Shown here: positions 1-64,000 of the stretch, in pieces | How the letters are laid out: each line of letters begins with the position of its first letter | How positions within the stretch are numbered: the stretch's first letter is position 1 | NCBI RefSeq assembly: GCF_014076415.1 | Contig: NZ_CP043568.1 | Span: forward strand, 4,960,001 to 5,024,000 | Source: Comamonas testosteroni | GTDB lineage: Bacteria; Pseudomonadota; Gammaproteobacteria; Burkholderiales; Burkholderiaceae_C | Direction: 5' to 3' | DNA length: 64,000 nucleotides | Position numbers and translations under genes: made by a program | The notes under the pieces: model-generated | The model's database searches: none | Told to the model about the DNA's origin: nothing | Seen by the model: only the letters and a program-made list of their open reading frames with translations

Positions 1-801
1 GCTCGCAAGCTCAAAGAACACAATGATCTGGACGCCGCCGGGCGTCTGGTGATGTCCCACCTGCGTCTGGTTGTCTCCATCTCGCGCCAGTACCTGGGCT
101 ATGGCCTGCCTCACGGCGACCTGATTCAGGAGGGCAATGTGGGCCTGATGAAGGCTGTCAAACGCTTCGATCCCGATCAGGGCGTGCGTCTGGTCAGCTA
201 CGCCATGCACTGGATCAAGGCGGAAATTCACGAATATATCCTGAAGAACTGGCGCATGGTCAAGGTCGCGACGACCAAGGCCCAGCGCAAGCTGTTCTTC
301 AATCTGCGCTCGATGAAGCATGACCTGAAGTCCGATGCCGCCATGGCCGACGAAGAGCTGGCCCTGCGCGAAACCCTGACTTCGAACGAAATTGATGCGG
401 TTGCTGCAAAGCTCAACGTCAAGCGCGAGGAAGTCATCGAGATGGAAACCCGTCTGGCCGGCGGCGATGTGCTGCTGGATCCTTCTCCCAGCGATGATGG
501 AGAACAGGCCTTCGGCCCTATCGCCTACCTGGCTGATGCCAGTCACGAGCCTACAGCCATGCTTGAATCGCGCCAGCGCGATCATCTGGCAACCGATGGT
601 CTGGTCATGGCCCTGGAGGGCCTGGATGACCGCAGCCGCCGCATCGTTGAAGAGCGCTGGCTCAAGGTCAATGACGACGGCTCTGGCGGCATGACGCTGC
701 ATGAGCTGGCTGCCGAATACGGTGTGAGTGCCGAGCGCATTCGCCAAATTGAGGTAGCCGCCATGAAAAAGATGAAAAAAGCGCTGGCCGAGTTTGCGTA
801 A
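1..801 (+). CDS. rpoH: RNA polymerase heat-shock sigma factor RpoH (5' end outside window)
   Basis: This is the sigma-32 class factor that directs RNA polymerase to heat-shock promoters. The reading frame is open from base 1, so the true start lies upstream and roughly 30-45 N-terminal residues are missing compared with the usual 285-310. Region 2 is visible (DLIQEGNVGLMKAVKRFDP and a following WIKAEIHEYI segment). The diagnostic RpoH box QRKLFFNLR comes next, and a region 4 helix-turn-helix lies near the C-terminus (YGVSAERIRQIE). The box separates it from RpoD, RpoS and FliA. A strong intrinsic terminator follows, so it is the last gene of its transcript. Confidence 0.96.
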   Translation, partial: ARKLKEHNDLDAAGRLVMSHLRLVVSISRQYLGYGLPHGDLIQEGNVGLMKAVKRFDPDQGVRLVSYAMHWIKAEIHEYILKNWRMVKVATTKAQRKLFFNLRSMKHDLKSDAAMADEELALRETLTSNEIDAVAAKLNVKREEVIEMETRLAGGDVLLDPSPSDDGEQAFGPIAYLADASHEPTAMLESRQRDHLATDGLVMALEGLDDRSRRIVEERWLKVNDDGSGGMTLHELAAEYGVSAERIRQIEVAAMKKMKKALAEFA

Positions 802-850
802 ACGCCAACTTGCGCTTCAAGCCTTTAAAAGGCTGAAATGCTGAACCTCA

Positions 851-881
851 AACCCGGATAATTTCCGGGTTTTTTATTTTT
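851..881 (+). terminator. Intrinsic terminator of rpoH
   Basis: An 8-bp perfect stem (AACCCGGA at 851-858 paired with TCCGGGTT at 864-871) closes a 5-nt loop and runs into a T-rich tract at 870-880. It lies 50 nt after the rpoH stop codon. Confidence 0.9.
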
Positions 882-943
882 CGGCATTGGTGCATGCTTT
901 CACGCACACCGATCGCCTATCAAGAATTCAAAAGAGACCTGCC

Positions 944-1942
944 ATGCCTATTCGCACTTCGCGCATCTTGAAGAACCTGTCCCGCCGCAGCCTGGTTGCA
1001 GCAGGAGTCGCCATGGCGGCGACAGCAATGGCTCCGGCCGTCCTGGCAGCCGACAACTGGCCCGACAAGCCCCTGCACCTGATCGTGGGCTTCCCCGCAG
1101 GCTCCTCGCCCGACCTGACAGCCCGCGCGTTGGCCGAGCCATTGGAGAAGAAGCTGGGTCAGACCATCATCGTGGAAAACCGCGTGGGTGCTGGCGGCAA
1201 TATCGCCGGCGAGTATGTGGCCAAGGCAGATGGCTACACCTTCAGCGTGATGATCAACGGCAATATGACCATTGCCAAGATGCTCAACCCTGCAGTGCGC
1301 TATGACCCCATCAAAGACCTGCAGCCCGTGAGCCTGATCGGCGTGGCTCCGCTGGTACTGGTGGCCCCTGCGTCGGCCCCACAAGGCAAGGCCTTCATGG
1401 AAGCGGCCGCCAAGGCTGGCGACAAATGGAGCTATGGCTCGCCCGGTGTCGGTACCGTGGGCCATCTGGGCATGGAACTGCTCAAGAGCCGCTCGGCCAT
1501 CAAGGCCGTGCACGTGCCCTATACCGGCTATCCCCAGGTGTTCAACGGCATTCAGGGCGGCGATTTGAAGCTGTCCATGCTCCCTCCGGCACTGGCCATG
1601 GCACAGATTCAGGCCGGCAAGCTGCACGGCATCGGCGTGACCTCTGCAGCACGCAGCCCTCTGGCTCCCGGCCTTCCCAGCCTCAAAGAGCTCGGCGTCA
1701 ACAACTTTGATCTGGAAATCTGGAACGCCGTCGCTGCGCCCAGGTCCATGCCCAAGGCCCATGTGGACAAGCTGGCGGCCGCCGTCAGCGAGATCGTGCG
1801 TACGCCCGAGATGCGCCAGAAGCTGTCCATGCAAGGCTGGCAAGCCGTGGGCAGCTCGCCCGAAGGCCTGAGCAACCGCATCCAGCAGGATGTGAAGGCG
1901 CTGGGCGCCATCATTCGCGAGCAGGGAATCACGGCGCAGTAA
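944..1942 (+). CDS. Bug-family (TctC-type) periplasmic solute-binding receptor
   Basis: This is a periplasmic binding protein of the tripartite tricarboxylate transporter receptor family, which is greatly expanded in Comamonadaceae and Bordetella; members bind carboxylates or amides for uptake. The ATG at 944 is preceded by AGAGA and gives a protein of about 332 residues. It opens with an RRS-containing signal peptide and an Ala-rich core cleaved near AVLAAD. The family signatures VGFPAGSSPD and ENRVGAGGNIAGEYVAKA follow. An upstream in-frame GTG (887) would add 19 residues before the signal peptide and is unlikely. No TctA or TctB membrane genes are adjacent, so it is an orphan receptor. The ligand cannot be told from sequence. 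Confidence 0.9.
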   Translation: MPIRTSRILKNLSRRSLVAAGVAMAATAMAPAVLAADNWPDKPLHLIVGFPAGSSPDLTARALAEPLEKKLGQTIIVENRVGAGGNIAGEYVAKADGYTFSVMINGNMTIAKMLNPAVRYDPIKDLQPVSLIGVAPLVLVAPASAPQGKAFMEAAAKAGDKWSYGSPGVGTVGHLGMELLKSRSAIKAVHVPYTGYPQVFNGIQGGDLKLSMLPPALAMAQIQAGKLHGIGVTSAARSPLAPGLPSLKELGVNNFDLEIWNAVAAPRSMPKAHVDKLAAAVSEIVRTPEMRQKLSMQGWQAVGSSPEGLSNRIQQDVKALGAIIREQGITAQ

Positions 1943-1947
1943 ACACG

Positions 1948-2020
1948 CCCCCTGAGCCGCTTTGCGGCTTCCCCCGAGGGGGGACGACAGCCTCGCTGCG
2001 CGGCGGCGCTTGCTCGCTGT
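1948..2020 (+). repeat. Dispersed palindromic gene-end repeat, copy A (short form)
   Basis: It starts 5 nt after the stop codon of the Bug receptor gene, in the same orientation. It contains CCCCCTGAGC, a perfect AGCCGC-TTT-GCGGCT hairpin, a CCCCC-GA-GGGGG hairpin, then a GACGAC...CGCTGCGCGGCGGC tail. The same element occurs at 60268-60354 and 61747-61833 on the other strand, with a longer central arm. I recognise this sequence as common in Comamonadaceae genomes. Confidence 0.85.
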
Positions 2021-2108
2021 CACGCAGATGACGTGCGCCAGTTTTCCTCCATCCCACACGCTGAAGCAACTGCGGGTATCAACGAGAGCTACTGCGGCGT
2101 CCTTTATC

Positions 2109-2152
2109 ATGCGCCCGACAGGCATGGGTTTACGCTATGCCGTCGGGCGCAT
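2109..2152. promoter_or_regulatory. Long inverted repeat upstream of the lipid operon
   Basis: The arm at 2109-2125 pairs with 2137-2152. There are 11 perfect outer base pairs (ATGCGCCCGAC/GTCGGGCGCAT), a single bulged A at 2120, 5 more base pairs (GGCAT/ATGCC) and an 11-nt loop. No T-tract follows, so it is not an ordinary terminator. It ends 39 nt before the first start codon of the operon and could be an operator or an untranslated-leader hairpin. The function is inference. Confidence 0.55.
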
Positions 2153-2191
2153 TGTTGTATCTAGGGCAGCGCCACCGCTTTTGGAGCCTTC

Positions 2192-2935
2192 ATGGACGCT
2201 GGTACCTGGTTCACGCAGCTCAATGCCTGGCAAGTCATGGCATTGGGCCTGGTTTTTTTCGGGGGTATTTATCTGCTGGGCGGCCTGCTTATGGGCGCTC
2301 TGACGGCATCTCTTGCCCGTGCCGGTATTGGCAGGCCGCTGGATATACGTCCGCTCAAGCCCGACCAGTTGCAGCGTGAATGGCGCCAGTCCTTTCATTC
2401 CATACTGATCTTCGGCATAGGCATGATCGTTCCCTGGGGCTTTCTGCAACTGGGCTGGGCCCAGCTCTCGCCCACCGCCAGTGCCGGACGCATCGCTGTG
2501 GAGATCTTTGCGCTGCTGATCTGGAACGATGTGCACTTCTGGATCAACCACCGCCTGCTGCACACGCGCCGCCTGGTGCGCTATCACGGCGACCATCATC
2601 GCTCCGTGGTGACCACGCCCTGGTCCACCTACAGCTTTCACCCCATCGAGGCGCTGATGCTGGGCAATATCATCTTGCTGCCCATGTTGGTGCATGACTT
2701 CAATTTCTGGTCGCTGGCCTCCGTGCCGGTGTTGAGTCTGATCCTGAATCTGATCGGCCATTCCAACTACGATTTTTTCCCTTCAGTCCCCGACACCCAT
2801 CCACTGGCCGCCAGCCGCCGTCACCATCTGCACCACGCGCGCCCGGCAGGCAACTATGGCTTTGCGCTGGCCTTCATGGACCAGCTCATGCGCACGCGGG
2901 TCGCAGACAACACCCCCAAAAGCTCCAGTCACTGA
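2192..2935 (+). CDS. Sterol desaturase / fatty acid hydroxylase superfamily membrane protein
   Basis: This is a 247-residue integral membrane non-haem diiron oxygenase of the fatty acid hydroxylase superfamily, expected to hydroxylate or desaturate a lipid chain. About four hydrophobic segments are visible (residues 13-38, 70-92, 100-118, 160-190). The histidine clusters are HRLLH (120-124), HGDHH (132-136), GHSNYD around 189-194 and HHLHH (211-215), which match the HX3H, HX2HH, HX2HH pattern. It opens a run of plus-strand genes. Its TGA (2933-2935) directly abuts the ATG of the next gene, so the two are probably translationally coupled. The substrate is unknown. Confidence 0.85.
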   Translation: MDAGTWFTQLNAWQVMALGLVFFGGIYLLGGLLMGALTASLARAGIGRPLDIRPLKPDQLQREWRQSFHSILIFGIGMIVPWGFLQLGWAQLSPTASAGRIAVEIFALLIWNDVHFWINHRLLHTRRLVRYHGDHHRSVVTTPWSTYSFHPIEALMLGNIILLPMLVHDFNFWSLASVPVLSLILNLIGHSNYDFFPSVPDTHPLAASRRHHLHHARPAGNYGFALAFMDQLMRTRVADNTPKSSSH

Positions 2936-3868
2936 ATGAGCAGGCACCCAGGCCAGCGCCGGTATCCAGTCCTGCGCCACTGGCGGGACTGGCAATCCGT
3001 CTTCTACATGCTCCTGCTGCCGCTGCTCGTGTGGTGGCAATGGAGGCATGGCTTCAGCTTCATTCTCTACAGCATCGAGCTGTTTCTGACATTGGGAGTA
3101 GGCGTGATTCACCACAACCACACCCATGTGCGCATGTGGTGGGGACGCTGGACCAACCGCTTCACCGACTACTGGCTGACCCTGCTTCAAGGTCACCCCA
3201 CCTTTGTGTTCTGGCCCGCCCATGTAGCCAATCACCATCGATTTCGCCATGGACCGCGCGATCTGGCACGCACCTACCGGCCTGAATGGGGTGGCGATAC
3301 CAATCACCTGTGGGGCTATCTGCTTCACCCGGTTCAGGCGGCTTTCGTGCTGTATCCGTTGTTCTTTCGCTGGCTGAACAATCTGCGCCGTCACTGGCCT
3401 GGCGCCTTTCGCTACTGCATGGGGCAATACGCGTTGTGGCTGGGCAGCTGGAGCTTCTTTCTCTGGCTGGACTGGCAAAAGGCGTTGATCTTCATCATCG
3501 TTCCCCAGTTGCACGGCCTGCACTGGCTGCTGGCCACCAACTATCTGCAGCATGCCCACGCCGATGGCCGACCGCTGACCAGAGCGCAACGCAGTACTCC
3601 GGGTATCGAGCTGAACTACGCGCGCAACTTTGAAGGCCTGGTCAACCCCCTGCTTTTTAATATTGGCCTGCACACCGCGCACCATGAATGCCCGCATGCC
3701 CACTGGTCCGACCTGAGCGGGCTGCACGAACGCATTTATCGGCAACGGGTCACACCTTCATTGAACGAGGGTGGCCTGCTGCCCTATATGGGACGCGTGT
3801 TTGTATTGGGTCTGGTCTGGCCCGCGGCAAGAACCAAGCCGCAGATGCCAACCGACGCTGTGAAGTAA
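2936..3868 (+). CDS. Membrane fatty acid desaturase family protein
   Basis: This is a 310-residue multi-pass diiron desaturase-like protein. The histidine boxes are HHNHTH at 59-64, HVANHHRFRH at 96-105 and HTAHHECPHAH near residues 244-254, with hydrophobic segments between them. The family introduces double bonds into acyl chains (or further oxidises them) at the cytoplasmic membrane using O2 and an electron donor. The start codon follows the upstream stop with no gap, and the gene is 17 nt from the downstream ketosynthase gene, so its substrate could be an acyl-ACP or acyl product of that enzyme. That link is inference; family membership is clear from the boxes. Confidence 0.82.
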   Translation: MSRHPGQRRYPVLRHWRDWQSVFYMLLLPLLVWWQWRHGFSFILYSIELFLTLGVGVIHHNHTHVRMWWGRWTNRFTDYWLTLLQGHPTFVFWPAHVANHHRFRHGPRDLARTYRPEWGGDTNHLWGYLLHPVQAAFVLYPLFFRWLNNLRRHWPGAFRYCMGQYALWLGSWSFFLWLDWQKALIFIIVPQLHGLHWLLATNYLQHAHADGRPLTRAQRSTPGIELNYARNFEGLVNPLLFNIGLHTAHHECPHAHWSDLSGLHERIYRQRVTPSLNEGGLLPYMGRVFVLGLVWPAARTKPQMPTDAVK

Positions 3869-3885
3869 AAACCTGTTGAGGATCT

Positions 3886-5820
3886 ATGCCTGTTTCCTAT
3901 TCCAACGTCTATCTGCAATCTGCCGGCATGTTTCTGCCCGGCGCCCCAGTGGACAATGCTGGCATGGATGCGTTTGTCGCACCGCTGAACCGCATCTCCG
4001 AGCGCATCAAGCGCCGCATCCTGGCCGAGAACGGCATTCAGACCCGCCACTACGCCATCAATGGCGAAGGCCAGACGGTGTTCAGCAACGCCCGCATGGC
4101 AGCCGGCGCGATCGAGGAGACCCTGGCTCTGGCTGGCAAGAAGCTCTGTGATATCGGCTTTCTGTCCAGCGGCTCTTCGGGGGGTGATACGCTGATGCCC
4201 GGCTTTGCCAGCATGATTCAGGGCGAGATGGCCGCCCCGCCCATGGAAACGCTGTCCGTGCACGGGGTCTGCGCCGCCAGTGTGGGCGCCATGCAGGCCG
4301 CTGCCATGGCCGTGGAAAGCGGCGCCCATGCGTTGGCCCTGTCGGTGGCCAGCGAAATGCCTTCGCGCCTTTTCAAGCGTTCGCGCTTTGCAGCACAGGG
4401 CTATGACACCGACTTTGACGCCCACTTTCTGCGCTGGATGCTGTCCGACGGTGCGGGCGCCGTGCTGCTGGGCGGCCCCAAGGCCCTGCCCCAGGCCAAC
4501 GGACTGCGCCTCAAGCTCAAGTGGACGCACCAGCGCAGCTTTGCCGGCGACTATCCCGTGTGCATGCAACTGGGCCTGACGGCCGATCGTGGCACAAGCC
4601 ATCTGGACTTCCCCGCCTGGAGTGATGCCGAGGCCGCAGGCGCTCTGGCACTGCGCCAGGACATTCGCCTGCTGCCGCACCTGTTCGATGTCTGCATTCA
4701 CGAATATGCAGCCCTTGCCCACCAGGGCTGGGTTCCCGAACGCGGCATAGACCACTTTCTCTGCCACTACTCGTCGGAGCGCTTCATCCCTGTTGTCGAC
4801 GAGCTGCTGGACAAGGCCCAGCTCAGCATTCCGCGCGAGCGCTGGTGGAGCAATCTGGCATGGCGCGGCAACACGGGTGCGGCCTCCATCTTCATCATGC
4901 TGTCGGAGTTTCTGCAAAAACAGGGCCAGCGTCTGAAGGCCGGCGACACAGTGCTCTGCTTCATCCCCGAGTCGGGCCGTTTCACAGCAGGCTACATGCT
5001 ATGGGAAGTAGAGCCGGATGCGAATACCGAGCAAACGCCAGAGGCCAGTTTCCGTCGGAAATCTGCACAGTCGACAGCACTGCCGGATGATGCTCTTCCC
5101 GATGTATCCACCATCGCCGCACCCCATGACCCGGCCGCTGCGCCATCGCAACTGGCGCCGCTGCTGACCGAGCTGGCCAGCATCTGGCAGGACTACCGCA
5201 GCAATGTCTGGCGCACGCCCCTGCTCCAGCGCATGCGCACGCGCCAGTTGCAGATTACCGACTATCTGCGCTGGATGAGCCACTGGATTCCCCAGGTGCG
5301 CGAAGGCAGTCTGTGGATGCGAGAAGGCGCGGCCTCGCTGACCGGTGACTACGCCACGCTGGCCTCGCTGATCGACCTCCATGCAGGCGAGGAGCAGAAC
5401 GACTTCAAGATTCTGCACAGCGACTATCTGAAGGCCGGCGGCACCGAGACCGACATCAACCGCCTGCGCCGCAACCCCGGCGGCGAAGCGCTCAATGCCT
5501 ATCTGCACAGCCTGGCTGCCACGCCCAACCCGATCGGCCTGCTGGGCGCCATCTACATCATCGAAGGCACGGGCCAGCGCATCGTTCCCAGCCTGCTGCC
5601 CCTGCTGCGCCAGAGCCTGCCGCTGCCGCCCGATGCCTTCCGCTTTCTCGAATACCACGGCGCCAACGACGAGAACCATCTGGAGCGCTGGCTGCTGGCC
5701 GTGCAGATGGCGCTGGAGCTGGACAGCGAAGGCACGGCCCAGCAGGCCATACTGCAAACTGCGCGCAATACGGCCGCCATGTACCTGATGCAGTTCCAAC
5801 ATGTGCTCGCCGAGCGATAA
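3886..5820 (+). CDS. Fusion: beta-ketoacyl-ACP synthase III domain + haem-oxygenase-like diiron domain
   Basis: A 644-residue two-domain protein. Residues 1-375 are a thiolase-fold KAS III: the catalytic Cys129 sits in VHGVCAASVG, His294 in FLCHYSSERF and Asn329 in WRGNTGAAS, giving the FabH-type Cys-His-Asn triad. A Pro/Ala/Ser-rich linker (about 376-420) leads to a helical domain (about 425-640) with the features of haem-oxygenase-like diiron oxidases: E502/E503 and H511, E560 in IIEGTGQ, and H591-x3-D595-x2-H598. Both active sites look intact. One chain could therefore condense an acyl-ACP and then oxidise or cleave the product. The ATG at 3886 is preceded by GAGGAT. It lies between the desaturase gene and an unknown gene. 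Product and partner are unknown. Confidence 0.8.
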   Translation: MPVSYSNVYLQSAGMFLPGAPVDNAGMDAFVAPLNRISERIKRRILAENGIQTRHYAINGEGQTVFSNARMAAGAIEETLALAGKKLCDIGFLSSGSSGGDTLMPGFASMIQGEMAAPPMETLSVHGVCAASVGAMQAAAMAVESGAHALALSVASEMPSRLFKRSRFAAQGYDTDFDAHFLRWMLSDGAGAVLLGGPKALPQANGLRLKLKWTHQRSFAGDYPVCMQLGLTADRGTSHLDFPAWSDAEAAGALALRQDIRLLPHLFDVCIHEYAALAHQGWVPERGIDHFLCHYSSERFIPVVDELLDKAQLSIPRERWWSNLAWRGNTGAASIFIMLSEFLQKQGQRLKAGDTVLCFIPESGRFTAGYMLWEVEPDANTEQTPEASFRRKSAQSTALPDDALPDVSTIAAPHDPAAAPSQLAPLLTELASIWQDYRSNVWRTPLLQRMRTRQLQITDYLRWMSHWIPQVREGSLWMREGAASLTGDYATLASLIDLHAGEEQNDFKILHSDYLKAGGTETDINRLRRNPGGEALNAYLHSLAATPNPIGLLGAIYIIEGTGQRIVPSLLPLLRQSLPLPPDAFRFLEYHGANDENHLERWLLAVQMALELDSEGTAQQAILQTARNTAAMYLMQFQHVLAER

Positions 5821-5851
5821 CGAGAAACAGCAAGAAGCACCGGGAGGATTC

Positions 5852-6790
5852 ATGAAGAACGAGTTCAACGACCATGTCTGGGACGAGCGCGACCCCAGCC
5901 CCTGGCTGGCGCTCTACCTCGACCAGAGCACACCTCTGCCCGATGACGTCAAGGCCGCCTGGCTGCGCGACTGCAGCAGCAGCTCGCGCCAGTTCTTTCT
6001 GCCGGCCATGCGGCCGCTGGCGCGGCTGTCCATGATCATCATTCAGGCGCTGAAGATCTTTCTGCCCAAGCGCTGGTCGCACTCCATGCTGCTGCACCGC
6101 CTGCTGGCCTTCGGCATGAAGAAGTTTCTCTCGCCAGAGGCCAACTGGCTCATCATGCGCCACTTTCACCTGGGCTCCCAGGTGCTGGCCTTCGTCGCCG
6201 CCAATGCCCCGACCAAGGTCAGCACCGCGCCCTTGATGCCCATGGAAATCGACGATGTGAAGGACGAACTGTTTCTCAAGCACGACCTCAACCTCTTCAA
6301 CTTCGTGATTCGCCTGAACAAGGCACTGCGTGAGAACGGGCAGGAACTGGTGCCCGTGGCCGAGCCCGATTTCTCCATGATCCGCGAGCCCGATCTCAGA
6401 CTCGAAGACATGCCGCGCGGGCGCTTCAACGTCATTGACCTGCAAAGCGCCATCGAGCTGTACACGCCCATCTACCAGTTGTTGCTGACCGACAACGACT
6501 TCTGGCGCGCCAGCAACTCGCTGCAGCTCGACGAAACCGTTGCCATCTACTGCGCCAAGATCCTGGCATCGCCAGAGCATCTGGTGCTGCTCAACAACAA
6601 ACACCCCATGGTTCCCCTGTCTACGCTGTATGCAGCCTACCGCCTGGTGCTGCACGGCCTCTCCACCGAGATGCTGCACTCACTGCTGACACGCATGGCC
6701 AACGGCGAGCACCCCATTCCCGCGCGCGAGCTGGCCAAGATGCACCAGGCCGCCGAGACGGTGATGGATCAGACCCCCGCGCAAAGCTGA
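5852..6790 (+). CDS. Conserved protein of unknown function in the lipid operon
   Basis: I do not recognise a named family. The start at 5852 is chosen because GGGAGG precedes it; an ATG at 5801 would overlap the upstream gene by 20 nt and has no ribosome site. The protein is about 312 residues and largely helical, with a hydrophobic stretch near residues 45-65 (LSMIIIQALKIFLP) that could be membrane-associated. Several acidic and His residues are scattered (for example LIMRHFHLGSQ and FLKHDLNLFNF) but no known catalytic motif is seen. It starts 31 nt after the KAS III-diiron fusion gene, so a role in the same lipid pathway is likely by context only. Confidence 0.6.
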   Translation: MKNEFNDHVWDERDPSPWLALYLDQSTPLPDDVKAAWLRDCSSSSRQFFLPAMRPLARLSMIIIQALKIFLPKRWSHSMLLHRLLAFGMKKFLSPEANWLIMRHFHLGSQVLAFVAANAPTKVSTAPLMPMEIDDVKDELFLKHDLNLFNFVIRLNKALRENGQELVPVAEPDFSMIREPDLRLEDMPRGRFNVIDLQSAIELYTPIYQLLLTDNDFWRASNSLQLDETVAIYCAKILASPEHLVLLNNKHPMVPLSTLYAAYRLVLHGLSTEMLHSLLTRMANGEHPIPARELAKMHQAAETVMDQTPAQS

Positions 6791-6793
6791 GCC

Positions 6794-7435
6794 ATGGACC
6801 CACAGAGCAATCGCATCACAGGCGTTCGCATCGACGAGCAGACCATCTGGCTTGCACTGGCGGACGGACGTGAACTGGCCGAGCCCATCAAGCGGCATAT
6901 CCGCCTGGAAAGCGCCGCGCCCGATCAAAGGCTGCACTGGGTTCTGACCGACGAGGATCACGGTCTGAACTGGCCGGCGCTTTGGCAGCCGGCTCCCGCA
7001 GGCATGGTCAGCGTCTGGGACCTGGATCAGGACAGTCTCTACAACCAGGCCATGGGCGCGCTGGCCTCCGCCCAATGGGACGTCACCCTGATATCCCCGG
7101 CCCAGCATCAGCTGGTGGCTCTGTGGCGCATGGAAGCCGATATCAACAACGGCGGCTTTCTGCAGTTTCTGGGCAACTGGGGAGTGGCGAACCATCAGCT
7201 CACACTGCAGGCTCTGCAGGCCATAGGCGCGCCCGTCACGCAGCAATGCCTGCAAGACATGTTTGCGGTGGTCAGGCGCTTTGAAGACATGCCAGAAAAT
7301 GTGGACCTCTCCGATCTGCCTGCGCTGCTGACGGACGCCGAACACGAGCAATTGCAGGAACTGGAAGAAGCCTTCTGGGACTACCCGGAGCCTTTGAACA
7401 AGCTCGTGGTCATGCACTACGGACCCGCCCAATGA
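6794..7435 (+). CDS. DUF2442-like domain fused to DUF4375 (DMP19-like) domain
   Basis: A 213-residue protein. Residues 1-75 resemble DUF2442 (VRIDEQTIWLALADGRELAEPI). Residues 85-210 carry the DUF4375/DMP19 hallmark MEADINNGGFLQFLGNWG with the following helices. DMP19 of Neisseria is a DNA-mimic protein that sequesters a transcription factor; whether this homologue does so is unknown. The C-terminal half is acidic (several E and D runs), in keeping with a mimic. It begins 3 nt after the previous stop and overlaps the next gene by 4 nt (ATGA), so it is co-translated with the Imm22 gene. Confidence 0.65.
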   Translation: MDPQSNRITGVRIDEQTIWLALADGRELAEPIKRHIRLESAAPDQRLHWVLTDEDHGLNWPALWQPAPAGMVSVWDLDQDSLYNQAMGALASAQWDVTLISPAQHQLVALWRMEADINNGGFLQFLGNWGVANHQLTLQALQAIGAPVTQQCLQDMFAVVRRFEDMPENVDLSDLPALLTDAEHEQLQELEEAFWDYPEPLNKLVVMHYGPAQ

Positions 7436-8022
7436 AGTCTGATAACCAATCCGGCGAGACCTATTCGCTGGCATTTCGCAAAGCCCTGGTGGACGAAGCG
7501 CTGAATCGCACACCCGGCGGCGGGTTTCCGGAGCTGGAAAAGCGCCACCGCCTCAGGCCCGGCACCCTGTTCGACTGGGTCGATGAGCTGGGCCCGACAC
7601 CGCCGCCTGCGCCTTTTTCTGCACTGCATTTCTGGATAGGCAATACGCCGCTGGGCGAGCCGGAATTTGCCCGCTACTTTGAACATGCAGACAGTTACTG
7701 GGATCTGGAAGTCGAAGACATCGAGGGCAGCAGCGAAGATGTCACAGGCTGCGGCTTCTGCCAGGACCTGGGCAGAAAATTTCTGTTCGACGAAGACCTG
7801 CTGCTGGTGATCTGGCTGCCCGAGCCGGTCCCTGTCTCTGCCTTGGTGAGCCACAGCACCCTGGACTCCGATACATCGCTCGCACTCATCGTGCAGGCCT
7901 GCGAGGCCCAAGGCATTCGTACGGCCAACGCCATGTTTGTCTATGCCGACCCCTGCGAAACGATCACCGATCCGGACAAGCTCTACAACGGACTGAGCTA
8001 CATCGGTCTTTTTGACGACTGA
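7432..8022 (+). CDS. Imm22-type immunity protein with N-terminal transposase-like helix-turn-helix
   Basis: A 196-residue protein. Residues about 55-195 match Immunity protein 22 (DUF4284), starting at LHFWIGNTPLGEPEFARYFE and running through acidic segments. Imm22 proteins are predicted to neutralise polymorphic toxins of contact-dependent or type VI systems. Residues 1-50 (FRKALVDEALNR...HRLRPGTLFDWVDELG) resemble the helix-turn-helix of IS3-type OrfA proteins, an uncommon pairing. The gene overlaps its upstream neighbour by 4 nt. No toxin gene is recognisable nearby, so this is an orphan immunity-like gene or one recruited to another role. Confidence 0.6.
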   Translation: MKSDNQSGETYSLAFRKALVDEALNRTPGGGFPELEKRHRLRPGTLFDWVDELGPTPPPAPFSALHFWIGNTPLGEPEFARYFEHADSYWDLEVEDIEGSSEDVTGCGFCQDLGRKFLFDEDLLLVIWLPEPVPVSALVSHSTLDSDTSLALIVQACEAQGIRTANAMFVYADPCETITDPDKLYNGLSYIGLFDD

Positions 8023-8052
8023 CGCAGCTCAGACGCTTTTTCCATCTTCTTC

Positions 8053-9216
8053 ATGCAAGACTTGATTGCCCAGATTTCGCAGCAATGGCTACAGCTGCCG
8101 GATTGCCAGGCCGAACACAAGGACGCAGCCAGAACACGCATTACCAGCAGCGCGGCAGCCGGCTCCATGGATGTCGAATTCTTTGTGCACCACGGTGGCA
8201 ACGGTGCTTTCTCGGCCACCAGGTATGAGGAGGCCATGCAGCTGAGTGCGGAGCATCGGCTTCATGCCTGGATCACGCTGCGCGATGTGGCCGGTGAAGT
8301 CATACACCATGAGGTCAGCTGCAACCCCGGGCGCTTTGCACATCTGCTGCATGAATGGCGTATAGCGCCTGATGCAGCGCCGGAACAGGTCACCATCCAG
8401 GCCATGGCCTGCACTCCATCTCTCGCGGAAACTGAAGCCCGTGCCCCGTCAATGGATCAGGACCTGAACCTCGGCCTGCTGGACCAGCTCGCGGATGCCC
8501 AGCAGGCGCTTGAACGGCTCAAGGCCGATGTGGCCGCTGTCGACCTCATGCGCCTGCTTCAATCCTGGCCGCGCGATGATCGTGGACGACCTGCAGCGCG
8601 CACCACCGCCATACTCGCGGCCTATGGCCCCGCCACACGCAAGCGCCAGCCCTGCCTGCTGGTTCGATCGGTCATGCAGTCAAAGATGCCCTACTGGCAA
8701 TTGCGTCTGTCGTCCGAGTTTCTCTACAACTGCCGCCATCAATGGAGCGATGCCCGCTGGCTGTGGTCGCCGGCAGAGCTCCCCAAGGACTCGGCTCTGG
8801 AGCGCAAGGCACGCAATCTGATGGCACAAGGCAAGGTCAGCGAGGCCTGCGCACTGTATGGCATCGAACTGCATGAACGCGTGCGTAGACTTGCCGCAGG
8901 TCAGTCATTCCAGCGCTTCTCCCCCGCGCCAGAGGCCTGGGGGCAAGAGCTGCGAGCTGCGCTCCTGCAACTGGCCCCGTGGCGTCTCACAGCAGGCCTG
9001 CAACGCATACAGGAGCACCTGATTCAGGCCAACCGCAAGCCTCCCCAGCCCGGCAGCTGGGAACGCAAGCTGTTCTGGTTCTCAGGCCAGCGCCAACAGG
9101 CGCGCTGGGGCCCCGGAGTGCGCTTCGACAAGGAGGGCAATCCGGTGCTGGACCTGATCGTCACCGCATCCAACGAGCATTTTCCCGAGCCTGACTGGAA
9201 GCAGCAGCCACGCTAA
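8053..9216 (+). CDS. Hypothetical protein
   Basis: A 387-residue protein I cannot assign. No signal peptide or transmembrane segment is evident, so it is probably cytoplasmic. The N-terminal 110 residues look like a small alpha/beta domain (VEFFVHHGGNGAFSATRYEE, WITLRDVAGEVIHHEVSC). A helical middle (150-180) follows, and then a Trp- and Arg-rich C-terminal half. No Shine-Dalgarno is clear before the ATG at 8053. It lies 30 nt after the Imm22 gene on the same strand and converges on the GGDEF-EAL gene with only 5 nt between stops. It may belong to the same accessory unit as its two upstream neighbours. Confidence 0.55.
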   Translation: MQDLIAQISQQWLQLPDCQAEHKDAARTRITSSAAAGSMDVEFFVHHGGNGAFSATRYEEAMQLSAEHRLHAWITLRDVAGEVIHHEVSCNPGRFAHLLHEWRIAPDAAPEQVTIQAMACTPSLAETEARAPSMDQDLNLGLLDQLADAQQALERLKADVAAVDLMRLLQSWPRDDRGRPAARTTAILAAYGPATRKRQPCLLVRSVMQSKMPYWQLRLSSEFLYNCRHQWSDARWLWSPAELPKDSALERKARNLMAQGKVSEACALYGIELHERVRRLAAGQSFQRFSPAPEAWGQELRAALLQLAPWRLTAGLQRIQEHLIQANRKPPQPGSWERKLFWFSGQRQQARWGPGVRFDKEGNPVLDLIVTASNEHFPEPDWKQQPR

Positions 9217-9221
9217 TCCCG

Positions 9222-11069
9222 TCAAGCCACTGCCAGCCAGTCCCGCACCTGCTCGGCGGGCATGGCTCGCGAATGCAGCCAGCCCTGGAAAAACTCGCAA
9301 CCGATGTCGCGCAGCAGCTGCAGCTGATCGAGCTCTTCTACACCTTCGGCCACGACCTCCAGATCCAGCGCATGGGCCATATGCACAATGCCGCCCATCA
9401 GTCTGTCCCGGCAAGGCGAGGGAAACAGAAACTCCCGCCCCAGCTTGACGCGCCGCAGCGGCAGATATTGAAGATAGGCCAATGACGAATGGCCGGTGCC
9501 GAAATCATCCAGTGCAATCGTCACTCCCAGCCGCGCCAGCCCCTGCAGCACTTCGCTCCCCTGAGCAGGGTTGATCATGGCCTGGGATTCGGTCACCTCC
9601 AGCTCCAGCCATTGCGGCGGTACCTGATAGCGCTGCAAACAGCTGCTGACCTGCTCGACCAGATTCACCTGCCGCAGTTGATAGGCAGAAAGATTGACCG
9701 CAACCCGCAGCGGCGTGCCAGCCCTGAGCCACAGCGCGATCTGCTTGCAGGCTGCGTCGAGGACATAGTTGCCCAGAGCCACGATCTGGCCCGAGGCCTC
9801 GGCTACCGGAATAAAGCGCGCCGGGCTGACATTGCCCAGCAAGGGATCATGCCAGCGAAGCAAGGCCTCAACAGCCACCACTGTGGCGCTCTCGACCTTG
9901 ACCTGGGGCTGGTAATGCAGCTGCAAACCACCATAGCTGAGCGCCATGCGCAAGCGCTCGGCCAGTTGCACGCGTTCGGCCATTTCCTTGCCCATGGCGG
10001 GCTCAAAAAATACCGCATGGCCGCGCCCCCGGGCCTTGGCGCTGTACATTGCCATATCGGCGAAACGCATCAGGTCGTCACCGGTCTGCGCATCGTCGGG
10101 ATAAAAGGCAATGCCCACGCTGGCACCAAAATCCAGCGCCAGCCCGTCATGCTTGAAGGGGATGGAGAGCGCAGCCAGTATCTGCTCGCTCCAGAAGCGG
10201 GCCCGAGCCGCATTCTCACCCACCAGCAGCACCATGAATTCATCGCCCCCCAGGCGTGCCAGCACGCCCTCGCTGCGCAGCTGGGACTTCAGCCGCCTGG
10301 CGACCTCCCGCAGCAGCTGATCGCCTGCTGCATGGCCGTAGCCGTCATTGATGGCCTTGAAGTTGTCGAGATCCAGCTGCAGCAGGGCCAGTGCTTCGCC
10401 GTCGGCCTGCGCCAGCTTGAGTTGCTCCTGCAGCTCCTGGCCGAATTGCCAGCGATTGTTGAGTCCCGTCAAGGTGTCCTTGGTGGCCTGGAACTTCAGG
10501 CGTTGCTGCATCTGATGCAGCTCCGTCACATCGCGCACAAAGGCAATGGCCAGGCCTTTGTCGTCATCGCCAAAATAGCCAAGAGCAATGTCCACCGGCA
10601 CGGCATTGCCCTGCTTGCGCTTCAGCCACAGCACACCGCCAAGTCCCATGGGCCGGCGCGATGGCTGGGCAAAGTAGCTGCGCAGGTAATGACCATGCCC
10701 GGCCTGAAACTCGGGCGGCAGCAGCATGTCCAGCGCCTGCCCTTCGAGCTCGCCGCGCCCATAGCCTGAAATGGCCTGCATGGCGGCATTGGCCGTCACG
10801 ATGTTACCGTCGCGGTCCACCAGCAAAATGCCGTCCGGAGCGGCATCCAGCGCCTGCTGCTCACGCCGGCTCAGCATGGCAGAAAGACTCACCCCCTCCT
10901 GCCAGGCCGACATGGCCAGTCGCAACCGGCGCTGGCATTCCGCCAGCGCTGGTTCAGACACCGGTTTGAGCATTGAAGAAAAAGGGCACTCGGCCATACA
11001 CAGACTCCAGATATCCACTCTGGCGTCCCTGCGTGCAGCCACTCCCCATGCTGCATCAACGGCCTGCAT
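9222..11069 (-). CDS. PAS-GGDEF-EAL cyclic di-GMP signalling protein
   Basis: A protein of about 615 residues. An N-terminal region leads to a PAS domain (about 70-190, DAAPDGILLVDRDGNIVTAN), a GGDEF domain with intact GGDEF in LARLGGDEFMVLL, and an EAL domain with EALLRW, the Asn in VAVNLSAYQL, Glu in EVTES, DDFGTGHSS, AEGVE and FFQGW. The I-site position before GGDEF reads RSEG instead of RxxD, so product inhibition may be lost. In the EAL domain the usual K-[IL]-D motif reads KLG. No transmembrane segment is visible, so it is probably cytosolic. The start is uncertain: an ATG at 11069 or the TTG just before it. Confidence 0.88.
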   Translation of the reverse strand: MQAVDAAWGVAARRDARVDIWSLCMAECPFSSMLKPVSEPALAECQRRLRLAMSAWQEGVSLSAMLSRREQQALDAAPDGILLVDRDGNIVTANAAMQAISGYGRGELEGQALDMLLPPEFQAGHGHYLRSYFAQPSRRPMGLGGVLWLKRKQGNAVPVDIALGYFGDDDKGLAIAFVRDVTELHQMQQRLKFQATKDTLTGLNNRWQFGQELQEQLKLAQADGEALALLQLDLDNFKAINDGYGHAAGDQLLREVARRLKSQLRSEGVLARLGGDEFMVLLVGENAARARFWSEQILAALSIPFKHDGLALDFGASVGIAFYPDDAQTGDDLMRFADMAMYSAKARGRGHAVFFEPAMGKEMAERVQLAERLRMALSYGGLQLHYQPQVKVESATVVAVEALLRWHDPLLGNVSPARFIPVAEASGQIVALGNYVLDAACKQIALWLRAGTPLRVAVNLSAYQLRQVNLVEQVSSCLQRYQVPPQWLELEVTESQAMINPAQGSEVLQGLARLGVTIALDDFGTGHSSLAYLQYLPLRRVKLGREFLFPSPCRDRLMGGIVHMAHALDLEVVAEGVEELDQLQLLRDIGCEFFQGWLHSRAMPAEQVRDWLAVA

Positions 11070-11221
11070 GCCCAACTCTAGGAAGCCGGATCGAGCCTTG
11101 CCAAGTGTTTGAAGCGCTCACTATGCGCGTGACATCGCACGCTCTCATTGCGCTATATCAAACACCAACATGTAACAATAAATTTCAGAACCCAAAACCA
11201 ATGCTGCTGGTCGCAACCGCT

Positions 11222-11836
11222 TCAGCCCAGCAGTGTCTTCACGTCCTGAGTCAGCAACTGCGGCCCCGCGCCGTAGCGCTCGTACACACGCAACCGGCCC
11301 TGGGGATCGAAAAGATAGGTACCGGCCGAATGATCGAGGGTATAAGTTCCTTCGACCTTGCCTGGCACCTTCTTGAAGAAAATCTTGAAATCCTTGGCCA
11401 CGGCAGCAATCTCGTCTGCCGTACCGCTGAGCCCCACAAAGCTCTCGTCGAAATTGGCCAGATAGGCCTTGAGCACTTCAGGCGTATCACGCTCGGGGTC
11501 CAGCGACACAAACACGGCCTGCAGCTTGTCGCCATCGGCTCCCAAGGCCTGCTTTACTTCAAGCAGTTCCTGCAGCGTGGTGGGGCAGACATCGGGACAC
11601 TGGGTGTAGCCGAAGAACACAGCCACCACCTTGCCCGAGAAATCCTTGAGGCTGCGCTTTTTCCCGTGAACATCGGTGAGCGGAATGTCCTTGGCATAGT
11701 CTGCGCCCGTCACATCCACGCCCTGAAATTTGGGCTTTTTATCGTCCTTGCAGCCAGTCAATGTCAATGTGGCCGCACCGGCCAGTGTTGCGGCGCCTAA
11801 AGCACCGAGTACGCGCAGCACAGCTCGTTTATCCAT
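11222..11836 (-). CDS. SCO1/SenC/PrrC family copper chaperone lipoprotein
   Basis: A 204-residue thioredoxin-fold protein that delivers copper to the CuA site of cytochrome oxidase subunit II. The copper ligands are the CPDVCP motif within YTQCPDVCPTTLQ and a distal His in YTLDHSAGTYL. A lipobox (LTLTGC, Cys about 29) ends the signal peptide, so it should be anchored to the outer face of the inner membrane. It is the last gene of the minus-strand oxidase-assembly run, 6 nt after ctaB. Confidence 0.93.
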   Translation of the reverse strand: MDKRAVLRVLGALGAATLAGAATLTLTGCKDDKKPKFQGVDVTGADYAKDIPLTDVHGKKRSLKDFSGKVVAVFFGYTQCPDVCPTTLQELLEVKQALGADGDKLQAVFVSLDPERDTPEVLKAYLANFDESFVGLSGTADEIAAVAKDFKIFFKKVPGKVEGTYTLDHSAGTYLFDPQGRLRVYERYGAGPQLLTQDVKTLLG

Positions 11837-11842
11837 GGTCAG

Positions 11843-12766
11843 TCAGGCTAGGTAGTGATCCACCAGCAGCGCAGCAAACAGCAGGCTCAGATGGATCAGG
11901 GAAAAGCGGAAGGTCTTGCGTGCCAGCGCATCCGAGTAGTTGCGCAGCAGTGCCCAACCATAACCGCAAAAGCCCAACCCCAGAATCACTGCGGCAAAAA
12001 GGTAGAGATAACCGCTCATTCCCACCACAAAAGGCAGCAGACAACCGGCAAACAGCACCAGGGTATAGAGAAACACCTGCAGTCGCGTGAAGGCATTGCC
12101 ATGCGTGACCGGCAGCATGGGCAGACCGGCGCGACGGTAATCCTCCACACGGTACAGCGCCAGCGCCCAGAAATGCGGCGGCGTCCAGAGGAAGATGATG
12201 AGAAAAAGCAGCAGGGCTTCATGCCCTACCTGTCCGGTCATCGCCGCCCAGCCCAGCACGGGCGGCATGGCACCCGATGCCCCGCCGATGACGATGTTCT
12301 GCGGCGTCAAAGGTTTGAGCACCAGGGTATAGATCACTGCGTAACCAATGAAGGTGGCCAGCGTCAGCCATAGCGTGAGAGCATTCACGGCCAGCAGCAA
12401 GATGGCGGCACCTGCTGCGCACAGCAAGGCCGAAAACAGCAAGGCCTGGGAATGCGAGAGCTCGCCGCGCGCCGTAGGCCGCCAGGCCGTGCGCTTCATG
12501 CGCGCATCGATGCCGCGCTCGACCAGGCAGTTGAACGCCGCTGCTGCCGCAGCCACCAGCCAGATGCCTGCGCAGGCCGCCAGCATGCGGCCCCAATCCT
12601 GCCAGCCGGGAACGCCCGGCACGGCCAGCACCATGCCGATGAAGGCGCAAAAGACGATGAGCTGCACCACCTTGGGCTTGGTCAGCGCGTGGTACTGTGC
12701 CCAGCGCGAAGAAGCCGCCATGGCGTCTGGAACAGCACCTTTCAAATCCGAGATTTCTGCCTGCAT
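11843..12766 (-). CDS. ctaB: Protohaem IX farnesyltransferase
   Basis: This integral membrane prenyltransferase converts haem b to haem o, the first step to haem a for the aa3 oxidase. It has about nine transmembrane segments. The first prenyl-diphosphate motif reads [15 protein letters not shown] (N-x3-E-x3-D form) and a second acidic region is [17 protein letters not shown]. The start at 12766 is chosen because GAGGAGG lies 6 nt upstream; an in-frame ATG seven codons earlier would place that site inside the gene. It lies between the SCO-like membrane protein and Sco1 genes. Confidence 0.94.
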
Positions 12767-12840
12767 GCGGACCTCCTCGCTGACCATGATTCAGATCGCT
12801 GATAGCGCTTGCGAGAGCCGGCTATCGCGGGCTTCAACAG

Positions 12841-13590
12841 CTATTTCTGCACCGTGTCGGCCGTGGCTCGCCCAGCCTCGTCCCACGAGGCGGAAGCGCG
12901 CAGCAACCGCTCCAGATCGCGCTTGGCCTTGCCTGCCGCGGCTTTGTCCATGCTTGCCGGAAAGCGCATCATCCAATGGCCCTGCGGATCGACCACATAC
13001 AGATGCTCGTCCAGCGCATGCCCGGCCTCGGGCTTGAGCCAGTTGCCGATGACTGCTGCAGGTACACGTAACGTTGTGGCTTGCTCGGCAGCCGGCAAGA
13101 TTTTTTCAGGCACGGGCTGCTGGTCGCTGATGAGCCAGACCCAGTCCAGCCGGTCTTTTTCACGACCCAGGGTTTCACGCAGCTGGCGCTGCAGATAGAG
13201 ATGATCCTGACAGCGCTGTCCGCAGTCCCCGGCACTGGTGCTGATCAGCAACCACTGGCCCTTGAGGCTGTTCAGATTCACGCTGCGGCCGTCCAGCGTC
13301 GTGGCCTGCACTTCGGGCAGGCCGGGCTGCTCGGCAATCAGCTCGCCATAGCTGCGCTGCTGCGTAGGACGCAATACGTAGTAGGTGAAGTAGGAGGCCA
13401 GCACCGGAGCTGCACAGACCAGCAGCACGGCCAGCATCTTCCAGCGACCGCTACGCGCCTGCTGCATCTGCCGTGTCTGGCTCTGCGCGGGATCGGGCAG
13501 GCTGTGAACCGCAAAGCTCAGCGGTTCATCACTGTGGCCGCGCTGCGTGGCGGCCGGGGTAATAGCGTCGGACGAGTTGAAACCAGACAT
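12841..13590 (-). CDS. Membrane-anchored SCO/thioredoxin-like protein of the oxidase cluster
   Basis: A protein of about 250 residues with one N-terminal transmembrane segment (MLAVLLVCAAPVLASYFTYY) and a periplasmic thioredoxin-like domain (LNSLKGQWLLISTSAGDCG followed by QRCQDHLYLQRQ). This family sits in the aa3 oxidase clusters of betaproteobacteria and presumably helps metal insertion or assembly. The two cysteines (GDCGQRC) stand where SCO proteins have CxxxC. The start is uncertain: the ATG at 13590 would overlap the SURF1 gene by 62 nt, and later starts are possible because the first 35 residues are poorly structured. Confidence 0.75.
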   Translation of the reverse strand: MSGFNSSDAITPAATQRGHSDEPLSFAVHSLPDPAQSQTRQMQQARSGRWKMLAVLLVCAAPVLASYFTYYVLRPTQQRSYGELIAEQPGLPEVQATTLDGRSVNLNSLKGQWLLISTSAGDCGQRCQDHLYLQRQLRETLGREKDRLDWVWLISDQQPVPEKILPAAEQATTLRVPAAVIGNWLKPEAGHALDEHLYVVDPQGHWMMRFPASMDKAAAGKAKRDLERLLRASASWDEAGRATADTVQK

Positions 13591-14338
13591 AGAGCAACAC
13601 CACCAAGACACTGAGTCCGAACCACTGAAATGCATAGCCGTAGTGCTTTTGCACACCGGCATTGATCTGCGGCCAGTCGCGCTGCAAGCCTTCGCTGGCG
13701 CTGCCGCTTTGCACCACGCTCAGCCCCAGCAGCGGCAAGCCGCTTTGCTGCGCCCACTGGGCAATGTCTGCATTCTGTCGGATGCGCGACTTTTGCCCAT
13801 CAGGGTCTGCCCCGCCATGGGCAGCCTCCAGCTCCATCAGCCTGGATGGCGGCGCTTGCAGCCTGCCCTCGATGCTGACCATGCCTGCAGGTGTCTGCAC
13901 CTCGGGCAGGACGGCGCGGTCCATGAAATTGCGCGGTGCCCAGCCACGCTGCACGACGACGACCCTGTGTCCGTGAGGCGCATTCAGCCTGAATGGCGTG
14001 AGCACGTAGAAGCCGGCCCGGCCCTGCATCTGCCGGTTGTCCAGAAACACGGTCTGCTCGGCCAGCCACTGGCCCTGCAGCTGCACAGTGCGATGCAGCA
14101 GCTTCGCCTGCTGCGCTACGTCAATGGATTCGGCTGCCAGCGGCACCTCGGCGGCCAGCTCTGCGTTATGCCAGGGCTGAAGCGCCTGCTGGCGCTCGAT
14201 GGCATCAAAGATGGCCTGCTTCTGCGCTGCCCGGCCCAGCTGCCAGACGCCCAGCGATGCAGTGACGGCCACGCAGGCCAGGGCCGCCAGGGAGATCAGG
14301 AGAAACCGCCAGAGGTCTGGAAATCGGGAAATGCGCAC
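13529..14338 (-). CDS. SURF1-family cytochrome oxidase assembly protein
   Basis: A 269-residue protein with the SURF1 layout: an N-terminal transmembrane helix followed by GVWQLGRAAQK, a periplasmic domain with VFLDNRQMQGRAGFYVLTPF and VVVQRGWAPRN, and a C-terminal transmembrane helix (YAFQWFGLSVLVVLLYVWF). SURF1 handles haem a during insertion into subunit I. The start codon is only 14 nt from the start codon of the oppositely oriented DUF2909 gene, so it is probably transcribed by read-through from upstream cox genes or from a promoter inside its neighbour. Confidence 0.92.
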   Translation of the reverse strand: MRISRFPDLWRFLLISLAALACVAVTASLGVWQLGRAAQKQAIFDAIERQQALQPWHNAELAAEVPLAAESIDVAQQAKLLHRTVQLQGQWLAEQTVFLDNRQMQGRAGFYVLTPFRLNAPHGHRVVVVQRGWAPRNFMDRAVLPEVQTPAGMVSIEGRLQAPPSRLMELEAAHGGADPDGQKSRIRQNADIAQWAQQSGLPLLGLSVVQSGSASEGLQRDWPQINAGVQKHYGYAFQWFGLSVLVVLLYVWFQLVRRYYPGRHAARPQ

Positions 14339-14352
14339 CAGATAATCCGTTC

Positions 14353-14595
14353 ATGAAATTCGTGATCATTCTCGCTTTTCTCGCCATTTTGGCGAGCCTT
14401 GGCAGTGCGCTGTTCTTCATGATGCGCAGGGGCGACGGCAGCGAAAGCTCGGAGGCCGACGATGCCGAGCGCAGCCGCAAGATGTTCCGCGCCCTGGCCC
14501 TTCGCGTGGCTTTGTCGATTGCGCTGTTTCTCTGCGTTCTGCTGGCTGCCAAGATGGGATGGATACAGCCCACGGGCTGGCAGCCCGGGCAATAG
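14353..14595 (+). CDS. Twin transmembrane protein (DUF2909 family)
   Basis: An 80-residue protein with two hydrophobic helices (residues 2-23 and 50-68) separated by a charged loop rich in Ser, Glu and Asp. This matches the small DUF2909 family often found next to SURF1 in betaproteobacteria; a role in oxidase biogenesis is plausible but unproven. It is the only gene on the plus strand inside the oxidase cluster. No clear ribosome site precedes the ATG. Confidence 0.75.
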   Translation: MKFVIILAFLAILASLGSALFFMMRRGDGSESSEADDAERSRKMFRALALRVALSIALFLCVLLAAKMGWIQPTGWQPGQ

Positions 14596-14653
14596 CCGGC
14601 TTGCTTGAGCGCTTTTTGCGCTCCCAAAATAAAAGCGCCTTGCGCCTGCCTTT

Positions 14654-14689
14654 CATGGAGTTCAGCGTTGTTTAATGCTGAACTCCATG
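14654..14689. repeat. 13-bp perfect inverted repeat between convergent genes
   Basis: CATGGAGTTCAGC (14654-14666) pairs perfectly with 14677-14689 across a 10-nt loop. It lies between the convergent ends of DUF2909 and ctaE. There is no T-tract on either side, so it may be a Rho-independent-like barrier, an mRNA 3'-end stabiliser or a protein site. A smaller hairpin (GAGCGC-TTTTT-GCGCTC, 14607-14623) lies just upstream. Confidence 0.6.
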
Positions 14690-14725
14690 CCGGCCTTGCG
14701 CAAGACGCTTCTATTTTTGAGAGTC

Positions 14726-15607
14726 TTACATCCAGTACACGAGAATGTAAAGAAAGACCCAGACCACATCCACAAAGTGCCAGTACCAGGCCGCACCTTC
14801 AAAGCCGAAATGGTGCTTGTCGGTAAAGTCTCCCTTCATCAGACGGATGGTGATGAAGAACAGCATCAGCATGCCCACCAGCACGTGGAAGCCGTGAAAG
14901 CCCGTCAGCATGTAGAAGGTGGAGCCGAATACGCCCGAGTTGAGCTTGAGGTTGTAGTCGTTGTAGAGATGGTGGTACTCGTAGCCCTGCACGCACAGGA
15001 AGACAAAGCCCAGAATCACCGTCATCCACATGAAGCTGATGCAGCGCGCCCGGTTGTTGACCTGCAGCGCATGGTGGGCGATGGTCAGCGTCACGCCCGA
15101 ACTCAGCAGCAGCGCCGTGTTGATGGTGGGCAGCCAGAACGGCCCCACGGTCTTGAACGGCTCGACGATATTCGCGGGCGACGCCGTGGCACCGGGGGCA
15201 ACGCTGGGCCACACGGCCTGGAAGTTGGGCCACAGCAGCTCGTTGGCCAGACTGCCCAGCGCCGGCACCGAGTGCGCGCGTGCCCACCACAGCGCGGTGA
15301 AGAAGGCGCCGAAAAACATCACCTCCGAGAAGATGAACCAGCTCATGCTCCAGCGGTAGGACAGGTCGATCTTGCGGCTGTTGAGACCGGCCTCGCTTTC
15401 GCGCGCCGCATCGCGGAACCAGACAAACAGCACGGCCAGCCACCAGACCAGACCGACGAACAGGGAATACATTCCCCAGTCATGACCATTGATCCAGGTG
15501 CCTGCGCCCAGAATCACAAAGAACAGACCGATGGCCGCCATCACGGGATGGCTGGATTCGGCTGGCACATAGTAGTAAGGGGTTGCGCCCTGCGGGGTTG
15601 CACTCAT
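14726..15607 (-). CDS. ctaE: Cytochrome c oxidase subunit III
   Basis: A protein of about 293 residues with seven transmembrane helices, and the family motifs FIFSEVMFFGAFF, GFHGFHVLVGM and WYWHFVDVVWVFLY. It is a core subunit of the aa3-type haem-copper oxidase, stabilising subunit I and proton uptake. The start at 15607 is preceded by AGGAG at 7 nt. The upstream gene (DUF2970) ends about 90 nt away on the same strand. Confidence 0.96.
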   Translation of the reverse strand: MSATPQGATPYYYVPAESSHPVMAAIGLFFVILGAGTWINGHDWGMYSLFVGLVWWLAVLFVWFRDAARESEAGLNSRKIDLSYRWSMSWFIFSEVMFFGAFFTALWWARAHSVPALGSLANELLWPNFQAVWPSVAPGATASPANIVEPFKTVGPFWLPTINTALLLSSGVTLTIAHHALQVNNRARCISFMWMTVILGFVFLCVQGYEYHHLYNDYNLKLNSGVFGSTFYMLTGFHGFHVLVGMLMLFFITIRLMKGDFTDKHHFGFEGAAWYWHFVDVVWVFLYILVYWM

Positions 15608-15695
15608 CACTCGGCTCCTGACTCTGTTGATCGTTGTTTTGACCGACGCTCCACTATCACTTGCACTGCATTCGCCACACCTGTTTCAGCAAAGG

Positions 15696-15893
15696 CTAAA
15701 CGACCAGGTTGACGATCCATATCAACGCTAATACCAAGGCAAAAATCGCCACCAGCCCCACGGCAATCACATGCAGCGGCGTGATGCTGGCGAAATCCTT
15801 TTCGTACTCCTTGCCCTTGCGCACGCCCAGCATGGCCCAGGCGACGGCCACAATGCTTCGCCAGAATCCGGTCTTCTTGACATCCTGTGTCAT
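15696..15893 (-). CDS. DUF2970 small membrane protein of the cox operon
   Basis: A 65-residue protein: an amphipathic N-terminus (KKTGFWRSIVAVAWAMLGVR), a KEYEKDFASITP loop and one C-terminal transmembrane helix. DUF2970 genes sit between ctaG and ctaE in many betaproteobacteria; the function is not established. The ATG at 15893 overlaps the ctaG stop codon (ATGA). A longer frame upstream has no family support. Confidence 0.85.
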   Translation of the reverse strand: MTQDVKKTGFWRSIVAVAWAMLGVRKGKEYEKDFASITPLHVIAVGLVAIFALVLALIWIVNLVV

Positions 15894-16504
15894 GAGCTGC
15901 CTCCTGGCGTGACGACTGCAGCCGTGCTGCCTTCGGGCGCTGCCGGGGTCTTGCCACCGACCTCGAAGAATGTATAGGACAGCGTGATGGTCTTCACATC
16001 CTTGGAGATGCGCGGATCGATGACGAAGGCCACCGGCCACTCACGCTTCTCGCCGGGCTCCAGCGTGTACTGCGAAAAGCAGAAGCACTCCAGTTTGTTG
16101 AAGTAGGCCGTGGCCTGGCGCGGCGCATAGCTGGGGATGGCCTGAGCAGCCATGCGCCGGTTCTGCACGTTCTGGAATTCGTACATCACCGTGGCCAGCT
16201 CGCCGGGGTGGACCTGCACCGAACGCAGGGCCGGCTTGAAGTCCCAGGGCCCGCGTGCATTGGCATCGAACTCCACGGTGATGGTGCGGCTGGTGTCGAT
16301 CTGGCTGTTGGGCGGAAGCTTCACGTCGCGGCCCGCCACGCCGGCACCGGGCACCTGCTTTTCGGACAGCGACAGGATGTTGATGCCCGTCAGCTCGCAG
16401 ATATGCTTGTAGATGGGAATGAGCACATAGCCGAACGCAAACATGCCCAGGGCAACGATCGCCAGCTTGCCCACCATCTTCGCGTTTTCCTTGGCTATGC
16501 TCAC
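15890..16504 (-). CDS. ctaG: Cytochrome c oxidase assembly protein CtaG/Cox11
   Basis: A copper chaperone of about 204 residues that builds the CuB centre of subunit I. One N-terminal transmembrane helix (IVALGMFAFGYVLIPIY) precedes a periplasmic Ig-like domain with the copper motif LECFCFSQ. The start is placed at the GTG at 16504 because GGAGGAG lies 6 nt upstream; the longer TTG-initiated frame would swallow that site and overlap the small gene upstream. Confidence 0.93.
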   Translation of the reverse strand: MSIAKENAKMVGKLAIVALGMFAFGYVLIPIYKHICELTGINILSLSEKQVPGAGVAGRDVKLPPNSQIDTSRTITVEFDANARGPWDFKPALRSVQVHPGELATVMYEFQNVQNRRMAAQAIPSYAPRQATAYFNKLECFCFSQYTLEPGEKREWPVAFVIDPRISKDVKTITLSYTFFEVGGKTPAAPEGSTAAVVTPGGSS

Positions 16505-16539
16505 CTCAAGCTCCTCCAATCGGTTGCCATCGGGCTGCC

Positions 16540-16650
16540 TCAATGCAGCCAGGCCATCTTCACCACAAAGCCGATAAAGAACACGGCAGCCGTGGAGGCC
16601 AGGATCAGTCCCAGCCTCAGGTTCGCCTTGCGCTGTTCCTGCGTCGTCAT
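16540..16650 (-). CDS. Cytochrome oxidase small assembly protein (36 residues)
   Basis: A short gene between ctaD and ctaG. The ATG at 16650 is preceded by GAGGAGG at 5-6 nt and the TGA lies at 16542-16540. The 36-residue product begins MTTQEQRKANLRLG and continues as one hydrophobic helix ending KMAWLH. This fits the tiny single-helix cytochrome oxidase assembly proteins annotated at this position in betaproteobacteria. Its ribosome site overlaps the ctaD stop codon, so translation is probably coupled to ctaD. Confidence 0.82.
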   Translation of the reverse strand: MTTQEQRKANLRLGLILASTAAVFFIGFVVKMAWLH

Positions 16651-16660
16651 ATGCGCCTCC

Positions 16661-18304
16661 TCAGGCTATCACCTTGGTGGCGGTTTCATCGAGCTTGGGC
16701 GGCGTCTCGAAGGTGTGGAACGGAGCCGGAGAAGGCACTTCCCATTCCAGGCCTTCGGCCGCTTCCCAGGGCTTTTGCGATGCCTTCTCGCCATGACCGC
16801 GCATCGCGGGCCAGACGACGAACAGGAAGAAATACACCTGCATCAGGCCGAAGCCAAAGCCGCCGATGGAGGCAATCATGTTGAAGTCGGCGAACTGCAT
16901 GGGGTAGTCGGCATAGCGACGCGGCATGCCGGCCAGTCCCAGGAAGTGCATGGGGAAGAAGGTGATGTTGAAGAAGATCAGCGAGCCCCAGAAGTGGATG
17001 CGGCCACGTGTCTCGGAATACATCACGCCCGTCCACTTGGGCGACCAGTAGTAATAGCCGGCGAACATGGAGAACAGCGAACCGGCCACCAGCACATAGT
17101 GGAAGTGAGCCACCACGTAATAGGTGTCCTGCAGCTGGATGTCGATGGGGGCCATGGACAGGATCAGCCCCGTGAAGCCGCCCATGGTGAACACGAAGAT
17201 GAAGCCCACGGCGAACAGCATCGGGGTTTCAAAGCTCATGGAGCCGCGCCACATGGTGGCCGTCCAGTTGAACACCTTCACGGCCGTGGGCACGGAGATC
17301 AGCATGGTCGCGTACATGAAGAACAGCTGACCCGTGACCGGCATGCCCGTGGTGAACATGTGGTGCGCCCAGACGATGAAGGACAGGATGGCAATGGCCG
17401 CCACGGCATAGACCATGGAGGTGTAGCCGAACAGCTTCTTGCGGCTGAAGGCTGGCACGATCTGGCTGACGATACCGAAGGCCGGCAAGATCATGATGTA
17501 GACCTCGGGGTGGCCGAAGAACCAGAAGATGTGCTGATACATCACCGGATCGCCGCCGCCCGCAGGATTGAAGAAGCTGGTGCCGAAGTGGCGGTCGGTC
17601 AGCGTCATGGTGATGGCTCCGGCCAGCACCGGCATCACGGCAATCAGCAGATAGGCGGTGATCAGCCAGGTCCAGGCAAACAGCGGCATCTTCATCAGCG
17701 TCATGCCTGGCGCACGCATGTTCAGGATGGTGACAATGATGTTGATCGCGCCCATGATGGAGCTGGCACCCATGATGTGCATGGCAAAGATGCTGGTGTC
17801 CATGGACGGGCCCATCTGCAGCGTCAGCGGCGCATACAGCGTCCAGCCGGCCGCCGGCGCACCACCGGGCATGAAGAACGAGCCCACCAGCATGATGCCG
17901 GCGGGAATCAGCAGCCAGAAGCTGAAGTTGTTCATGCGTGCAAACGCCATGTCGGACGCACCGATCTGCAGCGGCAGCATCCAGTTCGCGAAGCCCACGA
18001 AGGCCGGCATGATGGCGCCAAACACCATGATCAGCCCGTGCATGGTGGTGAGCTGGTTGAACAGCTCGGGGTTGACGATCTGCAGACCGGGCTCGAACAG
18101 CTCGGCACGGATCAGCATGGCCAGGATGCCTCCCACCATCAGCATGGTGAAGGAGAACAGCAGGTACATCGTGCCGATGTCCTTGTGATTGGTGGCAAAC
18201 AGCCAGCGGCGCCAGCCCGAGGGCATGGCGTGGTGATGGTCGTCGTGCCCATGGTCGTGACCATGGCCCTCATGGGTGTGGACGGGAGGAACTACGGCGC
18301 TCAT
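16661..18304 (-). CDS. ctaD: Cytochrome c oxidase subunit I
   Basis: The 547-residue catalytic haem-copper subunit, with 12 predicted transmembrane helices. CuB and haem ligands are visible: [23 protein letters not shown], and the haem His pair in [10 protein letters not shown]. The K-channel and D-channel regions look normal ([14 protein letters not shown]). An unusually His-rich cytoplasmic N-terminus ([14 protein letters not shown]) precedes the first helix. GGAG lies 8 nt before the ATG. It follows ctaC in the operon and is followed by the small assembly gene. Confidence 0.97.
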
Positions 18305-18338
18305 ATTCTTTTCTCCAATCGGTCTCTATACCCGGGGC

Positions 18339-19913
18339 TTACTTCGCGGCCGTGATGTCAACACGGCGTGCCTGCTGGTCCGAGCCTGCAGCAGCCGTGA
18401 TGGTCTCGGGCTTGCGCAGCTCGATGCGGTCTCCCGCAATGCCGCTGTCCTCCAGCAGCTTGGCCACGGCCTTGGCTCGCTCCTTGGCCAGCTCCGCGTT
18501 CTTGTCGGCATTGCCGGTGGAGTCCACAAAGCCCGACAGGGCAATCTTGCCGTCCTTGTGGGCACTCCAGTACTCGGCCGCCTTCTTCACCGCAGCCTGA
18601 GCCTTGTCGTCCAGCACGCTCTTGCTGGTCTCGAAAAAGACCTGATAAGGGCCGGCATCGCTGGCCGCAGCGGCTGCGCCTTGCGCAGGGGCGGCGGAGT
18701 CAGCCGCAGGAGCTGCGGGTGCAGTACTGCCTCCGCCTTCAGGAAACTTGCCGCCACGCGCAGCCACGAACTGGGCGGGCTGCACCAGCTGGCCGGTCTG
18801 GTTGCTCCAGTGGTTCTTGGCAAAGGTCACCACTGCAGCCAGTTCGGTGTCGCTCAGCTGCTTCCAGGCCGGCATGGCACCGTTGGCGCGGCCTTCGAGC
18901 ACGGCATGCATCATGTCGGCCGTGGGGCCCAGCACCACGGGACTGCCGTCCAGCGGCTTGATGGGACCGGCCCCCTTGCCATTGGCCTGGTGGCAGGCTG
19001 CGCAGTTGGCTGCATAGACTTTTTCGCCACGTGCCACCAGATCGGCCAGCACCCAGACCTTGTTCGGATCATCGGCCTTGGCGGCCAGCTTCTTCTTTTC
19101 TCCGGCCACCCAGGCGGTGTAGGCTTCGGCAGACAGCACCTTCACGTGAATGGGCATGTAGGCATGTTCCTTGCCGCACAGCTCGGCACACTGGCCGTAG
19201 TAGTCGCCGGTCTTCTCGGCCTTGAACCAGGTATCGCGCACAAAGCCGGGAATCGCATCCTGCTTGATGCCAAAGGCCGGCACCATGAAGGAATGGATCA
19301 CATCGTTGGCCGTGGTGATGATGCGCACCTTCTTGCCCACCGGCACGACCAGCGGGTTGTCCACCCTCAGCAGATAGTCGTTGGGCGCCTTGCTCACATC
19401 GCCGCTGTTGGACATCTGGCGCTGGGCGTTATCCAGCGTGGAGATGAAGCCCAGGCCTTCGCCCTCTCCGCTCAGATAGTCATAGCCCCATTTCCACTGA
19501 TAGCCGGTGGCCTTGATGGTGAGGTCGGCATTGGTCGTGTCTTTCTGTGCCACCAGCACCTTGGTGGCAGGCAGCGCCATCAGAATCACGATGATGAAGG
19601 GAGCCACCGTCCAGGCCACCTCCACCTTGACCGACTCATGGAAGTTCGCGGCCTTGGCTCCCTGGGATTTGCGGTGCTTCCAGATGGAATAGAACATCAC
19701 CCCGAATACCGCGATGAAGATCACCGTGCAGATGATGAGCATCATCCAGTGCAGCCAGTGCTGCTCCACGGCAATGCGTGTCACAGGCGGATGCAGATTG
19801 AGTTGGTTGACGGCAGGGCCTCCCGGCAGATCCTGCGCCGCATAGGCCATGGAACTACCCCACGCCGCCAAGGCCAAACTCCAGGGAACCAGCTTGGTGG
19901 AAATGTTTTTCAT
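18339..19913 (-). CDS. ctaC: Cytochrome c oxidase subunit II fused to cytochrome c and OmpA-like domains
   Basis: A protein of about 524 residues, long for subunit II. A signal peptide (cleaved near SSMAYA) is followed by two transmembrane helices, the cupredoxin CuA domain (DVIHSF, then GQCAELCGKEHAYMP), a c-type cytochrome domain (NCAACHQANGKGAGP, with a Met ligand in NGAMPAW), an Ala/Pro-rich linker, and a C-terminal OmpA-like domain (LSGFVDSTGNADKNAELAKERA). The CuA-cytochrome c fusion is known in caa3 oxidases. The added OmpA domain would allow peptidoglycan binding. It is the first gene of the cox operon. The ATG at 19913 is preferred to a GTG three codons upstream. Confidence 0.92.
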   Translation of the reverse strand: MKNISTKLVPWSLALAAWGSSMAYAAQDLPGGPAVNQLNLHPPVTRIAVEQHWLHWMMLIICTVIFIAVFGVMFYSIWKHRKSQGAKAANFHESVKVEVAWTVAPFIIVILMALPATKVLVAQKDTTNADLTIKATGYQWKWGYDYLSGEGEGLGFISTLDNAQRQMSNSGDVSKAPNDYLLRVDNPLVVPVGKKVRIITTANDVIHSFMVPAFGIKQDAIPGFVRDTWFKAEKTGDYYGQCAELCGKEHAYMPIHVKVLSAEAYTAWVAGEKKKLAAKADDPNKVWVLADLVARGEKVYAANCAACHQANGKGAGPIKPLDGSPVVLGPTADMMHAVLEGRANGAMPAWKQLSDTELAAVVTFAKNHWSNQTGQLVQPAQFVAARGGKFPEGGGSTAPAAPAADSAAPAQGAAAAASDAGPYQVFFETSKSVLDDKAQAAVKKAAEYWSAHKDGKIALSGFVDSTGNADKNAELAKERAKAVAKLLEDSGIAGDRIELRKPETITAAAGSDQQARRVDITAAK

Positions 19914-20493
19914 CGTTTTCACTTACCTCTAAGCCTCAGTTGTCCACTCGCTCACACCGCTTCGTGCCGCTGCCGGCCAGAAGGCTGTGACACTCACACT
20001 ACCTCGCGAACTTCAACGCAGCATGCCCCAGAATTTGATAGCACTGTCTGCGCGCATTCACTAATGCATGTACCGGAAACTCATGCCAACCGGGCTTGCG
20101 CAGGCAAGCCTGACCGGACTTGAAACTCGTACTGGCAAGCGCATCTCACGGCAAGTGCCGGAGATGGCTGAAACTGGCCTGACAGCCAAGACAGAAGGGA
20201 AGAAGATGGGACGCTCCTGCACCGCGGCCACCGCCGGGCACAGGGATGCGTCAGCGCAGCAAAAGGCTGGCTTGTGGTGATGATGAAATGCGAAAACCGG
20301 CCGCTGTCGAACCCGCTGGCCAGTCCCCTTGGCAAAGCGAAACACCCGATATCTCCCCTGGCGGCTTGGGCCGCACTGTCTGTTTTCCTTCAGGCAGGAG
20401 AGAAGCCCGAAGAATTGCTGCTATCCATGAAATAACTTGGAGAAATTGTAGGCAGCTTTGTGTCGAATCAATGACCGGAAAACGACAGATGTG
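19914..20493. other. 580-bp region upstream of ctaC without a clear gene
   Basis: It must contain the promoter and leader of the cox operon, since the methyltransferase gene on the same strand ends at 20494. Only short overlapping frames of low plausibility are present, including a minus-strand 94-codon frame from 20345 with a GGGGAG before a GTG. I see no tRNA, terminator with T-tract or repeat. A possible minus-strand promoter (TTGATT ... TACAAT, 15-nt spacer) lies near 20446-20472, low confidence. Confidence 0.4.
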
Positions 20494-21402
20494 CTATCGC
20501 AAACCCGCGTTGCGTGGCTGCTTGAGCATGGCCTTCATGTCTTCCAGCGACACGGCACTATTTGCTTCCAGACGCAGCTTGGGCTGCGGTTTGTAGGCGT
20601 GGCCATAGACGATCTCGAAGGTCAGCGAGAGCTGGCCATCGGGCTGCTTGTCGGCCCAGCGCTCCTCGATTTTCTGCAGCAGCCCGGCCTTCCAGCCACG
20701 ACCGCGCAGGCCGGCAAAACGCCCGGGGTGCAGATTGCGGCCCAGTTCGCGCAGCTCCTGCAACAGACGCTGCGGCGTGGCAAAGGTCAGGGTGATGCGC
20801 TCCATGTCCATCACCGGTTCGGCAAAGCCGGAATGCACCAGCATGTCGCCCCAATCATGCATATCGGTAAACGTATGACCTGCCGGCCCCCAGCCCAGTT
20901 CGGCGTAGAGCCGATGCAGTTGCTGCACGGTATCCGGCCCGAGGCAGGAGAACATGACATAGCCATCGACCTTGAGTGCCTTGTGCCAGCGCTCGATCAG
21001 AGTCTGCGGATCGGCTGCCGTATGCAGCAGCATATTGGCCCAGAGCATGTCCATGCTGCCGTCTGCAGGCGCGGTCATGTGAGCAGCAGCCCCCTTCCAG
21101 CGAGAGAGCTGCCACCAGCGGCTGCCGAGCTTGTCCTGCGCCACGACCTCGCGGCGAGCCACGGGTTCATAAATCGTGCATTCGGCCTGCGGATAGCGCT
21201 CGCGCAGCAACTGGTGTGCCTGCATGCCGCCGCGCACCGGCTCCCAGTGGCACCATTTCTCAGGCGGCTTCACTATCCAGTCCAGGCGCTGCTGCATGCG
21301 ACTGGCCACCTCTTCGTGCAACCAGGGGGACTCGGCCGGAGCGGCCATTTGCCAATGGTTTGCAGCTGCAGAATCGATTGTTGGAGGCAGGACGTGGGAC
21401 AT
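20494..21402 (-). CDS. BioC-like SAM-dependent methyltransferase
   Basis: A class I methyltransferase-like protein of about 302 residues. The N-terminus (SRMQQRLDWIVKPPEKWCHWEP) and the central segment (DMLWANMLLHTAADPQTLIERWHKALKVDGYVMFSCLG broken into its Rossmann strands) resemble BioC, which methylates malonyl-ACP in biotin synthesis. However, the glycine-rich SAM loop is poorly preserved (EPVRGGMQAHQLL), so activity and role are uncertain. No bio genes are adjacent. The start at 21402 is preferred to the longer frame from 21450. It is divergent from comF. Confidence 0.65.
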   Translation of the reverse strand: MSHVLPPTIDSAAANHWQMAAPAESPWLHEEVASRMQQRLDWIVKPPEKWCHWEPVRGGMQAHQLLRERYPQAECTIYEPVARREVVAQDKLGSRWWQLSRWKGAAAHMTAPADGSMDMLWANMLLHTAADPQTLIERWHKALKVDGYVMFSCLGPDTVQQLHRLYAELGWGPAGHTFTDMHDWGDMLVHSGFAEPVMDMERITLTFATPQRLLQELRELGRNLHPGRFAGLRGRGWKAGLLQKIEERWADKQPDGQLSLTFEIVYGHAYKPQPKLRLEANSAVSLEDMKAMLKQPRNAGLR

Positions 21403-21492
21403 GGGCAGACAAAAGCAGGCAGAGAGTCGAGCAAGCGAGCCGCTCGCCAACTGCCGGAGTGAAGATCAATGCGGCGCGAGTATATTGATTCC

Positions 21493-22233
21493 ATGCCCGA
21501 CCTTCATGCGACATGGCTTTCACACCTTCGCCGCCAGCAGCAGCGTTGGCTGGATGCCTTGCCCAGCCAGTGCGCAGTCTGTGGACGCTGGCCGGGGCCA
21601 CGCGTCTGCCGCGACTGTCATGCACGCTGGGCTCTGCACAAGCATCGCTGCCACAGCTGTGCCCTGCCGCTGCCTGCACTGGTCAGCCTATGCGGCAACT
21701 GCCTCAAGCAACCACCCCGACTCAAGCGCTGCACCGCCGTGCTGGACTATGCCTACCCCTGGCAAAACCTCATCACACGCTACAAATTTCAAGCCGATCT
21801 GGGGCTTGTGCGCAGTCTGGGCAGGCTGATGGCCAATCACCCCGAAGTCAGGGAGCTGCTGCGGGCCTGCGATGCCTTGCTGCCCATGCCGGCCTCCAAT
21901 GAGCGCGTGCGCGAGCGCGGCTTTGACCACAGCCTGCTGCTGGCACGCTCTCTCTCGGAGCAATACGACAGCCCTTTGCCCTTGCTGAGCGAGGCTGTGC
22001 AACGCCAACATCTGGAGCTGCCCCAACATGCCTCCAGCCGGGAACAAAGGCTGCGCCAGCTGCGCGGCATTTTCAGACTCGCCCCGGCTCGACAGGCTCT
22101 GGTGAAAGGACGGGAGATTTTGCTGCTCGACGACGTGATGACCACCGGTGCCACGCTGGATGCACTGGCAGACTGCCTGCTGTCGGCCGGCGCTGCATCG
22201 GTAAGCGCCGTCGTGCTGGCACGCACGCCTTGA
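21493..22233 (+). CDS. comF: ComF-family phosphoribosyltransferase-like protein
   Basis: A protein of about 246 residues. The N-terminal zinc-ribbon cysteines are clear (CAVCGRWPGPRVCRDCH and CHSCALPLPALVSLCGNC), followed by a type I phosphoribosyltransferase domain with the PRPP loop LLLDDVMTTGAT. ComF proteins are linked to DNA uptake during transformation and to replication restart. The ATG at 21493 is preferred; an ATG eight codons earlier (21469) is possible. It is divergent from the methyltransferase gene and followed by trmL. Confidence 0.9.
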   Translation: MPDLHATWLSHLRRQQQRWLDALPSQCAVCGRWPGPRVCRDCHARWALHKHRCHSCALPLPALVSLCGNCLKQPPRLKRCTAVLDYAYPWQNLITRYKFQADLGLVRSLGRLMANHPEVRELLRACDALLPMPASNERVRERGFDHSLLLARSLSEQYDSPLPLLSEAVQRQHLELPQHASSREQRLRQLRGIFRLAPARQALVKGREILLLDDVMTTGATLDALADCLLSAGAASVSAVVLARTP

Positions 22234-22303
22234 CCCATATTCGCCAGTCTGGAACTGCGCAGGCGGCAGCGTGGGTAACAGCCGGACTGCACAATAGCGC
22301 CCC

Positions 22304-22798
22304 ATGTTTCATATCGTTCTTGTGGCGCCCGAGATCCCTCCCAACACGGGCAACGTCATCCGTCTGGCTGCCAATACGGGTTGCAGCCTGCATCTGATCG
22401 AACCGCTGGGCTTTTCCATGGAAGACCGGCATATGCGCCGCGCCGGACTGGACTATCACGAGTACGCCAATGTGGCCCGCCACGCCAGCTGGGACGTCTT
22501 CCTCGAAACCTGTCAACCGCAGCGCGAGCGCATGTTCGCCATGACCACGCATAGCAGCAGTCCGGCCCATACCATGGAGTTCAAGGCCGGCGACTGGCTG
22601 GTCTTTGGTTCTGAAAGCAAGGGCCTGCCGCCCGAAGTGCGCGCCCAGTTCCCCAACGAGCAGCGACTGCGCCTGCCCATGCTGGCCTCTCAGCGCAGCC
22701 TGAACCTGTCCAACGCCGTGGCCGTGACGGTGTTCGAAGCCTGGCGCCAGCAGGGTTTCGCGGGAGCTGCCCTTGCAGAGCCCAAGACGGTTCTTTAA
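22304..22798 (+). CDS. trmL: tRNA (cytidine(34)-2'-O)-methyltransferase
   Basis: A 164-residue SPOUT-class methyltransferase with the knot motifs PEIPPNTGNVIRLAANTG, LVFGSESKGLP and LPMLASQRSLNLSNAVAV. TrmL methylates the wobble nucleotide of tRNA-Leu isoacceptors. Length and motif spacing match E. coli TrmL. An 8-bp inverted repeat (22806-22813 / 22827-22834) without a T-tract follows. Confidence 0.95.
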   Translation: MFHIVLVAPEIPPNTGNVIRLAANTGCSLHLIEPLGFSMEDRHMRRAGLDYHEYANVARHASWDVFLETCQPQRERMFAMTTHSSSPAHTMEFKAGDWLVFGSESKGLPPEVRAQFPNEQRLRLPMLASQRSLNLSNAVAVTVFEAWRQQGFAGAALAEPKTVL

Positions 22799-22951
22799 GT
22801 TCCCGCTTATTGTCTCTATTTTCGGAACAATAAGTTGCGCAACAGGGGGTTTTTCTCGCAATTAGATCGTCCTAAAGTACGACTCATGGACTTGCAGCCG
22901 ACCGACGATATCCGCCAGGACTGCAGGCCCGATGTACCCAAAGGACGAATC

Positions 22952-23260
22952 ATGAAATACGCCAACCGCCTCGCCATCGTTGCCACTCTGGCCATGTCCG
23001 CCGCCGCTGCACAGGCCGCAGGCTTTGACTTCACCGGCGATCACTACCCTCCCGAAGTTGCAGGTCAATCCACCCTGACCCGTGCTCAGGTCAATGCCCA
23101 GGTGCAGGACGCCATGGCCAAGGGCCAGCTGCAGCTCGTTGGCGATGCCTATCTGCCCCTGTCCCAGCAACAGCAATCCAGCAACCTCAGCCGTGAGCAG
23201 GTGCGCCAGGAAACCATTGCCGCAGGCAAGGCCGGTTTGCTGGACAACTATGGCGAATGA
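22952..23260 (+). CDS. Secreted DUF4148 protein
   Basis: A 102-residue protein: a signal peptide (MKYANRLAIVATLAMSAAAAQA, given in two halves as Lys/Arg start and Ala-rich core) and a short mature domain with LTRAQVNAQVQDAMAKGQL and LSREQVRQET, two copies of the pattern R-x-x-V. DUF4148 proteins are abundant small periplasmic proteins in Burkholderiales, with unknown function. AAAGGA precedes the ATG at 22952. A terminator follows, so it is a single-gene unit. Confidence 0.82.
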   Translation: MKYANRLAIVATLAMSAAAAQAAGFDFTGDHYPPEVAGQSTLTRAQVNAQVQDAMAKGQLQLVGDAYLPLSQQQQSSNLSREQVRQETIAAGKAGLLDNYGE

Positions 23261-23305
23261 CAGACTCTGCGCAGCACCCTGCTGTGCAAGGTGCGGCTCA
23301 ATAAC

Positions 23306-23338
23306 AAAGCCCCAAGGCGCAAGCCAGGGGGCTTTTTT
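23306..23338 (+). terminator. Intrinsic terminator of the DUF4148 gene
   Basis: AAAGCCCC (23306-23313) pairs with GGGGCTTT (23328-23335), followed by a T run to 23338. It lies between the DUF4148 gene and the convergent MaoC gene. Confidence 0.85.
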
Positions 23339-23363
23339 CATGGCTTGAAAATTACTCCGCGAA

Positions 23364-23828
23364 TCAGGCCGCAGCACCAAAGCTGCGCGCCAGCGACTCG
23401 GCCACGCACACAGGCTTGTCGCTGCCTTCGCGCTCCACCGTCACCAGCCAGGTCATCTGAATGCCCTCAGGCTCGATGCGTTCCGCCGCCTGCAAGGTCA
23501 TGCGAGCCCGCAAGCGGCTGTTGACGGGCACGGGAGCCATGAAGCGCACGCGGTTGAGCCCGTAGTTCACCCCCATCTTGGCGCCTTCGATCTTGAAAGT
23601 GCCTTCGAAGAACTTCGGCAGCAGGGACAGCGTGAGAAAACCATGGGCAATCGGTGCACCGAACGGCCCCTGGGCCGCACGCTCGGGATCGGTATGAATC
23701 CATTGCTGATCGCCTGTAGCGTCGGCAAACATTTGAATCTGGGCCTGGGTGATGGTGATCCAGTCGCTGACGGCGACTTCCTGCCCAATCGAGGCCAGCA
23801 CTTCGGAGTAGGAGAGAAAGGTTTTCAT
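23364..23828 (-). CDS. MaoC-like hot-dog dehydratase
   Basis: A 154-residue hot-dog fold protein with the R-hydratase signature FADATGDQQWIHTDPERA and GPFGAPIAHGFLTLSLLP, carrying the catalytic Asp and His. The family hydrates trans-2-enoyl-CoA to (R)-3-hydroxyacyl-CoA, often feeding polyhydroxyalkanoate synthesis. Length and motifs match PhaJ/NodN-type proteins. It stands alone, convergent with the DUF4148 gene. Confidence 0.9.
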   Translation of the reverse strand: MKTFLSYSEVLASIGQEVAVSDWITITQAQIQMFADATGDQQWIHTDPERAAQGPFGAPIAHGFLTLSLLPKFFEGTFKIEGAKMGVNYGLNRVRFMAPVPVNSRLRARMTLQAAERIEPEGIQMTWLVTVEREGSDKPVCVAESLARSFGAAA

Positions 23829-23960
23829 GCCCCCAATGTAGAAGCCCCCTGCCCTGCGCCATGTCTGACGCGGGACAAGGGGCTTACCCTAAATCATTCG
23901 ATCCAATATACCGCTAGCTCAATCTACTCATACACTGGCAGCTATGCTTTTCAAAGCGGC

Positions 23961-24593
23961 TCAGGCTTCGCTGGAGCGCTGAACAAAAAACAGGCCAGTG
24001 CCCACGGCCATCAGCAGGCCGCCGAAGACGCGGTTCTGATTGCGCATGGCGCGTGCGCTGCGCATCAGACCACGCAAGGCGCTGGCACCTGCTGCATAGC
24101 TATGCATCACCGTGGTGTCCACAGCCAGCATGGTCACGGCCAGAATCGCCAACTGAGGGGCCAGAGGACGGCTGGTGGTCATGAACTGCGGCAGCACGGC
24201 CACCATGAAGATGATGCCCTTGGGATTGGTGGCATTGGTCAGAAAGCCCGTCAGCACGCGCTTTTTGAGACTGGCCTCGGGCACGGCCTCTTGCGTTGCC
24301 AACGGCGAGCCACCGGAACGCCACTGGCTGATGCCCAGATAGATGAGATAGCCGGCGCCCACGATCTTGACGGCGTTGAAGGCCCACTCTGACGCCATGA
24401 GCAGCGAGCCCACGCCGGCACCTGCTATCAACAGGATGAGCAGCAGACCGAGTTGCAGACCCATGATGGTGGCGCTGGTCTTGCGCACACCGTAGGACAG
24501 GCCGTGGCTCATGGACAGCACGGCACCCGACCCAGGCGAGACCGCAATGATCCAGGAGGCCACAAAAAAAGCAAACCAGGTGTGCAAATCCAT
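23961..24593 (-). CDS. LysE/RhtB-family amino acid exporter
   Basis: A protein of about 210 residues with six transmembrane helices and the RhtB signatures AVSPGSGAVLSMSHGLSYG and FLTNATNPKGIIFMVAVLPQF. The family exports amino acids such as homoserine, threonine or lysine. The ATG at 24593 has GGAG at 5 nt, so it is preferred to the GTG two codons upstream. It is divergent from the Kef-type gene with about 200 nt between starts. Confidence 0.9.
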   Translation of the reverse strand: MDLHTWFAFFVASWIIAVSPGSGAVLSMSHGLSYGVRKTSATIMGLQLGLLLILLIAGAGVGSLLMASEWAFNAVKIVGAGYLIYLGISQWRSGGSPLATQEAVPEASLKKRVLTGFLTNATNPKGIIFMVAVLPQFMTTSRPLAPQLAILAVTMLAVDTTVMHSYAAGASALRGLMRSARAMRNQNRVFGGLLMAVGTGLFFVQRSSEA

Positions 24594-24797
24594 ACTCACT
24601 CCAAACGCCGATCTAAAGCGCCAGTCACAAAGCGCCTATCTTAAAAGTTGCGCTGCCGACTTGCAGACGCATGGTTGACCAGGCGCTATAAGCACCAGGT
24701 AACCATTCGTCCCATTTTTCTTTCTGTCAAAAATCTGACGCCTGGTTGCGGGTGCCAAAATGGAATCTTTCTAGGGTTAACACCACATAACATTCCC

Positions 24798-26690
24798 ATG
24801 GAACACGGCTCTCCCATCTGGCTGACTTACGGCTTCATCTATCTTACGGCGGCGGTTCTGGCTGTCCCCATCGCCAGAGCCCTGGGCCTGGGAGCCATCA
24901 TCGGCTACCTGGGCGCCGGCATTGCCATGGGCCCCTGGGGTTTTGGCCTGGTGCGCAATGTGGACGACATCCTGCACTTTGCCGAATTTGGCGTGGTGCT
25001 GATGCTGTTCGTGATCGGACTTGAGCTGCAGCCCAAGCGCCTCTGGGAGCTGCGGCGACCGATCTTTGGCTGGGGCATGGCGCAAATGGCGGTCTGCACC
25101 GGGATTCTGTTTCTGGCCGCCTGGGCCTTTGGTCTGTCCTGGCGCGTCAGCCTGATTGCGGGCATGGGCCTGGCACTGTCGTCAACCGCTGTCTGCCTGC
25201 AGATCATGGCCGAACGCAATCTGATGCGCACTCCCAGCGGACAGGCCGCCTTCTCCATCCTGCTGTTCCAGGACGTGGCGGCCATCCCCATCCTGGCGCT
25301 GATTCCGATTCTGGGCGCTTACAAGGCCGCCCATGCCAGCCACGGCGACAGCCATGTCTGGCTGGCCATTCTCAAGACCGTGGGCACGATTGGCGCCGTC
25401 ATCATTGGCGGCCGATTGCTGCTGCAACCGCTGCTGCGCTGGATTGCGCGCAGCAAGACCCCCGAGATCTTCACCGCCACCTCGCTGCTGCTGGTCGTGG
25501 GCATTGCGATGCTGATGACGCAGGTGGGCCTGTCCATGGCGCTGGGCGCCTTCCTGGCCGGTGTGCTGCTGGCCGACAGCGAATACCGCAGCGAGCTGGA
25601 AACCAATATCGAGCCGTTCAAAGGGCTGCTGCTGGGCCTGTTTTTCATGGCCGTGGGCATGAGCATTGACTTTGGCGTCATCCTCCAGTCTCCCTGGGCC
25701 ATGGCCGCCATGGTGACGGGCTTTATTGCACTGAAGGCAGTGATGATCTTCGGTCTGGCCAGATTCATGCAGATTCCCTGGCGCGAACGCCCGGTGTTCA
25801 CGCTGATGCTGGCGCAAGGCGGCGAATTCGCCTTTGTGGTGTTTCAGACCGCGGCGCAGTACAAGGTGTTTCGCCACAGCGTGTCTTCCATGCTGGTCGC
25901 GGCCGTGGCTCTGTCGATGCTGCTGGGCCCGCTGCTGCTGGTGCTGCTGGACAAACTGCTGCTGCGCCGCTTTTCCACCATCAAGGATGAGGAATGCGGC
26001 TCCGACAAGGCCAAGGAGATCTCCGAGCCTCAGGACTCGCCCATCATCATTGCCGGCTTCGGCCGCTACGGCCAGATCGTGGCTCGCGTGCTGCTGGCCC
26101 AGGGCATACGTCCGACCATCCTGGACCACAGCGTGGAAATGCTGGAGGCCGCGCAGATCTATGGCCACCGCGTGTTCTACGGCGATGCCACACGCATGGA
26201 CCTGCTGCGCATCGCAGGCGCGGCCCAGGCCCATGTGCTGGTGATTGCCGTCGACACCACCGAGCAGTCCCTCAAGATAGCCAGTCAGGTGCGCAAGCAT
26301 TTCCCCAACCTCGAGATCGTGGCCCGTACCCGTGACCTGGATCACTGGTTCCGCCTGCGCGATCTCGGGGTCGAGCATGCCCAGCGCGAAGTCTTCGAAT
26401 CCAGCCTGATCTCGGCCCAGTCGGTGCTGGAGCTGCTGGGTCAGAGTCCGGCCGAAGCCAAACGCATCACGGCACGATTCAGGGAGCACAATCTGGCGCT
26501 GGCCGAGCGCATGTACCCGCATTACAAGGACAAGAACCAGCTGATTGCGGTGGCCAAGCAGGGCCGCCAGCAACTGGTGGAGCAGATGGCCAAGGAGCGT
26601 GCAGATCTGCTGGCCGACAACGCCGATGCACCCGATACGCCCCTGGCCAGCGAGCAAGACCACAGTCCGGCCGACGCTCGGCAGCCGTGA
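24798..26690 (+). CDS. KefB/KefC-type cation:proton antiporter with RCK domain
   Basis: A protein of about 630 residues: a Na/H-exchanger domain of about 12 helices (LGAIIGYLGAGIAMGP, GLALSSTAVCLQIMAER, MALGAFLAGVLLADSEYR) followed by a cytosolic Rossmann RCK_N domain (IIIAGFGRYGQIVARVL, then YGDATRMDLLRIAGA). It resembles the glutathione-gated potassium efflux proteins KefB and KefC, which protect against electrophiles. No KefF/KefG flavoprotein gene is adjacent. The start at 24798 gives the family's usual N-terminus; the frame extends 50 codons further upstream without family support. Confidence 0.92.
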   Translation: MEHGSPIWLTYGFIYLTAAVLAVPIARALGLGAIIGYLGAGIAMGPWGFGLVRNVDDILHFAEFGVVLMLFVIGLELQPKRLWELRRPIFGWGMAQMAVCTGILFLAAWAFGLSWRVSLIAGMGLALSSTAVCLQIMAERNLMRTPSGQAAFSILLFQDVAAIPILALIPILGAYKAAHASHGDSHVWLAILKTVGTIGAVIIGGRLLLQPLLRWIARSKTPEIFTATSLLLVVGIAMLMTQVGLSMALGAFLAGVLLADSEYRSELETNIEPFKGLLLGLFFMAVGMSIDFGVILQSPWAMAAMVTGFIALKAVMIFGLARFMQIPWRERPVFTLMLAQGGEFAFVVFQTAAQYKVFRHSVSSMLVAAVALSMLLGPLLLVLLDKLLLRRFSTIKDEECGSDKAKEISEPQDSPIIIAGFGRYGQIVARVLLAQGIRPTILDHSVEMLEAAQIYGHRVFYGDATRMDLLRIAGAAQAHVLVIAVDTTEQSLKIASQVRKHFPNLEIVARTRDLDHWFRLRDLGVEHAQREVFESSLISAQSVLELLGQSPAEAKRITARFREHNLALAERMYPHYKDKNQLIAVAKQGRQQLVEQMAKERADLLADNADAPDTPLASEQDHSPADARQP

Positions 26691-26706
26691 TACGCTGCGC
26701 GCCATC

Positions 26707-27159
26707 ATGTTCAACCCCAGCCAAGCCGACGTACGGCGATTTTTTTGCGGTGTGCGCGCCAAGATGATCAGCGGCGCGCCCATGGAGGCCATCGAGACGC
26801 TGGCCAGCCTGTGGATAGACGAGCACCCCGAGTACTTCGACGAGCTCTCCGACGTGGATGCCGCCGTGGCGCGCAACTACGACGCGGAGACCGAGCGTAC
26901 CAACCCGTTTCTGCACCTGTCCATGCATCTGTCCATCAGCGAGCAGTGCAGCGTGGACTCGCCACGCGGCATACGCCAGGCCGTGGAACGGCTGACCAGA
27001 AAGCGTGATCTGCATGACGCCCATCACGCCGCCATGGAGTGCCTGGGCCAGATGCTCTGGGAAAGCCAACGTTCGGGACGCCCGCCGGATGGCGAGGCGT
27101 ACGTCGCCGGAGTTCAGCGCCTGGCCACCACTGACGGCCGTTTTAAAAGTACCCCCTGA
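26707..27159 (+). CDS. DUF1841 family protein
   Basis: A 150-residue soluble protein starting MFNPSQADVRRFFCGVR, with ASLWIDEHPEYFDELSD and LHLSMHLSISEQ, the conserved blocks of DUF1841. The family is widespread in betaproteobacteria and has no assigned function. It starts 16 nt after the Kef gene and ends before a strong bidirectional terminator. Confidence 0.88.
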   Translation: MFNPSQADVRRFFCGVRAKMISGAPMEAIETLASLWIDEHPEYFDELSDVDAAVARNYDAETERTNPFLHLSMHLSISEQCSVDSPRGIRQAVERLTRKRDLHDAHHAAMECLGQMLWESQRSGRPPDGEAYVAGVQRLATTDGRFKSTP

Positions 27160-27262
27160 TGCGCCGCGCAGCCTCCGCAGGGAGATGACACAATCGCGGC
27201 AGGAGGGCTCCAGCTCTGCCTCCCAAGCCCTGCGTACCGGGCCCCTGAGCTGCATACCGTTG

Positions 27263-27304
27263 AGAAAAAGCAAAAGCCCGTCTTCACGGGCTTTTGCTTT
27301 TTCT
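27263..27304. terminator. Bidirectional terminator, 19-bp perfect stem
   Basis: The arm at 27263-27281 is perfectly complementary to 27286-27304 across a CTTC loop. A and T runs on the arms give T-tracts in both directions. It separates the convergent DUF1841 and cytochrome c genes. Confidence 0.95.
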
Positions 27305-27314
27305 GAGACAAGGT

Positions 27315-27977
27315 CTATTTCTGGCCCAGGCGGAAGTGCGGCTGCGCCACTACCTGCATCTCGCTGTCCAGGCTACCGATGTACTTGGCGAGCTGCTGCA
27401 GCTCGTCGTTCTTGAACTGCTTGGCAATACCCGCCATCACGCCATTGCTGCGCCCGATGAGCGAATTGCCATCGGTTTTGTATGACTGCAAGGCGCGGAA
27501 AACATAGTCCGAATACTGCCCCGCCACCTTGGGGTAGGACGGGTCAATGGGTTTTGAAAAGCCTTCACCGTGACAGGAGAAGCAGGCACCTTTTTGCAGC
27601 AGCGCCGTGACGGCCGGGTTCGCCTCCTTGGCCTTGCCATCCTTGGCCTTGCCATGACCTGCATAGAAGGCCGCCACATCGGCCATGTCCTGCTCGCTCA
27701 GCGAGTCTGCAATGCCACGCATGGTGGGGTGTTTTCGTTCGCCTTTTTTATAGGCATTCAGGGCCGAGACGATATAGGCCTCATTCTGCCCGCCGATCAT
27801 CGGCACCTTGTAAACCTCAGGGAAACTGGCCTGATAGCCAGTGATGCCGTGACAGCCTATGCACATGGCGATCTTGCCTTCGCCGGCCTTTGCATCGCCC
27901 TTGACAGCCTGAGCGTTTGCGATGCCGGTCACTGATGCGACAACTACTGCCAATACCGTGGTCCAAGTTTTTATCAT
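27315..27977 (-). CDS. Dihaem cytochrome c4-type protein
   Basis: A 220-residue periplasmic protein with a signal peptide (cleaved near GIANAQA) and two haem-binding motifs, CIGCH and CFSCH, each followed by a Met-containing segment (HPTMRG, NGVMAGI). The duplicated layout is that of cytochrome c4, an electron donor to haem-copper oxidases, which suits the aa3 oxidase cluster in this window. A longer upstream frame lacks signal peptide logic. Confidence 0.9.
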   Translation of the reverse strand: MIKTWTTVLAVVVASVTGIANAQAVKGDAKAGEGKIAMCIGCHGITGYQASFPEVYKVPMIGGQNEAYIVSALNAYKKGERKHPTMRGIADSLSEQDMADVAAFYAGHGKAKDGKAKEANPAVTALLQKGACFSCHGEGFSKPIDPSYPKVAGQYSDYVFRALQSYKTDGNSLIGRSNGVMAGIAKQFKNDELQQLAKYIGSLDSEMQVVAQPHFRLGQK

Positions 27978-28093
27978 TTTGCGCGCACAATCCTTCAAGA
28001 GTTCAGACGGGTGCTCAAATGCCTTGCTGCAGTGCAAACGATTATGGCAGTGAGAATTTCGCACGCTTATCAATACTTACGCTGATACCGCCC

Positions 28094-28936
28094 ATGAAGT
28101 TTCAAGGTTCCGACAAATACGTGGCCACGCAAGATCTGATGCTGGCCGTCAACGCCGCCGCTACCCTGCAGCGCCCTCTGCTCATCAAGGGCGAGCCCGG
28201 CACGGGCAAGACCATGCTGGCCGAGGAAGTGGCTCAGGCGCTGGACATGCCGCTGCTGCAGTGGCACATCAAGTCCACCACCAAGGCCCAGCAAGGCCTG
28301 TATGAATACGACGCCGTGAGCCGCCTGCGCGATTCGCAGCTGGGCGACGAGCGCGTCAAGGACATTCACAACTACATCGTCAAGGGCGTGCTCTGGCAGG
28401 CCTTCACTGCGGAGCGCCCCGTAGCCCTGCTGATTGACGAGATCGACAAGGCCGACATCGAGTTCCCCAACGACTTGCTGCGCGAAATCGATCGCATGGA
28501 GTTCTATTGCTACGAGACGCACGAGATGATCCGCGCCAAACACCGCCCCCTGGTGTTCATCACCTCGAACAACGAAAAGGAACTGCCTGACGCATTTTTG
28601 CGCCGCTGCTTTTTCCACTACATCAAGTTCCCCGATGCCGACACCATGCGCCAGATCGTGAACGTTCATTTTCCCAAGCTGCAGGGCGAGTTGCTGAGCG
28701 CCGCCATGAAGGTCTTCTACGATGTGCGCAATCTGCCCGGCCTCAAGAAAAAGCCTTCGACCAGCGAGCTGATCGACTGGCTCAAGCTGCTGGTCGCCGA
28801 GGAAATTCCTGCATCGGCCCTGCAATCCGAGGAAGGCAAGGTCAGCGTACCGCCCCTGGTTGGCGCACTGCTCAAGAACGAACAGGATATGAGCCTGTTT
28901 GAAAAGCTGGTCTTCATGAACCAGCGCAACCGCTAA
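28094..28936 (+). CDS. MoxR-family AAA+ ATPase
   Basis: A 280-residue ATPase with Walker A GEPGTGKT (33-40), Walker B ALLIDEIDKAD, and sensor-like FITSNNEKELPDAFLRRCFFHY. MoxR ATPases act as chaperones that mature metalloenzymes or complexes together with VWA proteins. Here a VWA gene of the CoxE type lies two genes downstream, the standard partner. The start at 28094 matches the family N-terminus. It is divergent from the cytochrome c4 gene. Confidence 0.93.
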   Translation: MKFQGSDKYVATQDLMLAVNAAATLQRPLLIKGEPGTGKTMLAEEVAQALDMPLLQWHIKSTTKAQQGLYEYDAVSRLRDSQLGDERVKDIHNYIVKGVLWQAFTAERPVALLIDEIDKADIEFPNDLLREIDRMEFYCYETHEMIRAKHRPLVFITSNNEKELPDAFLRRCFFHYIKFPDADTMRQIVNVHFPKLQGELLSAAMKVFYDVRNLPGLKKKPSTSELIDWLKLLVAEEIPASALQSEEGKVSVPPLVGALLKNEQDMSLFEKLVFMNQRNR

Positions 28937-28966
28937 CCTTCCTGAAGAACCGAGGAGACACAGCCC

Positions 28967-29188
28967 ATGAGCACCGCACAACAACTGCTGCTGGAAGGCG
29001 GCTCCGACGCCATCGGCTTTGTGGGTGGAGCCCTGCTGGGCTGGGGCCTGTCCCATGTGCTGGGCCTTGACCTGTTTGCCCAGGGCTATGGTGCCGGCAG
29101 CATTGCCGCCATCGCCATGGTGGGGCTGGGCGGAGGCCTGGGGCTCAAGCTGGCACGACTCTGGCGCAGCAAGCGCAATCCACTTTGA
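28967..29188 (+). CDS. Small membrane protein between MoxR and GNAT genes
   Basis: A 73-residue protein with two Gly/Ala-rich hydrophobic helices (about 16-36 and 43-62) and a basic C-terminus (KLARLWRSKRNPL). I do not recognise a family. GAGGAG precedes the ATG. It lies 30 nt after the MoxR gene and its stop overlaps a possible TTG start of the acetyltransferase, so it is probably in the same transcript. Confidence 0.65.
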   Translation: MSTAQQLLLEGGSDAIGFVGGALLGWGLSHVLGLDLFAQGYGAGSIAAIAMVGLGGGLGLKLARLWRSKRNPL

Positions 29189-29199
29189 GTGAGCAAGCT

Positions 29200-29802
29200 A
29201 TGACCTTTGTAGAACCTGTGACCTTGCGCGACCGCGGCGTGCGACTGGAGCCGCTGGATCTGAGCCATGAGCCTGGACTGGCTGCGGCCGCAGCCGATGG
29301 AGAGCTGTGGAAGATTCGAGTGACTTCCGTGCCCGAGGCTGACGAGGTGCGCAGCTATATCGAAACCGCGCTGCTAGGCCGCGACCAGGGCCACCGCTTT
29401 GCGTTCGCCGTGCTCGACGATGCCACCGGCAAGGTGCTGGGCACGACCAGTTATCACGACATCGTGCCAACCATTCGCCGTGTGGAAATTGGCTACACCT
29501 GGTATGCCAAAAGCGTTCAGCGCACCCATGTCAACACTTCGGCCAAGCTGCTGCTGCTGGCCCATGCCTTCGGTACGCTGGGCTGCCATGTGGTGGGCTG
29601 GCGCACGGACAACTTCAACTTCGCCAGCCAGCGCGCCATCGAGCGGCTGGGAGCCAAGAAGGATGGCGTGATTCGCGGCCATGCTCTGCGCCGCGACGGC
29701 ACGATTCGCGACACCGTGATGTACAGCATGCGCAGTGGCGAATGGCCTGAAGCCCGTGCACAACTGCTCTACCTTCTGGAGCAGCATGCACCCGCTGCAT
29801 AA
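29200..29802 (+). CDS. GNAT-family N-acetyltransferase
   Basis: A protein of about 200 residues with the RimJ/RimL layout: VRLEPLDLSH at the N-terminus, VLGTTSYHDIVPTIRRVEIGYTW as the beta4 region, and GWRTDNFNFASQRAIERLGAKKDG at the acetyl-CoA site. The target may be a protein N-terminus or a small molecule. The ATG at 29200 is preferred; a TTG at 29185 overlapping the previous stop is possible. It sits between MoxR and its VWA partner. Confidence 0.86.
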   Translation: MTFVEPVTLRDRGVRLEPLDLSHEPGLAAAAADGELWKIRVTSVPEADEVRSYIETALLGRDQGHRFAFAVLDDATGKVLGTTSYHDIVPTIRRVEIGYTWYAKSVQRTHVNTSAKLLLLAHAFGTLGCHVVGWRTDNFNFASQRAIERLGAKKDGVIRGHALRRDGTIRDTVMYSMRSGEWPEARAQLLYLLEQHAPAA

Positions 29803-29820
29803 GCGCTGGAGGCATTTTTC

Positions 29821-31008
29821 ATGCTGATCGATTTCTTCTATACCCTGCGTGCTGCCAAACTGCCTGTGTCGGTCAAGGAATTTCTGGCTCTGCTGGAAGC
29901 ACTGGACGCGGGCATCATCGGCCCCAAGAGCGAGGATCGCTGGAGCCTGGACGACTTCTACCACCTGGGCCGAACCATTCTGGTCAAGGACGAGAAGCAC
30001 TACGACAAGTACGACCGCGCTTTTTCCGCCTATTTCAAGGGCGTGGAGATGCTGGCCGACCTGACCAAGGAAATTCCGCAGGACTGGTTGCAAAAGCTTC
30101 TGGAGCGCGAGCTCAGCCCCGAGGACAAGGCCAAGATCGAAGCCATGGGCTGGGACGAGCTGATGGAGACGCTCAAGAAGCGCCTGGAGGAGCAAAAGGA
30201 GCGCCACGAAGGCGGCAACAAATGGATTGGTACGGGCGGCACCAGCCCCTTCGGTCATGGCGGCTACAACCCCGCGGGCATACGCATTGGCGGACCGGGC
30301 CGCAACAAGAGCGCCGTCAAGGTCTGGGAGCAGCGAGCCTACCGCGACTATGACGACACCCAGGAATTGGGCACGCGCAACATCAAGGTCGCTCTGCGTC
30401 GCCTGCGCAAGTTTGCGCGCCAGGGCAGCGAACTGGAATTGGACCTGCCGGACACCATCCGCTCCACGGCAGCCAATGCGGGCTATCTCGACATCAAGAT
30501 GATTCCCGAGCGGCATAACAATGTGAAAGTGCTGCTGCTCATGGACGTGGGCGGCACCATGGACGAGCATATACAGCGCGTGGAGGAGCTGTTCTCGGCC
30601 GTGAAAAGCGAGCTCAAGCATCTGGAGTTCTATTACTTCCACAACTGTGTCTACGACTTCATGTGGAAGAACAACCGCCGCCGCTTTGCCGAAAAATTTC
30701 CGACCTGGGACATCATTCGCAAGTACAACAAGGACTACAAGCTGATCTTTGTCGGTGACGCGACCATGAGCCCCTATGAAATCCTGCAGCCCGGCGGCTC
30801 GGTCGAGTACATGAACGAGGAGCCCGGTGCCGAGTGGCTGCAGCGCCTGACGAATGCCTTCCCGCACTTTGCCTGGATCAACCCCGAACCTCAGGGCGTA
30901 TGGCAGTACCGCCAGAGCATCAGCATCATCCAGCAGCTGATGGGGGACCGTATGTACCCTTTGTCGCTCAAAGGCTTGGAAGACGCCATGCGCATGCTGT
31001 CAAAATAG
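29821..31008 (+). CDS. CoxE-type von Willebrand factor A domain protein
   Basis: A 395-residue protein with an N-terminal region typical of the VWA_CoxE family (LIDFFYTLRAAKLPVSVKEF) and a C-terminal VWA fold. The metal-ion-dependent adhesion site reads DVGGT (242-246), with Gly in place of the first Ser. It should pair with the MoxR ATPase upstream to activate a target protein or complex, as CoxD/CoxE do for CO dehydrogenase; no CO dehydrogenase genes are seen here, so the target is unknown. It ends 4 nt before the tamA start. Confidence 0.88.
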   Translation: MLIDFFYTLRAAKLPVSVKEFLALLEALDAGIIGPKSEDRWSLDDFYHLGRTILVKDEKHYDKYDRAFSAYFKGVEMLADLTKEIPQDWLQKLLERELSPEDKAKIEAMGWDELMETLKKRLEEQKERHEGGNKWIGTGGTSPFGHGGYNPAGIRIGGPGRNKSAVKVWEQRAYRDYDDTQELGTRNIKVALRRLRKFARQGSELELDLPDTIRSTAANAGYLDIKMIPERHNNVKVLLLMDVGGTMDEHIQRVEELFSAVKSELKHLEFYYFHNCVYDFMWKNNRRRFAEKFPTWDIIRKYNKDYKLIFVGDATMSPYEILQPGGSVEYMNEEPGAEWLQRLTNAFPHFAWINPEPQGVWQYRQSISIIQQLMGDRMYPLSLKGLEDAMRMLSK

Positions 31009-31012
31009 GGGC

Positions 31013-32920
31013 ATGCCCCAGACCTTGCCCTTGAAAAAGCCGGCCTTGAGGCCGGCTTTGCTTTTGGGAGCCGCCTTGCTCCTCAGCGGCTGCAGCCTGC
31101 TTTCCCCCAAAGACAAAGAAGCCGAAGCCATGGGCATCGACACCAGCGGCCCCCCAGCCTTCACTCTGGAAGTCGATGCCCCCAAACAAGTCCGTGCGCT
31201 GCTGGAGCAGCATCTTGAACTCAAGCGTTTTCGCCACCAGCCCGATCTGCAGCGCCGCGAGCTGACGCGCCTGCTGGGCGCGACTGATGCCAACGTGCGC
31301 GAGCTGATAGGCACCCTTGGCTATTTCAGTCCCACGGTGACCGTGGAGCTGACCGATACTCCCGAGGAGGAAGCACCGCGCAAAGTGGTGGTCAGGGTCG
31401 ATCCGGGCCCACCCACCATCATTGAGAAATCCGAGGTGCGTTTTGCCGGCATCAATGCCAGCGACGAGCTGGGGACCTCTCAGCGCCTGCAGATCGAGGA
31501 AACCTGGCCGCTGCAGGCCGGCGAGCAATTCTCGCAATCGGCCTGGAGCAGCGCCAAGAGCGGTGGTCTCAAGGAGTTGCAAAAGCGCCGTTACCCGCTG
31601 GCCCGCATAGATACCAGTCTGGCCGATGTGGATGCCGACACCAACAAGGCCCAGGTCAGCGTGAGCTATGACCCCGGCCCGGCCTATACGTTCGGTCCGC
31701 TGCAGATTGATGGTGCCGAGCGTTACGACCCGGTGCGCACGGCCCGTATTGCGCGCCTTCCGGAAGGTCAGGAATATGACTTGCAAAGCATGCTCGATGC
31801 GCAACAGCGCCTGGTCAGCAGCGGCTATTACGACTCGGTATTTCTCTCCCTGGCCGATTCGCCGCAACAGGCCGCTACCGACGCTGAGCGCGACGAACAG
31901 CGCAAGAATCAGGGTGCAGCCATCACCTCGCCGGTAATTGCCAAGGTGCGCGAAGCCAAGCTGCAGAAATGGGTGTTTGGTGTGGGTCTGAGCACGGACA
32001 CCGGACCTCGTCTGTCCATCGATCACACTTACAACAAGGTCCCCGGTCTGAACTGGCGCGCCGTCAGCAAGCTGCAGCTGGACAGGAAGAACCCGCTGAT
32101 CTCCACGCAGCTGGTCGGCCTTCCCGGAGAGGATCTCTGGCGCTGGTTTGCCAGCGGCAAGCTCGAACGTGCGCCTGCAGGCGACTTCTACACCAACAGT
32201 GCACAGATGCGCTTTGGCCGCTCCAAGGCCGAGGACCGCATAGAGCGCAATATGTACCTGCAGTACGACTACGCCAAGACCCAGGGCGCAGGTGCTCCGC
32301 CCGGTGCCTCCTCGCTGTTGGCCAACTATGGCTGGACGGCCCGCTATTTCGACAACAATCTGCTGCCCACCTCGGGCTTCGGCCTGGCCCTGGAGGCTGG
32401 TGCTGGCACCACGCTGACGCCGCAGCGCTCGCCGTTCGGGCGCCTCACTGGGCGCTGGCTCAGCCTGATACCGCTGGGCGAGCGCGACGAGGAAACCAGG
32501 CGCCACAGCCGCCTGCAGCTCAAGGCGGGAATCGGCGCCGTCATGGCCAAGAAAGATGTGGATCTGCCCACCACCATCATGTTTCTGACGGGTGGCGACA
32601 ACACGGTGCGCGGCTACGGCTATCAATCTATTGGCGCTCGCACGGAAAACGATCGTGTGATTGCGGGTCGCTATCTGGCCATGGGCAGCGTGGAATGGCA
32701 GCGGCCCATCACCATCAAGGGCAATACGCAGGACTTCGAGCACGCCGTTTTCATCGATGCCGGCACCGTGGGCGATGACATCAACCGCCTCTACACCCGC
32801 GTAGGTTTTGGCACCGGCATTCGCTGGAAAAGCCCGGTTGGCCCAATTCAAGCAGATCTCGCCTGGGGCGCACAGGAGCAGCAACTGCGCCTGCACCTGC
32901 GTCTGGGCTTCACGTTTTAA
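31013..32920 (+). CDS. tamA: TamA-like outer-membrane assembly protein (BamA/Omp85 superfamily)
   Basis: A 635-residue protein: an N-terminal signal region, POTRA domains (about 50-280) and a C-terminal 16-strand beta barrel ending in an aromatic-type strand (LRLHLRLGFTF). TamA with TamB helps insert autotransporters and moves phospholipids to the outer membrane. The signal ends in LLLSGCS, a credible lipobox, which is unusual for TamA. The barrel motif GDNTVRGYGYQSIG is present. Its stop is 2 nt from the tamB start. Confidence 0.9.
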   Translation: MPQTLPLKKPALRPALLLGAALLLSGCSLLSPKDKEAEAMGIDTSGPPAFTLEVDAPKQVRALLEQHLELKRFRHQPDLQRRELTRLLGATDANVRELIGTLGYFSPTVTVELTDTPEEEAPRKVVVRVDPGPPTIIEKSEVRFAGINASDELGTSQRLQIEETWPLQAGEQFSQSAWSSAKSGGLKELQKRRYPLARIDTSLADVDADTNKAQVSVSYDPGPAYTFGPLQIDGAERYDPVRTARIARLPEGQEYDLQSMLDAQQRLVSSGYYDSVFLSLADSPQQAATDAERDEQRKNQGAAITSPVIAKVREAKLQKWVFGVGLSTDTGPRLSIDHTYNKVPGLNWRAVSKLQLDRKNPLISTQLVGLPGEDLWRWFASGKLERAPAGDFYTNSAQMRFGRSKAEDRIERNMYLQYDYAKTQGAGAPPGASSLLANYGWTARYFDNNLLPTSGFGLALEAGAGTTLTPQRSPFGRLTGRWLSLIPLGERDEETRRHSRLQLKAGIGAVMAKKDVDLPTTIMFLTGGDNTVRGYGYQSIGARTENDRVIAGRYLAMGSVEWQRPITIKGNTQDFEHAVFIDAGTVGDDINRLYTRVGFGTGIRWKSPVGPIQADLAWGAQEQQLRLHLRLGFTF

Positions 32921-32922
32921 GC

Positions 32923-35900
32923 ATGGCAGAACAAAACACCTCCCCTCCCGCCAAGGCCTCCTCTTCGCCTCTCAAACGCCGCCGCTGGCTACGCGCGCTG
33001 GGCTGGACCTTTGCAGCGACCCTGCTCGCCCTGGTGGCGGCGCTTGGCAGCCTGCTGTGGTGGATTGGCAAGGACGACTCGCTCAACCAGACGCTGCAGC
33101 GTGTGGCCAGCTGGATGCCTGCAGACCAGTCCCTGGTCGCCAAAGAGGTCACGGGCAGTGTCAAGAACGGCGGCCGCATCGGCTGGCTGCAATGGCAGAG
33201 CCCGACCATGAAGGTCGAGGTCAGGCAAGCTCAGATCGGCTGGCAGTTCAGGCCTTTGCTACTGTCGCGCACGCTCAAGCTGGGCGAGGTTCGTATTGCC
33301 GAGTTGCGCATTGCCAGCACCCACGACCCCGACAAACCCGCCAGCGAACCGCTGCAGTCGCTGACCCTGCCGGTGAAGATAGAGCTGCCCTTCAAGGTCG
33401 ACCAGATCATCTGGCAAGGCCCGCCCGAAGCCGTGGTGCAGGACCTGCACGGTCGCTATGAATACACGGGAACCAACCACGAACTCAAAGTCAGCAGCCT
33501 GCGCTTTGCCCAGGGCACCTATCAGGCCCAGCTGAAGCTGCAGGGCGCCGCTCCCATGGCTATGCAGGCCGAGGCCACCGGCGATGTGCAAATGCCCAAC
33601 CCTCTGGACAAGGACGGCGACGCCGGCGCCACCATTGCCGTGCAGGCCAGGGTGACAGCCGAAGGCACGCTGGCCACCGAAGCGGCGAGGCTGGAGATCA
33701 AGGCCAATGCCAATGCCAGCGCCGAGATCTCCGGCGCAGACCGTCAAGGCAAAACAGCTCTAGCCCCCGAGCAGAGCAGCAACCGGCAGCCCTCAGGCTC
33801 GAAGTCCGGGCCAGCTGCAGACACTCCCCCCATGCAGGCGGATGTGGCGGCCAGCATCATGCCCTGGCGCGGTCAGCCGCTGCTGGCTGCCAAGGCCCAG
33901 CTACGCAATCTCGATGTCTCTGCATTCTGGCCTCAAGGACCGCGTACCCTGTTGACCGGCCAATTGCAGGCCGGCCCCGACGAAACGGTAGCTGCCGCTA
34001 CGAACCTGGAGGCTCAGCCCTGGAACCTGAGCACCAGCTTCAGCAACGCGCTGCCCGGCCCCTGGGACCGGCAGCGCCTGCCCGTGGCCGAGCTGATGGC
34101 CGGAGCCCATTTCGACGGCCAGCAATGGCAGGTCGACGACTCTAGTATCCAGATCGGCAAGGGCAAAATCGCGCTCAACGGTCAGTTCACGCCGAGCACC
34201 CGGTTGTTTGAAGGCCTGGCGGTCGTGGAACAGCTCAACCCGGCCGATCTCTACAGCACACTGGAAGCCGCCCCTCTGGAAGGCGAAATCAGCGCCAAGG
34301 CTGTGCAAGCCGAGCCTGGCAGCGGCGATGCCGCTGCCAGCAAGATTGTGTTTGCCGCCAATCTGCATGCAGTGGACGGCAAGCGCGACAACAAGACGCT
34401 GCGCATTCAGACCCTGGCTGCCAAAGGCCAGTGGCAGGCCCCGCTGCTGCAGCTGGAGAAACTACAGCTAGAAGCCCTGCAGGCCAGCGTCGACGCCCAG
34501 TCCGTGGAGTTCAATACAGAAACCCAGCAGGCCAAGGCTCGACTCAAGGCTGCGGTGCCCGGTGCGCAACTGAACTTTGACGGGCAGATGAGCCCTGCCA
34601 GCGGCACTGTCCAAAGCCAGCTGCAGCTCAGCTCCATGAGCACGCTCACACAATGGCTGCGCAAACTGCCGGGCGTGAAGGACCCGCTGGGCGGCGCTCA
34701 ACTCGATGGCAGCGCAGATTTGCAACTGGCTCTGAAGGGCGGTTGGGAGAATCTGCTCAAGCGCTTGAGCGCCGCCCATGGCGCGGCCATTCCCGCCAGT
34801 GGCTTGCAGATCCAGGCCAAGCTGCGCGCCGAGAAGATTCGTTATCTGCCTGCCGGCACCGCAGTCGACCAGGGTGCCGTCTTGCCTGCGCTGGCACTGA
34901 ACATTGACGGCAGCCCCGAAAATGCCAGGATCGGTCTGGCCGCGCAGGCCCAGCAAGCTGGCAAAAGCATACAGATCGACACCGCTTTGCAAGCCGGCCT
35001 GACGGGCGGCAAGGGCACGGCGCCGCAGGACTGGCAAGCCAGTCTGCAAAAGCTGCAGGCCCAGCTCACACCCGACAAGAACAAGCCCGCCCCCTGGGTG
35101 GTGCAGTTGCAAGCCGGAGCCCCCGTGCTGATCAAGCAGCGCACCAGTGGCAGCACGGTGCTGAGCACCGTCTATCAGTTCAGCGCCGGCAAGCTGCAGA
35201 TCACGCCCCCGAAGTTGGGCATCAGGCGTACCAGCAGCGAGCCGCTGGCACCTGCGCAACTGGCATGGGATGATGGCTCCGTCACCCGTACCGGCAGCGG
35301 CCAATGGGGGCTGCGCAGCGCAGGGCAAGCCCTTGGAATTCCGCTGGCCTGGGTCGATGCATTCAGCCTGGGCGATGACGATCCACCGCTGGAGGCAGCC
35401 GGCATTTCCGGCGACCTGAGCTTCAACACGCGCTGGAACCTGGACACCTTGGGCAAGGATCTCAAGGCCGATCTCACTGTCGAGCGTGCCGCAGGCGATC
35501 TGCGGCTGGCAGTAGACGATGGCTCCAGCACTACCGTCATCCAGACTACCGGCCCCACCGCCACACGCGCTGGCGGCACACGCACGCGCCAGATCAGCGG
35601 CGCAGGCATGCGCTCGCGCATCAAGGACATTCGCCTCAACGTGCAGGCACAGGGTAGTCAGGTCAACGCCAAGCTGCTCTGGGATAGCGAGCGTGCAGGC
35701 AAGCTCAGCGCCGACCTGCGCACCCAGCTCAGCTATCAGCAGGACCGCTGGACGCTGCCCGCCACGGCGCCTCTGTCCGGTCAGTTGCACGCCAATATGC
35801 CAGATATGGGACTGTGGGCCCTGTTTGCGCCACCAGGCTGGCGCATTCAGGGCACGCTGGCGGCGGACGCCAGCATCAGCGGCACCTTGCAGGACCCCAA

Positions 35901-37167
35901 GTGGCAGGGCGATATCAAGGCCGATGGACTCAATATCGTGTCTCTGCTCGATGGCGTTGACCTGCGCGACGGCATTCTGCGTGCCAAGCTGCAAGGCACC
36001 AGACTGGACATCACCGAACTGCGCCTCAAGGGCGGCAAAGGCAGCCAGGCGCGCATTCTGGGATATAGCGGCAACCTGACCCGTGCCCCCGAAGACGGCG
36101 GCCAGCTCACCGGCACGGGATATGCCCAATTCACACCGCCGGGTACAGGGAGCGAGTCAGGCCTGAGCATGAATCTGCAGGCCAAGGCCAGCAAGCTGCA
36201 GGTACTTGTGCGAGCTGACCGCCAGGTCAGCGTCTCCGGCGATCTGCAGGCACGACTGGAGCAAGGCCAGTTCACGCTGCGCGGCGACCTCAGCGTCGAC
36301 AGAGCCTCCATCATCCTGCCCGAGGAATCCGCACCATCGCTGGACAAGGATGTGGTCGTGCGCTCGGCGGCATCGCGCAAGGCCGAAGAGGAAGAACGCC
36401 ACCGCGCCGAGCAACAGGCCCGCAAGGAGCAGGCCCGGGCCACGCCGCGCAAGGTACCCGACATTCTCGTCAAGCTCGACATGGGCCGTGACTTTGCTCT
36501 GCAAGGCTTTGGCATCACCACGCGGCTGCTGGGCCAGCTCGAAGTACGAGGTGCCAGCTACATCGGCGGCCCGCCCAGCGTGACTGGCGAAATCCGTACC
36601 GAGCAAGGTCGCTACCGGGCCTGGGGCCAGTCGCTGAATGTGGAAACCGGCCTGATCCGCTTCAATGGTCCCTATAACAACCCCTCGCTGGACATACTGG
36701 CGCTGCGCCCGAATATTGCCGTCAAGGCTGGCGTGCAAGTGCTGGGTACGGCCAGCGCACCACGCGTGCTGCTGTACTCGGATCCCGCTCTGCCCGATGC
36801 AGAAAAGCTCTCCTGGGTGGTCATGGGCCGTGATCCCGCCTCTGGTGGGGCCAGCAGCGCCTTGCTTCAGCAGGCCGCCATGGCCTTGCTGGCCGGCGGC
36901 AACAGCTCAAGCGGCAAGATTGCGGGAAGCCTGGGTCTCGATGAGGTCGGCTTCAAGGGCGGCGGCGACGGCACGGATGCTGCAGGTGCTGCACTGACCA
37001 TGGGCAAGCGCATCTCGGACAAGCTCTACCTGACCTATGAGCAGAGCCTGTCGGGAGCCATGGGCATCATCTACATCTTCTACGACCTGTCGCGCAGCGT
37101 CACCTTGCGCGCTCAGACCGGCATGACCAGTGCCATGGACATCGTCTATACCGTTCGCAAGGACTAA
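32923..37167 (+). CDS. tamB: TamB-like translocation and assembly module protein
   Basis: A 1414-residue AsmA/TamB-family protein with one N-terminal transmembrane anchor (residues about 25-47), a long repetitive beta-rich periplasmic region expected to form a hydrophobic groove bridging the envelope, and the conserved C-terminal DUF490 domain (GRYRAWGQSLNVETGLIRFNGP broken near its centre, VLGTASAPRVLLYSDPALPDAEKLSW split likewise, YEQSLSGAMGIIYIFYDLS). A charged coiled-coil-like stretch rich in Glu, Arg and Gln occurs around residues 1150-1175. It is translated directly after tamA. Confidence 0.93.
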   Translation: MAEQNTSPPAKASSSPLKRRRWLRALGWTFAATLLALVAALGSLLWWIGKDDSLNQTLQRVASWMPADQSLVAKEVTGSVKNGGRIGWLQWQSPTMKVEVRQAQIGWQFRPLLLSRTLKLGEVRIAELRIASTHDPDKPASEPLQSLTLPVKIELPFKVDQIIWQGPPEAVVQDLHGRYEYTGTNHELKVSSLRFAQGTYQAQLKLQGAAPMAMQAEATGDVQMPNPLDKDGDAGATIAVQARVTAEGTLATEAARLEIKANANASAEISGADRQGKTALAPEQSSNRQPSGSKSGPAADTPPMQADVAASIMPWRGQPLLAAKAQLRNLDVSAFWPQGPRTLLTGQLQAGPDETVAAATNLEAQPWNLSTSFSNALPGPWDRQRLPVAELMAGAHFDGQQWQVDDSSIQIGKGKIALNGQFTPSTRLFEGLAVVEQLNPADLYSTLEAAPLEGEISAKAVQAEPGSGDAAASKIVFAANLHAVDGKRDNKTLRIQTLAAKGQWQAPLLQLEKLQLEALQASVDAQSVEFNTETQQAKARLKAAVPGAQLNFDGQMSPASGTVQSQLQLSSMSTLTQWLRKLPGVKDPLGGAQLDGSADLQLALKGGWENLLKRLSAAHGAAIPASGLQIQAKLRAEKIRYLPAGTAVDQGAVLPALALNIDGSPENARIGLAAQAQQAGKSIQIDTALQAGLTGGKGTAPQDWQASLQKLQAQLTPDKNKPAPWVVQLQAGAPVLIKQRTSGSTVLSTVYQFSAGKLQITPPKLGIRRTSSEPLAPAQLAWDDGSVTRTGSGQWGLRSAGQALGIPLAWVDAFSLGDDDPPLEAAGISGDLSFNTRWNLDTLGKDLKADLTVERAAGDLRLAVDDGSSTTVIQTTGPTATRAGGTRTRQISGAGMRSRIKDIRLNVQAQGSQVNAKLLWDSERAGKLSADLRTQLSYQQDRWTLPATAPLSGQLHANMPDMGLWALFAPPGWRIQGTLAADASISGTLQDPKWQGDIKADGLNIVSLLDGVDLRDGILRAKLQGTRLDITELRLKGGKGSQARILGYSGNLTRAPEDGGQLTGTGYAQFTPPGTGSESGLSMNLQAKASKLQVLVRADRQVSVSGDLQARLEQGQFTLRGDLSVDRASIILPEESAPSLDKDVVVRSAASRKAEEEERHRAEQQARKEQARATPRKVPDILVKLDMGRDFALQGFGITTRLLGQLEVRGASYIGGPPSVTGEIRTEQGRYRAWGQSLNVETGLIRFNGPYNNPSLDILALRPNIAVKAGVQVLGTASAPRVLLYSDPALPDAEKLSWVVMGRDPASGGASSALLQQAAMALLAGGNSSSGKIAGSLGLDEVGFKGGGDGTDAAGAALTMGKRISDKLYLTYEQSLSGAMGIIYIFYDLSRSVTLRAQTGMTSAMDIVYTVRKD

Positions 37168-37224
37168 GCATGAAAACATCCTTTACCCCTTTCCTTGCAT
37201 ACGATAGACGCTATCAATTTTGCT

Positions 37225-37500
37225 ATGCCACGCAACCGCACCGCGCTTGAGCAAGCCGCAGGCAAGCTCATACTCCGCATCCAGCAGGAATGGATTCTGG
37301 AACTGGGTGAGCCTGCGGCCGCAGACAGCGAGCAAGTCATGAACCGCGCCCATGACTTGCTGCAGGCCGCATCGGCCCGCCGGCCCGGCCTCGGGCTGCA
37401 GCAGCAGTCGATCGAAGAATTTCTGGGCAGGCAATGGCTGCACGGCCATCCTGGCGTGCAGCCATTCGTCAACGATCTGGCGGCGCTGGTGCAGTCCTGA
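37225..37500 (+). CDS. Conserved hypothetical small protein
   Basis: A 91-residue soluble, helical protein (PRNRTALEQAAGKLILRIQQEW, shown in part) with no recognised domain. The frame can be extended ten codons to a TTG at 37195, but the ATG at 37225 is preferred. It lies 57 nt after tamB on the same strand and converges on the dmeR-like gene, 38 nt away; a weak CAGGCC/GGCCTG hairpin lies between them. Confidence 0.5.
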   Translation: MPRNRTALEQAAGKLILRIQQEWILELGEPAAADSEQVMNRAHDLLQAASARRPGLGLQQQSIEEFLGRQWLHGHPGVQPFVNDLAALVQS

Positions 37501-37538
37501 TCCATCTATTCAGGCCCTCAGCGGCCTGCTGCCACGCC

Positions 37539-37814
37539 TTATTTGACGTAGGAACGCAGCACCTTCACGACCAGTTCCAGGTCCTGCTCACGCTGCTCGG
37601 CCGTTGTCGCTTCGGCACCCAGGTGCTCGCGCACATGGCCTTCAAGCAACTCCAGCATCAAGCCATTGACAGCCCCGCGCACAGCCGCCAGTTGCTGCAG
37701 CACCACGGCACAGTCCCGCCCCTCTTCCAGAGCCAGCTCCAGTGCCTGCGTCTGCCCCTTGATGCGGCGAATGCGCGCGAGCAATGGTTTTTGATTCGAA
37801 ACGGTATGCGACAT
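37539..37814 (-). CDS. RcnR/DmeR-type nickel/cobalt-sensing repressor (CsoR family)
   Basis: A 91-residue all-helical CsoR/RcnR-family repressor. The residues that bind Ni(II)/Co(II) in RcnR are all present at the same positions: His3 (MSH), Cys35 (RDC), His60 and His64 (EGHVREH). This fingerprint separates it from FrmR (formaldehyde) and CsoR (copper). It is divergent from a CDF efflux gene with a His-rich loop, and a candidate operator lies between them. By analogy with DmeR-DmeF it should repress the exporter until Ni or Co is in excess. Confidence 0.9.
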   Translation of the reverse strand: MSHTVSNQKPLLARIRRIKGQTQALELALEEGRDCAVVLQQLAAVRGAVNGLMLELLEGHVREHLGAEATTAEQREQDLELVVKVLRSYVK

Positions 37815-37852
37815 GGGCAGGAATTGTAGTCCTCATGCCTGCGCGGAAAAAA

Positions 37853-37867
37853 TACTGGGGTAGAGTA
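37853..37867. promoter_or_regulatory. RcnR-type operator between dmeR-like and dmeF-like genes
   Basis: The 15-nt TACTGGGGTAGAGTA has the same length and ends as the TACT-G6-N-AGTA operator known for E. coli RcnR, with a G4 tract in place of G6. It lies 19 nt before the transporter start and 38 nt from the repressor start, where it could control both genes. Site assignment is by pattern. Confidence 0.75.
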
Positions 37868-37885
37868 TATAAAAACAAGCCAGCC

Positions 37886-38827
37886 ATGACCTCATACACC
37901 GCCACCCCATTTACCCGACAGCACTCCCATAGCTTTGACCAAGGCAATCTGCTAGGTGAAAAAAATGCCAAGCAGGCCATGTTGCTGACGCTTGCCATGA
38001 TGATGTTGGAAATCACCGCCGGCTATTACTTCAACTCCATGGCCCTGCTGGCCGATGGCTGGCATATGAGTTCCCACGCGCTGGCGCTGGGCCTGTCCGT
38101 CAGCGCCTATGCCGCTGCGCGCAAACTGGCCAATGACAGACGTTTCAGCTTCGGTACCTGGAAGATAGAAATCCTGGCGGGCTACACCAGCGCCATCTGC
38201 CTGTTGCTGGTTGCCGGCCTGATGGCTTTTGAATCCATACAACGCCTGCTCTCGCCTGCCGCCATTCACTATCAGCAAGCCATAGGTGTGGCAACTCTTG
38301 GCCTGCTGGTCAACCTGGCCTGTGCCTGGCTGCTCAAGAACGGGCACCACCATCACCACGGCCATGAGCCTCACCACGAGCACGACCATGCACATGGCGA
38401 CCTGAACCTGCGCTCCGCCTATCTGCACGTGATTGCAGATGCGGCCACATCGGTCATGGCCATCGCAGCGTTGCTGGGCGGCATGCTCCTGGGCTTTGCC
38501 TGGCTGGATTCGATCATGGGTCTGGTCGGCTCCGTGATGGTGGCCATGTGGGCCTTAGGCCTGCTGCGCGATAGCAGCCGCGTGCTGCTCGATGCCGAAA
38601 TGGATGCTCCCGTCGTGGAAGAAGTGCGTGAAGCTGTTGCACAGGGTCCGCAACCCGTCAACATCACAGACCTGCATGTCTGGCGCGTGGGCAAAAACCA
38701 CTATGCCTGCATCATCGCAGTCGAGGGCGCTGCCACGGTCACACCGGACTACATCCGCCAGTTGCTGTCGGTACACGAAGAACTCACCCACGTCTCCGTC
38801 GAAGTCAACCGCACAGAGCAGGCATAA
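37886..38827 (+). CDS. dmeF: DmeF-type cation diffusion facilitator (Ni/Co efflux)
   Basis: A protein of about 313 residues with six transmembrane helices and a C-terminal cytoplasmic metal-binding domain. CDF metal residues are visible in ADGWHMSSHALALG and in YLHVIADAATSV. The N-terminal HSHSFDQGNLLGEKNA and the His-rich loop between helices 4 and 5 (GHHHHHGHEPHHEHDHAHGD) are typical of DmeF. The start at 37886 gives the family N-terminus. Control by the divergent RcnR-like repressor supports nickel/cobalt as substrates. Confidence 0.9.
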   Translation: MTSYTATPFTRQHSHSFDQGNLLGEKNAKQAMLLTLAMMMLEITAGYYFNSMALLADGWHMSSHALALGLSVSAYAAARKLANDRRFSFGTWKIEILAGYTSAICLLLVAGLMAFESIQRLLSPAAIHYQQAIGVATLGLLVNLACAWLLKNGHHHHHGHEPHHEHDHAHGDLNLRSAYLHVIADAATSVMAIAALLGGMLLGFAWLDSIMGLVGSVMVAMWALGLLRDSSRVLLDAEMDAPVVEEVREAVAQGPQPVNITDLHVWRVGKNHYACIIAVEGAATVTPDYIRQLLSVHEELTHVSVEVNRTEQA

Positions 38828-38878
38828 ATACGTCGGTTGAAATCCGCAGGCTGGTAACGCAGGTAGAATCCAGCGTCC

Positions 38879-38953
38879 CTCCCCGTAGTTCAATGGATAG
38901 AACGGTCGCCTCCTAAGCGACAGATACAGGTTCGATTCCTGTCGGGGGGACCA
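38879..38953 (+). tRNA. tRNA-Arg (anticodon CCU)
   Basis: A complete 75-nt cloverleaf with encoded CCA. The acceptor stem CTCCCCG pairs with CGGGGGG (one G-U pair), the D stem is GTTC/GAAC, the anticodon stem GTCGC/GCGAC holds a loop with anticodon CCT at 38912-38914, and the T arm ACAGG-TTCGATT-CCTGT is intact. Such minor arginine tRNA genes are frequent integration sites, and accessory DNA follows here. Confidence 0.97.
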
Positions 38954-39311
38954 AATTCAAGGCCGCGAAGGTGCATAACCTTCCGGCCTTTTTCTTTTCT
39001 CCCTCTGTAGACCTCAATTCGAAGTGCGCCAAAGTCCATGGAAGTGTGCCGCAATCCGGGGGCATCTGGGGGCACATTTGGGGGCATATTTTTAAAAGTT
39101 GGGGGCACATTTCAGATGCCCCCAGCTTTTGCCCCCAGGCTTCATCTCCCCCGCCCGTCGCCCAACCCCTGCCCGCGTCGGCGTGAATATAGACCAGCCC
39201 TTGTCTGGCGCTGGTATATGGGCCATGCTTTTCGACCCAGGCAGCCAGACAGCGCCAGGAATACTGGCCGCTCAATGCAAAATAATGTCCATACGCGTGC
39301 GAACTTCGCAA
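38954..39311. other. Gene-free stretch after tRNA-Arg with G-tract repeats (possible integrase-tail relic)
   Basis: No intact gene is seen. Four direct copies of a GGGGGCA-[CT]-[AC]-T type repeat lie at 39058, 39068, 39080 and 39101, with two inverted CCCCC copies at 39119 and 39132. On the minus strand these encode a Cys-Pro-Gln-rich segment running towards the tRNA, reminiscent of the C-terminal tails of tRNA-targeting integrases. This may be the relic of an excised or decayed genomic island. Confidence 0.4.
38959..38996 (+). terminator. Terminator of tRNA-Arg
   Basis: AAGGCCG (38959-38965) pairs with CGGCCTT (38984-38990), with a second AAGGT/ACCTT helix inside, followed by TTTTT-C-TTTT. 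Confidence 0.85.
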
Positions 39312-39929
39312 TCAAGCCTTGGCACGGGGCGTGAAGAGATGGATGGTTTCGCCGCGGGCAAGCATCTCCACCAACTGAGCGATGCGCCTGGCACGTGTCT
39401 CGGCTCTCGCGGCCGTCTGGATACGCCAAAGTATCGCGTAGCGATTGGAAGCGTTGATGCTTGCAAAGAAGGCCTTGGCCGCCGGCTCGGCTTCCAGTGC
39501 AGCCAGCAGATCCTCAGGCACAGTGGACGTACGCGCACTGTCATAGGCCCGCGCCCAGCGCCCGTCAGCCTTGGCTGCCTCTATCTGAGCCTGACCCGGG
39601 GCCTGCATCCGGCCCGCTTCAATGAGTGCCTGTACCTTGTTGACATTGATTCTTGACCAGACGCTGCGCGCGCGCCTCGGCGTGAAGCGCTGAAGATAGT
39701 GCTGGTCGTCAAGACTTTTCTTCTGTCCATCGATCCAGCCCCAGCACAGCGCAATCTCCACCGCTTCGGGGTAGGTGACACTGGGCTCGTTGGCGCCTCG
39801 CTTGGCGATCTTGAGCCAGAGGCCTTCGGAAGCAGCGTGATTCTTCTTCAGCCAGGCCTCGAAGGCTTTGGCGCTTTTGAACAGCGTTGGAGCAAGTTCG
39901 AGCGGGACGATGGATTTGACGGTAGGCAT
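39312..39929 (-). CDS. YdeI/OmpD-associated family protein
   Basis: A protein of about 205 residues with the conserved core HAASEGLWLKIAKRG, ALCWGWIDGQKKSLD and QRFTPRRARSVWSRINVNKV and a C-terminal helical region (AAKAFFASINASNRYAILWRI). The family (YdeI/OmdA) is common near chromosomal accessory regions; its function is not established. The ATG at 39929 follows a GTG that could also serve as start. The gene follows the presumed island relic. Confidence 0.88.
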   Translation of the reverse strand: MPTVKSIVPLELAPTLFKSAKAFEAWLKKNHAASEGLWLKIAKRGANEPSVTYPEAVEIALCWGWIDGQKKSLDDQHYLQRFTPRRARSVWSRINVNKVQALIEAGRMQAPGQAQIEAAKADGRWARAYDSARTSTVPEDLLAALEAEPAAKAFFASINASNRYAILWRIQTAARAETRARRIAQLVEMLARGETIHLFTPRAKA

Positions 39930-40088
39930 CACCTGGACCTATGCGACATGAGCACCAGCGTGGCTCGTGACATAGAGACAGGAGCCTGATGGATGGTACG
40001 GCAGGGCAAGTTTAACCAGATCCCCAGGCCTGTGGCAGTCGCAAAATGCCCCACACCCTTGAGGCCCCCCGATCAGGGACTTGAGCAA

Positions 40089-41444
40089 TCACCACAACTG
40101 CGCAAGCAATCCTGTCAGTCCTGCCGCCACAATGACGTAGATGACATTGATCTTGAAGCGGAGCAACGCGATGCCTGCTGCCAGCCCAATGACAATCGAC
40201 GGCCACTCTATGTGTCCTGCGAAGCCTTGGGGCCAAATGACATGGTAGGCAAAGAAAACCGCCAGATTCAGGATGACACCCACGACCGCAGCGGTGATCC
40301 CGGCCAATGGCGCAGTGAATTTCAGCTTGCCATGGGTGGACTCGATAAAGGGGCCGCCCAGGAAAATGAAGAAGAACGATGGCAGAAAAGTGAAGAAGGT
40401 CACTATCACTGCTGCGACGACTCCTGCGAGCAGCAGCGAATCCGCACCGAAGATTGCTTTTGTCCAGCCGCCCACAAAGGCCACAAAGGACACCACCATG
40501 ATGAGAGGGCCCGGAGTGGTCTCCCCCAAAGCCAGGCCATCGATCATTTGTGTTGCAGTCAACCAATGAAAGTTCTCCACTGCGCCCTGGTAAACATAGG
40601 GGAGCACCGCATACGCGCCACCAAAAGTCATCAGCGCGGCCTTGGTGAAGAACCACCCCATTTGTACCAAGGGTGACTTTAGGCCAAACGCCGTGGCGAG
40701 CACGCCCATAACGCTGCCCCAAAGCGTCAGGCAGACCAGCGACACCATCCAGAATCCTCGCCAGGAAAATTGTGCATGCGGCGGAGTTGGAGTGTCGTCA
40801 TCGATCAATGCAGCCCCGAGTGGCTGACTCGCCTTGCCTTTTTCATGGCTGGAACCACCAAAGGCTTCAGGTCGCAATTTGCCACCGATGAAACCGATGA
40901 CTGCAGCCGCAATGACGATGAGCGGAAACGGAACATTGAACGCAAAAATGGCGAGAAACGCAGCAGCTGCAATTCCCCAATGCCAGCGGCTCTTCAGCGA
41001 CCTCGAACCCACTCGGTAGGCTGCCTGTGCCACAAGCGCCGTTACAGCGGGCTTGATGCCATAGAAAATGCCCGCAATGACCGGCATGTCGCCGTGGGCC
41101 ATATACAGCCAGGCCAGAGCAATGATGATGAACAGCGATGGCAGGACAAAAAGAACCCCTGCAAAAATTCCGCCCCATGTCCGGTGCAGCAGCCACCCCA
41201 GATAGGTTGCAAGCTGCTGAGCCTCTGGCCCGGGCAGCAACATGCAGTAGTTAAGGGCGTGGAGAAATCGCTTCTCGGAAATCCATCGGCGGCGGTCTAC
41301 AAGCTCCTCATGCATGAGTGCAATCTGACCTGCGGGACCACCAAAGCTGATGAATCCAAGCTTCAGCCAGAAACGCAGCGCTTCTGAGAGCGAAAGAGAG
41401 GCCGGCGCAACCGGATCGGTAGGCCTGGGTAAAACGGTGTCCAT
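40089..41444 (-). CDS. chrA: ChrA-type chromate transporter (bidomain form)
   Basis: A 451-residue membrane protein with two homologous CHR domains, each opening with the FGGPAGQIALMHEE / FGGAYAVLPYVYQG type motif and about six helices. The N-terminal half has LLPGPEAQQLATYLGW and the C-terminal half GLALGETTPGPLIMV, both classical ChrA signatures. It exports chromate. GGAG precedes the ATG at 41444 by 5 nt; the frame extends upstream without family support. No chrB regulator is adjacent. Confidence 0.93.
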   Translation of the reverse strand: MDTVLPRPTDPVAPASLSLSEALRFWLKLGFISFGGPAGQIALMHEELVDRRRWISEKRFLHALNYCMLLPGPEAQQLATYLGWLLHRTWGGIFAGVLFVLPSLFIIIALAWLYMAHGDMPVIAGIFYGIKPAVTALVAQAAYRVGSRSLKSRWHWGIAAAAFLAIFAFNVPFPLIVIAAAVIGFIGGKLRPEAFGGSSHEKGKASQPLGAALIDDDTPTPPHAQFSWRGFWMVSLVCLTLWGSVMGVLATAFGLKSPLVQMGWFFTKAALMTFGGAYAVLPYVYQGAVENFHWLTATQMIDGLALGETTPGPLIMVVSFVAFVGGWTKAIFGADSLLLAGVVAAVIVTFFTFLPSFFFIFLGGPFIESTHGKLKFTAPLAGITAAVVGVILNLAVFFAYHVIWPQGFAGHIEWPSIVIGLAAGIALLRFKINVIYVIVAAGLTGLLAQLW

Positions 41445-41783
41445 AAAAACTCCATAGAGAATATCCAGCTCTTGGACGGGACACCGTCTACCCTTGCGGG
41501 ACGGGAGGCTGCTTTCCCGATACAGAAATTCTAGCCCAGTCTCCTGTGCTCTCATACACGCCGAAGACAAAGTCTGCAGCGACCGAGAGCAGCGCCAGTA
41601 CGTAGAGCAGAGCTGTATTTGCTGTGTGCTACAAGGAAATGCATTTGAGTCCTCAACGCCCAGAGCTCCTTCGCTGCAGATCTCTCGCGCATACGAAGGC
41701 GCCGAGCGCCGAAATTCCCCCCTTGAAGCACGCCGCAGCTCGGATCGCTAGAACCGCATCACCGATGGAGCTGCTTTCAATAT
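41445..41783. other. 339-bp region between chrA and the propeller pseudogene
   Basis: It contains the chrA promoter. On the minus strand a short frame (about 41640-41510) could encode one hydrophobic helix (ALLYVLALLSVAADFVFGVY) but has no start codon, so it looks like gene debris. Nothing else is identifiable. Confidence 0.35.
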
Positions 41784-42825
41784 TCAGGCCGCTTCCACAA
41801 TCGACGAGACATCCAGCACATACATCTGGCGCTGGCTCTCATGCACCGAGTCAATGCATACCTCCTTGCCATCACGGCTCCAACGTGGATGCAGGTCACA
41901 GCGGTTTTCCTTGCTCAGTTCCGGATTGGCATAGAAACTGCCCAGATTGCGACGCTCTCCGGTCTGCATGTCGAAAAGGAACAGAAAGCGTTCGTGTGTC
42001 CTGTCGTCCGGATAGGTGTCACTCAGCATCCAGCGGGTGCTCACCGGCGAGAATGTCATATGGCCATTTTCCACCAGTACGTCGCGGCCAATCACTTGCA
42101 CCTCGCCTCCTTCAACGTCGTGATAGAGGTGGTAGTGAATCTCGCCGGCATGCGGCCCCCAGACAATGATGTGCTCGTTGTCCTGCCACAGGGGATGGGA
42201 GATCTGGCATTCCGACTTTTCATAGTCAAACGTGCCTACGGCACTGGGGTCGAAGTCGTCGGCAAGCTGCGGCAGCGGATGATCCGAGCACTCCATCAAG
42301 CGGATGTCCGAACCGTCCGGATTCATGGTGATCAGGCGATGCAAAAAGCAGGTCTCATCCTTCACACGCTCTGTCCAACGATGCAAAAACAGGATGCGTG
42401 AAGAAGCCGGATTGATCTCGATATGGCTTACCCAGTGAATGGCCTTGTCCATCGACGACACATGATGGAATGCCTTGAGTTGCGCATAGCTGACCAGCAA
42501 TCGGGAATCGCCTGTCGCCAGCTCCATGCGCCAGATGCCGTCGTCGGGGGGCTAGAGGCAATTCAAAAGGCTGGCCGGGCTCGCTGTAACCAATGGTCTC
42601 GTGCGTGATGTACAGACGCCGGTAATTGACCGACAGCGCCCAGGCACTGCTGGGCGCTACCACATACACGGGCATGGGCAGAACGCGGCGCTCCTGCGTA
42701 TCCACATCCAGCACCACGGCGCCAAAGCCTGGGTAACGAGCGGACATATCGCCCGTGCGATCGTTATAGATCAGCTTGCGGCCCAGCTCTGCGGCAAAGG
42801 CTAGCCACTCAAGAAAACTCCAGCG
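41784..42825 (-). pseudogene. Truncated, frameshifted beta-propeller protein (oligogalacturonate lyase / TolB-like)
   Basis: Two adjacent frames join into one TolB-like propeller sequence related to oligogalacturonide lyase-type proteins. The upstream part runs through LGRKLIYNDRTGDMSARYPG and VYVVAPSSAWALSVNYRRLY to QPFELPLA. The frame then shifts by one base at a run of six G/C (42546-42551) and continues DDGIWRMELATGDSRLLVSY to the C-terminus. The N-terminal third is missing: a stop lies at 42828-42826 in frame, and upstream frames are degenerate. It is most likely a decayed gene; a homopolymer sequencing error could explain the shift but not the missing start. Confidence 0.8.
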
Positions 42826-42914
42826 TCAGATGACGGCGAACGCCAAATGCGCCTCAAAGGCCTGCGCCTGCAGCCGAGCACATGCGCATGGATGCGGTTG
42901 AATTCTGGCGATAG

Positions 42915-43232
42915 TCAGAGGGCCCCTTGCCGGGCCCTGCATTGGATCGGCACCATGCGGCCGATCTCGACCGTCAGATCCAGTCCTTTTCCTCGGATGG
43001 TATTGGGCCCGTTGCTGTAAACGAATCCGGAGCCGCTTGGCTGCTGTGGAAGCTCTACGCCTTGACCGCCGCGTATCAAGACTGCCTTGTTGTTGGCAGG
43101 CGAGAAACGCACCGAAATGGATTCTCCGTTTGCACAGGTGAAGGCAACTTCTCGGTCTGCATCTTGAGACGGTGCAGAGCTGCAGGCACTGACGGCGATT
43201 GCTGCGAACATGGCAAGCCCGATGACTTTCAT
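42915..43232 (-). CDS. MliC-like lysozyme inhibitor lipoprotein
   Basis: A 105-residue lipoprotein with lipobox VSAC (Cys about 17) and a C-terminal MliC/PliC fold: FTCANGESISVRFSP, SGSGFVYSNGPNTIRGKG and a closing Cys in MVPIQC. These proteins inhibit C-type lysozyme in the periplasm or at the outer membrane. The spacing of Ser/Gly-Tyr and Lys-Gly residues fits the family's inhibitory loop. It is a single gene between a pseudogene and a diguanylate cyclase. Confidence 0.8.
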   Translation of the reverse strand: MKVIGLAMFAAIAVSACSSAPSQDADREVAFTCANGESISVRFSPANNKAVLIRGGQGVELPQQPSGSGFVYSNGPNTIRGKGLDLTVEIGRMVPIQCRARQGAL

Positions 43233-43422
43233 AGACTTCTCCCGTGATATTTCAAGGCCAGACTCAAGCAGCCATGAAGAACTCTGGTGTCTTGTAGCAC
43301 TTCCAAAACTTGGCTGATCGCCTTTGGTCTTTGTCTCGACAGATTGAAATGCACCAACCCGCTACAAGCTCCTACAGTCGGACCGCAACGCGAAGCGGAA
43401 CTGGATTGACGCATACCTGAGC

Positions 43423-44910
43423 TCAGGCTGAGCTCACACGCCTGTCGCGCTCCTTGTCCCGGTAAAGGCGTGCTTTTTCAGCATACATGGCCTTGTCCGC
43501 CCCTTGAACAATGGCCTCTATAGGCGTGCCTTCCTGGCCACAGGCATGGCCCATGGAAACCTGGATGCTGTGACCCGGATAGAACTGATTGTTCAGCTCC
43601 AGCAATGACAAGATGCGCTCCTGCAATGCCACGGCACCGCGCTCATCGGTTCCCGGCAAAAGGACGACAAACTCATCGCCGCCGATGCGGGCGGCGCAAG
43701 CCGGCGCATCCACCGCCTTGGAGAGAACTTCCCCCATACGCCTCAGCATGGCATCGCCTGCAGTATGGCCATGCTCGTCGTTGACGACCTTGAGTCCATT
43801 CATATCTATGGCAAGCATGGACAAGGGCCAGGGCCCTTTGCGCGACAGTCTGTTCAGCTCTTCGGTATAGAAAGCGCGGTTGCGCAACTGGGTCAACACA
43901 TCATGCTTGCCCAGGTATTCAAGATAAGCCTCAGCCTTCTTGCGAGCGGTGATATCCACGAGTGACAGCAGCACCAAGCCCCATTTTTCCGCATGGCTGC
44001 TCATGATGGCGAACTCCATATGAATATGGAGCACATCGCCGGCCAGCCCGTAGTTCACCACCTCCCGCTGCTGCACCAGCTTACCTTCCCAAAGGTCTAT
44101 CAGCTGCTCGGCAAACGAATCATACATTTCGCCCCTGAAAACCTTGGACAGATTCTGCAGCAGTTGCTGCTTGCTCTCGGCACCGAACATCTGCAGCGTC
44201 TGGCGATTGACATCGAGCACCTGGATTTCCTGCATGCAGCGGGTCACGAATTCCGGATGCACTTTCAGAAAAGTCCGGAAATCGGTGATTCCGCGCGCTC
44301 TCACATCGTCCATCAGGCGCTTGACCACGCTGAAGTCCTCGACCCACAGCGACACCGGCGAGTACTCGAACAGGTCTCTGGAGTATTGCTCGCTGCGCTG
44401 AAGCTTCACCGTGCTCTGCACCTCCGTCGTCACATCCTCCAGGGAGACCAGCACCCGGCTCCAGCTTTTCTCGTAGCCCGGCAGCACACGCGCCCTCACC
44501 TGCACATCAAGCCGCCTTCCATCCAGGGCATAGTTGACCGAACGGGTCTCGAAATTGAGCGCACCTTCCCAGAGAGCGACCAGTTCGCTCATGATGCTGT
44601 CGAGCATGTCGCCGCGAAAGACCTCGTTGAGCCTGCTCTTCAGGGTTTCCTCATCTGCGGCCTTGAACAGGTCAAGCGTGTATTGATTGACCCGCAGCAC
44701 CTTGTAGGACTGACTGCAAAGCTTGAGCCGCTCCGGATCTTCTTTGAGAAAACTGAGCAGATCGCTCACGCCCTGCGCCCGCCATTGATCGAAAATCTGT
44801 CTCAGGCCGCTGTAATCCTCCATCCAGAGCGATACCGGGGCCAGGTTGAACATATCCTCGAAGTCCAGACCTTCTGCGAGCGAATTTTTCACAAACGATA
44901 CCTCCGCCAA
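43423..44910 (-). CDS. Diguanylate cyclase with tandem duplicated sensory domains
   Basis: A 495-residue protein. Residues about 20-160 and 180-325 are two homologous PAS-like domains sharing the pattern APVSLW-x-ED ... VFRG-x-M ... LV-x-L-x-D-[IV]-T. A C-terminal GGDEF domain follows, with intact GGDEF in ARIGGDEFVVLL. The I-site position reads KAVD, lacking the Arg, so feedback control may be weak. No transmembrane helix is seen. It should make cyclic di-GMP in response to an unknown cytosolic cue. It lies upstream of nothing in its own operon. Confidence 0.9.
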   Translation of the reverse strand: MAEVSFVKNSLAEGLDFEDMFNLAPVSLWMEDYSGLRQIFDQWRAQGVSDLLSFLKEDPERLKLCSQSYKVLRVNQYTLDLFKAADEETLKSRLNEVFRGDMLDSIMSELVALWEGALNFETRSVNYALDGRRLDVQVRARVLPGYEKSWSRVLVSLEDVTTEVQSTVKLQRSEQYSRDLFEYSPVSLWVEDFSVVKRLMDDVRARGITDFRTFLKVHPEFVTRCMQEIQVLDVNRQTLQMFGAESKQQLLQNLSKVFRGEMYDSFAEQLIDLWEGKLVQQREVVNYGLAGDVLHIHMEFAIMSSHAEKWGLVLLSLVDITARKKAEAYLEYLGKHDVLTQLRNRAFYTEELNRLSRKGPWPLSMLAIDMNGLKVVNDEHGHTAGDAMLRRMGEVLSKAVDAPACAARIGGDEFVVLLPGTDERGAVALQERILSLLELNNQFYPGHSIQVSMGHACGQEGTPIEAIVQGADKAMYAEKARLYRDKERDRRVSSA

Positions 44911-45010
44911 CGATTATTACCGAGACTTCAAGCCTGCACGCAGCCCCCTTTTGCAAGGTCGACCGACTGTCGTGCAGCCATGAAAAAGACTCCCTGGGAG
45001 TCTTTTAAAG

Positions 45011-46033
45011 TCAGATCACCTCAGGCAGTCTCTGCCTTGCGGCTTTCACTTTGTACATCGCAGCATCGGCTTTCTGCAAAGCATCATCCACATCGGTGTC
45101 ATCGGGTATCAAACAGACCATGCCCACGCTGGCTCCTGCGTACTCGATCTCACGTCCGTCGGCCAATTGCAAGCTGGCGGCAGAGGCTTTGCTCAGTCGC
45201 AACTGCATCTCCCTGATCACGGCTTCAGCGTCTTCATCCAGCAAAGGCCCTGCACCGACCATGACGAATTCATCGCCACCGAAACGAGCCAGCATGTCAC
45301 TGCTGCGCAGTCCTGCTCGCAATTGCTCGGCCATGGCACGCAGCAACGCATCCCCAGCCTCATGACCAAACTGGTCATTGATCTGCTTGAAGCGGTCAAG
45401 ATCCACAAAGCCTACGAGCACCCATTCACGGGTGCGGCGGCAATGAGCAATGAGCCGGTTTAGCTCCTCGGTCACGCAGCGACGATTGGGCAATCCAGTC
45501 AGGGAATCGAGCATGGCCAACGAGGCCAGCTCCTCGTTGGCATGCTGCAGCGATCTCACCAGTTGCTCGCGCTCGGCAAAACCTGCAATGATCTTGGCAA
45601 ACAGGCGCAGCAAATCCTCGGCCTCTGCTGCCAGCGCGACGGAATGGTCGCTGGCTGCACACAAAGTGCCGAACAGCGCACCATTGGAAAAACGCACGGG
45701 CGTGCTCACATAAGTCTGGATACCCAGTTGACGCGCTGCATCCGAGTCGCCCCAGCACTCGCCGACATTGTCAGTAAAGGTACGCCCTTCATCGAGCGAC
45801 CGCTTGCACAAGGTGTCGTGCCAGGGCACCTCCAACCCTTCAGGAATCTTCATTCCTCCCGTATTGAGGGAGTACAGAACATTCTGAATACCACGTGCCT
45901 CATCCACGGTGGTGAGATAGGCCGACTCCAGATCAGTCACTTCCACCATGATTTCCAGCAGAGGTCGCGTGAAGCTGGGCAGATTCTGAGATGCGGAGAC
46001 GGTCTGGGAAAGGCGTTGAATAATTGATGGCAT
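45011..46033 (-). CDS. GAF-GGDEF diguanylate cyclase
   Basis: A 340-residue protein: a GAF domain (about 10-160, with NVLYSLNTGG, WHDTLCKRSLDEG and YVSTPVRFSNGALFGTLCAA) and a GGDEF domain with intact GGDEF and an I-site RSSD five residues before it, so it should be active and product-inhibited. The start at 46033 is preferred to a longer upstream frame. The IS element lies just upstream, and 159 nt separate them. Confidence 0.92.
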   Translation of the reverse strand: MPSIIQRLSQTVSASQNLPSFTRPLLEIMVEVTDLESAYLTTVDEARGIQNVLYSLNTGGMKIPEGLEVPWHDTLCKRSLDEGRTFTDNVGECWGDSDAARQLGIQTYVSTPVRFSNGALFGTLCAASDHSVALAAEAEDLLRLFAKIIAGFAEREQLVRSLQHANEELASLAMLDSLTGLPNRRCVTEELNRLIAHCRRTREWVLVGFVDLDRFKQINDQFGHEAGDALLRAMAEQLRAGLRSSDMLARFGGDEFVMVGAGPLLDEDAEAVIREMQLRLSKASAASLQLADGREIEYAGASVGMVCLIPDDTDVDDALQKADAAMYKVKAARQRLPEVI

Positions 46034-46192
46034 GGTGCAATTTGGGGGTACGGCCGCACGACAAGTGCAGCAGCTCAAGCAAAGCCGAAAGTCTAGGCAT
46101 CATCACTTTCATTCGACTGAGACTATCTTTCAATCTTGCAATGAAAACCAGATCCCAACGCCCATATTTTCAAGCAATCGATTGTCAGACTA

Positions 46193-47010
46193 GGACGTGT
46201 TGAGATTTAACGTGAATTGATCACAGCCGATGCCAGCGTGATGACAGCAGCGAAGCTGCTGTCTGTCTTGTCGCTGCGCATTGCAATGCGCTTGAACTCC
46301 TTGAGCTTGCAAAAGAAGTTCTCGATCAAGTGCCGCCACTTGTAGACCTCTATATCAATCTGCAAGGGCGCTCGACGATTGGCCTTTTGTGCAATCACCA
46401 CTTGGCAACCCTGTGCCAGCAAGTGTTGCTTCAGCCAGTCTGCGTCAAACGCTTTGTCGGCCAGCAATGTCCGCAGGTCTATGCCTTCGAGCAGCTGTTC
46501 TACACCTTGAAGATCATGCCGTTGGCCTGGCAGCAACACAAATCGGATCAAGTTTCCAAGGGCATCCGTCAGCGCCAATATCTTGGTGGTCAAACCACCT
46601 CGACTGCGACCTATGGCCTGGCTCGCAGACCCCCTTTTGCACCCTGTCCATGCCTGTGCACTCGCACAATCGTTGCATCCACCATCACGTATTCCATGTC
46701 CGGTTGATCGCTGACCGCGTCAAACAGCTTTTGAAAGACATCAGCTTTGACCCAGTCGCGAAACCGTTTGAAGACGGTGTTCCACTTGCCAAATTCAGGC
46801 GGCAGATCTCGCCAAGGGCTACCTGTACGCGCAACCCAAAGCACTGCTTCCAAGAACAGTCGATTGTTGGAGCCACTGCGTCCTCGATCCCCAATCTTCC
46901 CTAGACACAATGGGCTCATACGAGCCCATTGTTCATCTGTCAAAACGTATCGCATCACAGCGCGATTGTGACGCCACCCCGGAAGGTAAAAATCAAATCT
47001 CAACAGACCC
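46193..47010 (-). mobile_element. IS5-family insertion sequence, IS427 group, 818 bp
   Basis: Imperfect 16-bp terminal inverted repeats (46193-46208 and 46995-47010, 13 of 16 matching, ending in TGTTGAGATTT) enclose a two-frame DDE transposase. The flanks show a TA target duplication (46191-46192 and 47011-47012), as expected for IS427-group elements. Length, ends and frameshifted transposase all look intact, so it may be mobile. Confidence 0.9.
46207..46955 (-). CDS. IS427-group transposase, expressed by -1 frameshift
   Basis: OrfA starts at the ATG at 46955 (MRYVLTDEQWARMSPLC) and runs to a TAG at 46611. OrfB continues in the -1 frame to 46207. The slippery run AAAAGGG (positions 46638-46632, complement) lies where the two frames must join, reading KGG to RGSASQAIGRSRGG. 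The DDE residues are present: Asp in VMVDATIVRVHRHG, Asp in LADKAFDADW, and Glu in LIENFFCKLKEFKRIA. The stop codon overlaps the inner end of the left terminal repeat. Confidence 0.9.
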
Positions 47011-48377
47011 TAGGACTGAGGCCACAGGACCCTGACACGCAAACCGCCCAGTTGCGGCGACTCGTCAAGCCACAGCTGGGCACCGCTGCTTTGTGCAATG
47101 CTTTGCGCAATGGCCAGGCCCAGGCCACTGCCACCGGCCATGCCACCAGCCCCCTGACCGCGCACAAAACGATGCAGGACCCGCTGACGCTCGGCCGGTG
47201 CAATGCCGGGGCCCGAGTCTTCCACCACCAGTGCACGTCCGTGCTCGTCCTGCAACCAGCCCACATCGACTCGTCCCCCTGCGGGAACGTATTTGATCGC
47301 GTTGTCCAGCAGATTGCGCAGTAACACCGCCAGTGCCTCGGCGTCTGCGGCCACGCTGAATGCGGACTGCTGCTGCGGGTCTTCACTCAGGCCCATGTCC
47401 AGCCCCTTGGCCTGGGCAGCCGGCGCGGCATCAGCCAGGGCCTGCTCGACCAGCACGCGCAAGTCAGCCAGCGGCGCATCTTCAGTCTGTGGCCTGGCTT
47501 CCTGCCTGGCCAATGCAAGCAACTGCTCCACCAGTCGCCTGGCGCGCTCGATCCCTTGCGCCAGACGGGCCTGCGCCGACTCGCGCTCGGCACTGTCCGT
47601 CGCTTTGCGCAGCAGCTGCAATTGCAGCTGCAACGCGGCCAGCGGCGAGCGCAGCTCATGCGCAGCATCTGCCACGAAATTCTGCTGGGCCTCAAAAGCC
47701 TGCCGTACGCGATGCAGCAGGCTGTTAAGCTCCTCTACCAACGGGCGCATCTCATCCGGCAGATCATGCTCCGCCACGGGTGCCAGATCCTGGGGCTGAC
47801 GCAGGGCCAACTCCCTGCGCACACGCTGCACGGGAGTCAGTGAACGGCGAATCACCCACCACACGGCCAGCGCCAGCAGCGGCAACAGCAACACCACAGG
47901 CAGCAAGCTGCGCCAGGCGGCTTCACGCGCGAGCATCTGACGCACGCGCATGTCCTGTGCGATCTGAATCACCTGAGAGCGTGTCTGCAGTGAGAACACA
48001 CGGTAGGTCGTGCCACGCGCAGGCACATCGGCAAAGCCCAGCACGGCCATCTGGGGCAAGGCATCGCCCAGAGCCGACTCGAAGATTCTCAGTCCCTCAT
48101 TGGTCCAGACCTGGACGATGAACTCGTTGTTTTCATCTTCGGGCGGCGTTCCCTGCGGCCTGCCTTTGGCATCGACCGGCAGACCCGCCCGCAGCGCAAA
48201 CGCCGTCTGCTGCATCTGGTAGTCGAACAGCGTATCGGTCTGCGCCAGTGCATTGCGATAGGCAAACACCCCTTGCAGCACGGCCACCATCAAAATCGCC
48301 ATGCCGATGAAAAGCAACAGACGCCCGCCCAGCGAGCCAGGTAGCTTCAACCGCCGAAATGCTTGGTTTTCGCTCAT
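47010..48377 (-). CDS. QseC-like sensor histidine kinase
   Basis: A 455-residue membrane kinase: a transmembrane helix (residues about 18-42), a periplasmic sensor, a second helix (about 158-178), HAMP, a HisKA domain with phospho-acceptor His in DAAHELRSPL, and a HATPase domain with NLLDNAIKYVP and SGPGIAPAER. It is the partner of the response regulator upstream, with which it overlaps by 4 nt (ATGA). An IS element has inserted in the last codon: TAG is made of the TA target duplication plus the first base of the IS, so the protein is unchanged. Confidence 0.92.
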   Translation of the reverse strand: MSENQAFRRLKLPGSLGGRLLLFIGMAILMVAVLQGVFAYRNALAQTDTLFDYQMQQTAFALRAGLPVDAKGRPQGTPPEDENNEFIVQVWTNEGLRIFESALGDALPQMAVLGFADVPARGTTYRVFSLQTRSQVIQIAQDMRVRQMLAREAAWRSLLPVVLLLPLLALAVWWVIRRSLTPVQRVRRELALRQPQDLAPVAEHDLPDEMRPLVEELNSLLHRVRQAFEAQQNFVADAAHELRSPLAALQLQLQLLRKATDSAERESAQARLAQGIERARRLVEQLLALARQEARPQTEDAPLADLRVLVEQALADAAPAAQAKGLDMGLSEDPQQQSAFSVAADAEALAVLLRNLLDNAIKYVPAGGRVDVGWLQDEHGRALVVEDSGPGIAPAERQRVLHRFVRGQGAGGMAGGSGLGLAIAQSIAQSSGAQLWLDESPQLGGLRVRVLWPQS

Positions 48378-49033
48378 GGCCTGGGCACCATATAACCAAG
48401 ACCGCGCACATTGAGCACCGCTGCAGCGCCGAGCTTCTTCCGCAACCCGTGGATATAGACCTCCACCGCATTGCTGCTGACCTCATCGCCCCAGCCATAG
48501 AGTTTGTCTTCGATTTGCTGACGTGACAGCGTGGCCCCCGGCCTTGCCAGCAATGCCTGCAACACTGCCCATTCACGACCGGACAAAGTAACCGGCTGGC
48601 CATTCACGCTGGCCTCGCGAGTATTGGGGTTCAGCATGACGCCGCCATGTTCGTACACCGCCTCCAGATGTCCGGCCGCACGGCGCGCAAGCGCACGCAT
48701 GCGCGCCAGCAACTCATCCATGTCATAGGGCTTGACGACATAGTCATCGGCCCCGGCATCCAGTCCGGCAATGCGATCACGCACAGCATCACGTGCAGTG
48801 GCAACCAGCACAGGCGTGGCATCCTTTCGGGCCCGCAATTGACGCAGCACCTGCAAGCCATCAAGCTTGGGCAATCCCAAATCGAGCAGCACCAGATCGT
48901 ACTGGTGGCCATGCAAGGCCGTATCGGCCTGGGCTCCATCCTGAACCCAGTCCACCACATAGCCCTCACCGCGCAGCAGCGCCAGCACGGCCTGGCCGAT
49001 CATGGTGTCATCTTCAACGAGCAGTAAACGCAT
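48374..49033 (-). CDS. QseB/TctD-like response regulator
   Basis: A 219-residue OmpR/PhoB-type regulator. The receiver has the acidic pair EDD, phospho-Asp in LVLLDLGLPKLDG, Thr/Ser in LVATARD and Lys in VVKPYDMDELLAR. A winged-helix effector domain follows (LSGREWAVLQALL, SNAVEVYIHGLRKKLG, VRGLGYMVPRP). It pairs with the downstream kinase. Target genes are unknown. Confidence 0.94.
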   Translation of the reverse strand: MRLLLVEDDTMIGQAVLALLRGEGYVVDWVQDGAQADTALHGHQYDLVLLDLGLPKLDGLQVLRQLRARKDATPVLVATARDAVRDRIAGLDAGADDYVVKPYDMDELLARMRALARRAAGHLEAVYEHGGVMLNPNTREASVNGQPVTLSGREWAVLQALLARPGATLSRQQIEDKLYGWGDEVSSNAVEVYIHGLRKKLGAAAVLNVRGLGYMVPRP

Positions 49034-49179
49034 GGCGCAAGGATAGCGCCGCTACAGCAGGAATGCCCAGCACCAGAAACAAAGGGTGCATCGCACGCAG
49101 CCTGCATGCCCGCAAGGCGGCAAGCGAGGCAGCCCCACCCCAAGCGGGCAAGCCGCCACCTCACATGAGGAGCTGCCGG

Positions 49180-49584
49180 TTACACCGCAGCTTCGATGCC
49201 GGGCATCGCCATGCGAGCCTTGGTCAATGCCATGCCCAGGTTGGCGGTACGGCGACAGACAAAGACTGCCACATAGTCGGGCACTGCCTTGCTACGCAGA
49301 AAGACGTGAATCAGGTTATCGCTGTTGACGATGATTTCCTGAAAATAGTGGTGACCATCATCACTGAGGCCGCGCGAACGCTTGAACAAGGTCTCGATCA
49401 TGGAGATATTGGGGCCGTTGAACAGGTCGGCCGTAGCCGCCGCCACCAGATCAATCACCTCACGCGGATGGGAGTCCACGGTGCGAATCGACAGCAACAT
49501 GCCCGAAGCAGCATCCACATAACCAGCGGCCAAGCACTCAGGGACCGAAGCCACGGCCTTCGTCAATACGGTATCCAAACTCAT
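49180..49584 (-). CDS. Roadblock/LC7-like small protein
   Basis: A 134-residue soluble protein with an alpha-beta-beta-alpha-beta order that resembles the roadblock/LC7 fold (VPECLAAGYVDAASGMLLSI, then YFQEIIVNSDNLIHVFLRSK). Roadblock proteins in bacteria often sit with GTPases or ATPases as regulatory partners. Its upstream neighbour on the same strand is an ABC ATPase-phosphatase fusion, 85 nt away, with a hairpin (49620-49627 / 49642-49649) between. The family call is by pattern only. Confidence 0.55.
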   Translation of the reverse strand: MSLDTVLTKAVASVPECLAAGYVDAASGMLLSIRTVDSHPREVIDLVAAATADLFNGPNISMIETLFKRSRGLSDDGHHYFQEIIVNSDNLIHVFLRSKAVPDYVAVFVCRRTANLGMALTKARMAMPGIEAAV

Positions 49585-49619
49585 TACGCTCTCACTTTCC
49601 TGTTGCTAATCTTTCGTGT

Positions 49620-49649
49620 CATGGCCGTTTGCAGTCCGCAGCGGCCATG
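49620..49649 (-). repeat. Hairpin between the phosphatase-fusion and roadblock-like genes
   Basis: CATGGCCG (49620-49627) pairs with CGGCCATG (49642-49649). It lies 20 nt after the stop codon of the upstream gene. No T-tract follows on the minus strand; it may be an attenuator or an mRNA processing site. Confidence 0.5.
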
Positions 49650-49669
49650 CTTTGGTGGTCTTGAAAACA

Positions 49670-51229
49670 TCACGCCATCTTTTGCAGCAGTGCGTTTTCG
49701 AATTCATAAAGAAGCGCTTCCTGCGCCTCGGATTGCACATACTGAGCATCAATCAATCGCACACGGCGCAGCGCCTCTTCGGCAGTCAGGCCCTCGCGCA
49801 CCAGCCAGGCGGCAAGCACGGTTCCGGTGCGGCCCAATCCAGCAAGGCAGTGCACGGCAAGCACTTCTCCACGGCGCAGGGCGACCGACATGCGTGCCAG
49901 CAGCATCTGCATCTGAGCCACTGTCGGTGGCTCTTGGTCATAGACCGGCAGGTGAAAGTTCTTGAGCCCATTGCGGGTCAAGGCATCCTGCGGGAAGTCC
50001 TTTTCCGTCAGCGTGATCAGCATGGTGATACCGCAACGGCTCAGAGCTCTGAGGTCGGCGTCCATGTCGTGCACCACGCCCGGCCAGGGCGTACCTGCCA
50101 GCCTCCCTGGCACCAGCCAGGAAAATCCGTTCGGGCCGCGGCTGGCTGGCATGGCATTTTCAGCAGCCAGCAATGGCTGCATTTCCATCAGCACAGCCGC
50201 ATTCGGGGTGCGAGGCTGATAGCGGGCTGCGGGGGACAGGCCAGATGACGCGACCGCTGCCGGTTGCGGCAGAGCAGGTTCAGGCGCAGAGACCGACGTT
50301 GACGCAGGCAGCACGGGCTCCAGTTTGAGGGGAGCCACGACCTCACTCACGACCGCCGCAGATGCAGGCAGGTCGGAAAATTCGGCAATGGCCGCCAAGG
50401 CAGCGGCAGGCAAGGGAGGTGGCGGCAGCACATCGTCGGCCAGCTCATTCAAGGGGGTACCCGGCATGGGGACAGCGCAGCTGCCGGTACGCAGGAATTG
50501 CTGACCGGCGGCACTGAGCGGCCGCTGAGTGAACGCAGCCATTGCTGCGGCTTCCTGGATACGCCCGCCTGCGAGCAACAGCATCTGCTGCGCAGCAGCC
50601 TGGGCATGCTGCTGCTGATGCGTGATCAGCAGCACACTGCGCTGCTGACCGATCTGCCTGATCACGTCCAGCAGCAAAAATGCCTCATAGCCCTCCAGCT
50701 CGGCCGTGGGCTCATCGATCATCAACACCGCCGGCTTGGCCCAGGCCTCACGCAAAATGGCCACGGCGCGTTGCTGCACCGCACTCAACAGCATGGTGGG
50801 CTTGTCCAGCATCTGGGCCAGCTCGGCCAGTCCATAGTGCTGCAGCTGCTCGCTCACCCAATGGCGCCACTCCAGTGGCGCACGCGGATCCCTCTGGCGC
50901 GCCTTCTCGATCAGTGCATCCAAGGTGTTGGCGCGCATGAGCCGGGCATGCTGCTGTACCAGGCCCGGCAAGGCCTGCACGCCGTTGGCGCTCCAAGGCA
51001 TGTCCAATGGCCGATCGGCATAGACCACCTGTCCCCAGCTGCGAAAGCGCGGATTGCTCGCATTCAGCCCGGCCAGCGTGCGCAGCAGCGTGGACTTGCC
51101 CGTGCCCGCAGGACCCAGCAATGCGGTTACGCCTGATTGCGGCAGCGTGAAATCCACTTCAGCCAGAACCACACGTTGACCAAATGAAGCGCCCAGGCCT
51201 TGCACCTGCAGACTGTGTTGCTGATTCAA
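49670..51229 (-). CDS. Fusion: ABC-type ATPase + dual-specificity protein phosphatase
   Basis: A protein of about 519 residues. Residues about 1-235 are an ABC ATPase: Walker A GPAGTGKST (39-47), a degenerate signature LSAVQQRA, Walker B VLMIDEPTAEL and the H-loop in LLITHQQQH. An Ala/Pro-rich linker (about 255-350) joins a C-terminal dual-specificity phosphatase domain with general-acid Asp in LPVYDQEPPT and the P-loop HCLAGLGRTGT (Cys461, Arg467). No transmembrane helix is seen. The TTG at 51229 is chosen because GGGAGGAG lies just upstream; a TTG six codons earlier would place that site inside the gene. Substrates are unknown. It is upstream of the roadblock-like gene. Confidence 0.85.
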   Translation of the reverse strand: MNQQHSLQVQGLGASFGQRVVLAEVDFTLPQSGVTALLGPAGTGKSTLLRTLAGLNASNPRFRSWGQVVYADRPLDMPWSANGVQALPGLVQQHARLMRANTLDALIEKARQRDPRAPLEWRHWVSEQLQHYGLAELAQMLDKPTMLLSAVQQRAVAILREAWAKPAVLMIDEPTAELEGYEAFLLLDVIRQIGQQRSVLLITHQQQHAQAAAQQMLLLAGGRIQEAAAMAAFTQRPLSAAGQQFLRTGSCAVPMPGTPLNELADDVLPPPPLPAAALAAIAEFSDLPASAAVVSEVVAPLKLEPVLPASTSVSAPEPALPQPAAVASSGLSPAARYQPRTPNAAVLMEMQPLLAAENAMPASRGPNGFSWLVPGRLAGTPWPGVVHDMDADLRALSRCGITMLITLTEKDFPQDALTRNGLKNFHLPVYDQEPPTVAQMQMLLARMSVALRRGEVLAVHCLAGLGRTGTVLAAWLVREGLTAEEALRRVRLIDAQYVQSEAQEALLYEFENALLQKMA

Positions 51230-51464
51230 AAACTCCTCCCGTCGCAACGCCTGCTCCGAGGAGCCGTCACGATGTATTTGCGGTCAAGCTGAATCGCCAC
51301 CACATGACGTCAAAAAGACAAATGAATACGTCAACTCGACAGTCTATGGCATTACCTCTCCTGAAACTCGTTACTTCTTGAAATATGACAACATTATGTA
51401 AAAAATCATCGGATATTCATTTATTCATATATTTTTTGTTTTAAATCAATAAAAGCAGATAAAG

Positions 51465-51493
51465 AAAAACCGCAACCCGGGAGGTTGCGGTTT
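51465..51493 (-). terminator. Intrinsic terminator of the degP-like gene
   Basis: An 11-bp perfect stem (51467-51477 / 51483-51493) with a 5-nt loop; on the minus strand it is followed by a T-rich run. It lies 20 nt after the protease gene stop. The adjoining 51360-51460 is strikingly AT-rich and probably holds the promoter of the phosphatase-fusion gene. Confidence 0.9.
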
Positions 51494-51513
51494 CTGCTTA
51501 TTAAGTGCGTCTA

Positions 51514-53055
51514 TCAGCCCAGTCGCACCGGCACAAAGATTTTGTTGCCATCACGCCAGATCAGCACAGCCACGGTCTTGTCCGCTTTGGCGACTGCGGC
51601 CCGCACCTCATCGATATTTCCGGCAGGTGCTCCATTAATGGACAGCAGCACATCTCCCTGGCTGATGCCTGCTGCTGCAGCCGGGCCGCTGGCCTGAGCC
51701 ACCAGCAGGCCGGTGTCCACACCAATCTGCTTTTTCTCCTCTGGCTGCAGGGGGCGCAGCGCCAGTCCCAGCTTGCCCTTGTCTCCATCGGGTGAAGACT
51801 TGGCCACCTTCACCGCCTTATCGCTGGCATCGCCCAGGGTCGCACTCAGAGTCTTGGATTCACCCTTGCGCCAGACTTCCAGCGTTACTTTCTGCCCCGG
51901 CAAGGCCTGGCCGATAAAGGCTGGCAGATCGCCCGAACCAACAACGGGCTTGCCATCCACCTTGCGCACCACATCGCCTGGTTCCAGTCCGGCCTTGGCG
52001 GCAGGGCCATTCTTTTCGACACTGGCCACCAATGCACCTTCGGGCTTATCCAGCTTGAAGGAATCGGCAAAGGCCTGATTGACCTCCTGCACACTCACGC
52101 CCAGCTTGGCATGCTGTGCCTTACCCGTTGCCTGAATCTGCTGTTGCACTCGGGTTGCCAGTTCGATGGGAATCGCAAACGACACCCCTTGATACCCGCC
52201 CGAGCGGGTGTAGATCTGGCTGTTGATACCCACGACCTCGCCCTGTGCGTTGAACAGCGGGCCCCCAGAGTTTCCGGGGTTGATCGCCACATCCGTCTGC
52301 AGAAAAGGCACAAAGGAGTCGTCAGGCAGAGAGCGCCCCTTGGCACTCACCACGCCAGCCGTCACGCTGTTCTCAAAGCCGAAGGGCGAGCCGATCGCCA
52401 GCACCCAGTCGCCCACACGCAGCTGGCTGGTCTGACCCAGCTTGACCGTGGGCAGGCCGCTTGCGTCAATCTTGAGTACCGCCACATCGGTCTTGGGGTC
52501 GGCTCCCAGCACCTTGGCCCTGAACTCGCGACGGTCGTTGAGCTTGACCGTCACCTCCTTGGCGCCATGCACCACATGGGCGTTGGTCAGAATCACGCCA
52601 TCGCTGGACACGATAAAGCCCGAGCCCTGTCCGCGCATGGGTGTATCGGGCTGCTGCGCACGTGGCCCCATGCCCTGACCACCGGGCATGCCTGGAATGC
52701 CGAACTGGCGGAAGAATTCAAAGAAGGGATCGTCGGGGCTGATGCCCGGGCCCTGTTGCTGGCGTTCGCTGGTCTGGTCGCCTTCATCGTCGCTCATGGC
52801 ACGAGAGGACCCCACCACGCTGATATTGACCACGGCCGCGCCGTTGCGCGCCGTGATATCCGCAAAATTGGGAGCATTCACCGTAGGCAGGTTAAGCGCT
52901 GCGGGCTGCGCAGCCGCTGCAGATTGCGTCACCTGCGCCTGGGCAGCGCTGCGGGTTCCCACCAGGCCGGCGCCGGTGGCGCCCAGTGCGCCAATCGCAC
53001 CTGCAGCCACCAGAGCCATCACCAGTCGGCGAGGTGTGGACAGAATTGTGTTCAT
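51514..53055 (-). CDS. degP: DegP/MucD-type periplasmic serine protease (Do family)
   Basis: A 513-residue periplasmic protease-chaperone. A signal peptide (cleaved near SAAQAQ) is followed by a trypsin-like domain with the triad His in LTNAHVVHG, Asp in DPKTDVAVLK and Ser in INPGNSGGPLFN, and two PDZ domains (about 290-385 and 400-510). A Gly/Gln/Met-rich loop (FGIPGMPGGQGMG) is typical of the LA loop. It degrades misfolded envelope proteins. AGGA lies 5 nt before the ATG at 53055; the ATG two codons upstream has no spacing to that site. Confidence 0.94.
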   Translation of the reverse strand: MNTILSTPRRLVMALVAAGAIGALGATGAGLVGTRSAAQAQVTQSAAAAQPAALNLPTVNAPNFADITARNGAAVVNISVVGSSRAMSDDEGDQTSERQQQGPGISPDDPFFEFFRQFGIPGMPGGQGMGPRAQQPDTPMRGQGSGFIVSSDGVILTNAHVVHGAKEVTVKLNDRREFRAKVLGADPKTDVAVLKIDASGLPTVKLGQTSQLRVGDWVLAIGSPFGFENSVTAGVVSAKGRSLPDDSFVPFLQTDVAINPGNSGGPLFNAQGEVVGINSQIYTRSGGYQGVSFAIPIELATRVQQQIQATGKAQHAKLGVSVQEVNQAFADSFKLDKPEGALVASVEKNGPAAKAGLEPGDVVRKVDGKPVVGSGDLPAFIGQALPGQKVTLEVWRKGESKTLSATLGDASDKAVKVAKSSPDGDKGKLGLALRPLQPEEKKQIGVDTGLLVAQASGPAAAAGISQGDVLLSINGAPAGNIDEVRAAVAKADKTVAVLIWRDGNKIFVPVRLG

Positions 53056-53226
53056 GGTCATCCTTTCAAAAAAGCACCGGATCGGTGTCGTTGAAGGGAA
53101 GTTTGAACGTCCACACTTAGGCGAGACTTAGGCGCTTGAGGTATTCACCAATGCACCTGGGCCAGAAGCAGCCTGCATCTGCAGTTCAATGAGTTCAGGC
53201 CATTTTCAATCTGCCACCTGCCTCGC

Positions 53227-53607
53227 TCAGATCAGCTCCAGCACCAACTCTGGCGGGCGACAAAGCTTGGCCCCCTTGGGGGTGACCACAATGGGTCGAT
53301 TGAGCAGCACCGGATGCGCAGCCACGGCCTGAATCAGCTGGACATCGCTGACCGCTGCGTTATCCAGGCCCAGTTCCTTGAACTGAGCTTCCTTGGTACG
53401 CAACAAGTCACGCACCGCAACGCCCAGGTGTGCCACCAGCTCTGCCAACTCTGGCGCCGTCAGCGGCGTGGCGATGTAATCCACGATATTGGGCTCGATG
53501 CCATGCTCGCGCAGCAGCGCCAGCGCGCCGCGCGAATTGCTGCAGCGGTTGTTGTGGAAAATGGTGATGTCAGGGCGATTCACGGGGGTGTCTGTACTTG
53601 TGCTCAT
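53227..53607 (-). CDS. arsC: ArsC-family (glutaredoxin-type) arsenate reductase
   Basis: A 126-residue protein with the ArsC layout: catalytic Cys in FHNNRCSNSRGAL, and the three arsenate-binding Arg residues in LLRTKEAQF, LNRPIVVTP and LCRPPE. It should reduce arsenate with glutathione/glutaredoxin. No arsB, arsR or other ars gene is adjacent, so it may be a stand-alone or a YffB-like relative. The start at 53607 is the family start; the upstream frame is spurious. Confidence 0.87.
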   Translation of the reverse strand: MSTSTDTPVNRPDITIFHNNRCSNSRGALALLREHGIEPNIVDYIATPLTAPELAELVAHLGVAVRDLLRTKEAQFKELGLDNAAVSDVQLIQAVAAHPVLLNRPIVVTPKGAKLCRPPELVLELI

Positions 53608-53812
53608 GGCTGCAGTGTAGCCATGCCAGCCACCAATGGCCCCATGCAGGTCCATGCCTGCGTGGTCTGCGGCCAGGCCCGCCGACACACTGAGAAGGTA
53701 CTTTCAGACCACGCTGAGCCCTGAGCTTGGGCACACAGCGCGGCCTAGTGGCTGCACTCTTCACGTCGCGCGCACCAGATGCCCTTCAACAGCGCAGCAG
53801 ACCTGATCTGCC

Positions 53813-55315
53813 TCAGGCACCGGTCAATACATCTCCCACGCACAGGTACTTGATTTCCACATAGTCATCAATCCCGTGATGCGATCCTTCACGGCCCAGG
53901 CCCGACTGCTTGACGCCACCGAAAGGCACATGTTCGGTTGCCAAAATACCGACATTCACGCCCACCATGCCGAACTCCAGCTCTTCACCCACACGGAAGA
54001 TGCGGCCCACATCACGGGTGTAGACATAGCTTGCCAGGCCAAACTCGGTCACATTGGCAGCGGCAATGACTTCCCGCTCGGTATGAAAGCGCAACACCGG
54101 AGCCAGCGGCCCAAAGGTTTCCTCACGCGCACAGACCATGCCGGCCGTGACATCGGCAAGAACCGTTGGCTCAAAGAACTGACCGCTGCCCAGATTGCTC
54201 AGGCGGTTACCGCCCGCCACCACGCGCGCACCGCCTGCCAATGCATCGTCAATGTGGCGCTGCACCTTCACCAGAGCAGCTTCTTCAATCAGCGGCCCCT
54301 GCACCACGCCATCCTCAAAACCATTACCCACACGGGCCTGACGGACGCGCTGCGCAAATTTTTCGACAAACGCCTCATACACACCGTCCTGCACATAAAA
54401 ACGGTTGGTGCAGACACAGGTCTGTCCAGAGTTGCGAAACTTGCTGGCAAACGCACCTTCCACAGCGGAATCCAGATCTGCATCGTCAAAAACGATGAAG
54501 GGTGCATTGCCACCCAGCTCCAACGACAGCTTCTTGACCGTGGGTGCGCACTGGGCCATGAGAATACGACCCACTTCCGTGGAGCCAGTAAAGCTCAGAT
54601 GACGCACGATGTCGCTCGCACAAAGCAGGCGGCCAATGGCAATGGAGTTGTTGCTGTCGGCACACAGCACGTTGATCACACCTGCCGGAATACCAGCGCG
54701 CACGGCCAGCTCGGCCGCTGCCAGTGCAGTCAATGGTGTCAGCTCTGCCGGCTTGACCACCACGGTGCAGCCCGCAGCGAGCGCCGGAGCGACCTTGCGG
54801 GTAATCATGGCCAGAGGAAAGTTCCAGGGCGTGATCGCGGCGCACACGCCAATAGCCTGGCGCAACACCAGCAAACGGCGGTTGTTGTCAAAGGTGGGCA
54901 GCGTCTCGCCGTTGATGCGCTTGGCTTCTTCCGCAAACCACTCCACAAAACTGGCGGCATAGGTCACTTCACCGCGAGCCTCAGCCAAGGGCTTGCCTTG
55001 CTCCGCCGTCATGATGCGGGCCAGATCATCCGCGTTTTGCTGGAGCAGATCGAACCAGCGGCGTAGCAGCTGGCTGCGCTCCTTGGCGGTCTTGCGACGC
55101 CATTCCAAGCCTGCTGCTTCGGCTGCATCAATAGCCTGCCGGGCCTGCTCTACTGTCAGGTTCGCTACATCAAGCAGATGCTCGCCCGTAGCGGGGTCAT
55201 ACACAGCAAAGCGTGAAGGGGCGGACAGCCACTGCCCGTTCACCAGTGCATCGGCACGCAGCAAAGAGGGATCTTTAAGCGCCAGCAGAGGGCGTGAAAC
55301 ATTGTTTTGAGTCAT
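53813..55315 (-). CDS. gabD: NAD(P)-dependent succinate-semialdehyde dehydrogenase-like protein
   Basis: A 500-residue aldehyde dehydrogenase. The NAD-binding region shows ITPWNFPLAMITRKVAPALA and FTGSTEVGR; the catalytic Glu lies in LELGGNAPFIVF and the nucleophile Cys in NSGQTCVCTNRF. Overall it resembles GabD, which oxidises succinate semialdehyde to succinate; other semialdehydes are possible. The start at 55315 has no clear ribosome site. It is the last gene of a minus-strand set with a UroD-family protein, a Bug receptor and a MetC-like lyase, so its aldehyde substrate may come from that route. Confidence 0.87.
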   Translation of the reverse strand: MTQNNVSRPLLALKDPSLLRADALVNGQWLSAPSRFAVYDPATGEHLLDVANLTVEQARQAIDAAEAAGLEWRRKTAKERSQLLRRWFDLLQQNADDLARIMTAEQGKPLAEARGEVTYAASFVEWFAEEAKRINGETLPTFDNNRRLLVLRQAIGVCAAITPWNFPLAMITRKVAPALAAGCTVVVKPAELTPLTALAAAELAVRAGIPAGVINVLCADSNNSIAIGRLLCASDIVRHLSFTGSTEVGRILMAQCAPTVKKLSLELGGNAPFIVFDDADLDSAVEGAFASKFRNSGQTCVCTNRFYVQDGVYEAFVEKFAQRVRQARVGNGFEDGVVQGPLIEEAALVKVQRHIDDALAGGARVVAGGNRLSNLGSGQFFEPTVLADVTAGMVCAREETFGPLAPVLRFHTEREVIAAANVTEFGLASYVYTRDVGRIFRVGEELEFGMVGVNVGILATEHVPFGGVKQSGLGREGSHHGIDDYVEIKYLCVGDVLTGA

Positions 55316-55473
55316 TTTTATATGATCAGTTCTGCGGAAAGAATGCCGCTGACGCGACAAAGAGTACAGGCGCAAAGTGATGCTGCAAGCAACAGCGGCC
55401 ATCACGGTAGCCAGGCACCGCCCGACATTGCCAGCGCGCACGTTTGCCCGCTCGCGCTGCCAACTGCCGGACA

Positions 55474-56409
55474 TCAGGCCTGCCCACTGGTGTAGTCGCG
55501 CAGGAAATGCAGATTGCGCTGCGAGGTGAACGACGGGATGGTGCAGCCAGGAGCCAGAATGAAGTTCTGACTGCCCACCTGCTGCAGGCAGTCATCGATT
55601 TCTGCAGCGATTTCGGGCAGTGTGCGCTCCTGAATGCGCGTTTCGTCGATACCGCCCATCAGACACTTGTCGGTCATGGCACGCAACTGGGACAGGCTGG
55701 GGTTGGTGGGCAGACGATCCGAAACACTGAGCACTTCAAAGGGGTAGCCGCCAATGCGCTCCATCTCCAGCGCACTTCCATGCACGTGCAGCACGCGTGC
55801 CATGCCTTCGGCGGCCTTCAGCACGGCAACCGTAAAAGGCTTCTGGAATTGTTCATGCTGCTCCTCGGTGGCCCCGCGTGCCATATGAGCAGGCATGGCT
55901 CCGTTGATAGACAGGAACATGCCCTCAATACCCAGTGCCTTGACGGCAGCCATGTACTCGCACATCACCTCGGTCACGACTTCCAGCGCAGCCAGCGCCT
56001 CGCCGCGATGGGCATACATGCGAGGGCCTTGAGAAAAGCCGATATTGCGCACGATCTGCTGGAAAGGCTCGAAACCGGTCTCGAGCAGCGGTGTCTCCGG
56101 GCAGGCATCCTGAATGCGCTGCAGACATTCGAGCTGGGCCACAAAGCCCGGGTCCTTGAGCGAGATGCGCGTGTAGGCACGCAGGCTCTCGGCGCTGTCC
56201 AGAGTCTGCACACCCGCCGGCACGGGGTAGCGATAGTCATTCATGACCTTGAGCACATCCCATTGGTACTCGCGCAGAAACTCAATATGCAGGTCGGCGG
56301 ACTTGCTGCCGCTGAGGTGGTCGGAGAGAAAGTGCACCCATGCCGTGACAGGTGCTCGATCGACAGGCTGGCCTTTAACTGCAGCAAGAAAGCGTTGACG
56401 TTTATTCAT
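55474..56409 (-). CDS. Uroporphyrinogen decarboxylase-superfamily protein (methyltransferase-like)
   Basis: A 311-residue TIM-barrel protein of the UroD/MtaA superfamily. The substrate-binding features of true UroD are not evident. Candidate zinc ligands of the MtaA-type methyltransferase branch are present: LHVHGSALEMERIGG and the C-terminal LAPGCTIPSFTSQRNL. A corrinoid- or thiol-methyltransferase role is therefore more likely than haem synthesis. It lies between the aldehyde dehydrogenase and Bug receptor genes, in a set divergent from an Lrp-type regulator. Confidence 0.78.
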   Translation of the reverse strand: MNKRQRFLAAVKGQPVDRAPVTAWVHFLSDHLSGSKSADLHIEFLREYQWDVLKVMNDYRYPVPAGVQTLDSAESLRAYTRISLKDPGFVAQLECLQRIQDACPETPLLETGFEPFQQIVRNIGFSQGPRMYAHRGEALAALEVVTEVMCEYMAAVKALGIEGMFLSINGAMPAHMARGATEEQHEQFQKPFTVAVLKAAEGMARVLHVHGSALEMERIGGYPFEVLSVSDRLPTNPSLSQLRAMTDKCLMGGIDETRIQERTLPEIAAEIDDCLQQVGSQNFILAPGCTIPSFTSQRNLHFLRDYTSGQA

Positions 56410-56484
56410 GTTCCGGGGAAATCTCAAAAAGGGAAAGCAGGCAGCGTGGAGCTGAAAAAAGCGTTCTGAACCATGCGCCCGCGT

Positions 56485-57480
56485 TTACTGGGGTTGCACA
56501 TTCGCACCGCGCAGCAGCTCACCCACCGTGGCCATGCTGTCTTGCAGACGCTTTTGGTAGGCCGCTGGCGATGCGCTGGGTGCCGGGAACATGGCCTGGC
56601 CTTCCACCGCAGTACGAAACTCAGGGTCAGCCACAACCTTGCTGATCTCGGCATACAGCTTGTCCAGGATGGGCTGGGGTGTACCACCGGGCGCTGCCAC
56701 ACCAATGCGGGTCACAAAACGGTAAGAAGGAAAGCCTGCTTCGGTCGTCGTGGGCACTGCGGGCAGCATGGGAAGGCGCTGGGCCGATGTCACCGCCAGT
56801 GCCTTGAGCTTGCCGGCCTGAATATGAGGCAGCGGTGTCTGGGGCAGATCGAACATGACCTGTATGCGCCCCGCCAGCAAATCCAGGATCGCCTGCGATG
56901 CACCCTTGTACTGCACGTGATTGAGTTGCACCCCGGTCTGGCCCGAGAAGTTCTCACCTGCCAGATGCAGGGTATTGCCCAGCCCGGCCGAGCCGAAGTT
57001 CACCTCTGCTGGATGAGCCTTGGCATAGTCCACGAACTCTTTCAGGGTGGACGCCGGGAACGACTTGGGCACGGAGATCACCAACGGCGACTCCACCAGG
57101 TTGGTAATGCCGGAAAAGTCCTTGACCGGGTCAAAAGGCAGCTTCTTGTTGAGAGCCTGCAGCGAGGCATGGGTCAGCTCACCAATCAGGTAGATGGTGT
57201 AGCCATCTGGCTTGGCCTTGGACACATGCTCGGCAGCAATGATGGTGTTGCCACCGGGACGGTTATCCACAATGAAGCTGTGCTTCATGTTGTCACCCAT
57301 CTTGCGTACCAGCAGTCGTGCGACAAAGTCGGACGAGCCACCGGCAGCGTAAGGAACCACGATGCGAATCGGCGTATTGCCGGCGGGGTAGCTCCCTGCC
57401 TGGGCCTGCGACAAAGCCGGGGCTCCAGCCAGCAAAGCGGCTGCACCCCATGCAAAGCTGCGACGTGTAATCGAGGACAT
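56485..57480 (-). CDS. Bug-family (TctC-type) periplasmic solute-binding receptor
   Basis: A 331-residue periplasmic receptor with a twin-arginine-like start (ITRRSFAWGAAALLAG), cleaved near ALSQAQA, and the family motifs IVVPYAAGGSSDFVARLL and VDNRPGGNTIIAAEHVSKA. AAGGAG precedes the ATG at 57480. It sits between the MetC-like and UroD-like genes, so it may bind the substrate of that pathway. No TctA/TctB genes are near. Confidence 0.92.
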   Translation of the reverse strand: MSSITRRSFAWGAAALLAGAPALSQAQAGSYPAGNTPIRIVVPYAAGGSSDFVARLLVRKMGDNMKHSFIVDNRPGGNTIIAAEHVSKAKPDGYTIYLIGELTHASLQALNKKLPFDPVKDFSGITNLVESPLVISVPKSFPASTLKEFVDYAKAHPAEVNFGSAGLGNTLHLAGENFSGQTGVQLNHVQYKGASQAILDLLAGRIQVMFDLPQTPLPHIQAGKLKALAVTSAQRLPMLPAVPTTTEAGFPSYRFVTRIGVAAPGGTPQPILDKLYAEISKVVADPEFRTAVEGQAMFPAPSASPAAYQKRLQDSMATVGELLRGANVQPQ

Positions 57481-57537
57481 GCTTGTCTCCTTGGAGTTCG
57501 TTAAAAATTATTCAAGGGTCATTCGAGCAGTCGGCGT

Positions 57538-58758
57538 TTATCCAACTGCAACTAAAGCCCGCTCTGTATCTGGAATCAGCCGTTCGGCTGCCTCCAGCGC
57601 CTGACACAGATCAGCGGCCAGATCACCGGCATCCTCCAGCCCTGCATGGATGCGCACCAGCGGCCCCTTCAGATCCCAAGTCTGGGTATTGCGCCTTGGT
57701 GCGTCCATGGGTAGCACCAGGCTTTCATAACCGCCCCAGGACAAACCAATACCAAACAGCTGCAAGCTGTCGATGAAGGTCGCCAGGGCCTGGCGTTCCA
57801 TAGGGCGCAATGCAATCGAAAAGAGTCCGCTGGCACCGGTGAAGTCACGCTTCCACAAGGCATGGCCTGGGTCCTGCGGTAGCGCAGGGTGCATGACACG
57901 CTGCACCATCGGATGCTGCTGCAGCATCTGCGCCAGGTGCAGCCCTGTGGCCCAGTGATGCTGCATGCGCAATGGCAGCGTACGCATGCCACGCAGAGCC
58001 AGGAAAATGTCGTCCGGCCCAATGGTCTGACCAAAGTCCTGCACGCCCTTTTGCAGCAGCGGCCAGGCCCGCTCGTTGGCAGTAGCCACACCAAGAATGG
58101 CATCCGAATGGCCCACGATGTACTTGGTTCCTGCCTGCACCGAGACATCCACACCATGCTCGAAAGGCTTGAAGAACAACGGTGTGGCCCAGGTGTTGTC
58201 CATCACCACATAGGCACCCACGGCATGAGCCTGCGCGGCAATGGCCGGAATGTCCTGCATCTCGAAAGTGCCCGAGCCTGGAGCCTCCACAAACACAACA
58301 CGTGTGCTCTTGCGCATCTGTGTGGCAATGCCCGCACCGATGCAGGGATCGTAGAACTCGGCTTCGATTCCAAAACGTGCCAGCACGCGCTCGCTGAAGG
58401 CGCGGGTCGGGCCGTACACGCTGTCGGGCAGCAATACATGATCCCCTGTACTGACCAGCGCCAGAATGGCGTGCGTGCAGGCGGCCAGACCGGAGGGCAG
58501 GACGATGGAGCGAAAGCCCCCCTCAGCTTCGGCCATCGCTTCTTCCAGTGCACCCGTGGTCGGCGTCCCAAACCGCCCATAGGAGGCATAGGGGTTGTCA
58601 GGCCGCTTGCGACTCTCCCACTGCGCAAGGCTTGTCGAGATGATGGTGGAGCCTCGGTAAATCGGCGTATTCACCATCCCATGGTGAAGCTCTGGCCGGC
58701 GTGCGGCATGCGCCAAGAGAGTGGAGGCCTGGTGTGCAGTGGACATGTAGGAGGGCAT
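57538..58758 (-). CDS. metC: Cystathionine beta-lyase-like PLP enzyme
   Basis: A 406-residue Cys/Met-metabolism PLP enzyme. The PLP-binding Lys lies in QAGTKYIVGHSDAI, with the phosphate-binding SGLAACTHAILALV and the Asp in VVMDNTWATPLFF. MetC-type lyases cleave cystathionine or other thioether amino acids to a thiol, pyruvate and ammonia. It heads a minus-strand gene set and is divergent from an Lrp/AsnC regulator. The start is placed at the ATG at 58758; another ATG lies four codons later, and neither has a good ribosome site. Confidence 0.86.
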   Translation of the reverse strand: MPSYMSTAHQASTLLAHAARRPELHHGMVNTPIYRGSTIISTSLAQWESRKRPDNPYASYGRFGTPTTGALEEAMAEAEGGFRSIVLPSGLAACTHAILALVSTGDHVLLPDSVYGPTRAFSERVLARFGIEAEFYDPCIGAGIATQMRKSTRVVFVEAPGSGTFEMQDIPAIAAQAHAVGAYVVMDNTWATPLFFKPFEHGVDVSVQAGTKYIVGHSDAILGVATANERAWPLLQKGVQDFGQTIGPDDIFLALRGMRTLPLRMQHHWATGLHLAQMLQQHPMVQRVMHPALPQDPGHALWKRDFTGASGLFSIALRPMERQALATFIDSLQLFGIGLSWGGYESLVLPMDAPRRNTQTWDLKGPLVRIHAGLEDAGDLAADLCQALEAAERLIPDTERALVAVG

Positions 58759-58885
58759 CAATTAAGTCTTGTAATGCCTCCAGTCTAGGAACTACCCGCT
58801 AGAAAAGGGATTTAATTCTCAGACTGCTATTTTAAATTCATGCAAAATATTTCTAATAATATTTATTCTTTGAGAAAAATTTTTC
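58759..58885. promoter_or_regulatory. Divergent AT-rich promoter region between metC-like and Lrp-type genes
   Basis: A 127-bp spacer with a strongly AT-rich half next to the Lrp-type gene. Both promoters must lie here. Lrp-family regulators usually bind such spacers and control themselves and their divergent neighbour; no precise site is called. Confidence 0.6.
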
Positions 58886-59359
58886 ATGGACCGCATAGAC
58901 ATAAAAATCCTATCCTTGCTTCAAGAGGACTCCAGCCTCTCCTTGCAGCAACTGAGCGAAGCTGTTCACCTCTCCTCCACACCGTGCTGGCGGCGGCTGC
59001 AGCGACTTGAGCAAGAGGGCTATATCCAAAAGCGCGTGGCCCTGCTATCGCCACAAAAGCTCAATCTAGGGGTCACGGTCTTTGTCTCCATTCGCACCAC
59101 CCAGCACAACGATCAATGGATGCACAAGCTCACGCGAGTGATTGACGACATTCCCGAAATCGTGGAGTTCTATCGCATGAGCGGCGACATCGACTACCTG
59201 CTGCGAGTGGTCGTGCCCGATGTCCAGAGTTATGACGCCGTGTACAAACGCCTGGTCAAAGGCATAGAACTCTCAGGTGTGTCATCGAGCTTTGCCATGG
59301 AGCAAATCAAGTGGACTACCGCCCTGCCGCTGGACTACATTCCGATGTCCAAATCCTGA
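58886..59359 (+). CDS. Lrp/AsnC-family transcriptional regulator
   Basis: A 157-residue regulator with an N-terminal helix-turn-helix (LQQLSEAVHLSSTPCWRRLQRLEQEGYI shown here by its two helices, about residues 20-45) and a C-terminal RAM ligand-binding domain (VEFYRMSGDIDYLLRVVVPD). It probably senses an amino acid and regulates the divergent metC-like gene set. It is followed by about 50 nt and the convergent plsC gene. Confidence 0.92.
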   Translation: MDRIDIKILSLLQEDSSLSLQQLSEAVHLSSTPCWRRLQRLEQEGYIQKRVALLSPQKLNLGVTVFVSIRTTQHNDQWMHKLTRVIDDIPEIVEFYRMSGDIDYLLRVVVPDVQSYDAVYKRLVKGIELSGVSSSFAMEQIKWTTALPLDYIPMSKS

Positions 59360-59408
59360 AGACAGCATGGCCTGCAAAGAGCTTCTGCTCCAGGCAGACT
59401 TGCAGCCT

Positions 59409-60170
59409 TCATGCGCTGCGCAGGCGGTCCACCTCGGTGTGCAAGTCCTTGGCCCAGGCGCGGCGGTCGCGCCCTTGTGCGCTCTGCGCCTCGCCATAGT
59501 GCACCACGGCAATCAGCTGGTCCGAGCAAAGCACGCGCCAGATGGAGCCCAGCAGGGTCTCATCGCCCACATAGGTGGCGGCATAGCTGGTGCCGCCTGT
59601 CTTGCCGTCGACAAAGCGCAGCCCCACGGGCTGCACCGGCGCATCGCATTGCACGGCGGCTTCGAGCAGATTGGAGTGAAACGAGAGCAGGCTGCGTCCA
59701 TCGCCCGTCGTCCCTTCTGGAAAGACGGCAAGGATTTCGCCGCGCTTGAAGGCCTCTGCCATGGCTCCCACCATGCGCACCGCATCGCGGCGCGAGCTGC
59801 GCTGGATGTAGAGCGTGCCCGCAGCCGTCGCCAGCGTGCCGATGATGGGCCAGCCCTTGACGTCGGACTTGGAGATAAAGCGGCAATGGCGCGCCGCGTG
59901 CAGCAGCGGAATATCGAGCCAGGAGATATGGTTGCTGACCATGAGTACCGGCCCTTTGGCCGGTGGCTGCCCCTTGATCTCCAGCTGAACACCAGCGCGC
60001 AGCAGCAAGGTTGCAGCCCATGCCTGCACATGCTCGTGCTGCTGCAGATAGTGCAGCTGTGGAAAGCGAAACGCCACGATCCAGGCGCCCTTGGCCACAT
60101 GGGCCAGCAGACGCAGTCCGCGCCATACCGCACGCGAGCCGGTTTTGATTTTTTGCAAGCCGTTTGCCAT
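59409..60170 (-). CDS. plsC: 1-acyl-sn-glycerol-3-phosphate acyltransferase
   Basis: A 253-residue membrane-associated acyltransferase with the HX4D motif in SNHISWLDIPLLH, the FPEGTTGDG motif and VQPVGLRF. It makes phosphatidic acid from lysophosphatidic acid. The start at 60170 gives a basic N-terminus followed by a hydrophobic helix; the longer frame is spurious. It follows the pyrimidine operon on the same strand with a palindromic repeat between. Confidence 0.9.
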   Translation of the reverse strand: MANGLQKIKTGSRAVWRGLRLLAHVAKGAWIVAFRFPQLHYLQQHEHVQAWAATLLLRAGVQLEIKGQPPAKGPVLMVSNHISWLDIPLLHAARHCRFISKSDVKGWPIIGTLATAAGTLYIQRSSRRDAVRMVGAMAEAFKRGEILAVFPEGTTGDGRSLLSFHSNLLEAAVQCDAPVQPVGLRFVDGKTGGTSYAATYVGDETLLGSIWRVLCSDQLIAVVHYGEAQSAQGRDRRAWAKDLHTEVDRLRSA

Positions 60171-60267
60171 GATTTTCAAACAGTGTAGCGGCTCGTTGTG
60201 ACTCAGTTGCTGCAACTTGAAACCGGCAAGCGCCTAAGACCGGCACAATGCAAAGTCAGAGGCACCG

Positions 60268-60354
60268 AGGAAGCGCCGCCGCGCACCGAAGGTGTCGTCC
60301 CCCTCCCGATGAAACGCATCGAGAGAGGGGGAAGCGGCAAAGCCGCTCAGGGGG
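60268..60354 (-). repeat. Dispersed palindromic gene-end repeat, copy B
   Basis: On the minus strand it begins CCCCCTGAGC, 3 nt after the pyrX stop codon, with an AGCGGC-TTT-GCCGCT hairpin, a long CCCCCTCTCTCGATG...GGGAGGGGG arm and the GACGAC...GCGGCGGC tail. It matches copies at 1948 and 61747. Confidence 0.9.
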
Positions 60355-60357
60355 AGC

Positions 60358-61650
60358 CTATCGTTGATAAGCGACAGCGCCGTCAACGATAGTCGTTACC
60401 ACACGCACCGGCAGTTCGAAACCGTTGAATGGCGTGCTCTTGCCCTGGCTTTGCAGCGCCTTGGGATCGACCGTCCACTCAGCCTCGGGGTCGACGATGC
60501 ACAGATCTGCCACGCCGCCCGCATTGAGCTGCCCCAGCTGGGACTGCTGCTCGCCCAGGGCGCTACCCAGCACGGCCACGGGTGCCGAAGTCACGACAGC
60601 CAGTGCGCGGTTCAGCGGCACCTTGTAGTCGCGGCTCCACTTCACGGCAATGGACAGCAGCAGCTCCACGCCGGTCGCACCGGGTTCGGCTTCGGCAAAA
60701 GGCAGCACCTTGGCGTCTTCGTCCACCGGGCAGTGATCGGAGACCAGCGCATCGATGGTGCCGTCAGCCAGCGCGGCAGACAGCGCATCGCGGTCGCGCT
60801 GCTGGCGCAGCACGGGCACCACACGGGCGCTGCTGTCGAAGTAGCCGATATCGTTCTCGGTCAGCAGCAGCGAATTGATGGACACGTCGGCGGTCACGTT
60901 CAGACCTTCGGCCTTGGCTCGGCGCACCAGCTCCACGCCGGCGGCGCTGGAGATGCGGCACAGGTGAACCCGGGTCTGCGAGCCACGGATCAGCTCGAAG
61001 ATGGTGTGCAGCGCAATCGTCTCTGCCGCCACGGACACCCCGGCCAGACCCATGCGGGTGGCCAGCGCGCCGCTGGCGGCCACGCCCCTGCCCAGATCCT
61101 TGTCCTGCGGGCGCAGCCACACGGCATAGCCAAAGGTGTTGGCATAGCTCAGCGCACGGCTCAGCGTGGTGATGCTGGACAGCGGCACATCCGCCTGGCC
61201 GAAGGCCACGCAGCCGGACTCGGTCAGCTCGGCCATCTCGGTCAGCGTTTCGCCCTTGAGCCCCACGGTCAGCGCACCCATGGGGAACAGGCGCGACTTG
61301 TGCTGCTTCTCGGCACGGAACTTGAGCATTTCCACCAGGCCCTGCTCGTCGAGCACGGGCTCGGTATCGGGCGGGCAGACCAGGCTGGTCACGCCGCCGG
61401 CCACGGCAGCCGCCATCTCGGACTGCAGCATGCCCTCATGCTCGTGGCCGGGCTCGCGCAGGCGCACAGCCAAGTCCACCAGACCGGGCAGCACCCACTG
61501 GCCGGAGGCGTCGATTTCACGCTCGGCCACAAAACCTTCGGGCACCGTGCCGATGGCGGCGATCACGCTGCCATCGATGGCGATATCGGCCTGCTGGTCG
61601 AAACCTCGTGCCGGGTCCATCACCCGGCCATTGCGAATCAGAATCTTCAT
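60358..61650 (-). CDS. pyrX: Dihydroorotase-like non-catalytic protein PyrX (PyrC')
   Basis: A 430-residue amidohydrolase-fold protein next to pyrB. The metal-binding D-x-H-x-H motif of active dihydroorotase reads DLAVRLR (59-65), with both His replaced, and the later histidine motifs are also altered (VHLCRISS, ALVSDHCPVD). This is the state of PyrC' of Pseudomonas, which lacks activity but is needed to assemble aspartate transcarbamoylase. It probably serves as a structural partner of PyrB. The ATG at 61650 has a repeat element immediately upstream. Confidence 0.88.
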   Translation of the reverse strand: MKILIRNGRVMDPARGFDQQADIAIDGSVIAAIGTVPEGFVAEREIDASGQWVLPGLVDLAVRLREPGHEHEGMLQSEMAAAVAGGVTSLVCPPDTEPVLDEQGLVEMLKFRAEKQHKSRLFPMGALTVGLKGETLTEMAELTESGCVAFGQADVPLSSITTLSRALSYANTFGYAVWLRPQDKDLGRGVAASGALATRMGLAGVSVAAETIALHTIFELIRGSQTRVHLCRISSAAGVELVRRAKAEGLNVTADVSINSLLLTENDIGYFDSSARVVPVLRQQRDRDALSAALADGTIDALVSDHCPVDEDAKVLPFAEAEPGATGVELLLSIAVKWSRDYKVPLNRALAVVTSAPVAVLGSALGEQQSQLGQLNAGGVADLCIVDPEAEWTVDPKALQSQGKSTPFNGFELPVRVVTTIVDGAVAYQR

Positions 61651-61710
61651 GGTTTGGCACCAAATTGGCTTCCAGCGCTTGCCACACAAGCGCTAGCAGC
61701 TACAAAAATA
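61651..61710 (-). repeat. Second dispersed Comamonadaceae repeat in the pyrX leader
   Basis: AGCGCTTG (61674-61681) pairs with CAAGCGCT (61687-61694) across a 5-nt loop, flanked on the minus strand by TAGCTGCT and by GGAAGCCAATTTGG. I recognise this as a short repeat family common in Comamonadaceae intergenic DNA. It reaches the pyrX start codon and so includes its translation initiation region. Confidence 0.75.
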
Positions 61711-61746
61711 CTACTTATCTGAAAACCGGCGCGCTCCAAGCCAGGG

Positions 61747-61833
61747 ACGCCAGGCAAGAGCCGCCTCGCAGCGAAGGCGTCGTCCCCCTCCCGCGTAGCG
61801 AGAGAGGGGGAAGCCGCGCAGCGGCTCAGGGGG
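61747..61833 (-). repeat. Dispersed palindromic gene-end repeat, copy C
   Basis: On the minus strand it begins CCCCCTGAGC, 3 nt after the pyrB stop codon, and has the same hairpins and tail as copy B. With copies A and B it shows a consistent placement just after stop codons. Confidence 0.9.
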
Positions 61834-61836
61834 TGT

Positions 61837-62799
61837 TCAAGCCTCATTCCCCGCAACGATCGACATGACAGCCATGCGCACGGCGATACCGAAGGTCACC
61901 TGCGACAGGATCACGGCCTGCGGGCCGTCCACCACGGCGGAGTCGATCTCCACGCCGCGGTTGATGGGGCCGGGGTGCATGACGATGGCATCGGGCTTGG
62001 CCAGCTCCAGGCGCTTTTCGGTCAGGCCGAAGCTCTTGAAGTATTCCTGGCTCGAGGGCAGCAGCGCCCCGCTCATGCGCTCGTTCTGCAGGCGCAGCAT
62101 GATGATGACGTCGCAGTCCTTGATGCCCTCCTCCAGATTGTGGAAGACGCGCACGCCCATGCTGGCCATGTCCGAGGGCACCAGGGTGCGCGGGCCTACC
62201 ACGCGCACCTCGGCAGCGCCGAGCGTGGTCAGGGCGTGGATGTCCGAGCGTGCCACGCGCGAGTGCAGCACGTCACCCACGATGGCCACGCGCAGATTGG
62301 AGAAGTCCTGCTTGTAGTGGCGGATGGTGTACATGTCCAGCAGGCCCTGGGTGGGGTGGGCATGGCGGCCGTCGCCGGCATTGACCACATGCACATGGGG
62401 CGCCACATGCTTGGCGATCAGATAGGGAGCACCGGACTCGCTGTGGCGCACGACAAAGATGTCGGCCGCCATGGCCGAGAGATTGTCGATGGTGTCCAGC
62501 AGGGTCTCGCCCTTGCTGGCCGAGCTGCGCGCGATGTCCAGGTTGAACACGTCGGCCGACAGGCGCTTGGCCGCAATCTCGAAGGTGGTGCGGGTACGCG
62601 TGCTGTTCTCGAAGAACAGATTGAACACGCTCTTGCCGCGCAGCAGAGGCACCTTCTTGACTTCACGGTCGTTGACGCTGACGAAGTTGCTGGCCGTGTC
62701 GAGAATCTGGGTCAGGATGTCCTTGGACAGGCCTTCGGTGGAGAGCAGGTGGATCAGCTCGCCGTTCTTGTTGAGTTGGGGGTTGCGCTTGTACAGCAC
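61837..62799 (-). CDS. pyrB: Aspartate carbamoyltransferase catalytic subunit
   Basis: A 320-residue enzyme that makes carbamoyl aspartate in pyrimidine synthesis. The carbamoyl phosphate site [18 protein letters not shown] is complete, together with [11 protein letters not shown] and [14 protein letters not shown]. No pyrI regulatory gene is present, as expected when a PyrX partner is used. A GTG start at 62799 lies 2 nt after the pyrR stop, so translation is coupled. Confidence 0.96.
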
Positions 62800-62801
62800 G
62801 A

Positions 62802-63320
62802 TCAGGCCTCTTGAATGCGGAAGTGGAAAACACCGCCCTCGTCGCGCGCCAGCGCCAGGGAACGGTCGGCCGGCAGCGCCACGCGCGCTGCGGCAAAGTC
62901 GGCCTGGATGGGCAGCTCGCGCCCGCCACGGTCCACCAGGACGGCCAGTCGCACGCTGGCGGGACGGCCGTAGTCATAGAGTTCGTTGAGCACGGCGCGC
63001 ACGGTGCGGCCGGTGTAGAGCACATCGTCGAGGACCAGCACATCGGCGCCGTTCACATCGAAGGCGATCTGGGTCTGGGCGCTGGAAGCCATGCCGCGCT
63101 GGGCAAAATCGTCGCGGTGCAGCGAGGAAGACAGCACGCTGGGCTTGCCCTTGAGGTTCAGATCCTTGTGCAGGCGCTCGACCAGCCAGGCACCGCCCGA
63201 GGTGATGCCCGCCAGACGGGTATTGGGGCCCATGATGCGCTGCACGCCGCGCAGCAGCTCGCTATACAGGGCTTCGGCGTCCAGGATCAGGCTGCCCTGA
63301 CCCGCAATGGTTTCACTCAT
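62802..63320 (-). CDS. pyrR: PyrR-type phosphoribosyltransferase
   Basis: A 172-residue type I phosphoribosyltransferase with the PRPP loop [20 protein letters not shown] (shown to 20 residues) and [12 protein letters not shown]. PyrR is a uracil phosphoribosyltransferase and, in many bacteria, an RNA-binding regulator of pyr genes. Its ATG overlaps the ruvX stop by 4 nt. No typical PyrR attenuator is seen upstream of it inside the window. Confidence 0.93.
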
Positions 63321-63829
63321 GGGAGACTCCTCAAAAACTGTTCAAGAATGATGCAGGCCGAAGCCGCGTCGGCGTCGCGTGCGCCACCCGCCAGGGCTTC
63401 GGTCGTGCTGTAGCGTTCGTCCACCTCGTACACCGGCAGCTTGAAGCGGCTTCTGAGCTGGCGGCCGAATTTCAGGGCCCGGGCCGTGTTCTCGTGGGCC
63501 GCGCCATCGGGGTGGTAGGGCACGCCTATCACCAGGGCATTGGGTTGCCACTCGCGGATCAGCTTTTCCACTGCGGCCAGGCGTGCATCCGCCCCTTCGG
63601 CCTTGATGGTGGGCAGCGGGTTGGCGCCGCCCAGCACGCGGTTGCCCGAGGCGCAGCCCGTGCGCTTGATGCCGAAGTCAAAGCCCAGGAACTGCTGGAA
63701 ATGGGCCGGCAGCTCGGGCTTTTGCGGTGCGGGCGCCGCCGCAGACCTGGCAGCCGCATTTTCGGCCGAGGAAAAAGTCGAGGAAAAGGCCGCATCGGCG
63801 GCCTTGTTGGAAGAGGAAATATCGTTCAT
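63317..63829 (-). CDS. ruvX: RuvX/YqgF Holliday junction resolvase-like RNase
   Basis: A 170-residue RNase H-fold protein. A low-complexity Ala/Ser-rich extension of about 45 residues precedes the conserved core: GFDFGIKRTGCASGN, ALVIGVPYHPDGAAHENT and VDERYSTTEAL. The family acts in 16S rRNA maturation and as a putative Holliday junction resolvase. It overlaps both yqgE (4 nt) and pyrR (4 nt), so the operon is translationally coupled. The N-terminal extension is longer than usual. Confidence 0.93.
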   Translation of the reverse strand: MNDISSSNKAADAAFSSTFSSAENAAARSAAAPAPQKPELPAHFQQFLGFDFGIKRTGCASGNRVLGGANPLPTIKAEGADARLAAVEKLIREWQPNALVIGVPYHPDGAAHENTARALKFGRQLRSRFKLPVYEVDERYSTTEALAGGARDADAASACIILEQFLRSLP

Positions 63830-64000
63830 GCGCGACCCGACTCCGGGGACAACATCCAGCGCTGCAGGCCCAGCAGGCCCAGAGCGCGGTCATAGCGCTC
63901 GTCCACCGGGGTGCTGAAGATCACCTCGGGGTCGGCTTCCACGGTCAGCCAGGCGTTTTCGCCGATTTCGGATTCAAGCTGGCCCTCATCCCAGGAGGAA
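63826..64000 (-). CDS. YqgE/AlgH family protein (5' end outside window)
   Basis: The last 57 codons of a DUF179 protein: SSWDEGQLESEIGENAWLTV and FSTPVDERYDRALGLLGLQ are the family's conserved C-terminal blocks. YqgE/AlgH lies upstream of ruvX in many proteobacteria; its function is uncertain. Its TGA overlaps the ruvX start (ATGA). Confidence 0.9.
   Translation of the reverse strand, partial: SSWDEGQLESEIGENAWLTVEADPEVIFSTPVDERYDRALGLLGLQRWMLSPESGRA

Follow-up and report, generated by a model that had tools for sequence, protein, structure and literature searches.

The window analysed here is a stretch of 64,000 nucleotides from the 5.95 Mb, two-contig genome of Comamonas testosteroni, corresponding to positions 4960001-5024000 of contig 1. 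Near its start, four genes lie on the same strand, one of which encodes a ketosynthase (KS) joined to a haem-oxygenase-like domain (HDO). In window coordinates, the features are as follows.

2192-2935 (+): hydroxylase gene (HYD), 247 aa, membrane fatty-acid hydroxylase/sterol-desaturase family (FA_hydroxylase PF04116, 74.8 bits, 1.1e-20); accessory
2936-3868 (+): desaturase gene (DES), 310 aa, membrane fatty-acid desaturase (FA_desaturase PF00487, 59.8 bits, 4.4e-16); accessory
3886-5820 (+): KS-HDO fusion gene, 644 aa, with ACP_syn_III_C and Haem_oxygenas_2 (PF14518) on one protein
3886-5028 (+): KS half of the fusion, aa 1-381, StlD/DarB-like ketosynthase with Cys129-His294-Asn329
5029-5139 (+): variable linker of the fusion, aa 382-418, with pLDDT below 50 at residues 382-402
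5140-5820 (+): HDO half of the fusion, aa 419-644, haem-oxygenase-like domain, presumed di-metal oxidase
5852-6790 (+): DUF6999 gene, 312 aa (PF22523, 422.8 bits), all-helical, constant partner

The recomputed intergenic gaps of 0, 17, and 31 nt, together with the list of open reading frames, bear out the compact same-strand arrangement described in the first-pass annotation. The last of these values depends on the start assigned to the DUF6999 gene. The earliest possible start at 5801 overlaps the fusion gene, while the start at 5852 leaves the 31-nt gap, and it is from 5852 rather than 5801 that the relatives of this protein align. A DUF2442/DMP19 gene begins 3 nt after the operon and is followed by a DUF4284 (Immunity protein 22) gene, the pair occupying 6794-8022. 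Because the gene at 6794 follows the operon in only 6 of 23 genus and order loci (one other locus is cut by a contig end), it is probably a recent neighbour rather than a part of the operon set. When the five neighbouring proteins (49-801, 887-1942, and 6794-9216) were scanned with Pfam, the results were a sigma factor, TctC, DUF2442/DMP19, DUF4284, and one protein without a match.

Full-length relatives of the fusion protein were sought in 41 genomes and are present in the source genome, in 20 of 24 other members of the genus, and in 2 of 16 members of the order. The fusion is missing from four genus members, which have genomes of 2.3-3.2 Mb, two of them at 85% completeness. All four genes occur in the same order in 23 of the 23 resulting loci, a count that carries one caveat, namely a hydroxylase gene cut by the locus edge. 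Since the same order recurs in every one of these loci, the four-gene arrangement is not a chance grouping.

DUF6999 provides a convenient marker for more distant loci. Nine of 398 genomes from across the phylum contain it, exactly the nine that carry this type of KS, and so do 13 of 300 genomes of the order. Among 14 named control genomes, only Caulobacter vibrioides encodes it. One scan of named genomes yielded 396 DUF6999 relatives, and a set of 87 loci was assembled from the best 80 of these plus eight regions from other genomes, less one duplicate. Locus L045, which is the same record as L049, was dropped from the locus counts and the tree, and the KS-cluster ORF at 18802-19824 of L084 was left out of the tree. 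Gene calls in the fetched loci were produced by a custom script instead of a gene finder. Carriers among the best 80 of the 396 relatives include Sphingomonadales, Sneathiella, Luteimonas/Lysobacter, Achromobacter, Bordetella, Variovorax, Collimonas, Myxococcaceae, and an Acidobacteria MAG, as well as others.

A KS or KS/HDO gene is located on the same strand and no more than 4 kb from DUF6999 in 84 of the 87 loci, which span Pseudomonadota, Myxococcota, and the Acidobacteria MAG. For one of the 84 (L079), the HDO part alone is visible before the contig edge. Two of the three exceptions (L073 and L077) are cut by the contig start, and in the third (L058) the KS is approximately 8 kb away. HDO and DUF6999 are usually close together, no more than 50 nt apart in 72 of 85 cases. 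An insert of approximately 0.8-1.2 kb separates KS-HDO from DUF6999 in four of the 84 loci (L070, L075, L081, and L085), and in L070 and L075 (Myxococcaceae) and L081 (Acidobacteria) this insert is a PF00487 desaturase other than the type found in the window. In L085, from Myxococcus eversor, the corresponding interval (8779-9973) is approximately 1.2 kb long and contains short gene calls on the opposite strand. The L058 locus of Novosphingobium profundi (91-1230 and 9271-10840) presents a broken-up operon, in which other genes occupy the 8 kb between the KS and an adjacent HDO-DUF6999 pair.

The KS and HDO domains are not always joined. They are encoded by separate genes in 24 loci, and in 20 of these the two genes overlap by 4 nt. 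The split-gene loci are mostly alphaproteobacterial, and also include a MAG of unclassified Proteobacteria (L069), one record with Bacillus in its title (L062), and a locus from a genome of the same class as the window (L046, genome G402). A Pseudoalteromonas record added later (L166) likewise has KS and HDO as split, adjacent genes. On the KS tree, the fused or split state has changed at least twice, a minimum that rests partly on L046, which is flagged as a long branch. The existence of closely coupled separate genes in some lineages and fused genes in others suggests that KS and HDO act on one substrate. In the case of L062, titled Bacillus sp. 2B10, the KS groups with those of two Novosphingobium entries, and this genome is probably mislabelled or contaminated.

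Representation of the two membrane enzymes is far less uniform. Of the 87 loci, 45 have a hydroxylase relative no more than 5.5 kb from DUF6999 on the same strand (44 upstream and one downstream), and 44 have a desaturase of the window type. Both occur together in 42 loci, the hydroxylase alone in three, and the desaturase alone in two. All 24 loci with split genes lack both, as do 13 of the 60 loci classed as fused, among them that of Corticibacter populi (L111, Comamonadaceae), the closest named relative outside the genus. The core is therefore the trio of KS, HDO, and DUF6999, with the hydroxylase and desaturase as accessories. This revises the four-gene lipid set originally proposed, of which the KS-HDO and DUF6999 components stand as core members and the two membrane enzymes, missing from many loci, do not. 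The prediction that the genes would prove to be conserved together was borne out both by the 23 complete loci and by the KS genes near DUF6999, and we consider it almost certain that they constitute a conserved biosynthetic module built on the trio.

Several other genes accompany the trio in particular lineages. Directly before the split KS of L046 (10441-11007, −) and L166 (3621-4178, +) is a gene for a His-rich, membrane-like protein of 185-188 aa. The two proteins are 64% identical to each other and have no Pfam match, and they may represent a third type of membrane oxygenase that works with the trio. Downstream of the trio in a Woeseia MAG (L115, 10991-12379, +), a hydroxylase and a PAP2-type phosphatase domain are joined in one protein, a hint that a phospholipid, or a product of one, may be the lipid that is tailored. 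In nine loci, a regulator belonging to one cluster is located upstream of the trio, mostly in divergent orientation (e.g. L049, 7271-7891, −), and both of the members that were scanned belong to the TetR type. Six Sphingomonadales loci have a gene for a protein of approximately 1130 aa that begins approximately 20-90 nt downstream of the trio, and the one example scanned by Pfam (L049, 10886-14287, +) is a transporter/acyltransferase/AMP-ligase fusion.

These accessory genes bear on the possibility that the KS generates an elongated or branched acyl chain, which the HDO, desaturase, and hydroxylase then turn into a modified fatty acid of an unusual kind for the membrane lipids. The fatty-acid hydroxylase and desaturase of the operon would suit such a pathway, as would the fusion gene following the trio in the six Sphingomonadales loci (characterised by Pfam for one) and the activity of HDOs on fatty acids described in PMC13108848. 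However, about half of the loci lack the membrane enzymes, and plain elongation would hardly call for a KS of the DarB type, which together make a modified fatty acid an unlikely product.

The KS domain was initially described as a KAS III ketosynthase, and although the KAS III fold is indeed present, sequence, fold, and motifs place it with the StlD/DarB kind rather than with ordinary KAS III enzymes. Against the NCBIfam model NF005293 (StlD/DarB), the window KS scores 306 bits, which is below the curated cut-off of 450. The nine trio KS sequences from the 398 genomes score 302-398 bits, compared to 560-601 for the twelve sequences above the cut-off. C129, H294, and N329 are conserved in all 85 trio KS sequences and all 12 DarB sequences compared, and the family motifs are present as well. 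The active-site motifs of the trio enzymes are those of DarB, and 40 conserved columns are common to both groups. By both sequence and fold, the nearest match is StlD/DarB, and the next-best folds, AbyA1 and OleA, are well separated from StlD on both measures. On the KS tree, the trio enzymes form a group separate from DarB (100/100). As judged from these sequence comparisons, the KS belongs to a group that is sister to the StlD/DarB family, whose members form cyclohexanediones or resorcinols, and its product may differ from that of DarB because it scores below the curated cut-off and groups separately.

One such difference would arise if the KS, in the manner of PpyS or OleA, condensed two acyl chains but then lactonised them or stopped early, giving an alpha-pyrone, beta-keto acid, or ketone that the HDO would oxidise or decarboxylate. 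The ranking of AbyA1 and OleA as the next-best folds is in keeping with this scheme, as is the score below the StlD/DarB cut-off. We nevertheless regard it as doubtful, given the wide margin by which StlD is preferred over AbyA1 and OleA and the sharing of active-site motifs with DarB.

The HDO half matches PF14518 with 40.4 bits, above the Pfam cut-off of 28.9, and the model is also matched by all 17 members of alignment A5 (E 0.01 or better). The Pseudoalteromonas HDO gene (L166, 5283-5963, +) has no PF14518 match, though its product is annotated as an iron-containing redox enzyme, and so the model misses divergent members. Eight residues are invariant across 36 fused and 17 alignment-A5 sequences (52 of them different), comprising three histidines (H499, H591, and H598) and five carboxylates (E503, D506, E534, E560, and D595). 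By sequence, this pattern is compatible with the 3H/3C ligand set that most HDOs possess (PMC13108848). The sole clear PDB relative of the HDO profile is 3dde, whose function is not assigned, and no characterised HDO or UndA chain is among the PDB sequence matches. Known reactions of HDOs include N-oxygenation, C-C cleavage, desaturation, and rearrangements, and no case of ring aromatisation appears in the portion of the HDO literature consulted (PMC13108848).

UndA is itself an HDO (PMC13108848), and the HDO of the trio could conceivably form a terminal alkene in a similar way, by decarboxylating a fatty acid or a beta-keto acid, with beta-keto products of the KS as potential substrates. Nothing in the profile search, where 3dde is the only clear PDB relative and no UndA chain is among the sequence matches, ties the domain to UndA in particular, and the alkene product suggested in the first-pass annotation is thus quite improbable. 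A polyyne was also suggested there. Polyyne gene clusters encode an acyl-ACP ligase, a dedicated ACP, several desaturases, and a thioesterase. The operon does contain a desaturase, but no ligase, ACP, or thioesterase of this kind was found among the five neighbours scanned (49-801, 887-1942, and 6794-9216), and a polyyne pathway is the least credible of the alternatives. The broader proposal of an unusual lipid holds insofar as the operon is of a lipid type. The StlD/DarB character of the KS points to ring formation in preference to the alkene and polyyne options and to a plain modified fatty acid.

The third core component had been described as an unrecognised helical protein. Its helical nature is upheld by a predicted model (mean pLDDT 92.9, pTM 0.88), whereas its sequence is recognised by Pfam as DUF6999, a family of unassigned function, with 422.8 bits relative to a cut-off of 27. 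The model has no good fold match among solved structures, the profile has no match among PDB sequences, and no papers naming DUF6999 were found in the open-licence PubMed Central literature. Residues H104, H144, D145, H268, and E273 are invariant in 60 sequences, which suggests a catalytic or metal-binding role.

Dialkylresorcinol (DAR) biosynthesis offers the closest precedent for the trio. The darB gene encodes the DAR cyclase and darA the DAR aromatase (PMC3949708), their heterologous expression yields a dialkylresorcinol (PMC3992019), and cyclohexanediones are intermediates (PMC4414361). Dialkylresorcinols and cyclohexanediones serve as bacterial signals and as parts of pigments (PMC4414361, PMC3992019). 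Both DarB loci inspected have a gene of 305-334 aa beside DarB, which is a putative DarA by position. The one used as a query (from L129) matches flavodoxin models weakly, below their cut-offs, and is matched by no curated DarA model. Homologues of this putative DarA are encoded in 12 of 12 DarB genomes, adjacent to DarB by coordinates. With this query, which is a DarA by position only, no homologue was detected in eight of the nine trio genomes, including that of the window. The ninth (G413) has a DarB gene with an adjacent DarA homologue, separate from its trio. With no DarA homologue in eight of nine genomes, the trio thus fills the setting of DarA with a different kind of oxidase, the HDO.

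Our preferred reading, to which we assign a probability of roughly 0.45, is that the KS makes a ring similar to a dialkylcyclohexane-1,3-dione, which the HDO oxidises with the help of DUF6999, and that the membrane enzymes tailor the chains. Specifically, the KS would join two fatty-acid-derived thioesters and cyclise them, as DarB does, to a 2,5-dialkylcyclohexane-1,3-dione or its carboxylated form. The HDO, held on the KS, would then oxidise the ring with O2 in place of the aromatase DarA. The outcome might be aromatisation to a resorcinol, or ring hydroxylation or oxidative decarboxylation to a hydroxylated or quinonoid ring. DUF6999 might be needed for the condensation/cyclisation or oxidation step, or for holding the lipid product. 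Where present, the desaturase and hydroxylase would modify the alkyl chains in the membrane.

More tentatively, the trio may define a widespread, undescribed class of cyclic lipids, in which the product of a DarB-type KS is aromatised or hydroxylated by an O2-dependent di-metal HDO on the same polypeptide. This would constitute a second route to lipids of the resorcinol or quinone type, one that does without DarA, and DUF6999 would be a new family of enzymes or lipid-binding proteins. The initial impression of an uncharacterised lipid-type operon combining a hydroxylase, a desaturase, a fusion of a KAS III-fold enzyme with an HDO, and a further protein is supported, and, consistent with the accompanying remark that no pathway with this set had been described, no description of the gene set was found among the listed titles and abstract openings of open-licence PubMed Central papers. 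If the proposal is correct, there exists a separate, widespread pathway of the dialkylresorcinol type that uses a di-metal oxidase instead of DarA, representing a new reaction for the HDO family and giving DUF6999 a role. The product would be expected in several hundred sequenced species, based on the 396 DUF6999 relatives from one scan, and a cluster search that expects DarA would presumably miss this pathway.

The trio resembles several known systems without coinciding with any of them. The HDO family, including UndA, SznF, CADD, BesC, HrmI, AetD, PolF, and MboA, shares with it the Haem_oxygenas_2 domain, and the three invariant histidines and the carboxylates of the trio are compatible with a 3H/3C set, whereas the HDO of the trio is fused to or encoded beside a ketosynthase and has no PDB-sequence match to a characterised member. 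CylC, which occurs in dialkylresorcinol clusters of cyanobacteria, belongs to a fold family other than HDOs. Those clusters also pair a DarB-type KS with a di-metal carboxylate enzyme, but as described in PMC8406957, CylC is a halogenase and the clusters contain DarA homologues. The DarA-DarB system for dialkylresorcinols and flexirubin and the StlD system for stilbene have the nearest KS family, with the same Cys-His-Asn residues. Unlike DarA-DarB, the trio has a KS that forms a separate group below the family cut-off, and it carries HDO and DUF6999 in genomes where, in eight of nine cases, the DarA homologue is absent.
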